A DNA stretch of 64,000 bases from Psychromonas sp. SA13A (lineage in GTDB: Bacteria > Pseudomonadota > Gammaproteobacteria > Enterobacterales > Psychromonadaceae), in assembly GCF_011378715.1 (NCBI RefSeq), contig NZ_WTKU01000005.1, positions 1 through 64,000 on the forward strand. Reading direction: 5' to 3'. Both the position numbers and the translations under genes were made by a program. Below, piece by piece: positions 1-64,000 of the stretch; positions within the stretch are counted from its first letter, which is position 1; every line of letters starts with the position of its first letter. The notes beneath the pieces were generated by a model. The model did not search any database and was not told where the DNA came from. It worked only from the letters and a program-made list of their open reading frames with translations.

Positions 1-1904
1 GCACCGTTTAAGCCAACGTATTTGTACCAGTAATCAGCAATACCTGCTTCAATTGCTACACGTTTAGTTACCGCTGCTGGTAGTACTGACTCTTTATATT
101 CAGCTGATTGAAGCTCAAACTGCTCTGTACAAGGAATTGATACAACACGTACCGCTTTACCTTGAGCTGTTAATTCTGCAGCACCTTGCATTGCTAACTC
201 AACCTCAGAGCCTGTCGCAATTAAGATGATTTCAGCAGGTGTTTCAGAGTCAAGCAATACATAACCACCTTTTGCCACATCCGCTAATTGCTGTGTATCA
301 CGCGCTTGTGGTTTCAGGTTTTGACGGCTAAAGATAAGTGATGACGGTGCATCAACAGATTCAATCGCAAATTTCCAAGCAACAGCAGATTCAACGCTGT
401 CACATGGACGCCATGTGTTCATGTTCGGTGTTAAACGTAAACTTGCAATTTGCTCGACAGGTTGGTGTGTTGGACCATCTTCACCTAGACCAATTGAGTC
501 ATGCGTAAACACTTGAATAGAACGTTGCTTCATTATTGCAGACATACGTAGTGCGTTACGTGCGTATTCCATAAACATTAAGAATGTTGCGCCGTAAGGA
601 ACAAAACCTTTATGTAATGCAATACCATTGATAATGGCAGCCATTGCAAACTCACGTACGCCGTAATGTAAGTAGTTACCCGTAGCGTCATCAGCAGTAA
701 TGGCTTTAGTACCAGACCACATGGTTAAGTTAGATGGCGCTAAATCAGCAGAACCACCTAATAGCTCTGGTAACATTGCACCAAATGCTTCGATACAGTT
801 TTGTGAGGCTTTACGTGTTGCAATATTGCCTTGGTTAGCTTGTAAATCAACAATGTAAGCAGAAGATTTAGCTTCCCATTCAGCAGGCAATTCGTTATTA
901 ACACGACGTTTATATTCAGCTGCTAATTCAGGGTAAGCCGCAGCGTAGGCTGCGAATTTTTCATCCCAAGATTGCTCTGCGGCTTGGCCTTGTGTTTTGT
1001 TATCCCAACCTGCATAAATATCGGCAGGGATTTCAAATGGACCGTGGTTCCAACCTAATGCTTTACGCGTTGCAGCGATTTCATCGTGACCTAATGGTGC
1101 ACCGTGACAATCGTGTGTACCTTGCTTAGCAGGTGAGCCAAAACCAATAATTGTTTTACAACAAATCATCGTTGGTTTAGTCGTTTCTGCTTTTGCAGAG
1201 ATGATAGCCGCTTTAATTTCTTCAGGGTTATGCCCATCAACAGAAATAACTTGCCATCCGTAAGCTTCAAAACGCTTAGGTGTATCATCAGTGAACCAAC
1301 CTTCTACGTCACCATCGATTGAAATACCGTTGTCATCCCAGAATGCAATCAGTTTACCTAGGCCTAAGGTTCCCGCTAAAGAACAAGCTTCATGAGAAAT
1401 ACCTTCCATTAAACAACCATCACCTAGGAAAGTGTAAGTATGGTGGTCAACAATATCGTGGCCTTCTTTGTTAAAAGAAGCCGCTAAAGAGCGTTCAGCA
1501 ATCGCCATACCAACGGCATTAGTAATACCTTGGCCTAATGGGCCTGTTGTTGTTTCGACACCTGGTGCGTAACCATATTCCGGATGACCCGGTGTTTTTG
1601 AATGTAATTGGCGGAAGCTCTTAAGATCTTCAATTGAAAGGTCGTAACCTGTTAAATGCAATAGAGAATAGATAAGCATTGAACCATGGCCGTTAGACAA
1701 AATAAAGCGGTCGCGATCAGCCCAGTTTGGGTTAGTCGGGTTATGCTTTAAAAAGTCAGTCCATAAGACCTGCGCAATATCAGCCATACCCATTGGTGCG
1801 CCTGGGTGACCTGAATTGGCTTTTTGGACAGCATCCATACTAAGGGCGCGTATTGCGTTAGCTAACTCTTGACGAGAAGGCTGAGAAGTAGAACTCGATG
1901 GCAT
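1..1904 (-). CDS. tkt: Transketolase, C-terminal end cut off by window edge
   Basis: Transketolase moves two-carbon ketol units between sugar phosphates in the non-oxidative pentose phosphate pathway, using thiamine diphosphate. The gene starts at an ATG at 1904 behind a TAGGAG ribosome site. About 634 residues are in the window; the family is usually near 665, so some 30 C-terminal residues lie off the left edge. Near the N-terminus the protein has [15 protein letters not shown], and the thiamine-diphosphate fold region is visible as [13 protein letters not shown], followed by [13 protein letters not shown]. No partner gene of the pathway is adjacent in the window, and the 260 bp upstream hold only a tandem repeat. 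Identification is secure; which paralogue (tktA or tktB type) cannot be told. Confidence 0.96.
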
Positions 1905-2089
1905 AAATAACTCCTAAAAATTAAACTTAAATTTAAAAACTAAAATCAGTGTATTTTGTAAATAGGTAAGAAAGTGAGAACTAGATCGACAGAATGGGTA
2001 AAATATTTTCAACAGTGCTGCAATACACAAAATATGTGGTTAAATTGATATATTACACTCCACTAAAGTGGTGGGTTTATAAATTAGTG

Positions 2090-2153
2090 TCTTAATTAAG
2101 TGAATTAGTTAAGTGAATTAGTTAAGTGGATTAGTTAAGTGGATTAATTAAGT
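2090..2153. repeat. 13-bp tandem repeat, four units
   Basis: Four consecutive 13-bp units of the type TGAATTAGTTAAG fill 2101-2152, with a partial unit before them. The last two units differ by one or two bases. The repeat sits between the transketolase start and the end of the neighbouring acetyltransferase gene. Confidence 0.9.
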
Positions 2154-2164
2154 ATCTTCATAAG

Positions 2165-2680
2165 CTAACAGTCCGATGATTGAGCACGTAGGTAATTAAC
2201 CACTTTTTCTTCAAAGGTAACCTCAGAATAAAATTCTTTTACCATCTTGGCAGGTGAAATAGGCGTGCGCTCCATTAAAGGAACGGCTCGTCCGGTGGCA
2301 GTAATATATGCATGTACATCTGTATGTCGAGCCAATAAAGGCTGAATAACATCTCGATACATCACCTCAGCTAATAGGCTCGCATAACCTTGTTTACGAA
2401 AGTCAGGCATAGTCACAAAGTGTATTACGCCTAAATCCTGATATAAGATGCCGTCGAATAAAGTTGTTTTATCCATGCAAGCTTCATAATTTTCTAACAG
2501 ACTATAAGCCACCAGCTGTTCATCAACATACAACTTGAGTAATTCAGCTTGAGTACCATGACGCAATTGCTCATGCTCAGTTAACCATTGGAATAAGTAC
2601 CACATTTTCATGTTAACTTGCCCTAAGTTGAGCATTTCTTGCGCACAATCTTTAGCATTACAATATTCAAAGCGTTGCAT
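2165..2680 (-). CDS. GNAT-family N-acetyltransferase
   Basis: This 171-residue protein is a probable acetyl-CoA-dependent N-acetyltransferase; the substrate is unknown. The GNAT core is visible at about residues 83-110: a beta strand (GVIHFVTMPDFRKQG) followed by ASLLAEV, matching the V-x-P-x-x-R-x-x-G-x-[GA] pyrophosphate-binding loop of the family. The N-terminal 60 residues and the C-terminal 40 are not recognisable. It starts at an ATG at 2680 with AGG seven bases upstream. It appears to be a single-gene unit. Assignment to the superfamily is good, to a specific enzyme not possible. Confidence 0.8.
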   Translation of the reverse strand: MQRFEYCNAKDCAQEMLNLGQVNMKMWYLFQWLTEHEQLRHGTQAELLKLYVDEQLVAYSLLENYEACMDKTTLFDGILYQDLGVIHFVTMPDFRKQGYASLLAEVMYRDVIQPLLARHTDVHAYITATGRAVPLMERTPISPAKMVKEFYSEVTFEEKVVNYLRAQSSDC

Positions 2681-2740
2681 TTATTACCTATATTTATTTA
2701 ATGAGCCTAATAGAGCTTCTGGCCAAAATAACCATTCACA

Positions 2741-2779
2741 TTAGCATTAGCATTAGCATTAGCATTAGCATTAGCATTA
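2741..2779. repeat. Hexanucleotide repeat (TTAGCA)6
   Basis: Six perfect TTAGCA units plus TTA lie 60-100 bp upstream of the acetyltransferase start at 2680 and just downstream of the GyrI-like gene. Perfect short repeats of this kind are prone to slippage in replication. Confidence 0.95.
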
Positions 2780-2821
2780 AAGAATACAATGCAGGCTGAG
2801 CAGTAACCACAATAGCGAGTG

Positions 2822-3271
2822 TTATTTTATCGCAATGTGTATTTCAATTTCATTATAGTTTGGATAAAACTCAAAATCAGTGGAATAAGTGCGCTGATGT
2901 TTAGCCTCTGGATTCGAAAAATAATTCCAAACCTCAGTCCACCCATCAATGGCAATTTGTGGCATTTCTCCTTTGTGTTTAAAGACAAGATACTTGCCAG
3001 CGGAGATTACTACTTTTTGTAAAGGTATAGATGCAGGTAAATTTTTACCATAAAAACCAGCTAATACACTAAATTGACCGCGAGCATCTGATTCATAATC
3101 AAAATATACTCCGTAAACTCTTTCTCCACTTTGATAATCAACATCAACAACCTTATCAAACTGTTGCCACAAAGCGCCTATTTTTCCTTTATCAGCGCTC
3201 ATTTCAGTTTCATTATCAGTTCTGATACTTAAGCCATGCAGTATTTTTTCTGAAACATTACGTATCGTCAT
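2822..3271 (-). CDS. GyrI-like / AraC-type effector-binding domain protein
   Basis: A stand-alone effector-binding domain of the GyrI/Rob C-terminal type, about 149 residues, the usual length for these proteins. The sequence from MTIRNVSEK onward has the features of the fold: GLSIRTDNETEM in the first strand, IGALWQQF in the first helix, GVYFDYESD in the middle, YLVFKHKGEMPQIAIDGWTEVWNYF in the second half, and an acidic FEFYPNYNEIEIHIAIK end. Such domains bind small hydrophobic or cationic compounds; some act as toxin or inhibitor buffers. The open frame extends upstream to 3367, but the extra 32 residues do not resemble the family, so the ATG at 3271 is preferred. No DNA-binding domain is attached and no transporter is adjacent. 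Confidence 0.7.
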   Translation of the reverse strand: MTIRNVSEKILHGLSIRTDNETEMSADKGKIGALWQQFDKVVDVDYQSGERVYGVYFDYESDARGQFSVLAGFYGKNLPASIPLQKVVISAGKYLVFKHKGEMPQIAIDGWTEVWNYFSNPEAKHQRTYSTDFEFYPNYNEIEIHIAIK

Positions 3272-3521
3272 AACAAATCCAAGTAAAAAATCGGATAGTT
3301 TACCGAAGTATTCAACAGAAGCACTACTATGAGGCAATACTATGCAGCAGTGAATAGTTTTGCTCATGCTAAGTTGAGGTTAGTTATATCACAATCAAGA
3401 ATAAGGATTAAAAGTTATAAATATTATCCTGGTTATTTTCCAGAGGAGTTGATCTTTGAAGTGTATTTTTCTAGTGCATCAAAGGAAAACTGTGATGCAC
3501 AAGTATCTATATTTCCTAATA

Positions 3522-3908
3522 TTAACTATTGATAATGGCACGCTCAATAAAGACTTCTTTTGCTATCTGCATCGCATTGAGTGCAGCAGGAAAACCTGCA
3601 TAAACAGCCATTTGTATAATTACTTCTGTCACTTCCTGTGGTTTACATCCTACATTCAGCGCACCATTAATATGTACATTTAATTGCGGTAAGCAACTCC
3701 CCATTGCAGTTAATGCAGCCACCGTTGCTAATTCTCTGCTCTTAAGATCAAGCCCTGCTCTAGGGTAGATATCACCAAAAGCAAACTCAATAGTATACTT
3801 GGCTAAGTCGGGAGAAATAGTTGCTAAACTATCAATCACTTTTTGCCCTGCCTCTCCATCAATTTCTTGTAATTTGATAAGGCCATCTTGATAACGTTTA
3901 TTATTCAT
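3522..3908 (-). CDS. Carboxymuconolactone decarboxylase family protein
   Basis: A 128-residue CMD-family protein. Conserved features are the central LDLKSRELATVAALTAMGSCLPQLNVHINGALNVG segment (given here by residues about 54-88; the key positions are the Glu of SRE, the Cys of GSC and the His of NVHINGAL) and the following PQEVTEVIIQMAVYAGFPAALNAM. It lacks the CxxC of AhpD, so it is closer to the decarboxylase branch; its real reaction is unknown. A strong AAGGAAAG precedes the ATG at 3908. About 60 bp upstream is a MerR-type promoter with a dyad, and a merR gene lies further upstream in the same orientation, so regulation by that MerR protein is likely. Confidence 0.85.
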   Translation of the reverse strand: MNNKRYQDGLIKLQEIDGEAGQKVIDSLATISPDLAKYTIEFAFGDIYPRAGLDLKSRELATVAALTAMGSCLPQLNVHINGALNVGCKPQEVTEVIIQMAVYAGFPAALNAMQIAKEVFIERAIINS

Positions 3909-3969
3909 TTTCTTTCCTTATGTATTTATTAATAAGCCAACTTTCAATAACAATCGGATTTCGTTAACC

Positions 3970-4000
3970 ACTCTACAACTTAGAGCCAACTCTAAGTCAA
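3970..4000 (-). promoter_or_regulatory. MerR-type promoter with 19-bp spacer and dyad operator
   Basis: On the minus strand TTGACT (3995-4000) and TAGAGT (3970-3975) are separated by exactly 19 bp, the unusually long spacer typical of promoters activated by MerR-family regulators. Within the spacer lies a perfect 8-bp inverted repeat, ACTTAGAG/CTCTAAGT with a CCAA centre, at 3978-3997. It points at the CMD-family gene starting at 3908. Confidence 0.75.
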
Positions 4001-4262
4001 GTGTTTAAAAGATGAAAAATTTGAGAAGATTAGCCAATGGGCAAAACGTAGATTTATTAATATAAGTTTATGAAAATTTTGAATTGTCGACAGTGACTTT
4101 ATAAGAAATTTAATATCAAAGAATTAAGCTGTAACACTTTTATTTTAATGACTTTTAATTTTAATGCCTTGTTATTTAATGATTTAAGGAAGGTATATTA
4201 AGGAAAGGTAATTGAAATAATAGCGAGTACAAATTGTTTATAAATTATATTGATGCCTATAT

Positions 4263-4622
4263 TCATTGCACTTTAATAACGTCGCTATAATAGGTGATTT
4301 TTTGTTGCAGCTTCTTAAGGTTTAACTGCTGCTCAGTAATATTTTCCTCAAGTTTAAGGGCGTGATCCTGTAACATCTTCATTCTTTGCTCTGATGTCGA
4401 AATGCCCTGCTCTCTTAATTCTGCATACTTCAAGATTCCTTCCAGTGGCATCCCCGTATCTTTTAATCGCTTTATAAAGGCGACCCAAACTATATCTTGC
4501 TCTGTAAACCAACGGTGGCCACTGCTATTACGAGAAATGTTTTTTAATAACCCCATTTTTTCATAATATCTAACGGTATAAGCAGTGAGCTTGGTTGCCT
4601 CTGAAAATTTTTTAATATTCAT
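4263..4622 (-). CDS. MerR-family transcriptional regulator
   Basis: A 119-residue regulator with an N-terminal winged helix-turn-helix of the MerR type: MNIKKFSEATKLTAYTVRYYEKMGLL (residues about 1-26), then SSGHRWFTEQDIVWVAFIKRLKDTGMPL, and a coiled-coil dimerisation helix to the end. There is no cysteine-rich metal loop at the C-terminus, so it belongs to the organic-effector or aldehyde/thiol-sensing branch (AdhR/NmlR-like) rather than the metal sensors. The 19-bp-spacer promoter at 3970-4000 in front of the downstream CMD gene is its probable target. A 12-bp palindrome CTTGAATTCAAG at 4637-4648, just upstream of its own start, may be a second site. AGGA precedes the ATG by eight bases. 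Confidence 0.9.
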   Translation of the reverse strand: MNIKKFSEATKLTAYTVRYYEKMGLLKNISRNSSGHRWFTEQDIVWVAFIKRLKDTGMPLEGILKYAELREQGISTSEQRMKMLQDHALKLEENITEQQLNLKKLQQKITYYSDVIKVQ

Positions 4623-4636
4623 GAATTTTTCCTAAT

Positions 4637-4648
4637 CTTGAATTCAAG
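4637..4648. promoter_or_regulatory. Perfect 12-bp palindrome upstream of merR
   Basis: CTTGAATTCAAG lies 15-26 bp before the merR start codon and could serve in autoregulation. Chance occurrence in AT-rich DNA is also possible. Confidence 0.3.
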
Positions 4649-4740
4649 TAATAAGTCCTAATAATTAAAATATACACTAACAAAGTAAACCAAATGAGTG
4701 ATCAAAACGTATAACTCGAAACAACCTCAAGGAGTAAATC

Positions 4741-4917
4741 ATGTTTTCAATATTTAAAAAAGATCCAATTAAAAAACTCAACCAACAACTGTCTGCAAAA
4801 TTAGAGGAAGCAATGAACGCACAGCGTAACGGCGATATAAGAACTTACTCGCAATTAAGCTTTGAAGCACAAGAAATTGAAAAGCAGTTAATCGTCTTAG
4901 AAAATGCAAACAAGTAG
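4741..4917 (+). CDS. Small DUF6435-like protein (58 aa)
   Basis: An ATG at 4741 behind a clear AAGGAG (at about 4729-4734) opens a 58-codon frame: MFSIFKKDPIKKLNQ, then helical sequence with EEAMNAQRNGDIRTYSQLS and an EIEKQL end. This matches my memory of the DUF6435 family of very short proteins from Vibrio, Shewanella and relatives, which share the MF.(L/I)F(K/R)KDP.KKL start and AQRNGDIR.Y core. Function unknown. It is charged, predicted helical, without signal or membrane segment. It is divergent from merR. Confidence 0.8.
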   Translation: MFSIFKKDPIKKLNQQLSAKLEEAMNAQRNGDIRTYSQLSFEAQEIEKQLIVLENANK

Positions 4918-5116
4918 AAGATTATTGATAGCCTTATAAATTTATCTTTGTATTTAAGAGCTCATTTGGTTGCATGTGATAGAGCCTTTGACAGTCCCTA
5001 TTAACTTAGATTGAGATGGTGTTGTTTATTAGGGTATCGATCATTAGGGTATCAAATATTATACTAGCGATTGTTTTAGAGCTGTGGCGATTGACAATGA
5101 TCTAATACTAAATGGC

Positions 5117-5701
5117 TTATAAGACAGCACTTAATGCCCACCCTCCTAGTATTAGAATAGTTAGACTAATCATCGCTTTCTTTTTGTGTTTATTGATAAT
5201 GCGTTCAGCATGGTTTCCTGCATAATATACAACTAACGCCAAACCAAAGTAACGAATAGAACGTGCAATTGCAGAAGCAATTAAAAATAAAGTAAGTGAG
5301 TACTTAGTTGCACCAGCAGCAAGCATTGCGATTTGGAATGGAATCGGAATAATGCCTAGTGTAATAACAAACCAAAATCCTTGATTTTCCATGCTTTGTC
5401 TGACATTTTCAAACTGTGTTGGGTTTGAAAATGTTTCAATGATCCAATCGCCAACCACATCAAATAAATAATACCCAAGTGCATAACCAAATAAAGCGCC
5501 CACAATACAACCTAAGGTTGCCATTAAGGCAATAAGCCAAAGCTTTTCGCGACGTGCCTGCATTAACGGTACTAATACCGCTTCCAATGGGATGGGAACA
5601 ATGGTTGATTCCAAAAATGATGCAATCGTAATACCACTCAACATATGCTTTGAATCAATAAACTTACGTGTTTTTTGTTTTATCTTTTTTTGGATTGGCA
5701 T
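5117..5701 (-). CDS. YqaA / VTT-domain (DedA-like) membrane protein
   Basis: A 194-residue inner-membrane protein of the VTT (SNARE-associated/DedA-like) superfamily. Visible features are FLESTIVPIPLEAVLVPLMQARREKLWLIALMATLGCIVGALFGYALGY (residues about 30-78, here described by its E...P.P motif and the G...GA..GY..G pattern) and a second membrane hairpin FWFVITLGIIPIPFQIAMLAAGA, ending with two more hydrophobic segments. The proline-rich PIP pairs and the conserved RSIRYFGLA are typical of the YqaA branch. DedA-family relatives support lipid scrambling or undecaprenyl-phosphate recycling, but the role of this branch is unknown. It is monocistronic as far as can be seen. Confidence 0.8.
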   Translation of the reverse strand: MPIQKKIKQKTRKFIDSKHMLSGITIASFLESTIVPIPLEAVLVPLMQARREKLWLIALMATLGCIVGALFGYALGYYLFDVVGDWIIETFSNPTQFENVRQSMENQGFWFVITLGIIPIPFQIAMLAAGATKYSLTLFLIASAIARSIRYFGLALVVYYAGNHAERIINKHKKKAMISLTILILGGWALSAVL

Positions 5702-6096
5702 AATGTATCTCTTTAGTGGCTAGGATCTTGGTTAGCTACCGTTTCAGTTACCTGATGGTTAAATCAGCTGATGACTAAGTTAACTGATTATGTAAGTTAT
5801 TTAGTAGTTATTTAAAATCAAATAGCAGTTATTTAGTATCAAAGTTGCAGATATGAATATTGTTCATCATCAATAAAATAATTTTGAATATACCCTTTTA
5901 AAATAACGTTAATGGCTTCATTTTTAGCATATAAGTATGAAGGCGTATTGATATGGAGGACTGATTAATGGGGCAGCAATCAGGGGCTACCCCTAGAACT
6001 TAGACAACATTTTACTACTACAAACCTACTTAGCACTTAACTTATGCATCGATGTATGTACAGCTTGAGTACGGTCGTTGCCCTATGTAAAACGAC
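5702..6096. other. Intergenic, no gene seen
   Basis: AT-rich 395 bp between the YqaA-like gene and csbD. It contains short repeats of AGTTATTTAGTA type around 5797-5840. I see no convincing open frame, RNA gene or terminator. Confidence 0.5.
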
Positions 6097-6288
6097 TTAG
6101 TAGTATGATTTTTCAAACTCTTTTTTGGCTTCATCTTCAGCCATTCCATACTTCTCTTGCATTTTTCCTTGAAACTTTTCTAGGTTACCATCAATTTCTT
6201 GTAAATCATCATCAGTTAATTTACCCCAATTCGCTTTAAGTGTACCTGAAACTTGTTTCCACTTACCTTCGATAATATCGTTGTTCAT
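6097..6288 (-). CDS. CsbD-family stress protein
   Basis: A 63-residue hydrophilic protein of the CsbD family, made under stress in many bacteria; molecular function is not established. The start MNNDIIEGKWKQVSGTLKANWG and the KLTDDDLQEIDGNLEKFQGKMQEKYG core are the family hallmarks (I..GKWKQ..G..K..WG and LTDDDL..I.G...).  A strong AAGGAG lies seven bases before the ATG at 6288. Expression is probably controlled by a stress sigma factor, but I could not pick out a promoter. Confidence 0.93.
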   Translation of the reverse strand: MNNDIIEGKWKQVSGTLKANWGKLTDDDLQEIDGNLEKFQGKMQEKYGMAEDEAKKEFEKSYY

Positions 6289-6627
6289 TAAGTAACTCCT
6301 TGCTTTATTATAAGGTTTATTAAACTTGGTTTAATAAAAGAGCCATTAAAAAGAATATTTAAAAATAACATCGTCATTAGAATCATTTATGTTACAGAAC
6401 TTTTCATTGAACTCAATTAACTACAACCAAGTTCCATGCCAACACATAAATCATTGATTATTAAATAAAAACATAAAAGGTAAGTGATAAGCATGTGACT
6501 TCTTTGTAATAATTACAGCCCTGCTTGTCAATATTTCATGGGGCACAATGAAAACAAATGCTCAATAAGTTACATTATTGAATAATGCCTTACGCCATAG
6601 CAGTTGAATCTAGCAACGCTATAGTGA
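6289..6627. other. Intergenic, no gene seen
   Basis: 339 bp of AT-rich DNA between csbD and the EEP-family gene. No frame longer than background, no RNA gene and no strong hairpin was recognised. The csbD promoter must lie in this stretch, but no clear -35/-10 pair stood out. Confidence 0.5.
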
Positions 6628-7593
6628 TTATTTATTAACGTAAACTAACTCACTGAGTAAAGGGAAGTGATCTGAGTCGATAGATGGCATTCTTTGTATT
6701 GAACCCAACTCAAAATGTTCACTATGGAAAATATGATCTAGAGGCCAACGCAAAATAGGATAACTGGCATGAAACGTATTAAACATGCCCCTGCCCATCC
6801 TTGGATCCTTAAGTCCACTAATACGCCTAAAAGCACGCGTAGTTGGCGACCAAGCAACATCATTTAAATCGCCGGTCACTATAATAGGCTCCGTTTGTCC
6901 TGCAACTTGCTTTGCAATTACCAATAACTCCCGATCTCTTGGCGTTGAGGTTGTGTTCTCTGTTGGACTTGGCGGCGCAGGATGTAGAAAATGACATTTA
7001 ACTTTAATATTATTTTTTAACACTAAATAACAGTGTATTGAAGGGATCCCTTCCTCGATAAGCTCTAATAATTGTACATCCTCTAATACAAACTTACTGT
7101 AAAGGTGCATACCGTATAAATTATCTAATGGGCAATTAACTCGATGTGGATATTCGCTATGGATGGGGTGTAATGCATCTTCCCACCATTGATCTGTTTC
7201 CAAGGTCACCACCACATCAGGCTGGTATGACTGAATTAACTTAATTAACTTTTCAGCAGAATGATTGGGCATCAGTACATTGCTGGTCATTATTTTAATT
7301 GATTGTTGATATGGTGCGGTCGCCTTTTTCACTTGTATTGGATATAGCCTTGTGTAAGGAAAAATCCAAGCGATTTGATACAAAGATAATAAACCGTTAA
7401 TACTAACAAGCACAATTGCCATGCTAGGAGAAGCAAGGAAGAGGCTAGCAATGGTAAGACTCACAGTGAGTACGGCAATTTGTACGCGCGGAAACTCCCA
7501 CACTCTCGATAACCAATGATTACTCGGTAATAAAGGCACTAGTGTCACGCACAACATGATGCAAGTGAATAGGATAATAATAATTTCAAACAT
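6628..7593 (-). CDS. Membrane-anchored endonuclease/exonuclease/phosphatase-family protein
   Basis: About 321 residues. Two or three hydrophobic segments (residues about 1-85) anchor a C-terminal EEP-superfamily domain that would face outside the inner membrane. Catalytic motifs are visible in order: KIMTSNVL (Asn), VVTLETDQWW (Glu), PIIVTGDLND (GDxN), PLDHIF and SIDSDHFPLL (SDH). All key metal-binding and catalytic residues seem present. The layout is the same as E. coli YafD and related phosphodiesterase-like proteins; the substrate is unknown. The frame opens with TTG at 7599, but AAGGA is seven bases from the ATG at 7593, which I prefer. Confidence 0.85.
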   Translation of the reverse strand: MFEIIIILFTCIMLCVTLVPLLPSNHWLSRVWEFPRVQIAVLTVSLTIASLFLASPSMAIVLVSINGLLSLYQIAWIFPYTRLYPIQVKKATAPYQQSIKIMTSNVLMPNHSAEKLIKLIQSYQPDVVVTLETDQWWEDALHPIHSEYPHRVNCPLDNLYGMHLYSKFVLEDVQLLELIEEGIPSIHCYLVLKNNIKVKCHFLHPAPPSPTENTTSTPRDRELLVIAKQVAGQTEPIIVTGDLNDVAWSPTTRAFRRISGLKDPRMGRGMFNTFHASYPILRWPLDHIFHSEHFELGSIQRMPSIDSDHFPLLSELVYVNK

Positions 7594-7606
7594 CTTCAAT
7601 TCCTTG

Positions 7607-7710
7607 GCTAACTATCTTTTAAATAACTATTTTCTAAATAGCCATTTTTTAAATAAGCACTTTTTAATAACTATGTTGCTCTAAATAGCTATGTATTTCT
7701 AAATAATTGG
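7607..7710. repeat. Degenerate repeats of TAAATAnCTATTT type
   Basis: Five or six imperfect copies of a roughly 17-bp AT-rich unit (TTTAAATAACTATTTTC and variants) occur just upstream of the EEP gene start. The remaining DNA up to 7918 shows no gene. This covers most of the 325-bp gap between the two minus-strand genes. Confidence 0.6.
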
Positions 7711-7918
7711 TTCTAATTATGTCTTAATATGCCTTAATTATAGCGCAGTGAGAACTACGTTATGCCCTATGACGTGTGCATTAATTAATGACAGGGTAAT
7801 GAAGAGATAATCTTGTAAGAATAAGATCATCTAGGAAGTTCATAAAGTAATAATCGATACTTTGTATTTCATGATCCATTGTGTGCGATAATTTTTCGCT
7901 AGCGTAACCATTAATACT

Positions 7919-8254
7919 TTACTGAGAAAGTCCTCTTTGTTTTCGCGCCTCCTCAATACTGCCAGCATTGTGTAAATTTTTATATCCTTCTAGCTTTAGC
8001 GCTGAAATGGCGATATCAGATCTCCCCCCAGTTTTATCATAAAAATAGAAAACTGTTTCTCTATCGGGAAACAGTTTAACCACTTCTCTAACAATATTAG
8101 AATGCGAAATACGTAAGTCTCCTGCAATATTGTCACGTTGATTTTCCACTAAGGTACGAACATCAATCCACACCGGTTCATCAGCATAAGACAATGAACT
8201 AAATAGCATAGCCAAGGTAAATGAAGCGATACTAATAAGCCTTTTAATTTTCAT
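7919..8254 (-). CDS. Secreted rhodanese-like protein lacking the catalytic Cys
   Basis: A 111-residue protein with a signal peptide (cleavage likely after SLSYA, residue 24) and a single rhodanese domain of the small PspE type: VWIDVRTLVENQRDNIAGDLRISHSNI near the start and TVFYFYDKTGGRSDIAISALKLEGYKNLHNAGS at the active-site region. In PspE-type sulfurtransferases the active loop begins with Cys (YCxxGxRS); here the corresponding position is Asp in FYDKTGGRS and there is no Cys in the mature protein. Sulfur transfer is therefore unlikely; a binding role is possible. AAAGGAG precedes the ATG. It lies downstream of cinA in the same direction. Confidence 0.8.
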   Translation of the reverse strand: MKIKRLISIASFTLAMLFSSLSYADEPVWIDVRTLVENQRDNIAGDLRISHSNIVREVVKLFPDRETVFYFYDKTGGRSDIAISALKLEGYKNLHNAGSIEEARKQRGLSQ

Positions 8255-8269
8255 TAAATAACTCCTTTT

Positions 8270-8335
8270 GAGCTAACCATAGTTTTTAGTTAACCATAGT
8301 TTTGAGTTAACCACAGTTTGAGTTAACCACAGTCT
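8270..8335. repeat. 16-bp tandem repeat, four units
   Basis: Four imperfect 16- to 18-bp units of the form GAGTTAACCATAGTTT fill the gap between the end of cinA (8341) and the start of the rhodanese-like gene (8254). The two left and two right units form subtypes (CATAG against CACAG). Confidence 0.9.
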
Positions 8336-8340
8336 TCAGG

Positions 8341-9657
8341 TTAATTTAATAGATCTCGCAAATTGTAAATCGCTGAGTCAGTGCGTTTAATATAACTGTA
8401 ATCCGCAACCGGTGATAACTCTAAAATAGCTCTACGTAACATATCAAAGGCAATGGCGACGGTTAAATCACGAATGTAATCTCGACTTCTCGTCGCGGTT
8501 ATATTGATCTTCTGGCAATAGATTTTTTGTTGTGCTTTAACCGCAATCACCACCGTACCAACTGGGTGTTGATCTGAGCCGCCACTAGGGCCTGCAATGC
8601 CGGTAGTCGCGATCGCAAAATCAGGCGTTGTAATATTGGGGTTAGCACAAGCTACGCCAGCGGCCATCTGTGCAGCACAAATTAATGAAACTTCAGATTG
8701 CTCAGCAATATCTGTTGCTTGTACATTAAGTAAGCCTATTTTTGCTTCATTACAATAACTAACAACACCTTGTTTAAGGTAATGAGAGCTACCAGAAAAA
8801 GCAACTAATTGACTGCAAATCTCGCCGCCAGTTAATGACTCTGCAATGGCCAAAGTACTATCTCTTTCACTAAGCAGATGATGTACTTCTGCCGCTAAGG
8901 TGTCCTTATTTCTCGCAACAATACCATCACCTAATAAACTAACCGCTTGTGATATTGCTAGCGATTGCTGTTCTTGAGTCACATCACGTGCGATTAACTT
9001 TAACTCTAAATAAGGCATGTAAGAACGGTAACCAAGCGTGATACCTGCTGGCCAAGTAAGTTGTTCTAAACGTTCAGCCATCTCTGATTCACCAATACCA
9101 ATACTTAACAATTTAGTGACTTCAACTTTACTCTGTTTTGTTGCCTGAGATTTAACAAAGGGAATAAATTGCTCTAACACCATTTTTTTGTATTCATGGG
9201 GAACTCCAGGTGTAAAAAAGAACCAAGCTTGATTTAATTTGACTCTAAACCCACAGGCACTACCCACTGGATTATCAACAACTAATGCACCTTTAGGTAA
9301 CAAAGCTTGCTTTAAATTACTAGCAGTTAGGGCGATATTTCGTCCTTTTGCCCACTGAGTTAAAGTAGCACGCCATTCGGCACTCTCTTCTAACTCAACG
9401 CCCATTGCTTTGGCCATCGCTAACGAAGATAGGTCATCTGCGGTAGGCCCGAGTCCACCATTAACTAAAATGATATCTGCACGATGACTTCGCTCTTCAA
9501 ATACTTCGATTAAATCAGCTAATCTATCACCAACCGTGGTACGACGATGCATCTCAAAGCCATTATCCATCAATTGATTACCTAACCAGGCAGCATTAGT
9601 ATCGACAATCTGTCCTGCTAATACTTCTTCACCAGTGCATATCATTTCTAGCTTCAT
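8341..9657 (-). CDS. cinA: CinA-family protein (COG1058 + NMN amidohydrolase domain)
   Basis: This 438-residue protein joins an N-terminal COG1058/MoCF-like domain (MICTGEEVLAGQIVDTNAAWL and the GGLGPTADDLS motif at about residues 67-77) to a C-terminal PncC domain (LAIAESLTGGEICSQL at about 270-285 and IATTGIAGPSGGSDQHPVG at about 352-370). PncC-type domains deamidate nicotinamide mononucleotide to nicotinic acid mononucleotide, recycling NAD; the N-terminal half in several bacteria has ADP-ribose pyrophosphatase activity. The name comes from competence-induced genes of Gram-positives, but no competence gene is near. The catalytic Ser/Thr of ESLTGG and the TGIAGP loop are intact. AAAGAGAG precedes the ATG. 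Confidence 0.93.
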   Translation of the reverse strand: MKLEMICTGEEVLAGQIVDTNAAWLGNQLMDNGFEMHRRTTVGDRLADLIEVFEERSHRADIILVNGGLGPTADDLSSLAMAKAMGVELEESAEWRATLTQWAKGRNIALTASNLKQALLPKGALVVDNPVGSACGFRVKLNQAWFFFTPGVPHEYKKMVLEQFIPFVKSQATKQSKVEVTKLLSIGIGESEMAERLEQLTWPAGITLGYRSYMPYLELKLIARDVTQEQQSLAISQAVSLLGDGIVARNKDTLAAEVHHLLSERDSTLAIAESLTGGEICSQLVAFSGSSHYLKQGVVSYCNEAKIGLLNVQATDIAEQSEVSLICAAQMAAGVACANPNITTPDFAIATTGIAGPSGGSDQHPVGTVVIAVKAQQKIYCQKINITATRSRDYIRDLTVAIAFDMLRRAILELSPVADYSYIKRTDSAIYNLRDLLN

Positions 9658-10033
9658 AAACTCTCTTTATTAGTTGTTTGATTGCTTACATAAAACAATG
9701 CTAGCGTACTCATCTATACTGACTAAAAGATGGTACGCCCATTAGGATTGGTAATAACGCCTTGATTGTTGGTTTACTTTAACATGTTCAAATAAAAAAT
9801 ATTCTATCTATATTTGATTAATCAAAGCGGCTCCGACAAGGTATTAGGGCTGTTAATTTATCTATATCTATTATCGTTCACAGTTAACAATTAAAGCTAA
9901 TTTTATCGAGTAAGTACAAATAATATGCAGCTTTCAATTCACCGATCAAAAACGTAGACTACCCTATAAGTACAATTTAAGAATAGGTTTAATTTCTCGG
10001 TCAACACAACGATCAACATTCAATACAAAAAGC
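9658..10033. other. Divergent intergenic region, cinA / DUF294 gene
   Basis: 376 bp that must contain promoters for both divergent genes. I see no further gene, hairpin terminator or RNA. Several TATAAT-like strings occur but none is convincing. Confidence 0.4.
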
Positions 10034-11911
10034 ATGGTTAATATGGATAATCAAGTACTTCCCAACATTTTGTCTTTTCTGCAGAACATCCCTACCTTCA
10101 GTGAACTTCCAAGGAATACACTCGAAGAGGTTGCTGAAGCCGTTGATATTATTGTGCTTGATGAAGGAGAAATACTAAACCAAGATCTTGAAAAATCGTA
10201 CCTTTATATTATTAAAAATGGTGTTATTAAACAAAATAATCCAGATGGTTCGCTTCGTTCAAAACTAAGTAATGATGATATTTTTGGATTTAACCTGCAG
10301 CCCGATGATGCTAAACAAACCTATTCAACGACTGCCATTGAAGAGACCTTACTCTATCAATTCAATTACCTTGTGTTGATGAAACAAATTGAAGCTTATC
10401 CTGACATTAAGTCACAGTTGAATTTAAGCTTAAAAATCCGTTTAAAAGCTAGCATCACAGATCCAAATAAGTCACGTCAATCGTCACATCAATATATGCG
10501 AGCCTGCGCTGATTTAATGACCTCTAAAATGGCCTTGGTATCAGCCGATGACAGCATACAAAGTGTTGCCAATCAAATGCGCGATGCGGTAGGTGTTTCC
10601 TGTGCGTTTATTATTGCCAAAAACAACGCATTAATTGGTGTGGTCACCGATAAAGACATCACCCACCGTGTTGTCGCTGATTGCGTTGATATAAATCAAC
10701 CAATTAGTACTGTAATGACCGTCAACCCTTATACTATTTTTGGTAATGAGTTGGTGATGGAAGCAATACGCTTGATGACTAAATACAATATTCAACATAT
10801 TCCAGTGGTGGATAATAAGCATCAAGTGATTGGCTATATTACCCCCAAAGATTTAATCCAAAACAGTGGTGTTCAAGGTATTTACTTAGTCGATAAAATT
10901 CGCCATGCGCATTCTATTACGCATTTAATTGAGTTGTCGGAGCAACGTAATGAGGCCTTCCAAGAAATAATGGAAAGTACTTCGTCACCTAGTTTAGTCG
11001 GACAAACACTAACGACTATTTATGATGCTTTTACCCATCGCTTAATTGAATTAGCGATTGAAGCCTTTGGTAAACCACCCTGCGCTTTTTCTTGGATGGT
11101 CGCCGGTTCACATGCTCGTAATGAAGTTCATTTAGCTTCAGATCAAGATAACGCAATTATTCTAGCTGAGGATGCAACGCGAGCTGACCGTATGTATTTT
11201 AATCATCTGGCTATGTATATCTGTAAAGGATTATCTAACCTTGGTTACACTTTATGTACCGGTAGATTTATGGCAGCAACACCCAAATGGTGCCAAAATA
11301 GCAAAGTCTGGAAAGAGTATTATCGCAAATGGAGTGATAAACCAGAGTATGATTCACTGCTTAACCTAAATGTGTTTATTGAAATTCGCCATATTTACGG
11401 GGATAAAAATTTGTTTGATGGTATCAATGAATATCGTCAGCAGCAGATCAGTAATAATTTTCAATTATCCTTGGCTTTGGTTAAAAATGCACTGAGAACT
11501 CGTCCTCCACTAGGTATTTTTCAGAACTTAGTGTTGGAGAAAGACGGCCATAATAATCGTGTTTTAAACATCAAAAAAGCAGCGATCAGTTGTATATCTG
11601 ACGTCGTGCGTATTTATGCCATCATGAATAATTGTCGCTATATCAATACTAATGAACGTATCAAATGGTTATATCAAGAAAAAATTCTCAATAAAGTGAC
11701 TTATCAAGATTTGAAAGGCACCTACCAATACGTTTGCCATTTGAGGTATCAACACCAACAGCAAGCAATAGAGAATAATCAGACCATTGATAACCTATTA
11801 ACACCGAATTTATTTGGCAGTTTTGAGCGACAGCATTTAAAAGACTCTTTTCGCATTGTAAGCAGTTTTCAGAACCAGATAAAAATGAAATTTATGAAAT
11901 TCACTAAGTAA
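10034..11911 (+). CDS. cNMP-binding, CBS-pair and DUF294 nucleotidyltransferase-like protein
   Basis: A 625-residue soluble, probable signalling protein. From the N-terminus it has a cyclic-nucleotide-binding-type beta-roll (about 15-130), a pair of CBS domains (about 165-285, with GVVTDKDITHRVV and QHIPVVDNKHQVIGYITPKD), a DUF294 nucleotidyltransferase-like domain with GSHARNEVHLASDQDNAII at 358-376, whose G-S-x-x-R-x-E and D-x-D match active nucleotidyltransferases, and a DUF294 C-terminal helical domain. Related proteins respond to adenylate or cyclic nucleotides, but their product is not known. The roll lacks the RxSSxxxE-type phosphate cassette of CRP, so cAMP binding is doubtful. Two ATGs (10034, 10043) lack good ribosome sites; the start is uncertain by three codons. 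Flanking genes give no functional hint. Confidence 0.85.
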   Translation: MVNMDNQVLPNILSFLQNIPTFSELPRNTLEEVAEAVDIIVLDEGEILNQDLEKSYLYIIKNGVIKQNNPDGSLRSKLSNDDIFGFNLQPDDAKQTYSTTAIEETLLYQFNYLVLMKQIEAYPDIKSQLNLSLKIRLKASITDPNKSRQSSHQYMRACADLMTSKMALVSADDSIQSVANQMRDAVGVSCAFIIAKNNALIGVVTDKDITHRVVADCVDINQPISTVMTVNPYTIFGNELVMEAIRLMTKYNIQHIPVVDNKHQVIGYITPKDLIQNSGVQGIYLVDKIRHAHSITHLIELSEQRNEAFQEIMESTSSPSLVGQTLTTIYDAFTHRLIELAIEAFGKPPCAFSWMVAGSHARNEVHLASDQDNAIILAEDATRADRMYFNHLAMYICKGLSNLGYTLCTGRFMAATPKWCQNSKVWKEYYRKWSDKPEYDSLLNLNVFIEIRHIYGDKNLFDGINEYRQQQISNNFQLSLALVKNALRTRPPLGIFQNLVLEKDGHNNRVLNIKKAAISCISDVVRIYAIMNNCRYINTNERIKWLYQEKILNKVTYQDLKGTYQYVCHLRYQHQQQAIENNQTIDNLLTPNLFGSFERQHLKDSFRIVSSFQNQIKMKFMKFTK

Positions 11912-12144
11912 CTATTATTTAACGGTTTACTTAATAATTAGGAAAGCTGCTTCGCACTTATTAAGTAAATGCTTTAAAGGTAATCTATAACAGCATAACA
12001 AAACCAAAATAGTCGTCAAAATAACAACCAGAATCGAAACTAAAGACCTTCCTTAATTAAACCTTAACTTCCTCTTAACCCTCTCCATGAGACTATTGAA
12101 GAATCCGTATCTATTGATACTAAATTTTCATTTAAGGTTGATCT

Positions 12145-13320
12145 ATGTTTTTTGCTCGCGAAGTTAAATACTCTTTACTGTTATTACTACTACCCTTGGG
12201 CTTATTCGGGTGTAGTGACCAAACTGAGCCCAATAAAAGGCCGGTGCAAAGTATCCACGTTGATACTTCAACGTTAACTTATTCAACATTACGTTTAACG
12301 ACCGAATTACCGGGGCGGATTACCGCTTTTAAAGAAGCAGAAGTAAGGCCACAAATCACAGGTATAATAGAAAGCCGCTTATACAAGGAAGGCAGTTATG
12401 TAGAAAAGGGAGATATCCTTTTTCAAATAGATCCAACGACTTATCAATCAACCGTTAACAGTGCTAATGCTGAACTAAAAAAAGCTTTAAGCAGCGAAAG
12501 AAATGCAAAAAAAGAAATGGCGCGTTATGCCCAGCTATTAAAGAAAAAACTAAGTAGCCAACAATTATTTGATTCTGCAGAAGCCGCATACCTAGAGGCC
12601 AAAGCTGAAGTAGCCGTTCGCCAAGCAACGTTAGATTACGCAAATATAGAATTATCTTACACCAAAATTAAAGCACCTATATCAGGTAAAGCAGGCTTCT
12701 CTCAAGTATCAGAAGGGTCGCTATTAACATCGGGTCAATCAGACTACATTACCACTGTTATTCAAACTGATAATGTCTATATTGATATGCAACAATCTGC
12801 AGTTGCTTTTTATAAAATACAACAAGAATTTAAAAATGCTACCACTAAAAATCCAACTGTCCCTGTTTCTATCACACTAGAAGATGGCACTATTTATGAT
12901 CAAACTGGCCACTTAGAATTTACAGATACTCAAACTAATGGTTCAACGGGCACAGTCGCTTTACGTGCAATTATTGCAAATCCAGATAATGCCCTGTTAG
13001 CTGGAATGTATGTTAGAGCTAAAATTTCAATGCCAGAAGCGCGTGACTACCTTGTTGTAAAACAATCAACTGTTGTAAGAAGCCAGTCAGGACTACCTTC
13101 GGTATTTATTGTTGATGATAACAATCAGATAGTAAAAAAATCTATCGTATTGGGTAATGAAGTAGATAACGGATGGGTTGTTAAAGAGGGATTAAAAGCA
13201 GGTGATAATGTCGTCATTAACAATTTAGCTAAAGTTAAAAATGGCTTAACAGTCATTGTTGATAACGCCTCTAACACTGCAACAACAAAAACTGACAATC
13301 AATCAAAAGATCAGGATTAA
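12145..13320 (+). CDS. RND efflux periplasmic adaptor lipoprotein (AcrA/MexA family)
   Basis: This 391-residue membrane-fusion protein links an inner-membrane RND pump to an outer-membrane channel. A lipoprotein signal ends in LFGC at residue 23. The lipoyl/coiled-coil core follows: [43 protein letters not shown], and [17 protein letters not shown]; then beta-barrel and membrane-proximal domains with AGMYVRAKI. The order and length are those of AcrA and MexA. The pump gene begins four bases after the stop, so the two are co-transcribed and probably co-translated. No outer-membrane channel gene and no TetR-type repressor is adjacent, so a shared TolC is likely. AAGGTTGATCT precedes the ATG. 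Confidence 0.93.
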
Positions 13321-13324
13321 TTAC

Positions 13325-16300
13325 ATGTCTAACTTTTTTATTCACAGACCTATTTTTGCTTGGGTGCTTGCCATTGTTGTTATGATGGCAGGTATAGCTT
13401 CTATTTTGACATTACCTGTAGCGCAGTACCCTACTATTGCACCACCAGCAATTTCAATTTCGGCAACCTACACGGGTGCGTCAGCTAAAACCATTGAAGA
13501 TACTGTGACCCAGGTTATTGAACAAAGCATGACAGGATTAGATAACCTGCTTTACATGTCGTCAACCAGTGATTCCTCTGGTAGCGCAAAAATAACATTA
13601 ACTTTTAGTGCCGATACCGACCCCGATACTGCACAGGTACAGGTATCAAATAGCTTACAAAAAGTCAGCAGTCGCTTACCTGCTGCAGTACAAAATGCAG
13701 GTACATCTGTCACTAAGAGTACGTCTGGTTTTATCTCCGTAACCACCTTATATTCTGAAGATGGTTCGATGAGTGCAGGAGACATTCAAGATTATGCAAA
13801 CTCTAATATTAAAGACATTATTAGCCGTGTAAATGGTGTCGGTAGTGTGACTATTTTTGGTCCATCTTACGCCATGCGAATTTGGTTAGATCCAGCTAAA
13901 TTAAATAGTTATAACTTAACACCGGTAGATATTTCTACTGCCGTATCAGCACAAAATAGCCAAGTCACAGTAGGACAATTAGGCGGCACACCTTCAACAG
14001 AGTCACAATTAATCAATGCCACTATCACAGCACAAAGTTTATTAACAACGGTAGATGAATTTAAAAACATTTATCTTAAAGTTAATTCAGATGGCTCGCA
14101 GGTCCGACTTCAAGATGTTGCGCGTGTTGAACTAGCAAGCGAAAGCTCAAGTGTGATCCCTACTTTTAATGGCTACGCAACATCAGGTATTGCAATAACA
14201 CTTGCTTCAGGTGCAAATTCATTAGATACGCAAGCAGGGGTAGATGCAAAATTAGCACAATTATCTGAGTCATTTCCTACTGGTTTAGAGATAGCGAAAG
14301 CAGTTGATACCAATGCATTTATTCGAATATCTATTAGTGAAGTAGTCACAACATTAATAGAAGCAATCGTATTAGTATTTTTAGTTATGCTGTTATTTCT
14401 ACAAAATTTCCGAGCAACATTAATTCCAACCATTGCGGTACCTGTTGTATTACTGGGTACGTTTGCAATCATGTCGGTATTGGGCTTCTCTATCAACACC
14501 TTAACCATGTTTGGGTTGGTGTTAGCCATTGGTTTGTTGGTTGATGATGCGATTGTTGTTGTCGAAAATGTCGAACGAATAATGCATGAAGAGAAACTAT
14601 CACCATTTGAAGCAACCAAAAAATCAATGGGACAAATTACCAGCGCATTAGTCGGTATTACCATGGTATTAATGGTGGTATTTATTCCAATGGCCTTCAT
14701 GTCTGGCTCTACGGGTATTATCTATAAACAATTCTCTCTGACTATTGTATCTGCAATGGGATTATCAGTATTAGTGGCTTTAGTATTAACACCGGTACTG
14801 TGTGCGACGTTATTAAAACCGGTTGATAAAGAAAGAAACCTTAAAGTATTCGAAATATTTAACCGTTTATTTGACAAATTATTAGGAAAATATAACACCT
14901 CTATTAAACACTTATTATTGCGTCCGATTCGTTTTTCTTTAATTTATATCCTATTGTTCGGCGGTACTGTTTACTTATATAACTCATTACCAAGTTCTTT
15001 TTTACCTAATGAAGACCAAGGTTCATTTATGGTCATGGTATCAACACCAACGGGGACAACTCTGAAAGAAACCAATGTAGTAATGGATGAAGTAAAAAGC
15101 TACTTTGAAGAAAATGAGCCAGATCTAGTGACTTCTGTTTTTACCGTTGCAGGATTTAACTTCTCTGGAACGGGCCAAAATGCCGGCATGGCATTTATTG
15201 GTTTAAAAGACTGGGCAGAAAGAACTGAACCAGGTACCGATGCGAACGCGATTATTGCACGTACTATGAAGCATTTTTCAGGTTATAAAAAAGCATCTGT
15301 ATTTGCTTTTAGTAGCCCTCCTATTCGTGAATTAGGGCAAGCAACTGGTTTTGACTTTTATCTGCAAGATGTGGGTAGTATTGGTCATGAAAAACTCATT
15401 GAGCTACGTAACCAATTATTAGAAAAAATAGCACAAAGTCCATTGATACAAAATGCAAGACCAAATGGTTTGGAAGATACGGCACAATTTTACCTCGATA
15501 TTGACTATGAAAAAGCCAAGGTATTAGGTCTCGATATTGATGATATTAATAACTCGCTCTCTATTGCATGGGGTTCTTCTTATGTGAATGACTTCATAGA
15601 CCGAGGTCGATCTAAAAAGGTTTATATTCAGGCTGATGCTGAATATCGTATGACACCAGAAGACATGAACCTTTGGTTTATACGTAATGATAAAGGTGAA
15701 ATGGTACCATTATCAGCTTTTAGTTCCTCACATTGGGGAACAGGCTCCCCACAGTTATCACGTTTTAATGGTAACTCTGCAGTCGAAATATTAGGTGAAG
15801 CAGCACCGGGGTATAGTACCGGTGATGCAATGGCTGAAGTTGATAAAATAGCAGCAGAGCTTTCTAGTGATGTACAAGTTAGTTGGACTGGTATGTCATA
15901 TCAAGAGTTAGAAGCAGGTAACCAAGCACCTATTTTGTATGGCATTTCGCTATTGATGGTATTCCTTTGTTTAGCAGCGCTTTATGAAAGTTGGAGCATT
16001 CCAATCGCGATCATTTTAGTTGTACCGTTAGGTATTTTGGGCGCGTTAGCAGCTGTTATGATACGAGGGCTTGAAAACGATGTTTATTTCCAAGTAGGCG
16101 TATTGACCACCATTGGATTAACGGCTAAAAATGCCATTTTGATTGTCGAGTTTGCCAAAGAGTTATATGGAAAAGGAATGAACTTAATTGATGCTACAGT
16201 CAAAGCCTGTGAAATGCGTTTACGTCCGATCATTATGACATCATTAGCATTTGGTTTAGGTGTTTTACCCTTAGTGATCAGTACCGGAGCAGGCGCGAAT

Positions 16301-16435
16301 GCGCGTAATGCCATTGGTACATCAGTGCTTGGTGGTATGATTGCAGCAACCTGCTTAGTGATTTATTTTGCACCTTTATTCTTTGTTTTAATTCTGAATA
16401 TGGTGAAAAAGACGCGCTCGATCCTAACAAAATAA
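13325..16435 (+). CDS. RND multidrug efflux pump (AcrB/MexB family)
   Basis: A 1036-residue inner-membrane proton-driven exporter of the HAE1 family. It starts [20 protein letters not shown]; this ATG (13325) is chosen because the open frame upstream overlaps the adaptor gene and the family always begins with this FIxRPIFAWV motif. Proton-relay residues are in place: [16 protein letters not shown] (two Asp in TM4) and [15 protein letters not shown] (Lys in TM10). Porter-domain motifs such as [14 protein letters not shown] and the docking-domain GxQNxG-like [10 protein letters not shown] are present. Twelve membrane segments are expected. Substrates probably include dyes, detergents and drugs, but cannot be read from sequence. 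Confidence 0.95.
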
Positions 16436-16456
16436 CAATAGCATGATATAAGCATT

Positions 16457-16497
16457 AAAAAAGGCTAATTCACTTATCGTGAGTTAGCCTTTTTATT
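16457..16497. terminator. Intrinsic terminator, shared by convergent genes
   Basis: A long stem (AAAAAGGCTAATTCAC pairing with GTGAGTTAGCCTTTTT, one wobble) with a 5-nt loop follows the RND pump stop by about 20 bp. A-runs and T-runs on both sides make it bidirectional, also serving the GST gene from the other side. Confidence 0.9.
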
Positions 16498-16596
16498 TTG
16501 AGCTGCGAGCCCGTAAGCAATGAAATTATAATCGAAGTTAAATGTTTACTTTGTCTGCCCCTTTATTTAACTGCTGATATAACGCCAATAAACCCG

Positions 16597-17208
16597 TTAA
16601 CTAATTGCACACATATTTTCCCAGTGTTCAGCTTGTTTAATCGCATTTTTTAATAAATCCCACTGTAAAAGACTTTGCTGATATTCTCCAGCTTTACCTG
16701 GCAATGTAATACCATAGCTATTAAGACGAAATGCTAAAATGGCATAAAATGCGTCGACTGCACCGGCAAGCTCAAACATATAAGGCAAGGTTGCACTTTC
16801 AAAAATAGCCTCCACACGGGCTAACTCTTGGTGAATTTGTTGATTCAGTATTGGCGGTGTTGTTGCTGGTGTTAGCATGAAAGGAAACTGTTCGCGTAGT
16901 AAGGTAAAACCCGAATGCATTTCTGCACATAAACTTCTAGCACAGGCTCGCTGTTTAACTCTGATAGGATACAGACCACCATGTGAATGTTCATTTAGGT
17001 GCTCAATAATTGCTAGCGAATCATTAATCACAATGTTGCCATCAATATAGGCAGGTACAAGTCCACTTGGCGAATGCTCTAAAATTTTTGCTTGGTGATC
17101 AGTACTGCTTAAATCAATCACTTGCTCAGACGCTTCTACTTTAATTAGCTGCAAACATATCCATACTCTTAGTGACCATGTTGAACCGGTACCTACAATC
17201 AATTTCAT
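16597..17208 (-). CDS. Glutathione S-transferase family protein
   Basis: A 203-residue cytosolic GST-like protein. The thioredoxin-fold domain (about 1-80) shows STWSLRVWICLQLIKV, the cis-Pro segment SGLVPAYIDGNIVINDSLAIIEHL (Ser/Asp pair contacting the glutathione gamma-glutamyl group), followed by an all-helical domain that is diverged. It may conjugate glutathione to electrophiles or isomerise maleylacetoacetate-like compounds, since the STWSLRVW start resembles those enzymes; the substrate is not determined. TGGAG lies upstream of the ATG. It is convergent with the RND operon and stands alone. Confidence 0.85.
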   Translation of the reverse strand: MKLIVGTGSTWSLRVWICLQLIKVEASEQVIDLSSTDHQAKILEHSPSGLVPAYIDGNIVINDSLAIIEHLNEHSHGGLYPIRVKQRACARSLCAEMHSGFTLLREQFPFMLTPATTPPILNQQIHQELARVEAIFESATLPYMFELAGAVDAFYAILAFRLNSYGITLPGKAGEYQQSLLQWDLLKNAIKQAEHWENMCAIS

Positions 17209-17381
17209 CTTATCGCTCCATTGTTATATTTTAATTATAAATTTACTCGTCTAATTCCATCAATAACGCTTTTGCTATTATTAATGATGTTGTTATTTAT
17301 GCTGTTGTTATTTATTGTGTCATTACATCGTTTCATTTTTATTAATGCGAGTACTAACGCTAATGCAATTGAATTAATAAA

Positions 17382-17705
17382 CTAAAGACTGCACAGCACA
17401 GCACAGGAGATAGTTAGGAATTCAATTTTAGTCAGGCACACATTAGCTTTACTAAATTCATGTTCACGTATTAACAGTGTCACTTCTTGCTTAGAAAGCT
17501 GACGTTCAGCATCAACGAGTTGCACGCGACTATTGTTAGTCTTATTGCTAAATTTAAGCAAATAACTTAGACCATTTGAGTCAACGACGTAATCATCATC
17601 ACTGACAATTAACTCTTCGCATTCAGCAATAAATTCAGACTCATCAGCTAAGTAAATAAGCTCATGCTCTCCTTCTAATTTTAATAAACACGGCCAACAA
17701 ATCAT
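17382..17705 (-). CDS. DUF4144-like small protein
   Basis: A 107-residue acidic protein beginning MICWPCLLKLEGEHELIYLADESEF, with SDDDYVVDSNGLSYLLKF and a C-terminal half LSKQEVTLLIREHEFSKANVCLTKIEF. This pattern agrees with my memory of DUF4144, a Vibrionaceae/Alteromonadales family without known function. No signal or membrane segment is present. A GAGG lies upstream of the ATG. The last residues (ISCAVLCSL) look less conserved. It precedes the GST gene in the same direction but with a 170-bp gap. Confidence 0.6.
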   Translation of the reverse strand: MICWPCLLKLEGEHELIYLADESEFIAECEELIVSDDDYVVDSNGLSYLLKFSNKTNNSRVQLVDAERQLSKQEVTLLIREHEFSKANVCLTKIEFLTISCAVLCSL

Positions 17706-17758
17706 TAATATACCTCATTGAATAATAAACTAAAAACGAACTGAGAAAATAATAATCG

Positions 17759-18661
17759 TTAATATAAACCTTGTATATCTGCAATGGTATCATCTAATTT
17801 CGACTGTACATTGCTTAATTGTTTTACACTTAATGAACTCACCAATTGAGGAAGAAACTCAACCCACTTGGCTTGATTATGCTCAAAAATGGCTAAATAT
17901 TCTTCAGAACGTAAGCTATTAGTATTGATCAACGCAGGTCTTAATGCCTGTTCAAATTGAACACGATCATTCTCCTTGTGATATTTCTGTTGCCGTAATT
18001 GATAAGCGGCAGCGATTGACGTTGCCCAGTCGCGTCGAAACTGAATACGTTGTTCAAAAGCTGATAATAGAGAAGCATTTAGCTGAGTAAGTCGTTTTTT
18101 TTGTTGCTTATCAAGCGGCCCAGTAAATTCAGTTATTTGCTCTTCAATACGCTCAAAACGTTTTTTTAAGCGTTCTTTTTCACTGCTATTATCAAAATCA
18201 TTTATTTTTTTAAGGTTCTGCTGCTCTATTTCAGCCAATAATTCAGTCACTTGCTTATCCGACAAAGAATAAGCAAATCGCATCACATCCGGTTCAGCTT
18301 TGAGTAAAATAGCATCCCAAAACTGCTTTAATGCATTAATATAGTTTTTAATCGTTGAATGCTTTATGCCATTTTTTAAATCAATTTTTATATATTTAAT
18401 TTGCACCACATAATTCTGTAATTCAGTCTTGCGGTGCCATAACAACAATGACTCAATACTGCTATCAAGTTGCTTTTCTTGGGTATTTGTTAATGTGACA
18501 TAATCATCGATGTACCAAGAAACAACCCAATCAAGATTGTTATAGGCAAGTTTAGTTGAGCAGGCCGTCATAGAAACTAGCAATAAAGCCATCATTAGTT
18601 TCAACAACAAACGCATATTGATGCTTTTATATGTTGAATTCCGATATCTGTTAAATGTCAT
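17759..18661 (-). CDS. DUF6279-like lipoprotein
   Basis: A 300-residue probable lipoprotein: hydrophobic segment MRLLLKLMMALLLVSMTAC with lipobox SMTAC, then KLAYNNLDWVVSWYIDDYVTLTNTQEKQLD, which matches the LAYNNLDWL..WY.DDYV..... motif of DUF6279 proteins. The rest is mainly charged helices (about 60-290), probably a coiled-coil rod in the periplasm. The frame opens with GTG at 18670, but GGAG is eight bases before the ATG at 18661, so that start is chosen; a start at the inner ATG 18616 is also possible and would give a standard short signal. Function unknown. Confidence 0.8.
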   Translation of the reverse strand: MTFNRYRNSTYKSINMRLLLKLMMALLLVSMTACSTKLAYNNLDWVVSWYIDDYVTLTNTQEKQLDSSIESLLLWHRKTELQNYVVQIKYIKIDLKNGIKHSTIKNYINALKQFWDAILLKAEPDVMRFAYSLSDKQVTELLAEIEQQNLKKINDFDNSSEKERLKKRFERIEEQITEFTGPLDKQQKKRLTQLNASLLSAFEQRIQFRRDWATSIAAAYQLRQQKYHKENDRVQFEQALRPALINTNSLRSEEYLAIFEHNQAKWVEFLPQLVSSLSVKQLSNVQSKLDDTIADIQGLY

Positions 18662-18778
18662 AACATGCACTCCAGATCGTTATATGCTTACTTGGTTGGG
18701 TGGCTAATGTTGTTCAGTTCAATACAACTATTTATCTCATTTATTCAAACTAACCCATCAGATAAAAAATAGTAAAAA

Positions 18779-19567
18779 CTACTCTGCACTAAAGTAGATA
18801 TCTCCATAATACGTAGTGGCTTGTAGCCCTGAACTATCGCTATCCGTCATGACTGCAATGGCATCGATATAGCGAACCTCTTTTCCCAGCACCTTTTGTA
18901 AATCGACACTAACATTACGTTTATATTTAACCCATTTACCAATATTTTTAGTGCCTGATTCAACGGCAAACATAATAGCGTTAGAGGTGTAAGGATTGGG
19001 CCAAAACTCATTCTCTTTAAAAGAAGATGACCAGACATAATTCAATGCTTTTGTTTTCCATATAAACATACCACCATCGATTACGATATAAATACGCGCA
19101 ACAAAATCATCCCCTTCTTTTTTAACTTCGTTCAAACCGGAATATAAATGCTGTGTTTTCCAAGACCAATGTAAATAAGGTGTTTTCTGCAGATCAATAC
19201 GTTGTTCTTTAAACAGCCCAGAAGCACTATTATTACTGTTTGCTTTCAGTATCTTTTTCGCCTTCCCCGCATTAGCTGAAGTGCTGGCATCGGTAACTAT
19301 TTGGTAGTCTGTTTGACCTGAAAACTCTTTCTCTTCCCACCCAGTAAGGTCTCCCTGTGAGAAATGGCCAATGGTGATATCTGTTGTTAACGCTGGGTTT
19401 GCAAAGTGAGTTGAAGTTGCGGGAACAATTAAAGGTTCAACTTGCTCATTAGCGGTCACATTTGAACTAAACATTACCAAGATACAGTTCAGAGCCCAAA
19501 CGGTCTTCAACTCTTTTTGTCTAAGCACAGTAAACAGATATTTGCAAAAATGACGATTGATGCGCAT
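18779..19567 (-). CDS. DUF3047 secreted protein
   Basis: A 262-residue exported protein of the DUF3047 family. It has an N-terminal hydrophobic segment (about 22-38, VWALNCILVMFSSNVTA), then the family core: IGHFSQGDLTGWEEKEFSG, a helix-poor region with PYLHWSWKT, GDDFVARIYIVI, ALNYVWSS, NAIMFAVESG and the closing DAIAVMTDSDSSGLQATTYYGDIYFS. The fold is probably a carbohydrate-binding-like jelly roll, and its biological role is unknown. The AAGGTG before the ATG supports the start. It lies upstream of the DUF6279-like lipoprotein gene, same strand, 118 bp apart, so both may act in the envelope. Confidence 0.88.
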   Translation of the reverse strand: MRINRHFCKYLFTVLRQKELKTVWALNCILVMFSSNVTANEQVEPLIVPATSTHFANPALTTDITIGHFSQGDLTGWEEKEFSGQTDYQIVTDASTSANAGKAKKILKANSNNSASGLFKEQRIDLQKTPYLHWSWKTQHLYSGLNEVKKEGDDFVARIYIVIDGGMFIWKTKALNYVWSSSFKENEFWPNPYTSNAIMFAVESGTKNIGKWVKYKRNVSVDLQKVLGKEVRYIDAIAVMTDSDSSGLQATTYYGDIYFSAE

Positions 19568-19737
19568 ATAAACACCTTATAAATAATGGATAAATTTGGA
19601 AATCGTTGAATTATAGAAAATAGGCTGTGGTTAAAAAGAAAAATTTGTTTGTACTAAAAATACAATTGACGAGCGACTCCAATTTTTAACAATCCACTTG
19701 TAGTAATCGACTCAATAAGGCCAGTTTTGATAAATGA

Positions 19738-20223
19738 TTAGATTGAAGCCAACTTAATATGGACCGCAAGCAAGGTTTCATCTCCAATTAATTCAGCACA
19801 ATGGCCATGAATATGGTCATCAAATGCTTCATTTTCTTGTAAACGATCCTGTGCAATAAATAAGTCCCCTGCTTTAAAGTCTCGAAATTCGCCACTGCGT
19901 AGCGTGATACGTAAAATACCTGAACGAATAATAATTAGAGTAGGATCACCGGCCACATGCCAAGTACTAAAATAGCCAGGTTCGCTGCTACGATGGCGAA
20001 AGTTGAGCGCATCTATCCTGTCAGTAATAAATAAACCGTTATAATCTACTACTGAATAAGTTACGTCAGTAAAAAATGAATGGCTGGTTTTGCAACTTTC
20101 TTTAATTGCATTGCCTTGTTCTGTCATTTTTTGGCTAGCCCCCTGCTCGCCATCCTTTACTTGCAAAAGAGTTTGCTTACTAATGACCGACGCAGTTAAA
20201 ACAGGCAGTGTAATTTCATTCAA
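19738..20223 (-). CDS. Cupin-domain protein
   Basis: A 161-residue protein with a C-terminal cupin-like beta barrel: GYFSTWHVAGDPTLIIIRSGILRITLRSGEFRDFKAGDLFIAQDRL (about residues 81-127; key features are W-H, the IxxGxLxIxL strand turn and the FxAGDLFIA strand), then HIHGHCAELIGDETLLAVHIKL. The N-terminal 45 residues are low in conservation. Metal-binding histidines are only partly present, so enzymatic activity is uncertain. The start is TTG at 20223 behind AAGGGGC at a spacing of eight; no better ATG exists upstream. Confidence 0.65.
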   Translation of the reverse strand: MNEITLPVLTASVISKQTLLQVKDGEQGASQKMTEQGNAIKESCKTSHSFFTDVTYSVVDYNGLFITDRIDALNFRHRSSEPGYFSTWHVAGDPTLIIIRSGILRITLRSGEFRDFKAGDLFIAQDRLQENEAFDDHIHGHCAELIGDETLLAVHIKLASI

Positions 20224-20342
20224 AGTTTGTGCCCCTTAATTTTTTGACCCTTAATAATGTTAATTTTTAATGCATACACCGCTGAGCTAATGTTTTCCAG
20301 AAAGCAAAAATCTACTCGTTAACTATGCTCATAAACTAGGTA

Positions 20343-21227
20343 CTAGTGTTTCTTTTTGGCACCTATCAACATCGCATTCACTAATTCTTTAGCATCAAAT
20401 TTGGCTAATGCTTGATCTGCACCAACCTGACTGGCTCGATCCATACTCATTGCACTGGATAGCGAACTATGCAAAATAACATAGGTTTCTGCAATGGCTG
20501 GTACGCTGCGTACTTCAAAGGTTAATTCGTAGCCATCTAACCCTGGCATCTCAATATCACTAACCAGTATGTCGATTGGGTTGCCTTTTGCAGCACAGTC
20601 TTTCATGACGGCAAAGGCATCATGACCATTTTTACAAACCTTAAAAGGCACATCAATTTTAGTCAATGCACTTTCTAGTTGACGACGAGCTACGGAAGAG
20701 TCATCAACTAATAAAATGTGAGAATTCTGTAATAACCCTTTTTGCACGCCAGTGATCTCCACCGCTTTTTCATCTTTATCAGGGAATAGCTCAGCCAGTA
20801 GCAATTCGACATCCAATAGCTGAATAAGTTGATTTTCAAAACGGGTAATACCGGTAATATAAGTTTTATGCCCTAATGAACTAGGTGGCGGATCAATATT
20901 TTTCCAATTACATTCGACAATACGCTCTATTTTTCGCACCAAAAATCCAACATGCATGCGACTACAATCGGTGATAATAATGGTTGCCTGTTTTTTTTCA
21001 GCTTCGCTCATCGCTGGGTAACCTACTGCAGCAGCCATATCGATAATAGGTAGCGTTCGCCCTCGAATACTAGCAACACCTAATATATTGGTATCCGCAT
21101 TAGGTAATTGGGTAAGTGGCATATAAGGAACAAGTTCTTTTATTTTTAAGGTGCCTAGCGCAAAATTTTGTAACTGAGATAGTCTAAAAAGCAATAATCC
21201 TTGCGATTGACTAGATGTTGATTGCAT
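20343..21227 (-). CDS. cheV: Chemotaxis coupling/response protein CheV
   Basis: A 294-residue CheV: an N-terminal CheW-like domain (about 8-150; NFALGTLKIKELVPY, NILGVASIRGRTLPIIDMAAAVGYP) coupling receptors to CheA, and a C-terminal receiver domain (about 168-290; ILLVDDSSVARRQLESAL, phospho-acceptor Asp in DILVSDIEMPGLDGYEL, and the Lys in ALAKFDA). All receiver residues are present, so it should be phosphorylated by CheA and adapt signalling. AAGGA precedes the ATG. It stands alone, far from any visible flagellar or che operon, as is common for cheV in Vibrio-like bacteria. Confidence 0.95.
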   Translation of the reverse strand: MQSTSSQSQGLLLFRLSQLQNFALGTLKIKELVPYMPLTQLPNADTNILGVASIRGRTLPIIDMAAAVGYPAMSEAEKKQATIIITDCSRMHVGFLVRKIERIVECNWKNIDPPPSSLGHKTYITGITRFENQLIQLLDVELLLAELFPDKDEKAVEITGVQKGLLQNSHILLVDDSSVARRQLESALTKIDVPFKVCKNGHDAFAVMKDCAAKGNPIDILVSDIEMPGLDGYELTFEVRSVPAIAETYVILHSSLSSAMSMDRASQVGADQALAKFDAKELVNAMLIGAKKKH

Positions 21228-21418
21228 ATTAAATCCTTATTAAATGACTCTGAGTGCTGTTTTTAAAGCTGCATTCAATCTGCAAACAACAACGATATAT
21301 TTTATATTTTAATTTTTTATTGCTTAAAGTTTAATGTAAAACATGTGATATTTTCTGCACAATACAACCACATAATACTTCAAGGTATATATCAGTTACC
21401 ACCCCGTTGGCTCAAATA

Positions 21419-21865
21419 TCATATCAGCTTTTTTATAAATAAAATTTTGCCATTTTCTCCATACTTATCATCTTCATTTGCTTGATATCCATGGATTTGG
21501 TAACCACTATTAATTAACAACTGTAACATGCCAGGGTAACGATTCATGGACTTGACATTGATACAACTATATCCGGAATTAACAGCCCATTGTTCTTGAT
21601 AAACACGTAATTGAGTAGCAATGCCTTGTTGACGATATGCAGGAACTACAGCACCTAACCAACTGTAAAATACATTCTCCGATAGTGCATAACCAATTTT
21701 GTAAGCAACGACAAGCCCTTTTATTTTTGCAACTAAAATGAGCGAGGTTTTTGCATTTAATCTAGCGGTAATTGATTGCTGTGTATGTTGTTGTTCAAAT
21801 TCAGGAGTAGAAGCGTCAACTAGCAACACATCATCAATAGTGCCCATTTCTATTATTAAATCCAT
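21419..21865 (-). CDS. GNAT-family N-acetyltransferase
   Basis: About 148 residues of GNAT type. The acetyl-CoA loop is visible at WLGAVVPAYRQQGIATQLRVYQEQWAV (V-x-P-x-x-R-x-x-G-x-A), followed by GYSCINVKSMNRYPGMLQLLINSGYQI, the usual N-R-x-x-M-x-x-x-x-x-G motif. The substrate is unknown. The frame is open to 21886, but AGGTGA sits nine bases before the ATG at 21865, giving MDLIIEMGTIDD, which is the likely start. The protein resembles a group in which the final strand carries GY.I.G(Y/F) and is often annotated as an acyltransferase with peptide or amine substrate. Confidence 0.85.
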   Translation of the reverse strand: MDLIIEMGTIDDVLLVDASTPEFEQQHTQQSITARLNAKTSLILVAKIKGLVVAYKIGYALSENVFYSWLGAVVPAYRQQGIATQLRVYQEQWAVNSGYSCINVKSMNRYPGMLQLLINSGYQIHGYQANEDDKYGENGKILFIKKLI

Positions 21866-22003
21866 TACTGTTTCACCTATTAACATTTGTGTGAAAACTC
21901 TATGGGGCTATGTTAGCAGGTTATGCGTTCGGAGTATGTGAGCAGATTAAGCGCTCACCTATTGCTTTAATACGAATAAAAAGCAACAAGAGGTATGACA
22001 CAG

Positions 22004-22240
22004 TTTGATTTAAGGATAAACCATAGTGCTAACCATTAATTGAAGGCCTTGGAAGCCGACTTGAAACTCACCACTGATACGAAAACCTAGCTTTTTATAC
22101 AGTGATTGTGCGCGTTGATTTGATTTAAGGATAAACCATAGTGTTAACCATTAATTGATGGCCTTGGAAGCCGACTTGAAACTCACCACTGATACGAAAA
22201 CCTAGCTTTTTATACAGCGATTGCGCGCGTTGGTTTGATT
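22004..22240. repeat. 115-bp tandem duplication of the end of a GNAT gene
   Basis: Two head-to-tail copies of 115 bp (22004-22118 and 22119-22233) differ at about five positions, and the first 7 bp of a third period follow. Copy two is the 3' end of the GNAT gene ending at 22125, and copy one lies immediately after the stop and carries the same stop. Confidence 0.93.
22010..22118 (-). pseudogene. Duplicated 3' fragment of the neighbouring GNAT gene
   Basis: Copy one of the 115-bp duplication encodes, without its own start, the last ~35 residues of the adjacent acetyltransferase, ending GFQGLQLMVSTMVYP with a stop at 22010-22012. Compared with the functional copy (GFQGHQLMVNTMVYP) it has at least two amino-acid changes. 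It has no start codon or ribosome site and cannot be made on its own. Confidence 0.8.
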
Positions 22241-22562
22241 TCCATACCGACAATGAGGCCCCTTTTTCAAGTTTATGTAAAACATATTGCAGTAGTTTAT
22301 GGCCTACACCTTGACCTCTGCTACTAGGGTCGACAAAAAGCCAATTAATACGATCTCCGCTAAATCCACAAAAACCAAGAATGCTATCTTGTTCATAAAC
22401 AAACACTTCTGACTCACCTAACATGAACATAATATATTCATCATCTGCTAATAGTATGAATTTAAAATTTCCCTGCTCTGCATAAAACTCATCGGGCCTA
22501 GCGATATTATAAATATTCTGCAACGCTTCAAAATCGTCGTCGGTATATTTACGAATTGACAT
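22125..22562 (-). CDS. GNAT-family N-acetyltransferase
   Basis: A 145-residue GNAT protein: INWLFVDPSSRGQGVGHKLLQYVLHKL is the acetyl-CoA loop (V-x-P-x-x-R-x-x-G-x-G), and LSVWKSNQRAQSLYKKLGFRISGEFQV is the downstream N-x-x-A-x-x-x-Y-x-x-x-G-F motif. Enzymes of this shape acetylate small amines or protein N-termini; the substrate is unknown. A strong AAAGGAGGGG stands before the ATG at 22562. The last 36 codons are duplicated in tandem just after the gene (22004-22118), so the gene is intact but its end was copied. Confidence 0.88.
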   Translation of the reverse strand: MSIRKYTDDDFEALQNIYNIARPDEFYAEQGNFKFILLADDEYIMFMLGESEVFVYEQDSILGFCGFSGDRINWLFVDPSSRGQGVGHKLLQYVLHKLEKGASLSVWKSNQRAQSLYKKLGFRISGEFQVGFQGHQLMVNTMVYP

Positions 22563-22880
22563 TTATCCCCTCCTTTAGATTATTTACGACCTTGAATTTA
22601 AGATAACAATAAACTTACCAATAGCAATAAATAATCGAATATCTGATAATGCAGATTTTATAGCATTAATTCCATGAAGTAATTGCGTCAAATGGTTTTC
22701 CTTTACAAAATTTCAAACACAGAATTGATGCATCTTAACCAGTAAGATTATTCAGCTATTTAGCGAAATCGGCATTACTTATCTTTGCGGGTTGTGTACT
22801 CTTAATAGCGTGATAAAATAATCATCACATCCTCTGTAACACTTCGCCCATCTAGGGTATAGACAACATTAAGATATTTT
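22563..22880. other. Divergent intergenic region before yajR
   Basis: 318 bp holding the promoters of the GNAT gene and yajR. No extra gene or RNA is seen. Confidence 0.4.
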
Positions 22881-24251
22881 ATGAGTTCTAACGGTTTAAA
22901 TAGTATTGAAAAAAAAGCGGCTTTTTCTTTAGCTGCTGTTTTTGGTCTGCGTATGTTGGGTTTATTTATGATCCTGCCTGTTTTTGCTATTTATGGCGAA
23001 CAGTTAATAGGTTATAGCCCAATCTGGATCGGTTTAGCGATAGGTGCTTATGGCTTGACTCAAGCTATGTTACAGATCCCCATGGGTATTTTATCTGATA
23101 AATATGGGCGTAAACCGATTATTTTGATTGGCTTATTCATTTTTCTATTAGGTAGTATTGTGGCTGCTATGTCAGACACTATCTATGGCGTGGTATTGGG
23201 CCGAGCATTACAGGGAACCGGAGCGATTGCGAGTGCTATTTTGGCATTAGCAGCAGATTTAAGTCGTGAAGAACAACGCCCTAAAGTGATGGCAACCATT
23301 GGTATGTTCATTGGTTTATCATTTACTATTGCGATGATAATAGGCCCTATTGTGGCAGAAGCCTTTGGGTTAAGTGGATTGTTCTGGTTTATTGCACTAT
23401 TAACTATTTTTGCGATGTTATTAATTCAATTTTTAGTTCCTCATTCTGTTAATAAAGCCCCACGTGGTGATAGTGTTGCTTTACCTGCTCAACTCAAAAA
23501 ATTGATTCGCCACCCTCAATTGTCGCGCTTAAATTTTGGTGTATTCGCGCTGCACATGGCGATGACGGCTTGTTTTATTACATTACCTAAACAGTTTGTT
23601 GAAAGTGGTTTACAGCTTGAAGATCATTGGCAATTGTATTTACCCACATTAATCGGCTCATTCTTTTTGATGGTACCATTTATGATTTTTGCGATTAAAA
23701 AGCAAAAAGAAAAACAAATGTTATCGGCATCGGTTTTATTACTTACCCTAGCGCTATTTCTACTTTGGTACTTGCCAACAAGTTTTACCGGCTTAGTGAT
23801 CACTGTGATCATGTTTTTCACAGCATTTAACTATTTAGAAGCAACAATGCCTTCTATATTATCGCGCCTTGCCCCTGCTGGTGTGAAAGGTAGTGTGATG
23901 GGCATCTACTCTAGTAGCCAATTTCTAGGCGCTTTTAGTGGCGGTGTATTAGGTGGAGCCATTGCCAGTAATTTTGGTGAACAATCTATTTTCTTAGTGA
24001 TGGCAGTGATCTGCTGTATATGGTTAATCATTAGTTTAGGAATGAGCCCACTTAAAAAGTCTAAAAACCTAAGCTTCACCATTAATGTTGAAAATGAAAA
24101 ACAAGCGGGAGAAGTAGCAGAACAATTAATTAATATGCCCGGTGTTATTGAGGCAACCGTGGTATTTACTGAAGCGATTGCTTATTTAAAAGTAGATGAA
24201 AAAAGAGTGAATATTACCAAGATTAAAAGACTGCTAAATCAAGTTGAATAA
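22881..24251 (+). CDS. yajR: MFS transporter with C-terminal YAM domain (YajR)
   Basis: A 456-residue major-facilitator protein with 12 membrane segments. Motif A, LSDKYGRKPIILIGL, is in loop 2-3 (about residues 71-85), and RALQGTGAIASAILALAADLSREEQRPKVMA follows in TM4-5. After the transmembrane part, residues about 395-456 form a small ferredoxin-like domain (ENEKQAGEVAEQLINMPGV, LKVDEKRVNI), as in E. coli YajR (454 residues) with its YAM domain. Synteny supports this: in E. coli yajR also lies beside cyoABCDE. The transported substrate is unknown. Ribosome site is weak. It converges with cyoE on a terminator. Confidence 0.93.
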   Translation: MSSNGLNSIEKKAAFSLAAVFGLRMLGLFMILPVFAIYGEQLIGYSPIWIGLAIGAYGLTQAMLQIPMGILSDKYGRKPIILIGLFIFLLGSIVAAMSDTIYGVVLGRALQGTGAIASAILALAADLSREEQRPKVMATIGMFIGLSFTIAMIIGPIVAEAFGLSGLFWFIALLTIFAMLLIQFLVPHSVNKAPRGDSVALPAQLKKLIRHPQLSRLNFGVFALHMAMTACFITLPKQFVESGLQLEDHWQLYLPTLIGSFFLMVPFMIFAIKKQKEKQMLSASVLLLTLALFLLWYLPTSFTGLVITVIMFFTAFNYLEATMPSILSRLAPAGVKGSVMGIYSSSQFLGAFSGGVLGGAIASNFGEQSIFLVMAVICCIWLIISLGMSPLKKSKNLSFTINVENEKQAGEVAEQLINMPGVIEATVVFTEAIAYLKVDEKRVNITKIKRLLNQVE

Positions 24252-24255
24252 TGGT

Positions 24256-24295
24256 AAAAAAGGCGTTAAGTATTAACTTAACGCCTTTTTAGTTT
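24256..24295. terminator. Bidirectional terminator between yajR and cyoE
   Basis: A stem of AAAAAGGCGTTAAG with CTTAACGCCTTTTT and a small loop follows the yajR stop by five bases. A- and T-runs on both flanks let it work from both sides, although cyoE ends 190 bp away. Confidence 0.92.
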
Positions 24296-24487
24296 GTCTA
24301 TTTAAGCTTTATTATTTTAAATAACCTTAACTATCAACTACCAACTATCAATCGTCATAGCGACCAATCATGTTAGTTATTAATCATCTTAATAAGCAAT
24401 AATGTAATTACTAGGCGTATTAGTTACTAGCAATGATAAGGATTAGCAATGGCAAAGACTAGCTTGCACTGTCAAAACGCCTTTAAC

Positions 24488-25393
24488 TCAATTGAATAGC
24501 GCGAATTGCGGAGCAATCATTTGATAATCCATCGCCATCGCAATACTCAATGCAGTAATATTAACAATAGAAAAACCGAACACTTGTCGAGCCCAACCAA
24601 TCACATCAATATCACGACGATAACCGCGTAATGCCATTAACAACCACCAAAAACTAGTCGTACAAGCAACCGCCATAAAGGCCGCGCCAGTATATCCACC
24701 AATAGGCAATAACATCACCACTAACGCATAGATGGCAATATAAAGCACAATATGACGTTTTGCTTTATCAATTCCCTTAGCTACCGGTAGCACTGGAATA
24801 TTCGCAGCTTGATAATCTTTAAAGCGAAAAATAGCGATCGCATAAGAGTGTGGCATTTGCCATAAACTAAACATCACTAATAATATCAACGCCTCCATAT
24901 CAAAGCGCCCTGTTACTGCGCAATAGCCAACCACAGGTGGCACAGCGCCGGATAAACTACCGATAAATGTGCCATAAATAGAGTTACGTTTCATATAGAG
25001 GCTATAAACACCCACATAAATAACATAACCAAATACAGCAAAAAATACAGCAGCCGACGTTGTATAAGCAATCAATAAACCAAAACCAATCACCCCTAAT
25101 ACAACACCGTGGCATAAAGCTGCTAGCGCAGACATCTCTCCAGTCACCGTCACTCGTGTACGCGTGCGCGCCATTTTGATATCAATATCTCTATCAATCA
25201 CATTATTAATGACACACCCAGAAGCAATCACAAAAGATAAACCTAATAATGTTGCAATCATCAACCATGGATCAATATCACCACGTGACGCGAGTAAAAA
25301 ACCACCCGCCACACTGATAAAATTACCCATAATGATACCCGGCTTGGTCACACTCCAATAACGACGAAACATCTTTAACCTCTTTTTTGCCAT
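24488..25393 (-). CDS. cyoE: Protoheme IX farnesyltransferase (heme O synthase)
   Basis: CyoE attaches a farnesyl group to heme B to make heme O, the high-spin heme of the bo3 oxidase. This 301-residue polytopic UbiA-family protein has the prenyl-diphosphate motif [18 protein letters not shown] (N-x-x-x-D-x-x-x-D, about residues 62-79), and the second conserved loop with [28 protein letters not shown]. It is the last gene of the cyoABCDE operon here, separated by about 110 bp from cyoD. Length and motifs match E. coli CyoE. Confidence 0.97.
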
Positions 25394-25503
25394 CTATAAC
25401 TCGTTTAATACGCTTTACTAAGTTTGAAAACTTTTACGTATCCTAGTATCAACTCTGATTGAAAATAACCCTGCGACAAAAGATTGCCGCAGGGTTGATT
25501 AAT

Positions 25504-25833
25504 TTAATACATCATCATTGCGTTTGATGCATAAATAATCCAAACAGATAATCCCACTACCATAATGATAATCATCGCACTGAACAGGAATGAGAAGCTG
25601 TTTAAACGACCGCTTTCGGTAATAAAATTAAGGTGTAAAAAGTATTTCAAATGCACCCAAATTTGTACTATTGCTAAAATAACAATGCTCCACAGAGTGG
25701 TGACTTTTGAAAAGTCTCCACTGATCACCACATAAAATGGAATGGCAGTTAAAATAACAGATAATAGAAAACCAATTAGATAGGTTTTGACGCTACCATG
25801 AGAGGCATCATGCTCTATTTCGTTATGGCTCAT
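25504..25833 (-). CDS. cyoD: Cytochrome bo3 ubiquinol oxidase subunit IV
   Basis: CyoD is a small membrane subunit needed for assembly of the copper-B centre of bo3 oxidase. This 109-residue protein starts [26 protein letters not shown] and has three transmembrane helices, ending with a short tail. The ATG at 25833 is chosen: its A overlaps the cyoC stop codon (TAATG), the usual coupling, while the longer open frame upstream lies inside cyoC. The motif QIWVHLKYFLHL is characteristic of the family. Confidence 0.96.
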   Translation of the reverse strand: MSHNEIEHDASHGSVKTYLIGFLLSVILTAIPFYVVISGDFSKVTTLWSIVILAIVQIWVHLKYFLHLNFITESGRLNSFSFLFSAMIIIMVVGLSVWIIYASNAMMMY

Positions 25834-26453
25834 TACATTGCTCCCATTAAATAAACAACAGTGAAAACACAGATCCAAACAATATCTAAAAAGTGCCAGA
25901 ATAAGCTTAAGCAACTCAAACGAGTCACTGTTGCATTACCAAGACCACGACGAGCAACCTCTATCATCATTACCGTCATCCAGATCAAACCCGCTGTTAC
26001 GTGTAAACCATGTAATCCGACTAAGGCAAAAAATGAACTCAAGAAAGCACTTCCTTGAGGGCCATTACCATGCTCGATAAGGTGAGTAAACTCATAAAGT
26101 TCCATAGCGATGAACGAAGCACCTAAGCAAAAAGTGATCAACAACCAATTTAAGGTCCATCCCTTTTTTTGCCTTTGTGCAGCAATCATGGCAAAACCAA
26201 AAGTAATACTACTGATCAATAATGCGGCTGTTTCTACTGCTACAAAATCGAGTTCAAAGATATCTTTACCCGATACACCACCCGCTGTATTCATAAATAA
26301 CACAGCATAAGTCGCGAAGAACGAGGCAAATAACAAGCAGTCAGTCATTAGGTATAACCAAAAACCAAAAATCGTATCTCCGGAAGTATCATGGTGTTCA
26401 TGATGCTCATGAGATACTGCTTTAGTATCTATTTGTGCACTAACAGTACTCAT
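25833..26453 (-). CDS. cyoC: Cytochrome bo3 ubiquinol oxidase subunit III
   Basis: This 206-residue subunit has five membrane helices and matches CyoC. Visible motifs are [26 protein letters not shown] near the N-terminus and [24 protein letters not shown] in the second half, ending in [21 protein letters not shown] histidine-rich stretch ([11 protein letters not shown]) precedes the first helix. The start overlaps the end of cyoB by four bases (ATGA) and the gene ends on the first base of cyoD, so all three are translationally coupled. Confidence 0.97.
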
Positions 26454-28438
26454 GCATTTATCCCCTTACTTGCGCTTAAATTATGGGCTTTTTCTGTTGC
26501 TAATATTTCTTGTGGTTGCACATAAAAATCGACATCTTTGCTGTAACAACGTTGGATAAAGACAGCAATACCGCCCACCAAACCTACAATCGCTAACCAC
26601 CAAATATGCCAGATCATGGCAAAACAGAACGCAGTTAAAGTGATCCCCATAAATACGCCTGCCGTTGTGTTTTTAGGCATATGGATAGGTTCATAGCTCG
26701 CTTTAGTTTGATAAACTTGGCCTTTTTCTTTCATATCCGTCCATGCATCAATATCATCGATGTGTGGAATTTCGGCGAAATTATAAGACTGTGGAGGAGA
26801 AGATGTTGCCCATTCAAGTGTATGGCCATTCCACGGATCACCCGTTTTATCATCAAGGGCCTCACGGTCTCTAAAGCTCACGTACAATTGAATCACTTGG
26901 CAAATAATACCGAACATAATGATCACAGCACCCACCATGGCAATGTATAACCAGATGTTCCAATCAGGATTATTAGTGTGATTTAAACGACGTGTCATAC
27001 CGAGGAAACCAAGCACATAAAGTGGCATAAAGGCAAAGAAGAAACCAACTATCCAACACCAGAAAGCACCTTTACCCCAACGCTCATTAAGCTTAAAGCC
27101 CATCGCTTTAGGGAACCAGAAAGAGAAACCAGCAAGGTAACCAAATACCGCACCACCAATGATCGTATTATGGAAATGTGCAATTAAGAACAGACTATTA
27201 TGTAGAACATAATCAGCACCTGGAATCGCTAATAACACCCCCGTCATACCACCGACAGTAAAGGTAACCATAAATCCAAGTGTCCACATTACTGGGACAG
27301 TCATTTGTAAACGACCACGGTAAATAGTAAATAACCAGTTGAAAAGCTTCACCCCTGTTGGCACAGCGATAACCATGGTCGCCATACCAAAGAAGGAATT
27401 AACGTTGGCACTCGACCCCATGGTAAAGAAGTGATGTAACCACACGATGAAACCTAAGATTGAAATTGCACCACTTGCATAAACCATTGACGTATAACCA
27501 AATAAACGTTTACTGGTAAAGGTTGATATAATTTCAGAGAATATACCAAAAGCAGGTAGTACTAAGATATAAACTTCAGGATGACCCCAAGCCCAAAACA
27601 GGTTGATGTACATCATGGCGTTACCACCACCATCATTAGTAAAGAAGTGGAAACCAAGGTAACGGTCAAGTGTTAGCATTGTTAACAATGCGGTTAAGAT
27701 TGGGAAAGATGCTGCAATTAAAATATTTGCCCAAGTACAGGTCCAAGTGAAAATAGGCATTTTCATTAATGTCATACCTGGTGCACGCATTTTTAAGACA
27801 GTCACTAAAAAGTTAACAGATGTTAATAATGTACCCAACCCAGATATTTGTAGGGCCCAAATATAATAATCTACTCCCACTCCAGGGCTAAATGTCAGCT
27901 CCGAAAGTGGTGGATAAGCAACCCAACCTGTTTTAGCAAACTCACCAAACACAAGTGACATATTAATTAAAATGGCACCGCTGGCTGTTAACCAAAAACT
28001 TAAATTGTTTAAGAAAGGAAAAGCAACATCACGCGCACCAATTTGTAACGGTAAAATGATGTTCATTAATCCCACCATAAATGGCATCGCCATAAAGATG
28101 ATCATAATCACACCATGTGCCGTAAATATTTGGTCATAATGTTCAGGCGGAAGATAACCCGGCGCACCACTGGTTGCTAATGCAAGTTGTGAACGCATCA
28201 TGATCGCATCGCTGAAACCACGGAACAACATCACTAAAGCAAGAAGGATGTACATAATACCTAAACGTTTATGGTCTACGGATGTGATCCACTCAGTCCA
28301 TAAAATACCCCACTTTTTATACTTTGTAATGAGTGCAAAAAGTGCAATGCCACCGATAGCGATGGCACCCATAGTGAACACTAAAATAGGTTCATGGAAC
28401 GGAATGGCATCTATCGATAATTTACCTAAAAACGACAT
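26450..28438 (-). CDS. cyoB: Cytochrome bo3 ubiquinol oxidase subunit I
   Basis: CyoB is the catalytic heme-copper subunit that reduces O2 to water and pumps protons. At 662 residues it matches E. coli length. The start is [19 protein letters not shown], close to E. coli. Ligand motifs are all present: [14 protein letters not shown] (CuB His, with proton-channel Glu and Tyr), [11 protein letters not shown] (CuB His pair) and [12 protein letters not shown] (heme-o and low-spin heme His). The K- and D-channel residues seem standard. A GGCGAGGAG ribosome site lies before the ATG. No sign of degeneration. Confidence 0.98.
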
Positions 28439-28440
28439 AA

Positions 28441-29391
28441 TTACTCCTCGCCTTGGCTGTTAGCTGAGCTAACTGAATGTTCAGCCATTTCATGATGCAA
28501 ATGTTTCATACTTCCCATCTCTTTATTTTTATCCATATTGCGCGAGCCATTCATACCAGCCATGTATTTCATGATAATGGTATGGAACAAGCCTTTATCA
28601 ACGCTGCCGTAATAAGTCACAGGATTGTTCTCACTGGCTAAAGCTAATTGATCATAATTTGCTTTCGTTAATGAGCTCCCCTGCGCTTTAACATCACTCA
28701 CCCATTGATCAAAGTCAGCTTGTGTAGGCGTTGCAATCGCATTAAATTTCATACCAGAGAAACCAGCACCACTGTAGTTAGCAGAAATACCTTTGAAGGT
28801 ACCTGGCTCATTAGCGATCAAATGCAACTTAGTTTGCATACCGGCCATTGAGTAAATTTGACTACCTAACTGTGGAATAAAGAACGAATTCATGGTGCTT
28901 TCTGAGGTGATTTTGTATTCAACCGGTACATTTGCTGGGAACACCAATTCATTGACTGTCGCAATACCTTGTTCCGGATAAATAAATAACCATTTCCAGT
29001 TTAAGGAAACGACTTCAACAGTCAGATGTTCTCCCTTACCTTCAATCGGCTTGTAAGGGTCTAAGCTATGAGTTGATTGCCAAGTAATCACGCCTAAAAT
29101 AATCACGATAAGGATTGGAACTGCCCAAACAAAAGCTTCTATTTTATTTGAGTGAGCCCATTTCGGGGCATAAATTTCATGAGTTTGTGTATCTCTATAT
29201 TTCCATGCGAAATATAAAGTCATCACAATAACGGGGATCACGACGAGCAGCATGAGTACAGTAGCTATGATGATTAAGTTTTTCTCATCAATACCTATTT
29301 GACCTTTTGGGTCGAGCACTCCGCCTGAGCAGCCGGACAAAACCAGCACCATGCTAGCTAAGGCTATATTACAAAGGTTGCGAATTAACAA
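28441..29391 (-). CDS. cyoA: Cytochrome bo3 ubiquinol oxidase subunit II
   Basis: CyoA is the lipoprotein subunit II, lacking copper A as it serves quinol. A lipoprotein signal ends in VLSGC near residue 21, followed by two membrane helices (about 40-62 and 85-105) and a periplasmic cupredoxin-like domain: [46 protein letters not shown] and [18 protein letters not shown]. CuA ligands are absent, as expected. The start is TTG at 29391, with AGGA at a spacing of seven; no ATG offers a better fit. The C-terminus has an extra charged, Met- and His-rich tail ([18 protein letters not shown]) beyond the E. coli core. First gene of the operon. Confidence 0.97.
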
Positions 29392-29708
29392 TGGACTATC
29401 CTACTAATACCAATTCACATAACTAATGAAAAAGCTAACTTACTGTAGTAAATCAACTAAACACATGTAATTAAGTGAATTGATATAACCTAAAATTTAA
29501 AAGATGTTATTTGATGCACCACAGCGACTATAAAGTCGGTACATAAAAACAACGGAGTAGAAATTCTCTGATATTTTTTTACTCAACACAAAAATTGGGT
29601 GACAAAAAATAACAGTAGATTGAATAAGGGAGGTGAATCGCAAACACATGCGGCTACAAAAAAACAAAGATGATTAAAAAACTAAAACAGCTAAGCTACA
29701 GGTAGCGA
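29392..29708. other. Region upstream of cyoA
   Basis: 317 bp containing the promoter region of the cyo operon and an 80-bp element with inverted ends at 29407-29486. No separate gene is seen. Confidence 0.4.
29407..29486. repeat. 80-bp element with 12-bp imperfect inverted ends
   Basis: ATACCAATTCAC at 29407-29418 is mirrored by GTGAATTGATAT at 29475-29486 with one mismatch. The sequence resembles small palindromic repeats of marine gammaproteobacteria. It lies 16-95 bp upstream of cyoA. Confidence 0.45.
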
Positions 29709-30134
29709 TTAACCATTTACAGCTGGGGGAGCACGGCAACCGTGAATACTGAGGGAAATAAAAGATTGTAGGGTTTCGCAAAAAGAAACCGCTGTTTTAC
29801 GTAACACCATCGCCGTTCGGCGAGCAGGAAAGTATAAAAATAATAACCAGCATAAACCAATTAATAGTTGACTCGACATTAATGAGTCATCAAAAAGGCT
29901 GCCACTATTAACTGACATAGACTCAGAAAAAGCCCCTTCACTTAATAGATGATTTAATTCGCTAATATCGTCAATTAAGCCATTCAACAACATGAATACA
30001 TAAATGCATAATAGCGTTAAAATAGGCAGTAACTTGCCCTCCATTCCTATTGCACGGGCACTCAAACCTAATCCACTAACTGTGGATTGCGATTTAATTT
30101 GCTGACAATATTGTAGAGGAAACAGTACACTCAA
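29709..30134 (-). CDS. Unrecognised small membrane protein
   Basis: A 141-residue open frame starting with TTG at 30134, with AAGG nine bases upstream. It has two hydrophobic segments (about 34-52, LLPILTLLCIYVFMLLNGL, and 88-104, LLIGLCWLLFLYFPA), each followed by polar or basic residues, so it could span the inner membrane twice. I do not recognise a family. It lies just upstream of the cyo operon in the same direction, but 317 bp separate them. It may be a real gene or a chance open frame; an uncertain start and lack of a family keep confidence low. Confidence 0.45.
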   Translation of the reverse strand: MSVLFPLQYCQQIKSQSTVSGLGLSARAIGMEGKLLPILTLLCIYVFMLLNGLIDDISELNHLLSEGAFSESMSVNSGSLFDDSLMSSQLLIGLCWLLFLYFPARRTAMVLRKTAVSFCETLQSFISLSIHGCRAPPAVNG

Positions 30135-30553
30135 AAGTTATTACCTTAATGATCCGGAAAAATCAATTAAACCTCCTACTTCATTTCCAAATATATTTGC
30201 ATGATGTAAATCAACAAACTAGTAAGAAGCAAGGGAATTTTCGGCAGTATAACAAAGTCGTTGAGCGCGACAAGTAGAAAAGACGTTAAGTAATAAATGA
30301 ATTAATTTTCAATACCAATAAAGCAGTAAAAATTTGTTGCCATCAGGTTCAAATAGCTTTTTATGGCTATGGCTTATTATTAACCATTAATTACATGTCT
30401 ATCTATCCGATCATCAGTTAAAATAACAAATTATCAACATTGTACTTAAAAACCTTCCCCCGATTAACGAATTTAATTTTCAAGCAGGGTTTCAAGTCAT
30501 GTTAAGCTTAAATATCAGTCATGATATAAAAATTCCAAAGGCAGTAAAATTAA
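30135..30553. other. Intergenic, no gene seen
   Basis: About 420 bp before rbgA. Nothing beyond AT-rich DNA is recognised; AAGG precedes the rbgA ATG at the right end. Confidence 0.4.
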
Positions 30554-31495
30554 ATGAGTAAAGCGAATATCCAGTGGTTTCCTGGACACATGCACAAAGC
30601 ACACAAACAAATTCAAGAAGTACTTCCACAAGTTGATATTATTATTGAAGTTGTTGATGCACGTATCCCTTACAGTAGCGAAAACCCACTGATAGCAGCT
30701 ATTAGAAAGAAAACGCCTTGTATTAAAGTATTAAATAAAGCAGACCTTGCGGACCCAGAAATTACCGCCAGATGGATTGAGTATTTAGAACAAGATCAAG
30801 ATGTAAAAGCGATTGCCATTACCACTAGCAAACCTGAGCAAGTGCATCAGATCACTAAACTCTGTGAAAAGATGTTACCTAATCGATTAGGGCAAGATAA
30901 ACAAATTCGAGCCATGATCATGGGTATTCCTAATGTAGGTAAATCCACCATCATTAATATTTTAGCTGATCGTATTATTGCTAAAACGGGTAATGAACCT
31001 GCAGTGACTAAAAATCAACAACGTATCCGCTTACCAAGTGGCATTATGCTGTCCGATACTCCAGGGTTTTTATGGCCTAAAATTGAGAATGCAAATTCTG
31101 GTTATCGTTTAGCGGTAACGGGAGCGATTAAAGATACTGCTATTGAGTATGAAGATATTGCATATTACGCAGCGGAATATTTAATAAAACACTATTTGCC
31201 TCGTTTACAGCAGCGTTATGAGTTTGAGGAAACTCCGCAATCGGACCATGAGTTAATGGAACTGATTGCTAAACGTCGTGGTGCATTGCGCGCAGGTGGG
31301 CATTTTGATATCTACAAAGTATCAACAATCCTGTTAAACGAGCTGCGTTCTGGTGCATTAGGTTTATTAAGTTTAGAAATACCTGAAATGGTGGCGGTTG
31401 AAAAACTGGAAGTTGAAGTGATCATGGCAGAAAAACTGAAAAAGAAAATTGAAGTTAAAGAAGCAAGAAGAAAAAGATACAAGAAAAATAGATAA
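30554..31495 (+). CDS. ylqF: Ribosome biogenesis GTPase YlqF/RbgA type
   Basis: A 313-residue circularly permuted GTPase. The order of G motifs is G4 (VLNKADLADPEI, about residue 59), G5, G1 (MGIPNVGKSTIINIL, about 123-137) and G3 (LSDTPGFLWP, about 171-180), the permutation of the YlqF/YawG family. RbgA acts late in assembly of the large ribosomal subunit in Bacillus; in gammaproteobacteria the role is presumed similar. Helical C-terminal domain (about 205-285) and a very basic tail (KKKIEVKEARRKRYKKNR) that suits rRNA binding are visible. It appears monocistronic. Confidence 0.9.
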   Translation: MSKANIQWFPGHMHKAHKQIQEVLPQVDIIIEVVDARIPYSSENPLIAAIRKKTPCIKVLNKADLADPEITARWIEYLEQDQDVKAIAITTSKPEQVHQITKLCEKMLPNRLGQDKQIRAMIMGIPNVGKSTIINILADRIIAKTGNEPAVTKNQQRIRLPSGIMLSDTPGFLWPKIENANSGYRLAVTGAIKDTAIEYEDIAYYAAEYLIKHYLPRLQQRYEFEETPQSDHELMELIAKRRGALRAGGHFDIYKVSTILLNELRSGALGLLSLEIPEMVAVEKLEVEVIMAEKLKKKIEVKEARRKRYKKNR

Positions 31496-31871
31496 TATCA
31501 ATAACTTCTTACTATGCGAATTAACGCTAAAGTGTTTAAGCATGAGATAGGAAAATATAGCTATTAGATAAGTCTTAGATAAACATCACATTGGCTTTTT
31601 ACATTTTTTATAAACCCTGTAAATAATGCTAATACTAATGTGATGACATTGTTGTAACAATCAATCCTTCCTACCTACCTACCTATTCCTTGTTTTTTAT
31701 CCACAATATACATAGATATTTTATCGCGCAGATTTTAAATTTATTTATATAACTCCTTTATCAAAAAAAGGTTTATATGCACTCTGCAATATCTGTTATC
31801 ATTAATAATTGAGCATTAGTATTATTTAATATCTGATATGTAAATCTGCATTGTCAAAAAAGGAATTCTGA
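31496..31871. other. Intergenic, no gene seen
   Basis: 376 bp between rbgA and the GGDEF receptor gene. A short CCTA/TACC repeat (about 31668-31685) is the only structure noticed. Confidence 0.4.
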
Positions 31872-34277
31872 GTGCCCATCAATATCAGAGTGTGTATTTG
31901 TTTTTTTGCATTGTTTGTTAATACACTGCATGCAAAAGAATTCAAGCAAATAACTTTGCAAGCTTCTTGGTTTGAGCAATTTCAATTTGCTGGCTACTAT
32001 ATGGCCAAAGAAAAAGGCTTTTATAATGAAGTTGGTTTAGCACTGACAATAAAACCTTTTCACATTGAGATACAAAATGAGATCGCTCAATTAGTCACTG
32101 ATGACAAAGTAGATTTTGCAGTTGGTAAAGAAAACCTCATTTTAGAGCAAGCTCAACATAAAAAAATAATTGCTTTGTATGCCCTTTTTCAATCCAGTCC
32201 CTTAGCTATTTTCAGCACTAAAAAATCTCATATTGATACATTCAAAGATTTCCTAGGTAAACGGATCATGACCACCCAGGCCGATGCTCAGCAAGTCTCA
32301 TTGAAGTCCATGTTGAGTTCACACCATGTGCAAGAATCAGACTTAACTTATTTAACTCATACGCATGATATAAAAGACCTCATCAATAACAAAACTGATT
32401 TAATCTCTGGTTATGTATCAAAAACCCCACACGATTTAGAAGCCTTAGGTGTACCCTTTAATACTTTTTCACCACAAGATTATGGTTTTGATTTGTATAG
32501 CGATTTTTTGTATACCAGCCAAAATTTTATGGCTAATAATAAACTACAGGCCGAAGCCTTTAGAGCCGCATCTTTAAAAGGCTGGCAATATGCGTTTGAT
32601 AATATAGATGAAGCCGTTGATATAATATTTGAAAAATACAATGAACAAAACATAAGTAAATCAGCCCTTTTATTTGAAGCAAAAGCACTTAAAAAATTAG
32701 CCTACCTCAATACACCAACACTTGGTGTTATTGATGAGAATAAACTAAAAAAGAGCTTTGATTTATATAAGGTACTAGGGGTTGATAAAGGACCGATTGA
32801 TTTCAGTCAGTTCATTTACGATAAAACGAATCCTTTTTTATTCCTAACCTCGCAGGAAAAAAGCTATTTAAAGAATAAACAAAAGATAACAATATGTATT
32901 GATCCTAACTGGTTACCCTATGATGGTTTTGATGAGGCTGGTCAACATATTGGGTTGAATACTGAGTTTCTTGATATCTTTAGAAAGCGCCTACCTATTC
33001 CATTAGATATCGTGAAAACTGAATCATGGGCTGAATCGGTAGTTTTTGCCAAACAAAGGAAGTGTGACCTTTTATCACTTGCAGGTGTCACTGAAGAGAG
33101 AGAAGAGTTTCTTAATTTTACTTCTCCTTACTTAACTTTTCCCCGAGTATTAGTGACTAAACCAGACCAGCCATTTGTTAACAATTTTACTCTCTTAATA
33201 GATAAAAAAATTGGCATGGTTCAAGGCTATGCGCAACAGGATATAATTAAAAACACTTACCCCAATATCATTATAGTAAATGTTAATTCGATAAAAGATG
33301 GCCTTAATAAAGTAGCTAACGGCGAACTTTATGGTTTCATTGATGCTTTAGATGCTGTTGGCTATTTTTTACAAGAAGATTTTTTAGGGGAACTAAAAGT
33401 AAGTGGGAAATTTGACCAAAAAAGAGAGCTTGGTCTTGGCGTTAGAAATGACCACCCCCTTTTATTAAGTATATTTAACAAACTAATTGATAACTTATCG
33501 CAAAAATCAATCAAGAGCATTACCGATAAAAGTGCATCCATTCAATATGTTGATAAATTTAACTATCAATTATTATGGTGGTTATTATTAATTGTATTAG
33601 CCATTATTGCGGCCTTTGTATACAGACAGAGTTTATTAAAAGATTTAAATAATAAATTGAATGAAAAAGTTGCAGAAAAAACCAAAGCCTTACAGGAACT
33701 AAATGAAAGCTTAGAACTAAAAATAAAACAGCGCACTGAGCAAATCGAACATTCAAAACGTCTATTACAAGATGTTGCTTACAGAGATAATTTAACGGGT
33801 GTTTTTAATCGACATTACTTAGATGAAAAGTCGATATGCTTTTTTAAACAAGCCGATATGCTTAATCAACCTCTCTCTCTATTGTTAATTGATATCGATT
33901 ATTTTAAAAAAGTAAATGATGCTCATGGGCATATTATTGGAGATAAAGTGTTAACTCATTTTGTTAACAATATTAGAAAAACCTTAAGAGCTGATGATTT
34001 ACTGGTGCGCTATGGCGGAGAAGAATTTATTTTACTGCTACCTAAAGAGGATTTACAACAAAGTTTAATTGTTGCAGAAAAACTACGTCAATATATAGAG
34101 TGGCACCCTTATCAATTGGACAAAGAAAATAATTTAATCAATATTACAATCAGCATCGGTGTTGGCCAATATGAAACAGGCGATTCTTTAGAGCAATTCA
34201 TAGGAAAAGCTGATTCGGCATTATATATCGCCAAGAATAATGGCAGAAATCAAGTTCAAGCAATCATGAAGAAATAA
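31872..34277 (+). CDS. Diguanylate cyclase with two periplasmic solute-binding domains
   Basis: An 801-residue membrane receptor that should make c-di-GMP in response to a periplasmic ligand. It starts with GTG behind AAAGGA at a spacing of nine and has a signal peptide ending at LHA (about residue 21). An NMT1/ThiY-type solute-binding domain follows (about 25-310; ASWFEQFQFAGYYMAKEKGFY), then a second, amino-acid-binding-type domain (about 330-555; ITICIDPNWLPYDGF, LLSLAGVTEEREEFLNFTSPYLTFPRVLV), one membrane helix (about 565-585) with a coiled coil, and a GGDEF domain with GGEEF at 715-719. An RADD inhibitory site lies five residues before it, so product inhibition is expected. The first domain resembles pyrimidine/thiamine-precursor binders, but the ligand is unknown. 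No operon partner is seen. Confidence 0.9.
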   Translation: MPINIRVCICFFALFVNTLHAKEFKQITLQASWFEQFQFAGYYMAKEKGFYNEVGLALTIKPFHIEIQNEIAQLVTDDKVDFAVGKENLILEQAQHKKIIALYALFQSSPLAIFSTKKSHIDTFKDFLGKRIMTTQADAQQVSLKSMLSSHHVQESDLTYLTHTHDIKDLINNKTDLISGYVSKTPHDLEALGVPFNTFSPQDYGFDLYSDFLYTSQNFMANNKLQAEAFRAASLKGWQYAFDNIDEAVDIIFEKYNEQNISKSALLFEAKALKKLAYLNTPTLGVIDENKLKKSFDLYKVLGVDKGPIDFSQFIYDKTNPFLFLTSQEKSYLKNKQKITICIDPNWLPYDGFDEAGQHIGLNTEFLDIFRKRLPIPLDIVKTESWAESVVFAKQRKCDLLSLAGVTEEREEFLNFTSPYLTFPRVLVTKPDQPFVNNFTLLIDKKIGMVQGYAQQDIIKNTYPNIIIVNVNSIKDGLNKVANGELYGFIDALDAVGYFLQEDFLGELKVSGKFDQKRELGLGVRNDHPLLLSIFNKLIDNLSQKSIKSITDKSASIQYVDKFNYQLLWWLLLIVLAIIAAFVYRQSLLKDLNNKLNEKVAEKTKALQELNESLELKIKQRTEQIEHSKRLLQDVAYRDNLTGVFNRHYLDEKSICFFKQADMLNQPLSLLLIDIDYFKKVNDAHGHIIGDKVLTHFVNNIRKTLRADDLLVRYGGEEFILLLPKEDLQQSLIVAEKLRQYIEWHPYQLDKENNLINITISIGVGQYETGDSLEQFIGKADSALYIAKNNGRNQVQAIMKK

Positions 34278-34783
34278 ACGACTTAGATTCAAATCAAAAG
34301 GTTCTAGGCGGTGGTTGCACACAATAAAACTAATTATATTTTTGCCCCTGTAAATAATACTGGTAACCGCCATATCACTTTCAGAGTTTAAATCGCTTAA
34401 AAATAGTTATTATCTAGATATATTAAATGATTTTTTTTAAGCTGTGATCAATGATTTACATTGATATACATTTATCAGCTATATTTATTTTTATATAAAA
34501 TTTATAAACTATTTTATCTGATATTAGGTCTACTCCCTCACTATCCAGACCATTCAAGTTGTCCCCGAAGCCATCTATTAATAGTAATCTTATATTAGCT
34601 ACTCAGTTTAAATAGCAAGGATAAAAAAATGACAAACCTTGAACCACAAATAAGCGCTAAAATTTATATAAAAAAATCTACTATTTTTCTCTCAATACAA
34701 AAACTTATAAACGCCCAACGTCCTTTGAGCACGCTCAGTTTTCCTAGCCTATTTTTTCTACCAACTTTGTATAATGTGAAACT
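34278..34783. other. Intergenic between two c-di-GMP genes
   Basis: 506 bp, AT-rich. The only candidate gene is the 52-codon frame at 34629. No clear terminator follows the upstream gene. Confidence 0.4.
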
Positions 34784-34787
34784 ATGA
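34629..34787 (+). CDS. Possible 52-residue ORF overlapping the next start codon
   Basis: An ATG at 34629 with AAGGA about seven bases upstream opens a 52-codon frame (MTNLEPQISAKIYIKK..., ending in LYNVKL) whose TGA overlaps the ATG of the PAS-GGDEF-EAL gene as ATGA. The large gene has no ribosome site of its own, so translation of this frame could deliver ribosomes to it. I do not recognise the peptide and it may be a chance frame. Confidence 0.3.
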   Translation: MTNLEPQISAKIYIKKSTIFLSIQKLINAQRPLSTLSFPSLFFLPTLYNVKL

Positions 34788-37700
34788 AATTAAACAATTC
34801 AAAGTCACCTCACCTACTGATTAATGATACGGAGCTGTTATTTAAAATGGCTTTCAATCAACCATTTTATTTCATGGCGATACTCTCACCGGAAGGAAAT
34901 ATCTTAGACGTTAATGACTTAGCATTAACATCCAAAGGTTTGAAAAAAGAAGATTATATTGGCAAGCTATTTTGGAAGTCCCCTGCATGGTCTAATTTTC
35001 CTGAATGGGAGAGTCGTTGGATGAAACGCTTAGCTAAAGCGTCCAGTCAACAAAAAGCGGTAATAACGGAAGATTATTACCAAATTGCAGATGGCTCTGT
35101 TTATTATACTGATGTATCGACAACTGCTATTTATACCCCTAATAACCAACTCTCTGGTTATATGATCCAAGCTATTGATACGACAAAACACAGACAAAAA
35201 TATAGACAAATAGAAGAAACAACAAAAAAAGATGATACTGACTTAGAGCTGGTTCTAGAACAAAGCAAGGTTGGTAATTGGTCTCTTAATCTTGTTAACC
35301 AGAGTTCTCAACGTTCTCTGACACACGACCAAATATTTGGTTACGACTCATTGGTACCCCATTGGACTGCAGATACATTTCTTCAACACGTCATCCCTGA
35401 AGAACAAATAGAGGTAACTAACAAACTCCAACAAGCTATTGCAAATAAAATGAATTGGAAAATTGAGTGTCGAATTATTCGAACCGATGGTGAAATTCGT
35501 TGGATTTTAGCTTCAGGTGGACATGTGATTGACGCACCAGGTCAATCAAAATTAATGGTCGGAATAGTACAAGATATAACAGATCTAAAAAAAGCAGAGC
35601 ATGCTAATTTACAACATAGTGCTGAACTACAAAGCATATTTAACGCGCTACCAGATACTTACTTTCGTATACAATCCGATGGAAAAATTCTAGATTATCG
35701 TACACAAAATAAAAGCGAGCTGTTTAAAGTACCCGAACAATTTATTGGTAAACGCATGCAAGATATTTTACCAAAAGATACTGGCGCATTATTCCAATCA
35801 AAAATAGATGAGATCATGCAGGTCGATAAGGTAGTTACTTTTAATTTTCAATTATCTACTAATAATCAAGTAGCTCACTTGGAAGCTCGACTTAATAGAA
35901 TTCATTTGCATGACCAACTTGTGTGTGTTGTTCGTAATGTTACAGATCAATATGAATCCAGAGAATCTTTAGAGGTCAGTGAACAACTATTTCGTACTAT
36001 TTTTGAACAAGCATCGGTTGGCGTTGCATTGGTCAGTTTTGATATCAAAAAGGTCATTCGTATTAATCAACAGTTTTGCGATATGGTTGGCTACAGTAAA
36101 GAAGAAATGTCAGATCCTAATATTTTTGAAAAAATCACACACCCTGATGATTTAAAAAGCAATTTAAGTAAACGAAATAAAGTATTAAGAGGCAAAAAAC
36201 GATCAACAACAATGGATAAACGTTATATTCACAAAGATGGGCATATCGTTTGGGTTGAGCTAACCATTTCCCCGACTCGTAAAGTCGGCAACCTACCTAA
36301 AACTATTATTGTCGTTGCTCAGGATATTAGCCAACGTAAAAAAGCAGAAGAAAGATTACTACTATCCTCTAAAGTATTTAGTGATACTAATGAAGGTATT
36401 GTCATTACAGATGCTCAGCAACTTATTGTGGATGTTAATCCAGCCTTCGTTAGAATAACAGGCTTTAGCAAACAGGAAGTTATGGGTAAACTGCCCAGCT
36501 TCTTAGGGTCTGGTAAGCAAAGCCCGCAGTTTTATGAAGAGATGTGGTCATCAATTAAAACCCACGGGCATTGGCAAGGCGAAGTTTGGAACAGAACAAA
36601 ACAAGGAGAACTCTATGCTGAACTGCTCAATATCTCATCACTAACCAATCAACAAAATCGAGTCACTCACTACATAGGTGTATTTTCCGATATTACCAGC
36701 ATTAAGCAACAACAAGAAAAACTTAACCTGATGGCGCACTATGATGTACTGACTAAATTACCTAATAGAGCTTTATTTATAGATCGTTTTCATCAATCTA
36801 TTGCCCATAGTATTCGTACAGGCCATCAACTAGCGGTGTGCTTCCTAGATTTAGATAATTTCAAACCTGTAAATGATACCTATGGTCACGAAGCGGGTGA
36901 CCATTTATTAATTGAAGTATCAGAACGTATTATTGGTTGCATCCGAGAAGAAGACACGGTTTCCCGCCAAGGTGGTGATGAGTTTGCCATCTTATTGAAT
37001 GATATTAAATCGCCTTCACAATATGAAGCAACCGTCAAACGCATTCATAAAGCGTTAGCCATACCTTATATAATTGATGATATTGAGCATCATCTTACTG
37101 TCTCTAGTGGTGTTACCCTTTATCCATCAGATAATGCTGATATAGATACTCTATTACGTCATGCTGACCATGCAATGTACCAATCTAAATTAGCGGGTAA
37201 AAATCGCTCTCAATTATATAGTCCAGATTCAGACCAACGTATAATTCAACACAACCTTCAATTAGAAGAAATTAATCGCGCTTTAATCAATAATGAATTT
37301 CAATTGTACTATCAACCGAAAGTTAATATGGCAACAGGTGAGGTGTTTGGAGCCGAAGCCTTAATTCGCTGGCTTCACCCAGAAAGAGGCATGATACCAC
37401 CACTAGATTTCTTACCATTTATCGACGGAACATCATTAGAAATTAAGATTGGAGAATGGGTTATCAATGAGGCCCTGCAACAACTTGAAAACTGGCAGCT
37501 GCAAGGTATTGAACTTGAAGTGAGTATCAATATTGCTTCTTATCACCTGCTCTCTTCCTCTTTTTTTATTGTGCTTGAACAGTGCTTAGCTGAACACCCT
37601 GCAATTAAACCTCAATGTTTGCAATTAGAAATTTTGGAAAGCTCTACTTTAGGTGATCTCAAAACAATTACTCATATTATCAAGGAGTGTCAAACGCTGT

Positions 37701-38395
37701 TAGGTGTCAGTTTTGCTTTGGATGATTTTGGCACAGGTTACTCATCATTAACTCATTTAAGAAGTTTACCTGCGGAAACGATTAAGATTGATCAAAGTTT
37801 CGTCAGAGACATGCTAGATGATCCAAGTGATTACTCAATTATTGATGGTGTTATTTCATTAACAAAATCATTTAATCGTAATGTTATTGCTGAAGGCGTT
37901 GAAACTAATGAGCATGGATTGATGCTGTTATTGATGGGATGCCAACAAGCTCAAGGTTATGGAATAGCGAAACCGATGTCAGCACCAGCCCTGTCGAAAT
38001 GGTTAAGTGACTATATTCCTAACCAAACCTGGATCACTTGCAGTAAAAAAGAGCACAATAATAAACAAAAAAATCTGAAAATATTTAAGCTAATTACCAC
38101 ACAGTGGAAAGATAAACTAAGAAAACAGATTTTATTACCCCCGAATAACAAAATAGTTTGGCCAATACTTGATAATCAACTATGTCATTGTGGTAACTGG
38201 ACTTTCCTAAGGAAACAAGAGCAGTTATTTACAGAAGAAGAGATGCAACAGATTGAAAATGCTCATGACAAAATACATAAAATAGCTTATTCGTTACAGC
38301 TTAAATACCAAGCCGGAGAACTAGAATCAGCACGCGCTGACTTAGCTGAGCTTGATTTGGCTTTTATTGAAATGAACAACACAATTGGCCTATAG
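34784..38395 (+). CDS. Multi-PAS GGDEF-EAL protein with C-terminal CZB-like domain
   Basis: A 1203-residue cytoplasmic c-di-GMP protein without membrane segments. Domains in order: PAS (about 20-140), PAS_3-type (155-265), PAS (280-390), PAS_3-type (400-520), PAS (525-640), GGDEF (650-810, intact GGDEF at 730-734), EAL (825-1080, intact EAL at 858-860; DDFGTGYSSLTHL and AEGVE present) and a C-terminal region 1095-1203. The last part has LCHCGNW with Cys1134, His1135, Cys1136 and Trp1139, then AHDKIH with His1161 and His1165, which resembles the zinc-binding CZB domain of DgcZ and some chemoreceptors. Both catalytic sites look active, so the net sign of activity may depend on PAS and zinc input. 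Confidence 0.9.
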   Translation: MKLNNSKSPHLLINDTELLFKMAFNQPFYFMAILSPEGNILDVNDLALTSKGLKKEDYIGKLFWKSPAWSNFPEWESRWMKRLAKASSQQKAVITEDYYQIADGSVYYTDVSTTAIYTPNNQLSGYMIQAIDTTKHRQKYRQIEETTKKDDTDLELVLEQSKVGNWSLNLVNQSSQRSLTHDQIFGYDSLVPHWTADTFLQHVIPEEQIEVTNKLQQAIANKMNWKIECRIIRTDGEIRWILASGGHVIDAPGQSKLMVGIVQDITDLKKAEHANLQHSAELQSIFNALPDTYFRIQSDGKILDYRTQNKSELFKVPEQFIGKRMQDILPKDTGALFQSKIDEIMQVDKVVTFNFQLSTNNQVAHLEARLNRIHLHDQLVCVVRNVTDQYESRESLEVSEQLFRTIFEQASVGVALVSFDIKKVIRINQQFCDMVGYSKEEMSDPNIFEKITHPDDLKSNLSKRNKVLRGKKRSTTMDKRYIHKDGHIVWVELTISPTRKVGNLPKTIIVVAQDISQRKKAEERLLLSSKVFSDTNEGIVITDAQQLIVDVNPAFVRITGFSKQEVMGKLPSFLGSGKQSPQFYEEMWSSIKTHGHWQGEVWNRTKQGELYAELLNISSLTNQQNRVTHYIGVFSDITSIKQQQEKLNLMAHYDVLTKLPNRALFIDRFHQSIAHSIRTGHQLAVCFLDLDNFKPVNDTYGHEAGDHLLIEVSERIIGCIREEDTVSRQGGDEFAILLNDIKSPSQYEATVKRIHKALAIPYIIDDIEHHLTVSSGVTLYPSDNADIDTLLRHADHAMYQSKLAGKNRSQLYSPDSDQRIIQHNLQLEEINRALINNEFQLYYQPKVNMATGEVFGAEALIRWLHPERGMIPPLDFLPFIDGTSLEIKIGEWVINEALQQLENWQLQGIELEVSINIASYHLLSSSFFIVLEQCLAEHPAIKPQCLQLEILESSTLGDLKTITHIIKECQTLLGVSFALDDFGTGYSSLTHLRSLPAETIKIDQSFVRDMLDDPSDYSIIDGVISLTKSFNRNVIAEGVETNEHGLMLLLMGCQQAQGYGIAKPMSAPALSKWLSDYIPNQTWITCSKKEHNNKQKNLKIFKLITTQWKDKLRKQILLPPNNKIVWPILDNQLCHCGNWTFLRKQEQLFTEEEMQQIENAHDKIHKIAYSLQLKYQAGELESARADLAELDLAFIEMNNTIGL

Positions 38396-38465
38396 GAAAT
38401 ATTAGTTAACCTTTACGTTATGACTAATATTGGTTGGCAACGGCTACATATATCCTGACTAGAGG

Positions 38466-38492
38466 TAGAAATAGAAATAGAAATAGAAATAG
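38466..38492. repeat. Hexanucleotide repeat (TAGAAA)4
   Basis: Four perfect TAGAAA units plus TAG, just after the end of the GGDEF-EAL gene. Confidence 0.9.
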
Positions 38493-38605
38493 CCGATATC
38501 TTATTTTTAGATTTTCAATAAAAAAGATTTATGCCGCCGGTAATCTCAACTAAATTAGAATCACTTTACATAAGTGACACTCGGCTATACAAATACGGAA
38601 TAAAA

Positions 38606-38637
38606 TCAATATATCAATATATCAATATATCAATATG
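38606..38637. repeat. 8-bp repeat (TCAATATA)4
   Basis: Three perfect TCAATATA units and one TCAATATG lie in the intergenic region before the ygiD gene end. Confidence 0.9.
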
Positions 38638-38827
38638 ATGAAATTGAATCTATTGATAGGCTAGCCGAGGCAGTGATGACTAATTTTAATAGGCCACTAT
38701 ACTTTGGTAATTTAACCTAATTTCCTTGATATAATGCTAAAAAGTACCAGTAAACGATTAAGTAATATCCATTTCATATTCAATTACATAAAGAGATCAA
38801 ACTCTATGATTTTAATCGTTCATTGCA

Positions 38828-39637
38828 TTATTTTACTTGGCTATGCCATATAAAGGCGCTAGATTGTTTGTTAAGAATAGTTATATTTTCATGTTCATCA
38901 CTTGCTCTTCCCGCAAGCCCATAACAAACATGCAAAGGTAATAAATGTTCTTCTCGTGGATGACAATAGCGAGCATGTGGAGCCTGAACCCAGTTTGTCA
39001 TTCTTTCATTACGATCATCTTCGCGAATATTTTTGTCGCTCAATGTTATACTTAACCAATCTTCAAACTGTTGATTTTTTAATTGGTTATCAGCCGTATT
39101 AGGTGCAAAGAATGCTTTCATATTATGAAATGAGAAGCCTGACCCTATCACTAGTAAATTATCATAATCAAGTAACTGTAGTGCTTTTCCAATGGCTAGA
39201 TGCAGTGCAGGATCTAGACTATTCACTAATGAAAGCTGAATAACAGGAATATCAGCAGCGGGATACATTAACGTCAATGGAACATAGACACCGTGGTCAT
39301 AACCTCTTTTATATTCAAGTTTAGCTGGTATGCCAGATTGCTTTAATACCTGCTGTACTTGTTTTGCAAGCTCAGGTTCTCCTGGGCTTGGATATTTCAC
39401 TTCATATGCTGGGGCAGGAAAGCCGTAGTAATCGTAGAGCAATTCAGGGTTTGAGTGCGCAGTGATCATCACCTGTTCAGTTTCCCAATGCGCACTAATC
39501 AATAAAATAGCACTTGGTTTAGATATTTTTTGGGGTAGCGATTTTAAATAAGACACCATTTCAGCATGTGCAGGGTCATCAAACAATGGCATAGGGCCAC
39601 CACCATGAGAAATAAAAGCGATATTTACGTTCTTCAT
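38828..39637 (-). CDS. ygiD: 4,5-DOPA dioxygenase extradiol-like protein (YgiD/LigB family)
   Basis: A 269-residue member of the class III extradiol dioxygenases of the DODA branch. Metal-ligand motifs are visible: ISHGGGPM (about residue 10), LISAHWE (about 47-52) and the HGVYVPL segment (about 115-121), and the C-terminal LLPLHVCYGLAG helix. E. coli YgiD cleaves L-DOPA in vitro. The frame is open to 39676, but GGAG is six bases before the ATG at 39637, giving MKNVNIAFISHGGG. It lies downstream of doxX in the same direction with a LysR gene divergent, a trio I have seen in other gammaproteobacteria. Confidence 0.88.
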   Translation of the reverse strand: MKNVNIAFISHGGGPMPLFDDPAHAEMVSYLKSLPQKISKPSAILLISAHWETEQVMITAHSNPELLYDYYGFPAPAYEVKYPSPGEPELAKQVQQVLKQSGIPAKLEYKRGYDHGVYVPLTLMYPAADIPVIQLSLVNSLDPALHLAIGKALQLLDYDNLLVIGSGFSFHNMKAFFAPNTADNQLKNQQFEDWLSITLSDKNIREDDRNERMTNWVQAPHARYCHPREEHLLPLHVCYGLAGRASDEHENITILNKQSSAFIWHSQVK

Positions 39638-39862
39638 ATTAACTCCAAAACAATAAATTAGGTTTAAGATGTCCAATTGAGCACTAGCTAGCTACAGAGT
39701 CCAACACTGGTAAAGCTCGCTAAGCGAAAATATCAAGTGTTTAAGTAGACTGATAAAAGTCTAAAAGTAGCTCAAAACTTACTAATAATTCATTGTCGCG
39801 CACTGAGTCGCAACAATGAATTACGTAAGAAAGAATAAAGTAAGAAAGAGGGAATAATTAAA

Positions 39863-40324
39863 TTATTTACTCTGCTTTTTACTATTCAATTCAAGTAAGA
39901 AGTGATCAAGACTATAACTACCACCACCTTGTACAGCGATAGCAACCAATACAACTAAAAGTGTTAATGCATATTCATACCCATTATTAGCCATAAATAA
40001 ACCATTATTAATGTGTACGGAGAATATAGCGACGACCATAGTGAAAGCCGCAACCACTGCCGCAGGACGAGTTAACAAACCTAATAGAATGGCTAATCCA
40101 CCAAAGAACTCTGCACTTCCAGCAAGTAATGCCATTAGGTAACCTGGAGTCATTCCTATACTTGCCATCCACTGTCCAGTCCCCTCTAGTCCATAGCCCC
40201 CAAACCACGCAAACAATTTTTGCGCACCATGAGCAGCTAAAATAAGACCAATTGGCGCACGTAGTATTAATGCAGCAACGCCTGCTTTAGATGACAGTAC
40301 TTTGTTTAACAATGATGATTTCAT
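39863..40324 (-). CDS. DoxX-family membrane protein
   Basis: A 153-residue, four-helix membrane protein of the DoxX family: LRAPIGLILAAHGAQKLFAWFGGYGLEGTG near the start and LLAGSAEFFGGLAILLGLLTRPAAV in the middle are characteristic. DoxX-like proteins occur with quinone or sulfur oxidoreductases; the function here is unknown. The ATG at 40324 (MKSSLLNKV) is chosen because AAGGA precedes it at seven bases; the open frame further upstream is probably not translated. It is probably co-expressed with ygiD and controlled by the divergent LysR regulator. Confidence 0.88.
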   Translation of the reverse strand: MKSSLLNKVLSSKAGVAALILRAPIGLILAAHGAQKLFAWFGGYGLEGTGQWMASIGMTPGYLMALLAGSAEFFGGLAILLGLLTRPAAVVAAFTMVVAIFSVHINNGLFMANNGYEYALTLLVVLVAIAVQGGGSYSLDHFLLELNSKKQSK

Positions 40325-40429
40325 GGGTTGTTCCTTGATAAAGTTAATAATTAATAGTGTTGCCCCTGTTGTGGGATGTATGTACTTTACTATCAACAAA
40401 ATAAAAGAGTAACATGTATAATAACGAAT

Positions 40430-40454
40430 AATTAACAACAAAATGTTGTTAATT
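40430..40454. promoter_or_regulatory. Perfect 11-bp inverted repeat, probable LysR operator
   Basis: AATTAACAACA and TGTTGTTAATT flank a 3-bp AAA centre in the divergent region between doxX and its lysR neighbour. It contains T-N11-A, the LysR-box form. Position suggests control of both genes. Confidence 0.6.
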
Positions 40455-40592
40455 GAGTTTTTAAGATTTAATTTGTAATAAATAAATTAGTTATGCTGAT
40501 TAAATAAAAAAATCAAATGAATAACTTAAATAGAAAAGTTGAATAGATAGTTAATTAAAAAATAAAATAAGTCAGCTAAAGGAACAAGTAAA

Positions 40593-41507
40593 ATGGATAG
40601 AATTGATGCGATGCGGGCTTTTGTATCCGTTGTTATAGAAGGTAGTTTCAGTAATGCGGCAACAACTTTGCAATTATCACCACAGCTTGTCAGTAAGTAT
40701 GTTTCTAAACTTGAAGAGCGATTAGATGTGCGCTTATTACACAGAACCACACGTAAAGTCAGTTTAACCGAGGCGGGGACCCATTATTTTCAGCATGCAC
40801 AACAAATATTGTTAAGCATTGATGAAATGGATTCTCAGTTAGGAGGATTACAACAAACTCCTAAAGGCACACTTCGTATCAATGCACCTGTCTCTTTTGC
40901 TTTAAGGCACATGGCTAAATTAATTGCCGATTTTCAAATGCAATATCCGTTAGTGAATGTCGATTTACAGCTAAACGATCGTAAAGTAGATATCGTTGAA
41001 GAAGGTGTTGATATTGCATTACGTATTGGACGTCTTAAAAGCTCATCTTTAATTGCAAAATATCTCACCCCTATTCGTCTTATATTATGTGCATCTCCTG
41101 AATATCTGCAAGAAAATGGCGTACCAAGCCACCCTGAAGCGCTCAAACATCATCGCTATCTCCACTACAGTTATATGGACATCGAAGGAAAAGGGGACGT
41201 TTATCAATGGTTAAAAGCTAAAAATACTAATGACCTTGGTGCATTCCATAGTAATAATGGAGACGTATTAACGGAAGCTGCTATAGCAGGTGCAGGATTA
41301 ATATTACAACCCACTTTTATAGTGCATGAGGCGCTTGAAAAAGGTCAATTAATACCAGTATTACCTGATTTCGAGCCTGAGCAAGTGGGGTTATATGCGG
41401 TCTATGCTAATAGAAAACTATTACCTAACAAAGTTCGATGCTTTATTGATTTTATCGAGCACTATTACGGTTCACCGCCCTACTGGGATCAAGCGATAAG
41501 TAAATAA
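40593..41507 (+). CDS. LysR-family regulator, divergent from doxX-ygiD
   Basis: A 304-residue LysR regulator. The N-terminal winged helix (MDRIDAMRAFVSVVIEGSFSNAATTLQLSPQLVSKYVSKLEERLDVRLLHRTTRKVSLTEAG; key motifs FS.AA..L..S...VSK....E..L...L..RTTR) covers residues about 1-65, and the ligand-binding domain 90-295. The RTTRK motif puts it in the CrgA/AaeR-like branch. AAGGAACAAG precedes the ATG. The 11-bp dyad between it and doxX is its likely binding site. The effector may be a quinone or aromatic compound, inferred from the neighbours. Confidence 0.93.
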   Translation: MDRIDAMRAFVSVVIEGSFSNAATTLQLSPQLVSKYVSKLEERLDVRLLHRTTRKVSLTEAGTHYFQHAQQILLSIDEMDSQLGGLQQTPKGTLRINAPVSFALRHMAKLIADFQMQYPLVNVDLQLNDRKVDIVEEGVDIALRIGRLKSSSLIAKYLTPIRLILCASPEYLQENGVPSHPEALKHHRYLHYSYMDIEGKGDVYQWLKAKNTNDLGAFHSNNGDVLTEAAIAGAGLILQPTFIVHEALEKGQLIPVLPDFEPEQVGLYAVYANRKLLPNKVRCFIDFIEHYYGSPPYWDQAISK

Positions 41508-41621
41508 GCCTAAAGATTATTGTTATCGTACTCGCTAGTTGCTATTTTTTGCGATAGTATTTTCGCCTATTCCAAATAAGCATTGATAATTTATTGTTTA
41601 AATATTAGGTCCCTTTATTTT

Positions 41622-42467
41622 ATGTTACTTGAAGGCATTGAAACGTTGTTAATGCTCAGCCATGAAAAAACCATGAGCAGAGTAGGTAGTCAGCTTTATA
41701 TTAGCCAGTCTGCGGTAAGCAAACGTATCGCATTATTAGAAAAGAAATTAGGTAAAAAGTTGATTGCCCCTGATGGGCGGCATGTACGCTTAACGCCTGC
41801 AGCGAATGAGTTGATCGCTAGCATTGGGCCTACATTTCAAGAATTACAGGGACGTATTTACGAACAACATACGTTAAAAGATGAAACAATTATTTCCCTT
41901 GCTTGCTCGGAAACCTTAGTCGCAGGATACCTTGCCAGTATCATGGGGGATTATTGTCAACAGGATGCCGCTATTCGTATTAGCACCCACCATACCCCAA
42001 GGATTATTGAACGCGTGCAATCGGGTAAAGCGACGATCGGCTTTTGTGCTGGTCAGATCCCAGCACATCACGGACTAAAAATGATTTGTCTATGGCAAGA
42101 GCCTTTTGTATTGGTCAGCGAATCCGCATTATTAACACTGCCTAAGCAAATATTAACCAATGACCTATCGAACCCAGCTAACCGTTACCAGTTAGATATA
42201 TTAACGACACTAGGTATTGAGCCACTAATGCAAATGGACTCTTATACCGCTTCAGCGCAACTTGCACTCGGCGGTATAGCGCCTGCATTAGTGCCACTTT
42301 CTATTGTAAAAACCATGAAAATACAAGCTAAACACTGTTTTACCTTTGAACAGTTAAGGCCTTTATATCGCCCAATTCACATCTGCTTACGGCCCAACAA
42401 TTATCAGAACCAAAGAGTTAAAACATTGATAAAAGCCATAACGAGTGCTGTTCCCATAACAACTTAA
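41622..42467 (+). CDS. LysR-family regulator next to a TSUP transporter
   Basis: A 281-residue LysR protein; HTH MLLEGIETLLMLSHEKTMSRVGSQLYISQSAVSKRIALLEKKLGKKLI (described by ETLL.L....T.SR......ISQSAVSKRI..LE..LG) covers residues 1-60. The open frame reaches up to a TTG at 41583, but the family alignment begins at the ATG at 41622. Its 3' end overlaps the convergent TSUP gene by 50 bp, so the two cannot both be transcribed through without antisense RNA. The TSUP gene is a likely target but no operator was identified. Confidence 0.9.
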   Translation: MLLEGIETLLMLSHEKTMSRVGSQLYISQSAVSKRIALLEKKLGKKLIAPDGRHVRLTPAANELIASIGPTFQELQGRIYEQHTLKDETIISLACSETLVAGYLASIMGDYCQQDAAIRISTHHTPRIIERVQSGKATIGFCAGQIPAHHGLKMICLWQEPFVLVSESALLTLPKQILTNDLSNPANRYQLDILTTLGIEPLMQMDSYTASAQLALGGIAPALVPLSIVKTMKIQAKHCFTFEQLRPLYRPIHICLRPNNYQNQRVKTLIKAITSAVPITT

Positions 42468-43200
42468 TAGCCATGGTCATCGACATAATGATCACTAATG
42501 GTCGAATGATTTTTTGACCATTACCTAACACCACTCTTGCACCTAAACGCGCGCCAAAAAAGCCGCCTATGGCCATCAATAATCCCAACTCCCATATTGG
42601 TAACCCTGCAATTATAAAAAACAGCAACGCTGCTATATTTGAGGTGAAATTTAACACTTTGGTGCGCGCTGTTGCTGCTATCAAGCCATAACGCCCTAGT
42701 GCAACAAAACAGACCGTAAAAATAGATCCCGTACCTGGACCTAAAAATCCATCATAAAACCCCACACTTCCACCAATCACAAAAGCAAAGGCAGTTTCTG
42801 ACAGTTTCGGTTTATCGTCAGGATGTGGCGTGATTGAAGAAGAGAAAAGAAAGTAACTTGAAATCGCAATCAGTATAATTGGAATAATACTCAATAATAA
42901 ATCAGCTTTTACATGTTGTACGATTTCAGCCCCTATTGCGGCGCCGACAAAGGTACATAAAATAGGTAAACGCATCGGTTTTAACTGCACAATACCATTA
43001 CGAACAAAATATAAACTTGCGGAGAAACTACCAAAAGAGCTTTGTAGTTTATTCGTTGCTAATGCTTGTGCAGGTGGAATACCCGCAGCGAGTAAAGCAG
43101 GAACGGTCAACAATCCCCCACCACCAGCCATTGCATCGATAAATCCGGCTAATGTTGCAACAGCAACGAGAAACGCCATGACCTCTAGTGAAATTTCCAT
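42418..43200 (-). CDS. TSUP-family (TauE/SafE) transporter
   Basis: A 260-residue membrane protein of the TauE/SafE sulfite/organosulfonate exporter family, about eight helices. Hallmarks are the GFIDAMAGGGGLLTVPALLAAGIPPAQALATNKLQSSFG segment (key motif G.IDA..GGGG....P.L...G.....A..TNK) and the second half-repeat GFYDGFLGPGTGSIF. AAGGA is six bases before the ATG at 43200. The 3' end overlaps that of the LysR gene by 50 bp. Substrate is not evident; the downstream scar has deleted whatever stood next to it. Confidence 0.93.
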   Translation of the reverse strand: MEISLEVMAFLVAVATLAGFIDAMAGGGGLLTVPALLAAGIPPAQALATNKLQSSFGSFSASLYFVRNGIVQLKPMRLPILCTFVGAAIGAEIVQHVKADLLLSIIPIILIAISSYFLFSSSITPHPDDKPKLSETAFAFVIGGSVGFYDGFLGPGTGSIFTVCFVALGRYGLIAATARTKVLNFTSNIAALLFFIIAGLPIWELGLLMAIGGFFGARLGARVVLGNGQKIIRPLVIIMSMTMAIKLLWEQHSLWLLSMF

Positions 43201-43298
43201 ACTTTTCCTTATCATTATTAAGGCCGCGACTATAACACTGAGCAGCTAGTTAGATGAGCAAAAGCATGGAAATTAATGTATTCCTATTTTTCATAGGA

Positions 43299-43330
43299 GA
43301 TGGTGACAGTAACTAGCACTGTTCACCATC
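43299..43330. terminator. Hairpin between TSUP and usp remnant
   Basis: GATGGTGACAGT pairs with ACTG(T)TCACCATC around a 7-nt loop, one bulge. It stands between the TSUP start and the usp remnant stop, with only a weak T-run, so it may be an old terminator of usp. Confidence 0.5.
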
Positions 43331-43394
43331 TTTCAGAGAAGCCTAATAAACTGGCTATTGGATTGACTAAATAGGTTGACTAATGAATGGAGGG

Positions 43395-43565
43395 TTATGC
43401 CATCATAAACAGAGGAATATGAGTGTTGCGTAATAATTTTTGCGTTACGCCACCAAACATTTGCTTATGTAACTTCTGATGTACAAGTGCACCTGCGACA
43501 ATGAGATCAGCCTCTTGATCCAGCGCCTCTTTTAATATATTGCGCGGTGTATTTAAGCGGCTGGT
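43395..43565 (-). pseudogene. Universal stress protein remnant (C-terminal ~56 codons)
   Basis: The minus strand reads ...NTPRNILKEALDQEADLIVAG, then VHQKLHKQMFGGVTQKLLRN and THIPLFMMA before a TAA stop (43395-43397). This is the last quarter of a UspA-family ATP-binding protein (G-x-x-x-G-G-x-x-x-K-L-L and a hydrophobic final strand). No start codon or N-terminal half is present; coding ends abruptly at about 43565, where it meets the headless tcuB gene in the opposite direction. It cannot be expressed as a stable protein. Confidence 0.75.
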
Positions 43566-43567
43566 AG

Positions 43568-43963
43568 AAAAAGACCCACATTAGCTTACCAAAGCTATTT
43601 GGGATCCTGGGTGGCATAGGATTAATTGTAGGACCGATTGGCTTACTCTCGATCAAATATCGAGCACCCAATGAAATGAAAGGAAAAACCAATAAAGGCA
43701 TGGATGTGAGTTTTCTCGCATTACTTTTATTGACTAGTATTTCTGGGCTTTTACTGATGTTAGTAAAGGATACACAATGGGTAGGTTTGGTATTAAGCTT
43801 ACATTTAGGTATTGTCATGACATTTTTTCTTTCCATGCCCTATGGTAAATTTATTCATGGTTTTTATCGTTTAATTGCATTGGTTGTTTTTGCTATTGAA
43901 AAAGAAAAGCACCAAGCAATAGCAGGTGTTGAAACAATTAATGTGGTTAATATTGATACATAA
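43568..43963 (+). pseudogene. tcuB-like remnant (C-terminal 131 codons)
   Basis: An open frame begins directly after an in-frame TAG at 43565 and ends at a TAA at 43961-43963. It encodes LPKLFGILGGIGLIVGPIGL, then DVSFLALLLLTSISGLLLMLVKDTQ, and FFLSMPYGKFIHGFYRLIAL, the membrane-bound C-terminal half of TcuB/CobZ, the Fe-S flavoprotein partner of tricarballylate/citrate utilisation. The N-terminal Fe-S half is missing. An internal ATG at 43676 could start a 95-residue peptide, but it lacks a clear ribosome site. Confidence 0.75.
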
Positions 43964-44109
43964 CCCTCTACTGAAGTAATAATGAAGAAATCAGCCCTGA
44001 AGGAGGTCATACTTAGAAAAAATTTTAAATTAATCAACTAAATAAATCTGAAGAAAAGCTAGTCAGCCTATTAACTTGAGCATTAATAGGCTGTCAGAAA
44101 TATGTTAAG

Positions 44110-45018
44110 TTATGACTTATACGACTGCAGTAATAAGCACAGCATAATAAGGACAACACCAGCCCACCCTAATACAGAAATTGATTCTCCGACCACAACC
44201 ACTGCAAATACAGCAGCAACGGCAGGTTCAAACAAAGTCAACAAAGTGGCTTTGCTCGCATGAATAGTGTTAAGCCCATATCCAAAGCAAATATAACCGA
44301 TAAACATAGGTATTACTGCGATATAAAGCACCACCGCAGTATTGATGGGTGTCGCAAACAGATCATTGCTATTCAATAATAAAATAGGGAGAAGCAGTAC
44401 CGCACCAATACCAAAGATGCTACCCATTGCTGATTTCGAACTTATTCCGCGATTAATCAATGCTTTTGCGGCCCATGAATAAAGTGCATAAGTGAGACCT
44501 GCAATAAAACCAAGGGCGATACCAATCACTTTGCTTGAATCATCAAGGGTCTGTTCAGTCAGGTTTGTTTCTGAACTAGCTAACAATACAATGCCAACAG
44601 ACCCGATAAATAAACTCAGTACCCAACGACGGTCGATGTTATTTTTTTTGCTAAAAAGACACTCAATTAAGGCGACAAAAAAAGGAGCACTAGCGATTGA
44701 GATAACCGTGCCTATTGCGACACCCGATAAGCGCATTGAACTATAAAAGGCTAATGGGTAAACGGCTAAGGCAATAGCCCCTATGCAAAGTAGTTTACCT
44801 TCTTTTAGCAGGCACTTTGCATCATGTCGTAGATTTTTCGCACCAACAATAGCTAACATTAAACCACCGACGCCCATAGAAAAGGATCCGATGGCTAGTG
44901 GATTCACGGTAGATGCAAACGATGCAGCCGTGCCTGTTGTGCCCCATAATAAAGAAGCAAATAAGATAGCTGATACACCGTATGTTTCTGACTTATTAGT
45001 TATGCTTAACTTGCTCAT
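44110..45018 (-). CDS. EamA/DMT-family transporter
   Basis: A 302-residue, ten-helix drug/metabolite transporter with two EamA repeats: ILFASLLWGTTGTAASF at the start and IALGFIAGLTYALYSWAAKALI in the second repeat. Substrates of this family range from amino acids to purines and drugs. AAAGGA precedes the ATG at 45018. An AraC-type regulator gene lies upstream in the same direction, and the pair suggests a regulated exporter. I see no other partner gene. Confidence 0.92.
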   Translation of the reverse strand: MSKLSITNKSETYGVSAILFASLLWGTTGTAASFASTVNPLAIGSFSMGVGGLMLAIVGAKNLRHDAKCLLKEGKLLCIGAIALAVYPLAFYSSMRLSGVAIGTVISIASAPFFVALIECLFSKKNNIDRRWVLSLFIGSVGIVLLASSETNLTEQTLDDSSKVIGIALGFIAGLTYALYSWAAKALINRGISSKSAMGSIFGIGAVLLLPILLLNSNDLFATPINTAVVLYIAVIPMFIGYICFGYGLNTIHASKATLLTLFEPAVAAVFAVVVVGESISVLGWAGVVLIMLCLLLQSYKS

Positions 45019-45201
45019 GTTGATCCTTTAGACGATTAATGAGTCGAAGTATAAATCTACCGCTAACAGATTAGTTTGCAGAAAAGACGCTTATATTGTT
45101 TTATCAGACTACATTTTTCAAGACTGTTTTTATAGCGTTAGGTTTTATAAGACTAGGCTTTATGAAGTTAGATTTACAGGTGAATCTATGCATTGAACTT
45201 A

Positions 45202-45909
45202 TTAACGTCTTAATTGGCGAGGTGACAAACCAAAAAAGTGTGAAAAGCGGCGACTAAAAGCAGAGATATCTCCATATCCTACTTGTTCCGATATCAGCTG
45301 CACTGGTGCATCGGTATGCGTTAATAATGCCTTTGCCTTTTCCATTCTTTGAATCGTTATATATTGCAGCACACTTTGACCCATCGACTGCTTAAATATT
45401 TTCTTAAATTGTGTTGGGCTCAAGCAAGCGATGTCGGCTAACCCATTAATAGTGAATGTTAATGATAGGTCATCGGATATATGCTGAATTACGGATCTCA
45501 CCCTAGAGTCTATTTGTTCGCCCACTCTTTGTTGCTGCAACAGTTGAAAAAACATCTGCTGCATCAAGCTTTCAATCGAACTATCGACTTTGTGTTGTAA
45601 TTGTTTTTCAATAAAAAAGAGATAACTTCTAAGTGGCGAAGAGACAGAGAAAACAACAGAGTCCATGTTTAATAAATTATCAGGTAATAGATTAAGGTCT
45701 GCGACAATAAATCGAGCTTCTTCATTGGCTCTGAATAAGTGAAAGGTATCGGATTGGATCACAACACACTCTCCAACGGAGACTTTACCTTGGTATCCTT
45801 CAAGCTCGATAATAATAGTGCCTAATATCGGCAAAACTAGCTGGTGATAACAGTGCACATGCCCTCTTCGCTGCTTGCTATATGCTCTTATGCTTAAATT
45901 ATCTTGCAT
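45202..45909 (-). CDS. AraC-family regulator
   Basis: A 235-residue regulator with an N-terminal cupin-like sensor (HVHCYHQLVLPILGTIIIELEG) and two C-terminal helix-turn-helix motifs (LTFTINGLADIACLSPTQFKKIFKQ and APVQLISEQVGYGDISAFSRRFSHFFGLSPRQLR; AraC signature G(Y/F)xDxSxFSRxFxxxFGxSPxxxR). The frame is open to 45924, but GAGGGG is seven bases before the ATG at 45909. Probable activator of the EamA transporter gene 180 bp downstream. The ligand could be an amino acid or amine, unknown. Confidence 0.92.
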   Translation of the reverse strand: MQDNLSIRAYSKQRRGHVHCYHQLVLPILGTIIIELEGYQGKVSVGECVVIQSDTFHLFRANEEARFIVADLNLLPDNLLNMDSVVFSVSSPLRSYLFFIEKQLQHKVDSSIESLMQQMFFQLLQQQRVGEQIDSRVRSVIQHISDDLSLTFTINGLADIACLSPTQFKKIFKQSMGQSVLQYITIQRMEKAKALLTHTDAPVQLISEQVGYGDISAFSRRFSHFFGLSPRQLRR

Positions 45910-46004
45910 CGCAGTGCCCCTCATTAAATATTGCCGTGTTTATTAGCTATTTATTATCAGACAATTACCATAATATCGAAGAATTTCACAATGATATTAA
46001 ACCT

Positions 46005-47975
46005 TTAGCGAGATTTTGTGGCAGCTCTTTTTGTTTTTGTGGTTTTACTAGCACTAGCACTTTTTTTAGCAGCTGGTTTTCTTTTAGCAAATGACTTTTT
46101 AAACCCAGCAGGGCTTGCAGGCAGGTTGACTAATGCTTGTGGGCCATCAGCAATCGCTTTTTTGATAATATCACCAAGCTGTTCTTGTAATGGAGAGACA
46201 AACCCCAGATAACTTTGTTGCTTTTGACTAATTGCATTTAACTGCATTTCCCACAAAGCAGTCATATCTGGCAAGGTTAATTTGTCAGGAAGACTCTCAA
46301 TTAATTTTCTACCAACCTCTGTTGCTTGAATCGTTTTACCAATGCGCTGTAAAAATTGACGCTTAAACAACAACTCGATAATGCCAGCTCTAGTCGCTTC
46401 AGTGCCTAAACCATCGGTTTCTTTAAGTACTTTTTTTAGCTCAGCATCCTTAACAAAACGTGCAATATTGCTCATCGCAGCGAGTAAGGTTGCATCAGTA
46501 AAGTGTGCTGGAGGTTGTGTATTTTTATCAATCACTTCACCACGCTCACAATATAATATCTGGCCTTTTTTTAATGTCGGTAAAAAGCTTTCAGTTTCTT
46601 TTTGAGGAAACAAAACTTTCCAACCGTCACTTTGCTTTGACTTCGCTTTACTGATGAACAGCCCTTTATTTATTTCAATTTCAGCAATACATTCTGCATA
46701 ACAATAATCATCATAAAACTGACTAAGGTACTGACGAGCAACCAATTGATAAATATTTTTAGCAACAATATCTAATGAACTAGTGGATTTTTTAGTATCT
46801 GTCGGAATAATCGCGTGGTGCGCATCAACCTTACTGTCATTCCAAGCACGGCCTTTAATTGATAAGTTAGCACCCTGCACCGCTTGTTGCATTTGCGGTT
46901 CGTTGCTAGCAATTGCCTGTGTAACAAACTTAGCTTGTTGATGATGATTACGCGGTAAATAACGGGAATCTGAACGTGGATAGGTAATTAGTTTATATCG
47001 CTCATAAAGAGCTTGGGCGGCATCTAATACTTGTTGTGCGCTGTAGCCAAAACGTTTAGCGGCATCAATTTGTAGCCCAGATAAATTATAAGGTAAAGGT
47101 GCAACCTGCTTTTTATTTTTATTAATAAAGCTAATAACAGTGGCGGGTTGATCTGTAATACGTGCGGCAACATTTTCAGCTAAGGCTTTAACTAGCACTC
47201 GCCCTTCTGAGTCCTGATAAGGAGCGCAGGCTTCACTAGGGTGCCATTTAGCGGTAAAAGGTTGTTGAGTACTTTTATCTTGATTAACATTTAAATGCGC
47301 TAGTACTTCATAAAATGGTTTACTAACAAACTGCTCGATTTCATGGTCACGCCTTGCTACTAATCCTAATAAAGGTGTTTGTACTCGACCAACTGAAATA
47401 ACGCCTTTATAGCCTGATTTTTGAGCTAATAAAGTATAAGCCCGTGTCAGGTTTAAACCGTATAACCAATCCGCACGTGTTCTCGCTAAAGCAGAGGTTG
47501 AAAGTGGAATAAAATCTTGATTTGAGCGTAAATTTTGAATTGAACGTTTCACTGCATTAACCGTTAAATCACTTATTAAACAACGCTCGACTTGTTTTAA
47601 TTTTTTCCCCTTAACACCGCTGAAATGAATCACTTCATCAACCAAAAGTTGCCCTTCGCGGTCGGGGTCACCAACATGGACAAGTTGATCCGCTTGTTTA
47701 ATCAGTTTTTTCAAAATCGTTAATTGCTTGCTGGTGTTGGCAACAGACTTCAACTTCCACTGAACGGGAATGATAGGTAAGTGTTCAAACTTCCATTGCT
47801 TAAAAGCGGGATCATAAGCTTCTGGGTCAACTTGCGTTAATAAATGGCCGATACACCAACTGACCACGTCGCCATTTCCGGCATAAATACAACCATCGGC
47901 TTTTCGGTGTGGTTTAGGTAATGCGTCTGCAACGGCACGCCCTAAACTTGGTTTTTCAGCAATATATAGTTTCAA
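46005..47975 (-). CDS. topB: DNA topoisomerase III
   Basis: Topoisomerase III (656 residues) is a type IA enzyme that decatenates single-stranded or hemicatenated DNA. The start MKLYIAEKPSLGRAVADALPKPHRK is the TOPRIM beginning and matches E. coli TopB; the GDPDREGQLL metal motif (about 96-106) and the catalytic region LITYPRSDSRYLP (nucleophilic Tyr in YPRSD) are intact. A TTG at 47975 with GGAG six bases upstream is chosen; the frame opens four codons earlier at another TTG. The C-terminus has a lysine-rich tail after VNLPASPAGFKKSFA, as is common. It lies upstream of the AraC gene with 95 bp between. Confidence 0.96.
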   Translation of the reverse strand: MKLYIAEKPSLGRAVADALPKPHRKADGCIYAGNGDVVSWCIGHLLTQVDPEAYDPAFKQWKFEHLPIIPVQWKLKSVANTSKQLTILKKLIKQADQLVHVGDPDREGQLLVDEVIHFSGVKGKKLKQVERCLISDLTVNAVKRSIQNLRSNQDFIPLSTSALARTRADWLYGLNLTRAYTLLAQKSGYKGVISVGRVQTPLLGLVARRDHEIEQFVSKPFYEVLAHLNVNQDKSTQQPFTAKWHPSEACAPYQDSEGRVLVKALAENVAARITDQPATVISFINKNKKQVAPLPYNLSGLQIDAAKRFGYSAQQVLDAAQALYERYKLITYPRSDSRYLPRNHHQQAKFVTQAIASNEPQMQQAVQGANLSIKGRAWNDSKVDAHHAIIPTDTKKSTSSLDIVAKNIYQLVARQYLSQFYDDYCYAECIAEIEINKGLFISKAKSKQSDGWKVLFPQKETESFLPTLKKGQILYCERGEVIDKNTQPPAHFTDATLLAAMSNIARFVKDAELKKVLKETDGLGTEATRAGIIELLFKRQFLQRIGKTIQATEVGRKLIESLPDKLTLPDMTALWEMQLNAISQKQQSYLGFVSPLQEQLGDIIKKAIADGPQALVNLPASPAGFKKSFAKRKPAAKKSASASKTTKTKRAATKSR

Positions 47976-48254
47976 CGCACACTCCAACTGTTTTTATAGA
48001 CAGTATTTTATCTACTGCCATAATTCAAGTATTGGACGCTTTTATTTGCAACTATGTTCACAATTGCTTGACTAATAAACAATACTTTTGACTATGTGTC
48101 TTTTATAATATTGGTATTACTTTGCATTATTGTCATATGCTTACCTTAATAGAACGCCAGATTGATTAAATGTCATTGTTTTGAAAGAACCCAACAGATT
48201 TATAAAATCATTGAAATAGTACATTTGATAAAGAATTTAACGAGAGAACCAAAT

Positions 48255-48854
48255 ATGAAACTAACCAAAAAAGTAACATCATCATTATGTCTATGTAGTG
48301 TGCTATTTGTTGTGGCCTGTAATGCCGATGAAATCAACCAAGATTCTCCAATAACAGTGGTTGACGCACCATTAAGCACCAAACAGGTAAGCCAAGCAAA
48401 AGCAACGGTGGACACTGTGATTAACGCAGATACGCTATATAAAACTTCAGCAGCCAAAAAAACTGAGTCTACTAAATCTTGGGACGAAGTTAAAAAATCC
48501 AGCGAAGAAGTTTGGGAAAAAAGTAAAAAAATCAGCCAAGATGCGATAGAAGCAGGAAAAGATACCACCACTGGTGCTTGGAAAGAAGGCACAGAATCCA
48601 GCAAAAAAATGTGGGAAAGTAGCAAAGAAAAAAGCAAAGAACTTTGGGAAAGTAGTAAAAAATCTAGCCAAGAAATTTGGGATAAAAGCAAAGAAACTAG
48701 CGAAGAACTTTGGAAGGATGGCAAACAATCAAGTAAAGAGTTATGGCAAGAAGGTAGTGAGAAATTAGATAAAATATTTGAAGAGTCAAATGAACCAACT
48801 AAAGAAGATGCTTTTGATAAAGCAAACCAAGCTTTTGAACCTGATGAAATTTAG
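48255..48854 (+). CDS. Lipoprotein with 11-residue Trp-periodic amphipathic repeats
   Basis: A 199-residue protein. A signal sequence (MKLTKKVTSSLCLCSVLFVVAC) ends in a lipobox with Cys22. After a linker of about 50 residues, a highly regular helical part spans 76-175: Trp at 76, 87, 109, 120, 131, 142, 153 and 164, with Ile at 98 and Phe at 175 holding the same register. Each unit is of the form W-x-x-(S/G)-K-x-x-S-x-E-(L/I/M). Eleven-residue repeats of this kind form amphipathic helices at 3.67 residues per turn, seen in LEA proteins and apolipoproteins. An envelope-stress or membrane-protective role is an inference. The frame is open upstream, but the ATG at 48255 has GAGAG eight bases before it and the signal. 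Confidence 0.8.
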   Translation: MKLTKKVTSSLCLCSVLFVVACNADEINQDSPITVVDAPLSTKQVSQAKATVDTVINADTLYKTSAAKKTESTKSWDEVKKSSEEVWEKSKKISQDAIEAGKDTTTGAWKEGTESSKKMWESSKEKSKELWESSKKSSQEIWDKSKETSEELWKDGKQSSKELWQEGSEKLDKIFEESNEPTKEDAFDKANQAFEPDEI

Positions 48855-48885
48855 CGATGTCAAAATTTTCAAAATTTAATTATGT

Positions 48886-48932
48886 AATGATTTAACTATG
48901 TCATGATTTAACTATGCTAAATTTAACTATGT
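48886..48932. repeat. Three imperfect 15-16-bp repeats (ATGATTTAACTATGT)
   Basis: Three near-copies of AATGATTTAACTATGT follow the repeat-lipoprotein gene within 80 bp of its stop. Confidence 0.75.
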
Positions 48933-49007
48933 AAAAAATTAAATAAGCCAAAAAATGACACAAGAAACATATAGCATGCCCCTCTGCTTATTCGTTTGAT
49001 AAGTGCA

Positions 49008-49038
49008 ATAAAGATGCATTAAATTAATGCATCTTTAT
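49008..49038. terminator. Perfect 13-bp hairpin, probable bidirectional terminator
   Basis: ATAAAGATGCATT pairs perfectly with AATGCATCTTTAT around an AAATT loop, between two convergent genes. The T-run is short, so termination may be weak. Confidence 0.65.
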
Positions 49039-49057
49039 GAGGAACAAAACATAAAAA

Positions 49058-49609
49058 TTAAATTACAGTGCTAGCACCTATATCATTAACTAACAGTGTA
49101 ACTAAATCTCTTAGTTTGGCATCGATTTCTGTATTCTTTACCGAACGAGTTTCAATATTATAGTTATCAAAAAAGTTTGGCATAGACAGCGAACCTTTTA
49201 GATCAGCCGCAAAATAAGGAGCAGAACCAACCGCCGAGGCCAATACCGATGCTGCACCGCCTGGACCAGGAGAAGCTGACAACATTAACATCGGTTTATT
49301 TTGATACACTTTAATATCGATACGTGAGGTCCAGTCGAAAAGGTTTTTATAAGCCGCCGTGAATGACCCGTTATGCTCTGCATAAGAAATGACAATCGCG
49401 TCAGCTTCGGTAATTTTATCGTAAAAGTCCTGTGCCTGTTGTGGCTTTCCTAACTCTACTTCTCGTTGAATACTGTAAATTGGCATTTCAAAATCATTAA
49501 GATCCAATAATTCTACTTCAGCTCCTTCTATTAAATGTGCGGTGTAGTTTGCTAACTTCCGATTCATTGAGTTTTTTGAATTACTGGCTGCCAATGCTAA
49601 TACTTTCAT
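49058..49609 (-). CDS. NADPH-dependent FMN reductase-like flavoprotein
   Basis: A 183-residue flavodoxin-fold protein of the FMN_red family (like azoreductase/ChrR types). The FMN phosphate loop is LALAASNSKNSMNRKLA (about residues 4-20), and the second loop IVISYAEHNGSFTAAYKNLFDW follows, which packs on the flavin (P-E-Y-N-G-S in many relatives; here AEHNGS). The third conserved stretch MLSASPGPGGAASVLAS is also present. It probably reduces quinones or free flavin with NADPH. The ATG at 49609 follows AGGGA; the open frame upstream is not supported. Confidence 0.87.
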   Translation of the reverse strand: MKVLALAASNSKNSMNRKLANYTAHLIEGAEVELLDLNDFEMPIYSIQREVELGKPQQAQDFYDKITEADAIVISYAEHNGSFTAAYKNLFDWTSRIDIKVYQNKPMLMLSASPGPGGAASVLASAVGSAPYFAADLKGSLSMPNFFDNYNIETRSVKNTEIDAKLRDLVTLLVNDIGASTVI

Positions 49610-50128
49610 GCGGAATCCCTTACTGATGATCACTTTTTAAATGAGGATAAGAATTAAAACACACCGAAAACGATTCTATTAATGGAATACGATAAGGTAT
49701 ATTAATTTTGTTAATTAATTGTTCTTTCATATATAACTAACTGATTTTTGCCTAACAATATTAGGCCATATTCAGCGCTAAATTGGTATGGCTGATCGAT
49801 ATTAATTACTATCGGGTTTAGTGACATCACTAACAGAATCATATGAATAGTAAGAAAATGAACAAAGCAGCTTGGTTAAATGTGGTGGAATAGCTTAATA
49901 CCTTAGAATGGCAGTTGTAAAATCAATTGAATTCTAAATTAGCATAATAAGTGTAGAAAAATAAATGTAAAAAAAAGGCTAATGTTTCCATCAACCCTTT
50001 TTAACAGATAAAACGATAATTTGCCCTGTACTTTGACTTAAGCTAAATCACTAAATTAATATTTAATGAATCTAACTTTTTGTAAGTAAGTTACAAAGCA
50101 AAATTCTTAATTTATCTATAAAAATATA
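49610..50128. other. Intergenic, no gene seen
   Basis: 519 bp, AT-rich. No convincing frame, RNA or terminator; a 16-codon frame at 49842 is not supported. Confidence 0.4.
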
Positions 50129-50365
50129 TTAACTATCTAAGTAATCTAAGTCGTCGTAATCATCACCTAATAGTTCTTTTAAACGTCTTCTTTCTTTTAA
50201 TTCTTCAATACTACGGCGAACTTTGCCTCTTTTTCTATCGTTTAATAATGCTTGTTTTTTCTTCATCGATGCATTGTTTTCATCCCAATCATCTTCAGGA
50301 AAAAAATCAGTGATATCTTGAGTCTCATCTTCAGTTTGTAGAGAGTTTCTATTTGAGTGTGCCAT
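50129..50365 (-). CDS. Small acidic/basic protein, PA3496-like
   Basis: A 78-residue protein: an acidic N-terminal part (TDFFPEDDWDEN) and a basic helix (RKRGKVRRSIEELKERRRLKELLGDDYDDLD). The RR.IE.L.E.RRL...LGDD pattern agrees with the short proteins named PA3496-family putative envelope integrity proteins. There is no membrane segment. Strong TTGGAG precedes the ATG. Function unknown. Confidence 0.6.
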   Translation of the reverse strand: MAHSNRNSLQTEDETQDITDFFPEDDWDENNASMKKKQALLNDRKRGKVRRSIEELKERRRLKELLGDDYDDLDYLDS

Positions 50366-50728
50366 TTTAATTCTCCAATCATGACAGTATTGCTATGCCG
50401 TTATAGGCTTATTTATAACTACAAAAAACTAATTTTAAATATTAAGTACGGGAGACTTTTATCTACGATTAAATAAAAAACCATACCTAGTCTTTTTAAC
50501 TCATTATTTAAAATAATTCGATAAAAATTTACATAAAAAACAAGATTAAAAAGCACTTTCTATAAAATATGAGATTAAATAGCCATTTTCGTGATGATTT
50601 AGTCGATTTAATGATAAAAAAACATTGACGATAATAATTATCACTCTATTTTTCATCAATTGGATAATATACAACAGCTTCATAAGCAGTTACATTAAGG
50701 GTCTTTTTCAAGACATAAAAGGGTGAAT
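50366..50728. other. Divergent intergenic region before tas
   Basis: 363 bp of AT-rich DNA with the promoters of the PA3496-like gene and tas. No gene or RNA was recognised. Confidence 0.4.
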
Positions 50729-51781
50729 ATGCAGTTTTCAACGTTAGGCAGCAGTGGTGAATCAGTTTCTCGAATTTGTTTAGGAAGCATGACCTGGGGG
50801 TTGCAGAATAATCAACAAGATGCAGACCAGCAAATAGACTATGCATTAACGCAGGGTATTAATTTCATCGATACCGCTGAAATGTACGCAGTACCTCCTT
50901 CTGCTGATACATATGGAAAAACAGAATCAATCATTGGACATTATTTACATAATAATGCCAGTCAACGTAAAGATATTATTTTAGCCTCTAAAATTGCCGG
51001 ATCAGGGCTACCTTGGGTAAGAAACGGCGGCGACATAACAGGTGAAGCAGTGATTAGTTCAGTAGAAGCTTCTTTAAAACGCTTACAAACGGATTACATT
51101 GACCTTTACCAATTACATTGGCCAAATCGCCAGTCTCCTCATTTTGGACGTCATACACCTAATACGTTTAAATTCTCTGATAGTAAGACAGCACAACAAA
51201 CAGATTCGATGCTCGATATACTTCAAGGTTTAGATAAGTGTGTTAAAGCTGGGAAAATAAGATACTGCGGTTTATCAGACGATACACCTTGGGGCATTAA
51301 TAGCTTCTTAAAACTTAGTGAACAGCATAACTTACCGCGTATGGTATCGATTCAAAATGAGTTTAATTTATTACATACCAAAGATTGGCCATATTTAATT
51401 GAAAACTGTGTGCATGAAGATATTGCGTACTTACCTTGGTCACCATTAGCAACGGGTATGCTAAGTGGTAAGTATTTAGATGGGCAATGCCCAGCAGGGA
51501 GTCGTTGGAGCATTAAGCAGCGTAATGGTTTATTTAGAGATACGCCTGAAAGTGAAGCAGCAGTAAAAGCTTATCAAGATATCGCCCATCAGAATGGCAT
51601 TACCACAGCACAATTGGCCTTGAAATGGTGCGACCAAATAGATGGAGTGACTTCGACCATTATTGGCGCAACTAAAATGACGCAATTAAAAGAGAATATC
51701 GAGGCATTTAAAGCGCCTTTATCTGAACAAGCGTTAAGTGATATCAATACGATATTTAAAAAGTACCCAGCGCCTTATTAA
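50729..51781 (+). CDS. tas: Aldo/keto reductase, Tas type
   Basis: A 350-residue NADP(H)-dependent aldo/keto reductase related to E. coli Tas (346 residues). Shared features are TLGSSGESVSRICLGSMTWG, QGINFIDTAEMYAVPP (catalytic Asp and Tyr), SLKRLQTDYIDLYQLHWP (catalytic His), GKIRYCGLSD and IIGATKMTQLKENIEAF. The catalytic Lys lies in ILASKIAG. Tas suppresses tyrosine auxotrophy in E. coli, but its physiological substrate is unknown. The frame opens with GTG at 50723; AAAGGG places the start at the ATG 50729. A terminator follows about 100 bp downstream. Confidence 0.9.
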   Translation: MQFSTLGSSGESVSRICLGSMTWGLQNNQQDADQQIDYALTQGINFIDTAEMYAVPPSADTYGKTESIIGHYLHNNASQRKDIILASKIAGSGLPWVRNGGDITGEAVISSVEASLKRLQTDYIDLYQLHWPNRQSPHFGRHTPNTFKFSDSKTAQQTDSMLDILQGLDKCVKAGKIRYCGLSDDTPWGINSFLKLSEQHNLPRMVSIQNEFNLLHTKDWPYLIENCVHEDIAYLPWSPLATGMLSGKYLDGQCPAGSRWSIKQRNGLFRDTPESEAAVKAYQDIAHQNGITTAQLALKWCDQIDGVTSTIIGATKMTQLKENIEAFKAPLSEQALSDINTIFKKYPAPY

Positions 51782-51883
51782 CAATGACTCAAACGATCAT
51801 CTGTAGCAACTGGTAAGTGAGAGTAAATAACCTATTAGCTTATTAAGCTATTAATTTATCAACTGATGAGCCATACCTAAATC

Positions 51884-51924
51884 AAGTGCCGAAGCTTCCA
51901 GTAAACACTTCGGCGCTTTTATTA
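51884..51924 (+). terminator. Intrinsic terminator downstream of tas
   Basis: AAGTGCCGAAG pairs with CTTCGGCGCTT (one G-T wobble), followed by a T-rich tail. It lies 100 bp after tas and may also serve the convergent polB from the other side. Confidence 0.85.
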
Positions 51925-52057
51925 TTTCACTTTCTACTGTATTTAAGCATTGCCGGGAACAACACCTCCTACTTTCGATACTTAACCTTGACACTTAGTC
52001 TTGATAACTTTTGTCTAAAGCACAAACTAACTGGCTTAATAGCAGTCCCCTCCATCT

Positions 52058-54472
52058 CTAAAATAGAGACATTTGATCCGACGTGATCATATTAAAATCT
52101 TTACCTAATACAGGCAAAATTGCCTCCGCAATAGGTTTTAGTTGTTTATCAATATACTGCTGATAATCAATATCAGAATGACAATACTCTTGTGGCTCTG
52201 GCCCATTTACTGTTAATAAATAACCAATGCGCCCCCGTTGCTGATAGCGAAGTGGTAACCCCAACGCTGCATTTTGTTGATCTGCTAACCGTGCGGCACG
52301 TACTTGCGGGGGAATGTTTTTAATATAATCAGCCAAAGGACGGCGCAACCTTTTATGATAGACGAGCTTATCATCTAATAAACCTTGTTTTAGTTGCTCA
52401 ATGGTATCAGTGATATATGCTTCCACCGGTAACTCGGCAAATATTTTTTGATATAACGTTTTCTGAAATGTTTGTGCTAATTCAGTCCAATCTGAGCGTA
52501 CGGTTTCCAATCCTTTAAATACCATTTTTTCACCGCTTTCTGTGGCGGTTAACCCTGCATAGCGTTTCTTAGAGCCGGTATCTTGGCCACGTAAAGTTGG
52601 CATAAAAAATTTAGAAAAAGCCGTTTCAAACTCAATCTCTAAAAAGCAGTCAAGGTCAAAGTCCTGCCGTAATAAATCTGCCCAATACTGATTAATGTCT
52701 AAGGCTAATTGTTGACCTATTTCATTCGCTTGTTGTAAATTATTACAATCTTTAAGATAAACAAAAGTTGAATCAGTATCCCCATAGATGACTTTTTGCC
52801 CTTTGTTTTCAATAAAGCGCGCAGTTTGTTGCATAATTTGATGGCCGCGCAAGGTGATTGAACTGGCTAAGCGCGTATCATGAAACCGACACCCTGCAGA
52901 TCCTAATACCCCATACATACTGTTCATAATAATTTTTATTGCATGCTGAAATGCATTATTTTTTTCTTTTTTGGCTTGCTCTCGCGCGCTGGTTAATGTA
53001 TTTAATAAACTAGGTAAATGGTGTTCAGTTCGGCTAAACCTTGCCCCTCTAAACCCTGGAATAGTTTCTTCTTCAGGCGCTAATAAACCTTCAATCATGC
53101 CCATTGGATCAATTTTAAAGCTGCGAATGATATTTGGATAAAGCGATTTAAAATCAAGTACTAACACCCACTCATACAAACCTGGAATCGAATCCATCAC
53201 AAACCCGCCGGGAGAATGTTGTGCTTGAACATCTCCTAGATTAGGTGCGATATAACCGCTACGGTGTAATAATGGTAAATATAAATTAGTAAAGGCGGCA
53301 ACTGATGCTCCCCTTCTATCTAAAGCGAGCCCTGTTAATCGTGCTCGTTGGATCGTATATTCTGCGAGTTGTTTATCTTCAAAAATACGCTCAACTAATA
53401 AACAGTCCTGCAAGTTGTAACGTGCAAGTGTGACAGGCTCCTGCTCAAATTGGCGTTTAATCTCTAACCCTTTATCACTATTGGTTTCAATTAACTTACC
53501 TTCACCAAATAAACTCTGGCTGACAAATTCCAAGCTATAGCTTTCAAAATGTAAACTGGCATTCTTTAATGCGTCGATACCATCTAACACCACGCGTCCG
53601 TTTAGTATGACGGAGCCACTATCGGGATCGTCTCTATGTGTTAACCATTTTAAGGCACTACCATCTCGACCAATGGTTAATGGGACATTAAGAATTTGAG
53701 CACGTTGTGCTAATAAACGCATATCAAAGTTCGCAACTGCCCAACCGATGATCGCATCGGGATCATATTGTTCAAACCAAGCAATTAATTGCAATAATAA
53801 TGACCGTTCATCTTTAACCCAAATAATATTAATATCGTTAGCAGATTGGGGCCTTCCTATCATCAATACCGTATGGTGTGCTTGCTTTTTGTCACCGACA
53901 TTATGCATACTCAATGCGATACTATATAGTTCACTTTGAGGGCTACATTCCACATCGAGTGACACCATCTTTAAAGTTACATTGGCGCTAATGGCATCGG
54001 GATTAATTTCATTAGATAAAGTTGCTTGCTGGCATGACCAATACTTGCCCAACCATTCAATTTGACCAGAAACTTTCACCAAGCCATAAATGAAGCGCTC
54101 CATTAAAAATCGGTCGCTGAGTTTAATATCTCCTTCATAGGTGGCAATACTTTGTTGCATTAACGCTAATTGGCACCATTTATGAAGTTGTTGTTTAAAG
54201 GTGTAAATAGCACATACTTTTTTGCCATTAAAGGTTTTAATATCAAGCGGACGAATAAAATTAGGTTGACAGTTTTCTTGTTTCCAAACTTGCTCCGCTT
54301 GCTCAAGTTGTTCCTGTTCAATTAAAAACACATAACGTTGTTGTGGTACTACAAGTCTGCAAGGACCGCGGTCGGTGCTTAACCAAAAAATAAGATCAAC
54401 ACCATTCGCTGTCTCAACTTGCTGACGCGATAGAATTAAACCGGATAGAGAGGTAATAGAAGATTCAGTCAT
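52058..54472 (-). CDS. polB: DNA polymerase II
   Basis: DNA Pol II (804 residues; E. coli 783) is a family-B polymerase used in repair and damage bypass. The exonuclease motif I is MVSLDVECSPQ (about 169-179), and family-B polymerase motif A is VLDFKSLYPNIIRSF (about 437-451), motif B has NAFQHAIKIIMNSMYGVLG and motif C IYGDTDSTFV. All catalytic acidic residues are present. In E. coli the gene is under LexA; I did not find a clear CTG-N10-CAG box just upstream. It converges with tas. Confidence 0.97.
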   Translation of the reverse strand: MTESSITSLSGLILSRQQVETANGVDLIFWLSTDRGPCRLVVPQQRYVFLIEQEQLEQAEQVWKQENCQPNFIRPLDIKTFNGKKVCAIYTFKQQLHKWCQLALMQQSIATYEGDIKLSDRFLMERFIYGLVKVSGQIEWLGKYWSCQQATLSNEINPDAISANVTLKMVSLDVECSPQSELYSIALSMHNVGDKKQAHHTVLMIGRPQSANDINIIWVKDERSLLLQLIAWFEQYDPDAIIGWAVANFDMRLLAQRAQILNVPLTIGRDGSALKWLTHRDDPDSGSVILNGRVVLDGIDALKNASLHFESYSLEFVSQSLFGEGKLIETNSDKGLEIKRQFEQEPVTLARYNLQDCLLVERIFEDKQLAEYTIQRARLTGLALDRRGASVAAFTNLYLPLLHRSGYIAPNLGDVQAQHSPGGFVMDSIPGLYEWVLVLDFKSLYPNIIRSFKIDPMGMIEGLLAPEEETIPGFRGARFSRTEHHLPSLLNTLTSAREQAKKEKNNAFQHAIKIIMNSMYGVLGSAGCRFHDTRLASSITLRGHQIMQQTARFIENKGQKVIYGDTDSTFVYLKDCNNLQQANEIGQQLALDINQYWADLLRQDFDLDCFLEIEFETAFSKFFMPTLRGQDTGSKKRYAGLTATESGEKMVFKGLETVRSDWTELAQTFQKTLYQKIFAELPVEAYITDTIEQLKQGLLDDKLVYHKRLRRPLADYIKNIPPQVRAARLADQQNAALGLPLRYQQRGRIGYLLTVNGPEPQEYCHSDIDYQQYIDKQLKPIAEAILPVLGKDFNMITSDQMSLF

Positions 54473-54571
54473 ATTGCTATTTTAGGATAGTTTCAACGTA
54501 AACGTTACCGCTTAATAAAAGTAATTAAAAACAAAGCATTGCGAAAAATTAAAAAGAAATAAAAAAGGCAA

Positions 54572-54600
54572 AAAAAGAGGCTGATAATCAGCCTCTTTTT
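54572..54600 (-). terminator. Terminator downstream of uraA
   Basis: Perfect 13-bp arms AAAAAGAGGCTGA and TCAGCCTCTTTTT with a TAA loop, 90 bp after the uraA stop, in the minus direction; symmetric A/T runs make it bidirectional. Confidence 0.92.
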
Positions 54601-54691
54601 AGATGTAATATTTCATGCGATTACTTCATGCGACTAATTGTGAATAGCAATTGGAAGCACTTCAATACATGAATACTTAAACTATTAAAAA

Positions 54692-55966
54692 CTACGCTCG
54701 GTGACGAGGTAATAATAAATTCAGTAAGATTGCCACTATACCGCAAAGGCTCACACCTTGCAGGCTAAAGGAACCAATACCAAGTGCCATACCACCAATA
54801 CCAAACACTAAGGTAACTGAAACAATACACATATTACGTGGCAGTGATAGATCTACGCGATGGCGGATCATTGTATTTAAACCAACAGAAGCAATCGTAC
54901 CAAATAACAACATCATGATGCCGCCCATGACTGCACCTGGTATGGTTTGTAATACAGCACCAAACTTACCAACAAAGGCTAATAAAATGGCAATGGCTGC
55001 AGCCCACATCATTATTTTTGGATTAAAGTTACGTGTTAACATGACCGCACCAGTCACTTCTGAATAAGTTGTATTAGGTGGACCACCAAATAACGAAGCA
55101 GCACTGGTCGCAATACCATCACCAAACAGAGTACGATGTAATCCTGGTTTTTTAAGGTAGTCTTTACCGGTGACGTTACTAATAGCAAGAATATCGCCCA
55201 CATGTTCAACCGCTGGTGCTATAGCTACTGGGATCATGAATAATACAGCATGCCAATTCCACTCGGGTGTAACAAACTGTGGAACACTTAACCAAGCAGC
55301 TTCAGAAATCGCGCTGAAATCAAGAATACCGAAAAATAGTGATAATAAATAACCAACAATCACACCGCAAAAAATAGGTACTAATTTAAAGATCCCTCTT
55401 GCTAAGGTTGATACTAATAGTGTGGTAATTAAAGAAGAAAAAGAGATAATCATCGCGATATCTTGTTCAATTAATACCATACTTGCATCACCCGTTTTAC
55501 CGAGCGCCATATTAACAGCAACAGGAGCAAGGCCAAGACCAATCACCATGATCACAGGCCCCACAACAACTGGAGGTAATAACCGATGTATAAAATCAAC
55601 ACCTTTAAGCTTCACTGCATAAGACATCAGCATATAAACAACGCCAGCAGCAAATAAGCCTGACATAGTCGCTGGAATACCCCAAGTTTGAACCCCATAG
55701 GCAATGGGGGCAATAAATGCAAAAGAAGAGGCTAAAAAGATTGGTACCTGTCCTTTTGTTACCAATTGAAACAAGAGCGTACCAATACCCGCAGTAAATA
55801 ATGCGACATTAGGGTCTAATCCTGTGATCAATGGCATTAAGACCAACGCACCAAAGGCAACAAATAGCATTTGAGAGCCAGCAAGTAGTTGCTGAAATAC
55901 ATTAAGATTGGCTGTGATATCTTGCTCAGGCGGTTTCGATTGATGTTCTGAAGCAATTTCAGACAT
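54692..55966 (-). CDS. uraA: Uracil permease (NCS2 family)
   Basis: A 424-residue membrane transporter of the nucleobase-ascorbate family with 14 helices. The NCS2 signature is visible as EHVGDILAISNVTGKDY (Glu-His, uracil-coordinating region) and the TM10 motif GGPPNTTYSEVTGAVMLT (Glu). Together with upp immediately upstream (120 bp) it forms the upp-uraA uracil uptake and salvage unit known in E. coli. AAAGGGAA precedes the ATG. Uptake is coupled to protons. Confidence 0.96.
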   Translation of the reverse strand: MSEIASEHQSKPPEQDITANLNVFQQLLAGSQMLFVAFGALVLMPLITGLDPNVALFTAGIGTLLFQLVTKGQVPIFLASSFAFIAPIAYGVQTWGIPATMSGLFAAGVVYMLMSYAVKLKGVDFIHRLLPPVVVGPVIMVIGLGLAPVAVNMALGKTGDASMVLIEQDIAMIISFSSLITTLLVSTLARGIFKLVPIFCGVIVGYLLSLFFGILDFSAISEAAWLSVPQFVTPEWNWHAVLFMIPVAIAPAVEHVGDILAISNVTGKDYLKKPGLHRTLFGDGIATSAASLFGGPPNTTYSEVTGAVMLTRNFNPKIMMWAAAIAILLAFVGKFGAVLQTIPGAVMGGIMMLLFGTIASVGLNTMIRHRVDLSLPRNMCIVSVTLVFGIGGMALGIGSFSLQGVSLCGIVAILLNLLLPRHRA

Positions 55967-56088
55967 GAATAATTCCCTTTAATAATTTAAAATTGATAAA
56001 TTCATTTTTTGAGCATGCTACTTTTGAAATATCCATCATAAAATGGAATCCAGTGAACATGCTCATATTTTATAAGGTGTAATTATGT

Positions 56089-56715
56089 TTATTTGGTACC
56101 AAATATTTTATCACCCGCATCACCTAGACCAGGTACAATGTAACCATGATCGTTAAGATGAGAATCTATAGAAGCCGTGTAAACTTCAATATCAGGGTGT
56201 TTTTCTTCCAGTGCTTTTAGACCTTCTGGTGCGGCAACTAAAATTAATACTTTAATATTAGTACAACCACTTTCTTTGATAAGATCCAAAGTAGAGATCA
56301 TTGAACCACCAGTTGCTAGCATTGGATCAACGACTAATGCTAAACGTTGATCAATTTGGCTTACCAATTTTTGAAAATAAGGAACAGGCTCTAACGTTTC
56401 TTCATCACGATAAATACCCACCACACTTACTTTAGCACTTGGAATATAATCTAAAACCCCATCCATCATACCTAAACCAGCACGTAAGATAGGCACAACA
56501 GTAACTTTTTTACCTGCAATTTGTTGAACTTCTAACTCACCTTCCCAACCTTGGATTGTCACTGTTTCTAGCTCTAAGTCTTTAGTTGCTTCATAGGTTA
56601 ATAAACTGGCAACTTCACGAGCTAACTCACGAAAACGTTTGGTGCTAATATCCGCTTCGCGTAATAAACCTAATTTATGTTGGATAAGAGGATGTTTTAC
56701 TTCAACTACTTTCAT
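56089..56715 (-). CDS. upp: Uracil phosphoribosyltransferase
   Basis: Upp joins uracil to PRPP to make UMP. The protein has 208 residues, exactly the E. coli length. The start [25 protein letters not shown] is typical, the PRPP loop is [23 protein letters not shown] (about 127-149) and the uracil site is in the C-terminal [21 protein letters not shown] precedes the ATG. It leads the upp-uraA operon, which in other bacteria responds to pyrimidine limitation. Confidence 0.98.
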
Positions 56716-56854
56716 GATATTTCTCCAAAAGGGTAAAATTTAAAATTGGCTGATAATAACAGCTCAATATATTAGGATAATGTTTTGCGTCATTATAAAT
56801 TGAAAATGCGCAGTTGTTTTAAAAAATAAAAGATAAAGAATAAAAAATTTAAAA

Positions 56855-56884
56855 AAAAGGCTAAGAATCACTTCTTAGCCTTTT
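56855..56884 (-). terminator. Terminator downstream of amtB
   Basis: AAAAGGCTAAGAA and TTCTTAGCCTTTT, 13-bp perfect arms with a TCAC loop, followed on the minus strand by a run of eight T. It closes amtB, which ends at 56902. Confidence 0.93.
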
Positions 56885-56901
56885 GATTGATAATCATATA
56901 A

Positions 56902-58119
56902 TTAATTATTATTCAGGTTAGTGGCACCGATTTTATGAATGGCAACATCTGCGCCATTAAATTCATCTTCTTCACTAAGGCGTACCGGCATGATTGCATT
57001 CACCACTTTATAAACAATAAAGCCCCCCGTAAGCGCAAAAATAACACCAGCAATAGATCCAATAAATTGGCTCATAAAGGTTACCCCACCTAAACCACCG
57101 AAGCTTTCAAGGCCAAATATCCCCGCAGCGATACCACCCCATAACCCGCAAATACCATGTAAAGGCCATACACCTAAGACATCATCAAAACTTGAAAATT
57201 TACTTTGCACATAAGTAAATAGCCATACAAACAAACCACCAGCGACTAATCCCGTCATTAAAGCACCAATAGGATGCATTAAATCCGAACCTGCACAAAC
57301 TGCGACTAAGCCAGCTAAGGGGCCATTGTGAATGAAACCTGGGTCCTTTTTACCAATTACCAATGAGCTAATAATACCGCCGACCATTGCCATTAAAGAG
57401 TTCATTGCAACTAAACCGCTAATACCTTCAATTGCCTGAGCTGACATAACATTAAAACCAAACCAACCAATAGATAATATCCAAGCACCTAATGCCAACA
57501 ATGGAATGTTAGATGGCGCAAAAGCCACTACTTTGCCATTACGGTAACGACCATTACGGCTACCTAAAACAATAATAGCAGCAAAAGCAATCCATCCTCC
57601 AACAGCATGCACAACAATCGAACCAGCAAAATCATGGAAAGCTGCACCAAAATTAGCTGCTAACCAATCTTGAAAACCGTAATTACCGTTCCACATTAAA
57701 CCTTCAAAGAAAGGATAAACAAGACCGACACAAAGAGCCGCTGCAATTAACATTGGATTAAATTTGGCACGTTCTGCAACACCACCCGAAATAATAGCCG
57801 GTATAGCTGCCGCAAAGGTCATTAGAAAGAAAAATTTAACGAGCTCATAACCATTATTTTTTGCTAAAACAGCGGCGCCATCAAAGAAAGTAACCCCATA
57901 AGCGAGCCAATAACCAAAAAAGAAATAGACTAGCGCAGACACGCCAAAGTCAGACATGATTTTAACCAAGGCATTAACTTGGTTTTTATGGCGCACGGTG
58001 CCTACTTCTAAAAAAGCAAACCCCGCATGCATGGCAAATACCATGATTGCGCCTAATAATATGAATAATGTATCTGCACTACTAATTAATGCAGTAACAT
58101 GGTTTTGTACTGACTCCAT
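56902..58119 (-). CDS. amtB: Ammonium transporter
   Basis: A 405-residue Amt-family channel with 11 helices. Conserved features are AFAAAIPAISGGVAERAKF, GGWIAFAAIIVLGSRNGRY and WPLHGICGLWGGIAAGIFG. The twin-histidine pore is represented by DFAGSIVVHAVGG (first His) and the LHGICG loop (second His). AGAGAGGG is before the ATG. There is no glnK gene upstream, unlike the usual glnK-amtB pair; the upstream 500 bp are empty. Gate Phe and other pore residues were not individually checked. Confidence 0.95.
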   Translation of the reverse strand: MESVQNHVTALISSADTLFILLGAIMVFAMHAGFAFLEVGTVRHKNQVNALVKIMSDFGVSALVYFFFGYWLAYGVTFFDGAAVLAKNNGYELVKFFFLMTFAAAIPAIISGGVAERAKFNPMLIAAALCVGLVYPFFEGLMWNGNYGFQDWLAANFGAAFHDFAGSIVVHAVGGWIAFAAIIVLGSRNGRYRNGKVVAFAPSNIPLLALGAWILSIGWFGFNVMSAQAIEGISGLVAMNSLMAMVGGIISSLVIGKKDPGFIHNGPLAGLVAVCAGSDLMHPIGALMTGLVAGGLFVWLFTYVQSKFSSFDDVLGVWPLHGICGLWGGIAAGIFGLESFGGLGGVTFMSQFIGSIAGVIFALTGGFIVYKVVNAIMPVRLSEEDEFNGADVAIHKIGATNLNNN

Positions 58120-58600
58120 AAAATCCCTCTCTAAAGTCCTTAAAAAAATTCAACAGAACCTTAACCGATCAGCCAGCTAGTTAACATATTTTTATGGCTA
58201 TATTCGCTCACTTTTTAACCACAAATCAATATTAGTGATAAAAATAGAATAAAAAAACAGCTAAATAACGAACTTTATAAAAATAAGACATTTACTTCGC
58301 TTAAATTTATATTAAATAAATAATATCAACTCATAGAATTTAGACTATTCATGCTAAATATTAGTGTTTATTAGCTTAGAAATTTTATCAATAGTGCTTA
58401 GCAGTCAATACTGAGCGTAATGCCATTAAATCACCAATAAAATTGCAATTATTGCAGTGCAATTTTAAAGGCATCAACATGCAGCCAGATTAAATTGAGG
58501 GATGAAAAAATTAAGTATTTCCGCACCAAATAACAGCGCTCACATTTTGTTATCCACGGAGTTAAAAATGAGCTGTAAATTTCTCACTAAAAAACCTAAA
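58120..58600. other. Long intergenic region upstream of amtB
   Basis: 480 bp, AT-rich, carrying the amtB promoter region. I looked for glnK and for a sigma-54 -24/-12 element and found neither; the GC doublets do not sit at the right distance. Confidence 0.5.
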
Positions 58601-58731
58601 TACGAGTCTTTATAGAGCGAGCACTGAGATAAAGAAGGGCTAACTTTTTAAGTCGCCAAGTATGACTGCCTGAGGTTTATTACATTTGAAGCTCACCAAA
58701 TATAGCCTATATGGCTGGACTTCAAACAATA
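58601..58731 (-). pseudogene. Badly decayed tRNA-Asn-like remnants
   Basis: Sequence around 58607-58640 (read on the minus strand, TTCTTTATCTCAG...) and 58702-58731 (minus TTTGAAGTCCAGCCATATAGGCT) resembles the 5' and 3' parts of the tRNA-Asn copies to the right, with the same intervening AACTTTTTAAGTC spacer. It looks like the oldest, leftmost unit of the array. Confidence 0.45.
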
Positions 58732-58751
58732 CAACTATAGCTTTTTTAAAG

Positions 58752-58840
58752 TTGCTCCTTCTACTGGATTTGAACCAACGGCACACGCTATGATTTATAA
58801 ACAGGACAGTCCTTTGCTCTGCCAACTAAGCTAAAGAAGA
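58752..58840 (-). pseudogene. tRNA-Asn-like 89-nt variant, copy A
   Basis: It matches tRNA-Asn in the D-arm and T-arm, but the 5-nt TAATC of the anticodon arm is replaced by an 18-nt CCTGTTTATAAATCATAG. The acceptor stem has a mismatch and the 3' end is GCAA, not GCCA. Compared with the other variants it has the most substitutions, so it appears the oldest. Confidence 0.7.
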
Positions 58841-58907
58841 ATTAACTTTTTAAGTCACCAAGTTTAACAGCTTGTAGACTTGTTAAACTCGAAAGCTTAA
58901 CTAAATA

Positions 58908-58996
58908 TGGCTCCTCTTGCTGGGCTTGAACCAGCGACACACGCTATGCTTTATAAACAGGACAGTCCGTTACTCTGCCAACTGAGCTAAAGAGGA
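58908..58996 (-). pseudogene. tRNA-Asn-like 89-nt variant, copy B
   Basis: It has a perfect acceptor stem, encoded CCA and normal T-arm, but carries the insertion CCTGTTTATAAAGCATAG in place of TAATC. The D-stem has a G-T pair. The standard 7-nt anticodon loop cannot form. Confidence 0.75.
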
Positions 58997-59129
58997 ATTC
59001 CTTATTTTGCTAATGTATAAGTAGATCATAAATTTTAGGTAAAAAAAAGCCCGAACAATGTGTTGAACTGACCCCAAATAGTTGGACAACCAATTACTGA
59101 GGGTCAGTTCATGTTCAGGCTTTTTGATG
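58997..59129 (-). terminator. Terminator split by a small inverted-repeat element
   Basis: AAAAAAGCCCGAACA (59043-59057) pairs with TGTTCAGGCTTTTT (59112-59125), the same stem as the other terminators of the array, but the loop now holds the 48-bp element at 59064-59111. The rest is degenerate array spacer. Confidence 0.7.
59064..59111. mobile_element. 48-bp IS-end remnant with perfect 11-bp inverted repeats
   Basis: TGAACTGACCC at 59064-59074 and GGGTCAGTTCA at 59101-59111 are perfect inverted repeats; the inner left end reads CAAATAGTTGGACA. The TGAACTGACCCC...GTTGGAC start is like the ends of IS3-family elements. Only the two ends remain, back to back, as after internal deletion, and they occupy the loop of a terminator. 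Confidence 0.6.
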
Positions 59130-59218
59130 TTGCTCCTCTTGCTGGGCTTGAACCAGCGACACACGCTATATTTTATAAACAGGACAGTCCGTTGCTCTAC
59201 CAACTGAGTTAAAGAGGA
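59130..59218 (-). pseudogene. tRNA-Asn-like 89-nt variant, copy C
   Basis: Insertion CCTGTTTATAAAATATAG replaces TAATC; the D-stem has an A-C mismatch (ACTC/GAGC) and the 3' end is GCAA rather than GCCA. A terminator lies just upstream of it on its own strand. Confidence 0.7.
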
Positions 59219-59265
59219 ATTGTTTTTTACCAGTCTATTAGACAAGCTATTAATTTTAGTCAAAA

Positions 59266-59296
59266 AAAAAGCCTGAACGATATGTTCAGGCTTTTT
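59266..59296 (-). terminator. Terminator between variants D' and C
   Basis: AAAAAGCCTGAAC pairs perfectly with GTTCAGGCTTTTT around a GATAT loop, followed by A9/T-runs. In the minus direction it would end transcription after variant D'. Confidence 0.88.
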
Positions 59297-59300
59297 GATG

Positions 59301-59389
59301 TGGCTCCTCTTGCTGGGCTTGAACCAGCGACACACGCTATATTTTATAAACAGGACAGTCCGTTGATCTACCAACTGAGTTAAAGAGGA
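59301..59389 (-). pseudogene. tRNA-Asn-like 89-nt variant, copy D'
   Basis: Same 18-nt replacement as copy C. The D-stem is damaged on both sides (ACTC and GATC), CCA is encoded. It stands between two terminators, so expression requires its own promoter or readthrough. Confidence 0.72.
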
Positions 59390-59436
59390 ATTGTTTTTTT
59401 ACCAGTCTATTAGACAAGCTATTAATTTTAGCCAAA

Positions 59437-59468
59437 AAAAAGCCTGAACAATAATGTTCAGGCTTTTT
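59437..59468 (-). terminator. Terminator after the intact tRNA-Asn block
   Basis: AAAAAGCCTGAACA and TGTTCAGGCTTTTT, 14-bp perfect arms, ATAA loop, T8 on the minus strand. It follows the last intact tRNA-Asn (59473) by four bases. Confidence 0.92.
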
Positions 59469-59472
59469 AATG

Positions 59473-59548
59473 TGGCTCCTCTTGCTGGGCTTGAACCAGC
59501 GACACACGGATTAACAGTCCGTTGCTCTACCAACTGAGCTAAAGAGGA
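59473..59548 (-). tRNA. tRNA-Asn (GUU)
   Basis: A 76-nt tRNA with encoded CCA, 7-bp acceptor stem (TCCTCTT/AAGAGGA), D-stem GCTC/GAGC, anticodon loop CTGTTAA giving GUU, and T-stem GCTGG/CCAGC with TTCAAGC loop. It is the fourth intact copy in the direction of transcription and lies right before the terminator. Confidence 0.97.
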
Positions 59549-59615
59549 ATTAACTTTTTAAGTCACCAGGTTTTACAACTTGTAGACTTGTTAAACTCGA
59601 AAGCTTAACTGAATG

Positions 59616-59691
59616 TGGCTCCTCTTGCTGGGCTTGAACCAGCGACACACGGATTAACAGTCCGTTGCTCTACCAACTGAGCTAAAGAGGA
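59616..59691 (-). tRNA. tRNA-Asn (GUU)
   Basis: Sequence identical to the neighbouring intact copies. It is separated from the downstream copy by a 67-bp spacer that is also found between variants A and B. Confidence 0.97.
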
Positions 59692-59750
59692 ATTGTAAAT
59701 TTTAAGTCCTTCGACTCGTTATGCTCGACGTAATCGAACTTAACTAAATG

Positions 59751-59826
59751 TGGCTCCTCTTGCTGGGCTTGAACCAGCGACACACGGATTAACAGTCCGT
59801 TGCTCTACCAACTGAGCTAAAGAGGA
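59751..59826 (-). tRNA. tRNA-Asn (GUU)
   Basis: Identical intact 76-nt copy with GUU anticodon and encoded CCA. The 59-bp spacer at its left recurs, nearly unchanged, at 59904-59962. Confidence 0.97.
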
Positions 59827-59857
59827 ATTGTAACTTTCTCACTGTAAAATATAAATA

Positions 59858-59903
59858 CGGATTAACAGTGTCTCTGTAGCTCTACTAACCGAACCAAAGA
59901 GGA
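59858..59903 (-). pseudogene. 5' half tRNA-Asn remnant 1
   Basis: On the minus strand it begins TCCTCTTTGGTTCGGTTAG and keeps the D-arm and anticodon loop (CTGTTAATCC) but stops there; variable region and T-arm are gone and the stems are no longer paired. Confidence 0.75.
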
Positions 59904-59962
59904 ATTGTAAATTTTAAGTCCTTGGACTCGTTATGCTCGACGTAATCGAACTTAACTAAATG

Positions 59963-60038
59963 TGGCTCCTCTTGCTGGGCTTGAACCAGCGACACACGGA
60001 TTAACAGTCCGTTGCTCTACCAACTGAGCTAAAGAGGA
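59963..60038 (-). tRNA. tRNA-Asn (GUU)
   Basis: First intact copy met by RNA polymerase from the promoter at 60285-60313. Identical to the three other copies, which indicates recent duplication or gene conversion. Confidence 0.97.
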
Positions 60039-60070
60039 ATTGTAATTTTCTCACTGAAAAATATAAATAC

Positions 60071-60115
60071 AGATTAACAGTGTCTCTATAGTTCTACTAA
60101 CCGAACCAAAGAGGA
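60071..60115 (-). pseudogene. 5' half tRNA-Asn remnant 2
   Basis: A near-copy of remnant 1 (TCCTCTTTGGTTCGGTTAG start, GTTAATC anticodon region), again ending after the anticodon loop and followed by the same TTTATATTTT.CAGTGAGAA stretch. Confidence 0.75.
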
Positions 60116-60146
60116 ATAGAGATTTTTTTACTGTAAAATTTAAAAA

Positions 60147-60193
60147 CTAATTAACAGTGCCTCTATCGTTCTTACTAACTAAACCAACGATGA
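60147..60193 (-). pseudogene. 5' half tRNA-Asn remnant 3
   Basis: The most decayed of the three halves; only parts of the D-arm and the CTGTTAATTAG anticodon region remain. It is the first element downstream of the promoter. Confidence 0.6.
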
Positions 60194-60284
60194 GTTTTAA
60201 TTTCAATTTGCTATCATATCAATTGATTTGTTAATTGATAGTGTAACTAAGATTTATTTTTTCAGTCTCGTTAAAGACGGGCGC

Positions 60285-60313
60285 AGTATATTTTTTGCGT
60301 TTCCGCATGTCAA
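60285..60313 (-). promoter_or_regulatory. Sigma-70 promoter of the tRNA-Asn array
   Basis: On the minus strand TTGACA (60308-60313), exactly 17 bp, then TATACT (60285-60290), followed by the discriminator GCGCCCG. The perfect -35, good -10 and GC-rich discriminator are those of stable-RNA promoters under stringent control. Transcription runs into the array. Confidence 0.93.
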
Positions 60314-60333
60314 CAAAAAAGGGTGATAAAAAA

Positions 60334-60362
60334 ATTGGTTGCTGATAAATCAAGCAACCAAT
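60334..60362 (-). terminator. Terminator of the sigma/anti-sigma operon
   Basis: ATTGGTTGC pairs with GCAACCAAT around an 11-nt loop, followed on the minus strand by seven T. It lies about 50 bp after the DUF3379 gene and 20 bp before the array promoter. Confidence 0.88.
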
Positions 60363-60409
60363 GTTCGTTATTTGTTAATTAGCCCTTTTTCGCTCATAAT
60401 TAAAGCAAA

Positions 60410-61168
60410 TTAAATATCCCACTTAATACTGCCAGCTAACTTCTCTTTCATTACTTCAAGCGGCTCATCTGGTTCACCAACGATAACAAGGCTTGCCTTA
60501 CCGATATGCTCTGAAATCCCTTTTAAGTGTTGATCTTTAAATGAAGAGGAAGGCATAAACCCAGCATCTTCAGGAACCACAAAAACAGTAACGCGTCCTT
60601 TTTCACCTTTTAATATCATATGTAAAGCTGAAGTCCCTTCAAAACTACAATAGTTAACAAATAATACTTCACCAAAATTATCCATCGCTTTAGCACCGTA
60701 TACTGCTAATTTGGCATTGACTGTTTGTAAGGTTGCATTTTCATTTGCTTTTGCAGTTAAAAAATACTCTTGTTTGACATGTTGTAACGCAACACTACCA
60801 ATATCTGAATGTGGCTTTACTAATGGCACCGTACTCACGGTATTAACAACCGCAGGCGAGTTCGTTAATTGTCCCATCATTGGCACACTAATACCGATCA
60901 CAAACGCGATTGATGCTGCGATAGCAATATGCCAACGAGCACTGACCGTTTTATCATGTTCTAGAGCAAAACTTTGTTCTAGTAAGATTTTATCAGTGAG
61001 ATCACTTGGTACATCAACTTGCAAACTATCTTTCAAGAATTTATCAAAGGCTTTTGATTCTTCAACCAAGTTTTTAGCACTATCAGAAGCTGCAGCTCGA
61101 GATAAAAATGCATCACTTTTATCGTTAGGTGTCGCTATCGCTGAGTGCCGGAATAAAATATCATCCAT
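60410..61168 (-). CDS. DUF3379 anti-sigma factor-like membrane protein
   Basis: A 252-residue DUF3379 protein with a cytosolic N-terminal part (about 1-78; SRAAASDSAKNLVEESKAFDKFLKDSLQVDVPSDLTDKILLEQS, described here by positions), one membrane helix (about 80-100, HIAIAASIAFVIGISVPM) and a periplasmic domain (about 100-252). The layout is that of anti-sigma factors, and it starts within the sigma gene, overlapping by 8 bp, with GGAG six bases before the ATG. It should hold the ECF sigma factor inactive until a periplasmic signal arrives. The periplasmic part has a single Cys (VNYCSFEG) that could sense metal or redox. The divergent bufferin operon is the likely regulon. Confidence 0.85.
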   Translation of the reverse strand: MDDILFRHSAIATPNDKSDAFLSRAAASDSAKNLVEESKAFDKFLKDSLQVDVPSDLTDKILLEQSFALEHDKTVSARWHIAIAASIAFVIGISVPMMGQLTNSPAVVNTVSTVPLVKPHSDIGSVALQHVKQEYFLTAKANENATLQTVNAKLAVYGAKAMDNFGEVLFVNYCSFEGTSALHMILKGEKGRVTVFVVPEDAGFMPSSSFKDQHLKGISEHIGKASLVIVGEPDEPLEVMKEKLAGSIKWDI

Positions 61169-61724
61169 GCGCTTCTCCGTTATTATTAATTTCTACTTTT
61201 AGGTTGGTTTTGAGCAAGTTTTTTGCTCTAAATAACCGTGTTAGGACAGTATTTTTATTTAAGTCCAATTGAATAGCTATTTCTTCAGCGGTAAAACCAG
61301 CTATCAACTGTAATAGTAATGGTTCTTTATAGTCTGATGGCAAAGCTGCAATTTTTTGCTGAATTAACTCTTTATCATAGGGACTACTATTTTCTTCTGC
61401 TGCTATTTCATAATCATCAATATCCACTAAAGCCAGTTGTTTTCGCTCAAAACGTCTTGCATTTTCTCGTCTTAAAATCGTAAACAACCACGCTTTAGCT
61501 GATTTATCATCTAATAAGCTATCTATACTTTTCCATGCTCGCAGGCAAGTCTCTTGCACTAGATCTTGAGCAACCTCAGGATCTCGGCAAATCCAAAATG
61601 CATAACGGTACAAATCTGCACTATATACATTCACTAATGATTCATATCTTTTTTGTTTTCTGTCCATATCCTTATAGACCGTCGACGATGAACTTTTATT
61701 TCGTTTTGATGTAAAAAAATTCAT
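61161..61724 (-). CDS. ECF-type RNA polymerase sigma factor
   Basis: A 187-residue group 4 sigma factor. Region 2 (about 28-95) shows VNVYSADLYRYAFWICRDPEVAQDLVQETCLRAWKSID (core A..LVQETFL.AW motif) and AWLFTILRRENARR; region 4 (about 135-180) shows LPSDYKEPLLLQLIAGFTAEEIAIQLDLNKNTVLTRLFRAKNLL. Together with the overlapping DUF3379 gene it forms a sigma/anti-sigma unit, divergent from bufA. AAGGA is six bases before the ATG. Candidate target promoters lie in the divergent region. The N-terminal 18 residues are poorly conserved, but the start is well supported. Confidence 0.93.
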   Translation of the reverse strand: MNFFTSKRNKSSSSTVYKDMDRKQKRYESLVNVYSADLYRYAFWICRDPEVAQDLVQETCLRAWKSIDSLLDDKSAKAWLFTILRRENARRFERKQLALVDIDDYEIAAEENSSPYDKELIQQKIAALPSDYKEPLLLQLIAGFTAEEIAIQLDLNKNTVLTRLFRAKNLLKTNLKVEINNNGEAHG

Positions 61725-61764
61725 TTGTTTCCTTAATTACTGATTTAGTCCTACACTCTTTAAC

Positions 61765-61782
61765 TTTATGCTTGTGCATAAA
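61765..61782. promoter_or_regulatory. 7-bp inverted repeat near the sigma gene
   Basis: TTTATGC-TTGT-GCATAAA lies 41-58 bp upstream of the sigma-factor start. It may be an operator; no regulator can be named. Confidence 0.35.
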
Positions 61783-61887
61783 ACTATCGACGACATAGCT
61801 AACATTGAATGTTTATAAATTAATTTTATTATTTTTGAAATTTTTTTTACTTAAAGTCGGTATCTATTATTGGACACATCATTGAAT

Positions 61888-61900
61888 CACGCAATGCGTG
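61888..61900. promoter_or_regulatory. 5-bp inverted repeat CACGC-AAT-GCGTG before bufA
   Basis: A small perfect dyad 32-45 bp upstream of the bufA start codon, in the untranslated leader or promoter region. It could be an operator or leader hairpin. Confidence 0.35.
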
Positions 61901-61932
61901 CATTTTTACATTAAATATAAAGGATCTACATT

Positions 61933-62193
61933 ATGAAAAAATCAAATATAGCATTGGCAGCAACAGTTTCTTCTATTCTAGCTATCGGTACGCTAGTTTC
62001 TTCTCCAGCGATGGCGGCAGGTAAAGAAAAGTGCTATGGCGTTGCTGCAGCGGGTCAAAATGACTGTGCAACTAAATCAAGCTCTTGTGCAGGCACATCT
62101 AAAGTAGATAACCAAGGCGATGCGTTCATCGCAGTGCCAAAAGGTTTATGTGATAAATTATCAGGTGGTAGCTTAAAACCAATTGAAGGTTAA
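61933..62193 (+). CDS. bufA1: BufA1-type bufferin precursor (DUF2282)
   Basis: An 86-residue secreted peptide precursor. The signal peptide ends at SSPAMA (residue 28), leaving a mature part of 58 residues with four cysteines: Cys34 (KEKCYGVA), Cys45 (QNDCAT), Cys52 (SSSCAG) and Cys73 (KGLCDKL). This spacing and the flanking [30 protein letters not shown] and the GGSLKP end are those of DUF2282 bufferins, copper-buffering RiPPs in which MNIO enzymes turn Cys into thiooxazole groups. By the published model, the two inner cysteines would be modified and the outer pair disulfide-bonded. AAAGGAT precedes the ATG. A terminator hairpin separates it from bufB. Confidence 0.9.
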
Positions 62194-62274
62194 TAATAGC
62201 ACTTCATCAAGTTAAACCAGTCATTTCAGCTAATTTTGATTGTTAACTTTATTTTTTGACAATAAAAAGCTGCC

Positions 62275-62316
62275 ATTAATACTACTCTGAAAGGAAGTGA
62301 GTAGTATTAATTTTTT
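62275..62316 (+). terminator. Intercistronic terminator/attenuator between bufA and bufB
   Basis: Perfect 13-bp arms ATTAATACTACTC and GAGTAGTATTAAT flank an 11-nt loop, followed by TTTTTT. It sits between the bufA stop (62193) and the bufB ribosome site (AAGGG). Its position would limit transcription of the enzyme genes relative to the precursor. Confidence 0.85.
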
Positions 62317-62328
62317 ACAAGGGTTTAT

Positions 62329-63168
62329 GTGAATAATATGAGTATAACCAATGTAGGCATAGGTTTAAGAGCTGAACACTATCAAGAGATACATCAAACT
62401 TCACCTGCCATAGACTTTTTAGAGGTCCATAGCGAAAACTACTTTGATAAAAATTCGCTCAATTACTTTTATTTACAACAATTAAGTGAACAATATCCAC
62501 TTAGTTTTCATGGAATCGGACTTTCCTTAGGTAGTGCAGAGGCTGTTTCTAAAAATCATTTAAAACAATTAAAAACACTAGTAGCAGAATTTAATCCTTT
62601 TTTAATATCAGACCACTTAAGTTGGAGTTCATGGCAAGGGACCTATTTTAATGATCTACTGCCAGTCCCTTACACAGAAGAAGCGCTATCTCGTTTTATT
62701 ACCAATATCAATCAGGTTCAAGATCATTTACAAACACAAATAATCGTAGAAAACCCATCGTCATATTTAGAGTATAAAAATACTGATTATGATGAAGCGA
62801 CTTTTCTTAATGAAATTAGTGAACGTACAGGTTGTGGACTGTTACTTGATATCAATAATGTTTACGTCAGTGCAACCAATAATAATTTTTCAGCACAACA
62901 GTACTTAGATGAAATTAACTTTAATAAAGTACAAGAAATCCACCTTGCAGGGCATATACGTAAACAATTTGCAGAAGGTGAGATATTAATTGATACGCAC
63001 AGCAAATTAATCAGTGATCCAGTGTGGCAGCTGTACTCTGCAAATATTAATAAAATCAAAAATGCAGTCACTTTAATTGAATGGGATGCTGAATTACCAG
63101 CCCTTTCTGTACTATTAGGTGAAAGAGATAAAGCCAAACAATTCTTAAGAGAGGTTACTCATGATTAA
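62329..63168 (+). CDS. bufB: MNIO-family bufferin maturase (DUF692)
   Basis: A 279-residue TIM-barrel protein of the multinuclear non-heme iron oxidase (MNIO) family, which modifies Cys residues in small peptides. Family motifs in order: GLRAEHYQE, FLEVHSENYFD (Glu/His), LSFHGIGLSLGS, LISDHLSWSS (Asp-His), IIVENPSSYLEY, LLLDINNVYVSATN (Asp-Asn), VQEIHLAGHI and LIDTHSKLI (Asp-His). All expected iron ligands seem present. The start is GTG at 62329 with AAGGG five bases upstream; the later ATG at 62338 has a poorer spacing. It overlaps bufC by 8 bp, so the two are translationally coupled. The substrate is most likely BufA1. Confidence 0.92.
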   Translation: MNNMSITNVGIGLRAEHYQEIHQTSPAIDFLEVHSENYFDKNSLNYFYLQQLSEQYPLSFHGIGLSLGSAEAVSKNHLKQLKTLVAEFNPFLISDHLSWSSWQGTYFNDLLPVPYTEEALSRFITNINQVQDHLQTQIIVENPSSYLEYKNTDYDEATFLNEISERTGCGLLLDINNVYVSATNNNFSAQQYLDEINFNKVQEIHLAGHIRKQFAEGEILIDTHSKLISDPVWQLYSANINKIKNAVTLIEWDAELPALSVLLGERDKAKQFLREVTHD

Positions 63169-63964
63169 ACCTCCTAATCAAGACAACCTTGCCCCCTCTT
63201 CTTTAAACCTTAAACAGTTACAACAACAATTTAGTCAAAGTCTGTTGTATCAAGAATCTGATATCGCGTTGCAACTTAAAGAAAAACAAGGTTTTACATC
63301 TCAACAATTACTACAAATTCACCGCAACAATTTTGTGATGAGTGTAACCGAAAGTTTAAAAAGTACGTTCAAGTATACCGAGCAATTAGTTGGCGCAGAT
63401 TTTTTTGACAGTGTCGCGAGACAATTTATTTTACGGCAACCACCGGCGATTAATAACATCATTGTTTACGGCGAACAATTTCCATTTTACTTATCAAATT
63501 TAACACAGCTAGCAGACATGCCTTACGTCGCAGAAATGGCAAAATTTGAATGGTTATATGAGCAATGCCAAAAAACAGTACAACAACCGATTGAGTTTGA
63601 TCTGCAATCACTACAACAAGTTAATCCCGATGACTTTGAATACATACAATTTTCAATTTCATCGCATTGCCTAATTTTTGAGAGTTCACAAAATATAAAC
63701 TTGTTGTATCAAATGCTAATTAATAACAATGTTGAAGCAACGAATTTAGATCAACCGTGTTACTTATTATTAGAAAAAGAACCTAACTTTACTATAAAAG
63801 TAACTGAGCTATCCAAGCAGCAATGGCAATTAATACAGCAACTACAACAGAAAATGCTACTTGGGGCATTGCAGCCAAGTATTTTACAGGAACAATTAAG
63901 TTATTTAATAACAACCAATTTAATTGGTGATTTTAGTATCGTTAAAGTTAAGGAGGACCAATGA
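63161..63964 (+). CDS. bufC: BufC/HvfC-type partner (DUF2063)
   Basis: A 267-residue protein with an N-terminal DUF2063 domain: LKQLQQQFSQSLL, QLLQIHRNNFVMSVTESLKSTFKYTEQLVGADFFDSVARQFI (key motif IHRNNF..S....L...F......VG..FF...AR.F) and MPYVAEMAKFEWLYEQC. The Domain is named a putative DNA-binding domain but acts as the MNIO partner, thought to present the precursor peptide to the enzyme. The C-terminal half (about 150-267) is diverged. It overlaps bufB by 8 bp at the start and the next gene by 4 bp (ATGA) at the end. Confidence 0.88.
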   Translation: MIKPPNQDNLAPSSLNLKQLQQQFSQSLLYQESDIALQLKEKQGFTSQQLLQIHRNNFVMSVTESLKSTFKYTEQLVGADFFDSVARQFILRQPPAINNIIVYGEQFPFYLSNLTQLADMPYVAEMAKFEWLYEQCQKTVQQPIEFDLQSLQQVNPDDFEYIQFSISSHCLIFESSQNINLLYQMLINNNVEATNLDQPCYLLLEKEPNFTIKVTELSKQQWQLIQQLQQKMLLGALQPSILQEQLSYLITTNLIGDFSIVKVKEDQ

Positions 63965-64000
63965 ATACATTAATTAATTATTATCAGCAAAGCGTGCAAG
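63961..64000 (+). CDS. Start of a probable DoxX-family gene, cut by window edge
   Basis: ATG at 63961 overlaps the bufC stop by four bases and AAGGAGG is about seven bases before it. Only MNTLINYYQQSVQ is visible. DoxX-like membrane proteins commonly follow bufABC and begin like this, so the assignment rests mainly on context. Confidence 0.55.
   Translation, partial: MNTLINYYQQSVQ

Follow-up and report, generated by a model that had tools for sequence, protein, structure and literature searches.

The question raised by this locus is whether an ECF sigma factor and a DUF3379 membrane protein, whose genes diverge from a bufferin operon, are the switch of that operon and, if so, whether it is their only target. 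The locus lies at the end of the window, i.e., the whole 64,000-nt stretch of Psychromonas sp. SA13A DNA that was analysed. No function has been assigned to the DUF3379 family, and a search of an open-licence literature collection found no paper that mentions DUF3379, PF11859 or PRK12517.

A bufferin operon divergent from a DUF3379-linked ECF pair

The genes proposed for this region in the earlier note (DUF3379, ECF sigma, DUF2282, MNIO, DUF2063 and DoxX) were all confirmed at their places by Pfam and NCBIfam profiles (Table 1), with overlaps of 8 bp between bufB and bufC and of 4 bp between bufC and doxX. Only the beginning of doxX is in the window; the remainder is found in L002 (9961-10404), where the Pfam DoxX call was made. 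The PF11859 gene overlaps the PRK12517 sigma gene by 8 bp, as expected for a DUF3379-linked ECF pair, and the PRK12517 assignment was also checked in two relatives. A 208-bp spacer separates sig from bufA. BufA carries four Cys (residues 34, 45, 52 and 73), and its N-terminus, judged by eye only, resembles a Sec signal peptide. The profile matches, the four Cys and a BufB score above the maturase cut-off support the bufferin reading, and a four-Cys DUF2282 precursor with an MNIO maturase and a DUF2063 partner in the same operon is the composition of a Buf1 operon; BufC scored under the cut-off of NCBIfam HvfC. The stem-loop between bufA and bufB is weak (z -1.63; 12 of 200 shuffles folded equally well) and was absent from the terminator-scan output; it is a possible partial terminator.

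Table 1. Features of the locus (positions in the window).
Feature	Position	Strand	Basis or description
DUF3379 anti-sigma gene	60410-61168	-	Pfam PF11859, 229.6 bits (cut-off 33.2)
ECF sigma gene (sig)	61161-61724	-	NCBIfam PRK12517, 268.6 bits (cut-off 197)
Predicted autoregulatory ECF promoter, inside the sigma ORF 5′ end	61673..61703	-	CGAAAT-N16-CGGTCTATA; motif conservation
Predicted ECF promoter of bufA	61836..61866	+	TGAAAT-N16-CGGTATCTA; starts 97 nt 5′ of the bufA ATG
bufA (DUF2282, Buf1-type bufferin precursor, 86 aa)	61933-62193	+	Pfam PF10048, 86.7 bits (cut-off 22.4)
Stem of 13 bp, loop of 11 nt, then T-run	62275..62311	+	folding vs shuffles
bufB (MNIO, DUF692, bufferin maturase)	62329-63168	+	Pfam, 341.9 bits; NCBIfam MNIO_BufB, 367.9 (cut-off 310)
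bufC (DUF2063, MNIO partner)	63161-63964	+	Pfam PF09836, 65.3 bits (cut-off 27.2)
doxX (147 aa)	from 63961; first 40 nt in the window (to 64000)	+	Pfam DoxX, 66.4 bits (cut-off 23.6)

The DUF3379 protein carries an invariant cysteine and histidine

The DUF3379 protein consists of N-terminal helices, one hydrophobic segment at about residues 80-97 (by eye) and a putative periplasmic RseB-like alpha/beta domain at about residues 121-252. The single Cys noticed earlier in its periplasmic part, C174, C-terminal to the hydrophobic segment, is the only Cys of the protein. Both C174 and H183 were invariant in the 52 DUF3379 proteins aligned (G087, from which no protein was obtained, G039 and G060 were left out), and H130 was nearly invariant in alignments of 52 and 43 proteins. 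This invariance, with a His nearby, makes the idea that the candidate Cys may sense metal or redox state more credible than a single sequence could.

RseB and MucB are stress sensors for sigma-E-type factors. An AlphaFold2 model of the DUF3379 protein (mean pLDDT 85.6, low at about residues 71-110) gave no Foldseek match at E 0.001; its seven top matches were all RseB/MucB (best E 3.5e-3, TM 0.28), and a PDB sequence search found no significant relative (best E 0.38). Judged from the model, the periplasmic domain would be weakly RseB-like, which recalls the RseA-RseB and MucA-MucB systems, except that in DUF3379 this domain would be part of the anti-sigma itself.

A common two-part motif lies 5′ of bufA

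Three genes share a motif, approximately GAAA[T/G]-N16-NGGT: it stands 5′ of bufA and msrP and at the sigma 5′ end. It was first spotted at Psychromonas bufA, and the looser patterns, including the one used for the window's own genome, were composed after viewing the sites, so that spacing, reversed-pattern and sigma-negative controls served as guards. As TGAAAT-N16-CGGT, it precedes bufA in 13 of the 14 Psychromonas genomes that have a bufA of this type, and the 13 copies have TGAAATTT..CGGT.T.TAT in common; the distance to the start is 97-115 nt in 11 genomes, 188 nt in G016 and 583 nt in G013. The fourteenth genome, G017, is without motif, sigma and DUF3379. The bufA motif is kept in G001, G005 and G022, where the sigma/DUF3379 pair is elsewhere; the sharing of one ECF-type motif by bufA and the sigma 5′ end, even where the loci are apart, points to the pair as the likely switch of bufA. 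Across the order, with one bufA taken per genome, the motif was present in 22 of 40 sigma-positive and 1 of 9 sigma-negative genomes, 18 of the 40 being without it under the rules used. When a weight matrix was applied to bufA outside the genus, a shuffle p ≤ 0.05 was obtained in 12 genomes, one of which (G079) is without DUF3379. Outside the order, with the looser pattern given below for the sigma 5′ ends, the motif was present in 6 and absent in 3 of 9 cases, with 0 or 1 at other spacings.

The motif at msrP extends the predicted targets and bears on the signal

The pattern [TC]GAAA[TG]-N16-NGGTCT was found 5′ of msrP in 25 of 46 sigma-positive genomes vs 2 of 16 sigma-negative ones, so that 21 of the 46 were without it under the rules used; the comparison covers 62 of the 63 genomes with MsrP (G057, in which MsrP is cut by the contig end, was left out). 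Outside the genus the counts were 13 of 28 vs 0 of 12 (Fisher p 0.003; such values overstate the evidence because the genomes are related), and spacings of 10-15 and 17-22 gave 0 or 1. Counter-examples are G012, a 51%-complete genome with the motif at msrP, and, outside the order, G124, in which the msrP near the sigma gene is without it. The identities of MsrP and MsrQ were confirmed by NCBIfam. In the window's own genome the pattern search returned 5 matches vs 1 in the control, and three of them were sig, bufA and msrP. With a strict pattern, the 99 whole genomes gave 59 matches (in 37 genomes) vs 41 in the reversed control (31 vs 18 in the genus, 28 vs 23 elsewhere), and given this control a lone match says little and no wider regulon is claimed. 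Among the 20 regions around strict-pattern matches that were inspected, those in Psychromonas lay before a YdjM-like gene (G007, G009, G019 and G020), msrP (G016) or other genes, and 4 of the 5 in other families lay inside an ORF. No match to the motif pattern was found before the FadL, sodium-symporter and other genes that adjoin the pair elsewhere in the order.

The 55 DUF3379 genomes of the order sample include 15 without DUF2282 and 31 with DUF2282 away from the pair; together with the motif at msrP, this indicates that there are likely targets beside the bufferin. The metal-response circuit proposed earlier is to be corrected accordingly, with the bufferin operon as one predicted target among others. 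The same regulon could also answer to damage by oxidants, through reactive chlorine or oxidised methionine, instead of copper, the bufferin being one part of an oxidant response. The msrP motif is indeed present in genomes without any DUF2282 (e.g., G002, G014, G018, G037, G053 and G080), and two reports provide precedents, namely a Brucella ECF16 sigma that controls an msr operon and responds to HOCl (PMC8315932) and Haemophilus RpoE2, whose targets under HOCl stress are msrAB and a cluster with DoxX (PMC7907618). What speaks for copper is that bufferins aid growth under copper stress (PMC12452194) and the Cupriavidus gig operon is copper-induced (PMC10304878), and the Cys/His pair is equally suited to metal. 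We give the oxidant signal slightly less than an even chance, and, judged from the distribution of the motif and the genes, an oxidant response would fit no less well than a response to metal.

The motif at the sigma gene 5′ end seems to be conserved as DNA

The sigma 5′ end carries GAAA[TG]-N16-[CAT]GGTC in 75 of 80 named loci (0 to 2 at other spacings) and in 47 of 54 order-sample loci (0 or 1; G039 excluded), two sets that overlap in genomes. Outside the order, where the pattern used G[TA]AA[TG] and was composed after inspecting the sites, 23 of 42 sigma 5′ ends had the motif, vs 0 or 1 at other spacings and 37 of 4200 null windows. It is degenerate in G006, G008, G010, G013, G021 and G022, in which the bufA motif is intact, and between its halves the f16 genomes have what by eye resembles a Shine-Dalgarno sequence, which fits a promoter poorly there. 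In the window a second start is possible at Met20 (ATG 61667-61665), directly after the embedded motif.

The conserved stretch might be a protein feature (R-K...V..DM) and not a promoter, given that in many genomes no stop codon interrupts the frame there and that an ATG lies upstream. We consider this unlikely: the Val codon within the motif is mostly GTC and is preceded by G, whereas elsewhere in these genes GTC accounts for 72 of 396 and 115 of 563 Val codons (two sets), so that the constraint seems to act on the DNA; moreover, the motif is kept where the encoded peptide is not the same, in G037 and in the f16 genomes, and in genomes outside the order a start codon often follows it closely.

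Gene order connects bufA with the pair within and outside the order

The earlier note had called for a survey of DUF3379 next to DUF2282, and the adjacency was found at both levels. The same gene set is clustered in nine Psychromonas genomes, the window's included. In the order sample Psychromonas is the one genus in which bufA adjoins the pair (in 9 of its 19 sigma-positive genomes), as in the named loci (6 of 80, all Psychromonas), and beyond this genus bufA was within 7 kb of the pair in 0 of 36 DUF3379 genomes. Of 47 genomes outside the order that were above the DUF3379 cut-off, 46 were used (all but G292, with a borderline DUF3379), and in 9 of the 46 bufA directly adjoins DUF3379, with the sigma present in 8 of the 9; in G381 bufA is beside the DUF3379 gene and no sigma was found there. 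Chance synteny, our first reading of the adjacency, was dropped on the adjacency in the class sample and the motif. None of 99 related genomes had an NrsF above cut-off, and a single weak match was seen. In G016 both bufA and msrP carry the motif, yet no sigma/DUF3379 was found; its contig starts 247 nt before bufA.

That the motif is recognised by another ECF sigma, with the DUF3379 pair nearby only by chance, as the patchy adjacency in the order, G016 and G381 could suggest, is the least probable reading, since the motif stands at this sigma gene's own 5′ end and is rare 5′ of msrP and bufA in sigma-negative genomes, NrsF did not pass its cut-off in any of the 99 genomes, and the bufA-DUF3379 adjacency recurs outside the order.

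Comparison with known systems

ECF control of bufferins is already known from Caulobacter, and the divergent layout from Cupriavidus, so that what sets the control proposed earlier apart is the DUF3379 type of the predicted switch, and not ECF control as such. The Caulobacter sigF-nrsF pair (ECF16) is an ECF sigma with a membrane anti-sigma; its targets are the sigF operon itself, YedY/MsrP and operons of the DUF2282-DUF692-DUF2063 type, one of which includes DoxX, and they have a two-part promoter with 16-nt spacing (PMC3511200). Sigma and NrsF genes also occur in Buf1 clusters (PMC12452194). In Cupriavidus metallidurans the bufferin operon gigPABT diverges from rpoQ-rsqA; deletion of rpoQ raised gig expression, which counts against the present reading, and RpoQ control of gig is unproven there (PMC10304878).

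The locus resembles Caulobacter in its ECF sigma with a membrane anti-sigma, in the predicted bufferin, MsrP and own-operon targets and in the predicted 16-nt two-part promoter, and Cupriavidus in that the bufferin operon diverges from sigma and anti-sigma genes. However, in BLASTP the sigma had no significant match to the ECF16-type sigma beside NrsF on a Nitrobacter plasmid (E 0.33), and two NrsF-linked sigmas matched PRK12512 best, under cut-off, whereas the sigma studied here is PRK12517 above cut-off, i.e., a different NCBIfam subfamily and outside the ECF16 group. Instead of the six helices of the DUF1109 protein NrsF, DUF3379 is predicted to cross the membrane once and to carry a periplasmic domain, and the motif has GGT at -10 where the ECF16 promoter (T/C)GTAAC-N16/17-CGAA, seen as a contrast in the Pseudomonas plasmid L353, has CGAA. 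There is also a likeness to Haemophilus RpoE2-HrsE and Neisseria SigE (ECF13), where one sigma governs both a methionine-sulfoxide reductase of the periplasm and a gene cluster with DoxX, but the anti-sigma there is described as a 67-residue cytoplasmic protein (PMC7907618).

A predicted periplasmic stress switch

The shared motif at the bufA and sigma 5′ ends makes the ECF/DUF3379 pair the likely switch, as had been proposed, and we think it probable that the pair is a periplasmic stress switch that drives its own genes, bufABC-doxX and msrPQ. The DUF3379 protein would hold the ECF sigma at the inner membrane until the RseB-like domain, in the region of Cys174 and His183, perceives a signal in the periplasm, which is most likely too much copper or an oxidant (e.g., a reactive chlorine species). 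Once set free, the sigma would transcribe its own gene pair from the promoter embedded in the 5′ end, the message probably being nearly leaderless, from Met20; bufABC-doxX, to yield a modified copper-binding peptide; and msrPQ, for periplasmic repair of oxidised methionines. Motif conservation argues well for the shared promoter and the three predicted targets (sig, bufA and msrP); what the switch may sense, through which residues, and how the sigma would be set free are more tentative proposals. Tentatively, and with somewhat less than even confidence, DUF3379 may be an anti-sigma with its own RseB-like sensor, in which Cu(I) binding by the invariant Cys and His and the near-invariant second His, or their reaction with an oxidant, releases the sigma; the bufferin and methionine-repair programme might then have acquired a switch independently for a third time, after the NrsF and HrsE types.

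What is new is the sequence evidence for a DUF3379-type sigma, of a different sigma group and with an unrelated anti-sigma, in predicted bufferin control. For the DUF3379 family this provides a likely role together with a promoter motif and a small regulon, as yet predicted, that is open to direct testing. The results also suggest that no fewer than three kinds of anti-sigma take part in the joint control of copper-binding peptides and periplasmic methionine repair, and such recurrence points to a common physiological need.

The locus and its surroundings

Profile searches and the coordinates of the window bore out the gene list and the gene overlaps described in the earlier note. The genome to which the window belongs measures 4.57 Mb. 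Nearly all of doxX lies outside the window, and the closest named DUF3379 protein (88%), in a search that may not have included the records of this genome, is from P. arctica. Downstream of the operon there is a 163-aa protein, which gave no Pfam match, and then a COX1-type oxidase subunit. The bufA-bufB gap carries a stem-loop with a T-run, weak by energy, which possibly lowers the enzyme relative to the peptide.

Features of the locus and its surroundings (L002 is a fetched stretch of DNA)
Feature	Sequence	Coordinates	Strand	Remark
Two odd tRNA-like matches	window	58754-58996		beyond the tRNA-Asn array; may be decayed copies
Four tandem tRNA-Asn genes	window	59473-60038	-	
DUF3379 anti-sigma gene (asig)	window	60410-61168	-	
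ECF sigma gene (sig)	window	61161-61724	-	
ATG of Met20 in sig	window	61667-61665	-	
bufA	window	61933-62193	+	
Stem-loop and T-run	window	62275-62311		
Oxidase cluster	L002	11266-17895		after the bufferin operon
Long protein in oxidase cluster	L002	15185-17611		looks by eye like a copper-transporting ATPase

A predicted promoter upstream of bufA and at the 5′ end of the sigma gene

In 13 Psychromonas genomes TGAAATTT..............CGGT.T.TAT...TG was observed upstream of bufA with constant spacing, and a two-part ECF promoter of about GAAA[T/G]-N16-NGGT (the motif) is predicted there. In the genome of SA13A, TGAAAT-N16-CGGTNTNTA had a single exact match, at bufA. With one mismatch there were 17 matches in all versus 14 in a reversed control, so that most of them are due to chance, but they include a match where the sigma gene begins (its 5′ end) and another immediately upstream of msrP. 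A tighter pattern, which was composed with the bufA, sig and msrP sites in view and spans all three, gave 5 matches versus 1 in the control. When 49 genomes of the order were analyzed, with one bufA each, [TCG]GAAA[TG]-N16-[CA]GGT preceded bufA in 22/40 sigma-positive and 1/9 sigma-negative genomes. A spacing of 15 was found in 5/40, four of them from one family, and the remaining spacings in 0 or 1; in family f16 (stretches L034, L035, L037 and L038) the motif halves are separated by 15 nt rather than 16. In 27 genomes bufA shares 59% identity or more with that of the window, and 25 of these carry DUF3379.

At the sigma gene, GAAA[GT]-N16-[CAT]GGTC was found in 47/54 loci of the order sample, where each other spacing gave 0 or 1, and in 75/80 named loci, where each gave 0 to 2; the two sets overlap in genomes. 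Its position is nearly fixed, usually 57 nt 5′ of the Tyr/Phe codon of YEALV. The Val codon within it is mostly GTC, a codon that accounts for 72/396 or 115/563 of the Val codons elsewhere in the sigma genes of two locus sets. Outside the order, G[TA]AA[TG]-N16-NGGTC was present in 23/42 sigma 5′ ends, often directly 5′ of a start codon; each other spacing gave 0 or 1, and null windows gave 37/4200. The element is likely an autoregulatory promoter giving a nearly leaderless message, which in the window would begin at Met20.

msrP and other candidate targets

A strict motif search gave a match upstream of the MsrP gene in G016, a relative, and this prompted the analysis of msrP in the others. 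MsrP was found in 63/99 genomes, and in the 62 tested the motif preceded msrP in 25/46 sigma-positive versus 2/16 sigma-negative genomes, the two exceptions being G012 (51% complete) and G016 (whose contig starts next to bufA). The counts outside the genus were 13/28 versus 0/12 (Fisher p 0.003, kinship uncorrected), and each spacing from 10 to 15 or from 17 to 22 yielded 0 or 1. The regulon probably includes msrP, which in the genome of SA13A is followed by msrQ. On a Methylomagnum plasmid (L357) an MsrQ gene immediately follows bufABC-doxX, another link of bufferin with methionine repair. The strict motif was also located 82-235 nt upstream of a YdjM-like gene in four Psychromonas genomes, and 69-80 nt upstream of two other gene kinds whose first 90 aa gave no Pfam match (set of stretches L184-L187, L188, L192 and L194); these are possible further targets, although the control count of the strict-pattern search is high.

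Distribution and synteny

DUF3379 scored above the cut-off in 55/99 genomes of the order sample and 50/369 of the class sample, and NrsF in 0/99 of the order sample, with one weaker match. The pairing of DUF3379 with bufferins, for which the earlier note had proposed a genomic survey, recurs outside the order, where bufA directly adjoins DUF3379 in 9 of the 46 genomes whose neighbourhoods were inspected, but it is confined to a minority of DUF3379 genomes. In seven of the nine, bufA diverges from the sigma gene; G407 has the same-direction order sig-asig-bufA-bufB-bufC-doxX, and in G381 no sigma was found at the DUF3379 copy that bufA adjoins. The motif lies upstream of bufA in 6/9. In G124, msrP is ~1 kb from the sigma gene and the motif is absent there.

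Within Psychromonas, the sigma gene is present in 19/24 genomes, and bufA adjoins it in 9/19, with ~0.9 kb intervening in two of the nine. The pair adjoins the 163-aa and oxidase genes, with no bufferin operon between, in G002, G009, G019 and G020, and in G001, G005 and G022 the bufferin operon occupies this site and the pair is located elsewhere; hence loss or relocation has affected the operon, the pair or both. In G009, G019 and G020 (L093, L096 and L097) a bufA-type motif persists beside the sigma gene, pointing away, with no bufferin operon behind it. In G022 (L087) bufB is split over two overlapping frames, and the enzyme gene looks broken. Some genomes carry a bufferin operon of a different kind, whose upstream genes are conserved (L110, L111, L083 and L091) and in which a weight matrix detected no motif; in G009 and G020 this operon has two successive bufA copies.

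The anti-sigma protein

C174 and H183 are invariant in an alignment of 52 DUF3379 proteins (a second alignment had 43), and H130 is kept in 96% of the 52. In an AlphaFold2 model (mean pLDDT 85.6) C174 lies on strand 168-176 and H183 on the consecutive strand 179-187, so that both side chains would be on one face if the strands form a tight hairpin. The seven best fold matches of the model were RseB and MucB, with probabilities of 0.99-1.00, TM of 0.25-0.29 and a best E of 3.5e-3. The N-terminal helices presumably resemble a class I anti-sigma domain.

Comparison with known systems

The DUF3379 system appears to work like known ECF, bufferin and msr systems. In Caulobacter, two bufferin-type operons as well as YedY are under sigF/NrsF control, with the promoter GTAACC-N16-CGAA (PMC3511200), and sigma and NrsF genes are found in Buf1 clusters (PMC12452194). 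In C. metallidurans, the copper-induced gig is divergent from rpoQ-rsqA; its control by RpoQ is an assumption, and gig expression rose on rpoQ deletion (PMC10304878). A Brucella msr operon is under ECF16 control (PMC8315932), and the RpoE2-HrsE pair of Haemophilus, in which HrsE has 67 aa, governs msrAB together with a DoxX cluster (PMC7907618). Bufferins are classed with other thiooxazole metallophores (PMC13097082). A Nitrobacter plasmid likewise has the divergent bufferin/sigma layout, with DUF1109. The DUF3379 system is not ECF16, because the sigma, the anti-sigma and the -10 element all differ.

The earlier note had taken the ECF/DUF3379 pair for the bufferin switch, and at the sequence level this assignment, with predicted control of the bufferin operon by the DUF3379-linked sigma, is well supported. 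The best explanation as a whole, which we hold with good though not full confidence, is that sigma and DUF3379 form a stress switch acting on sig, bufABC-doxX and msrPQ.
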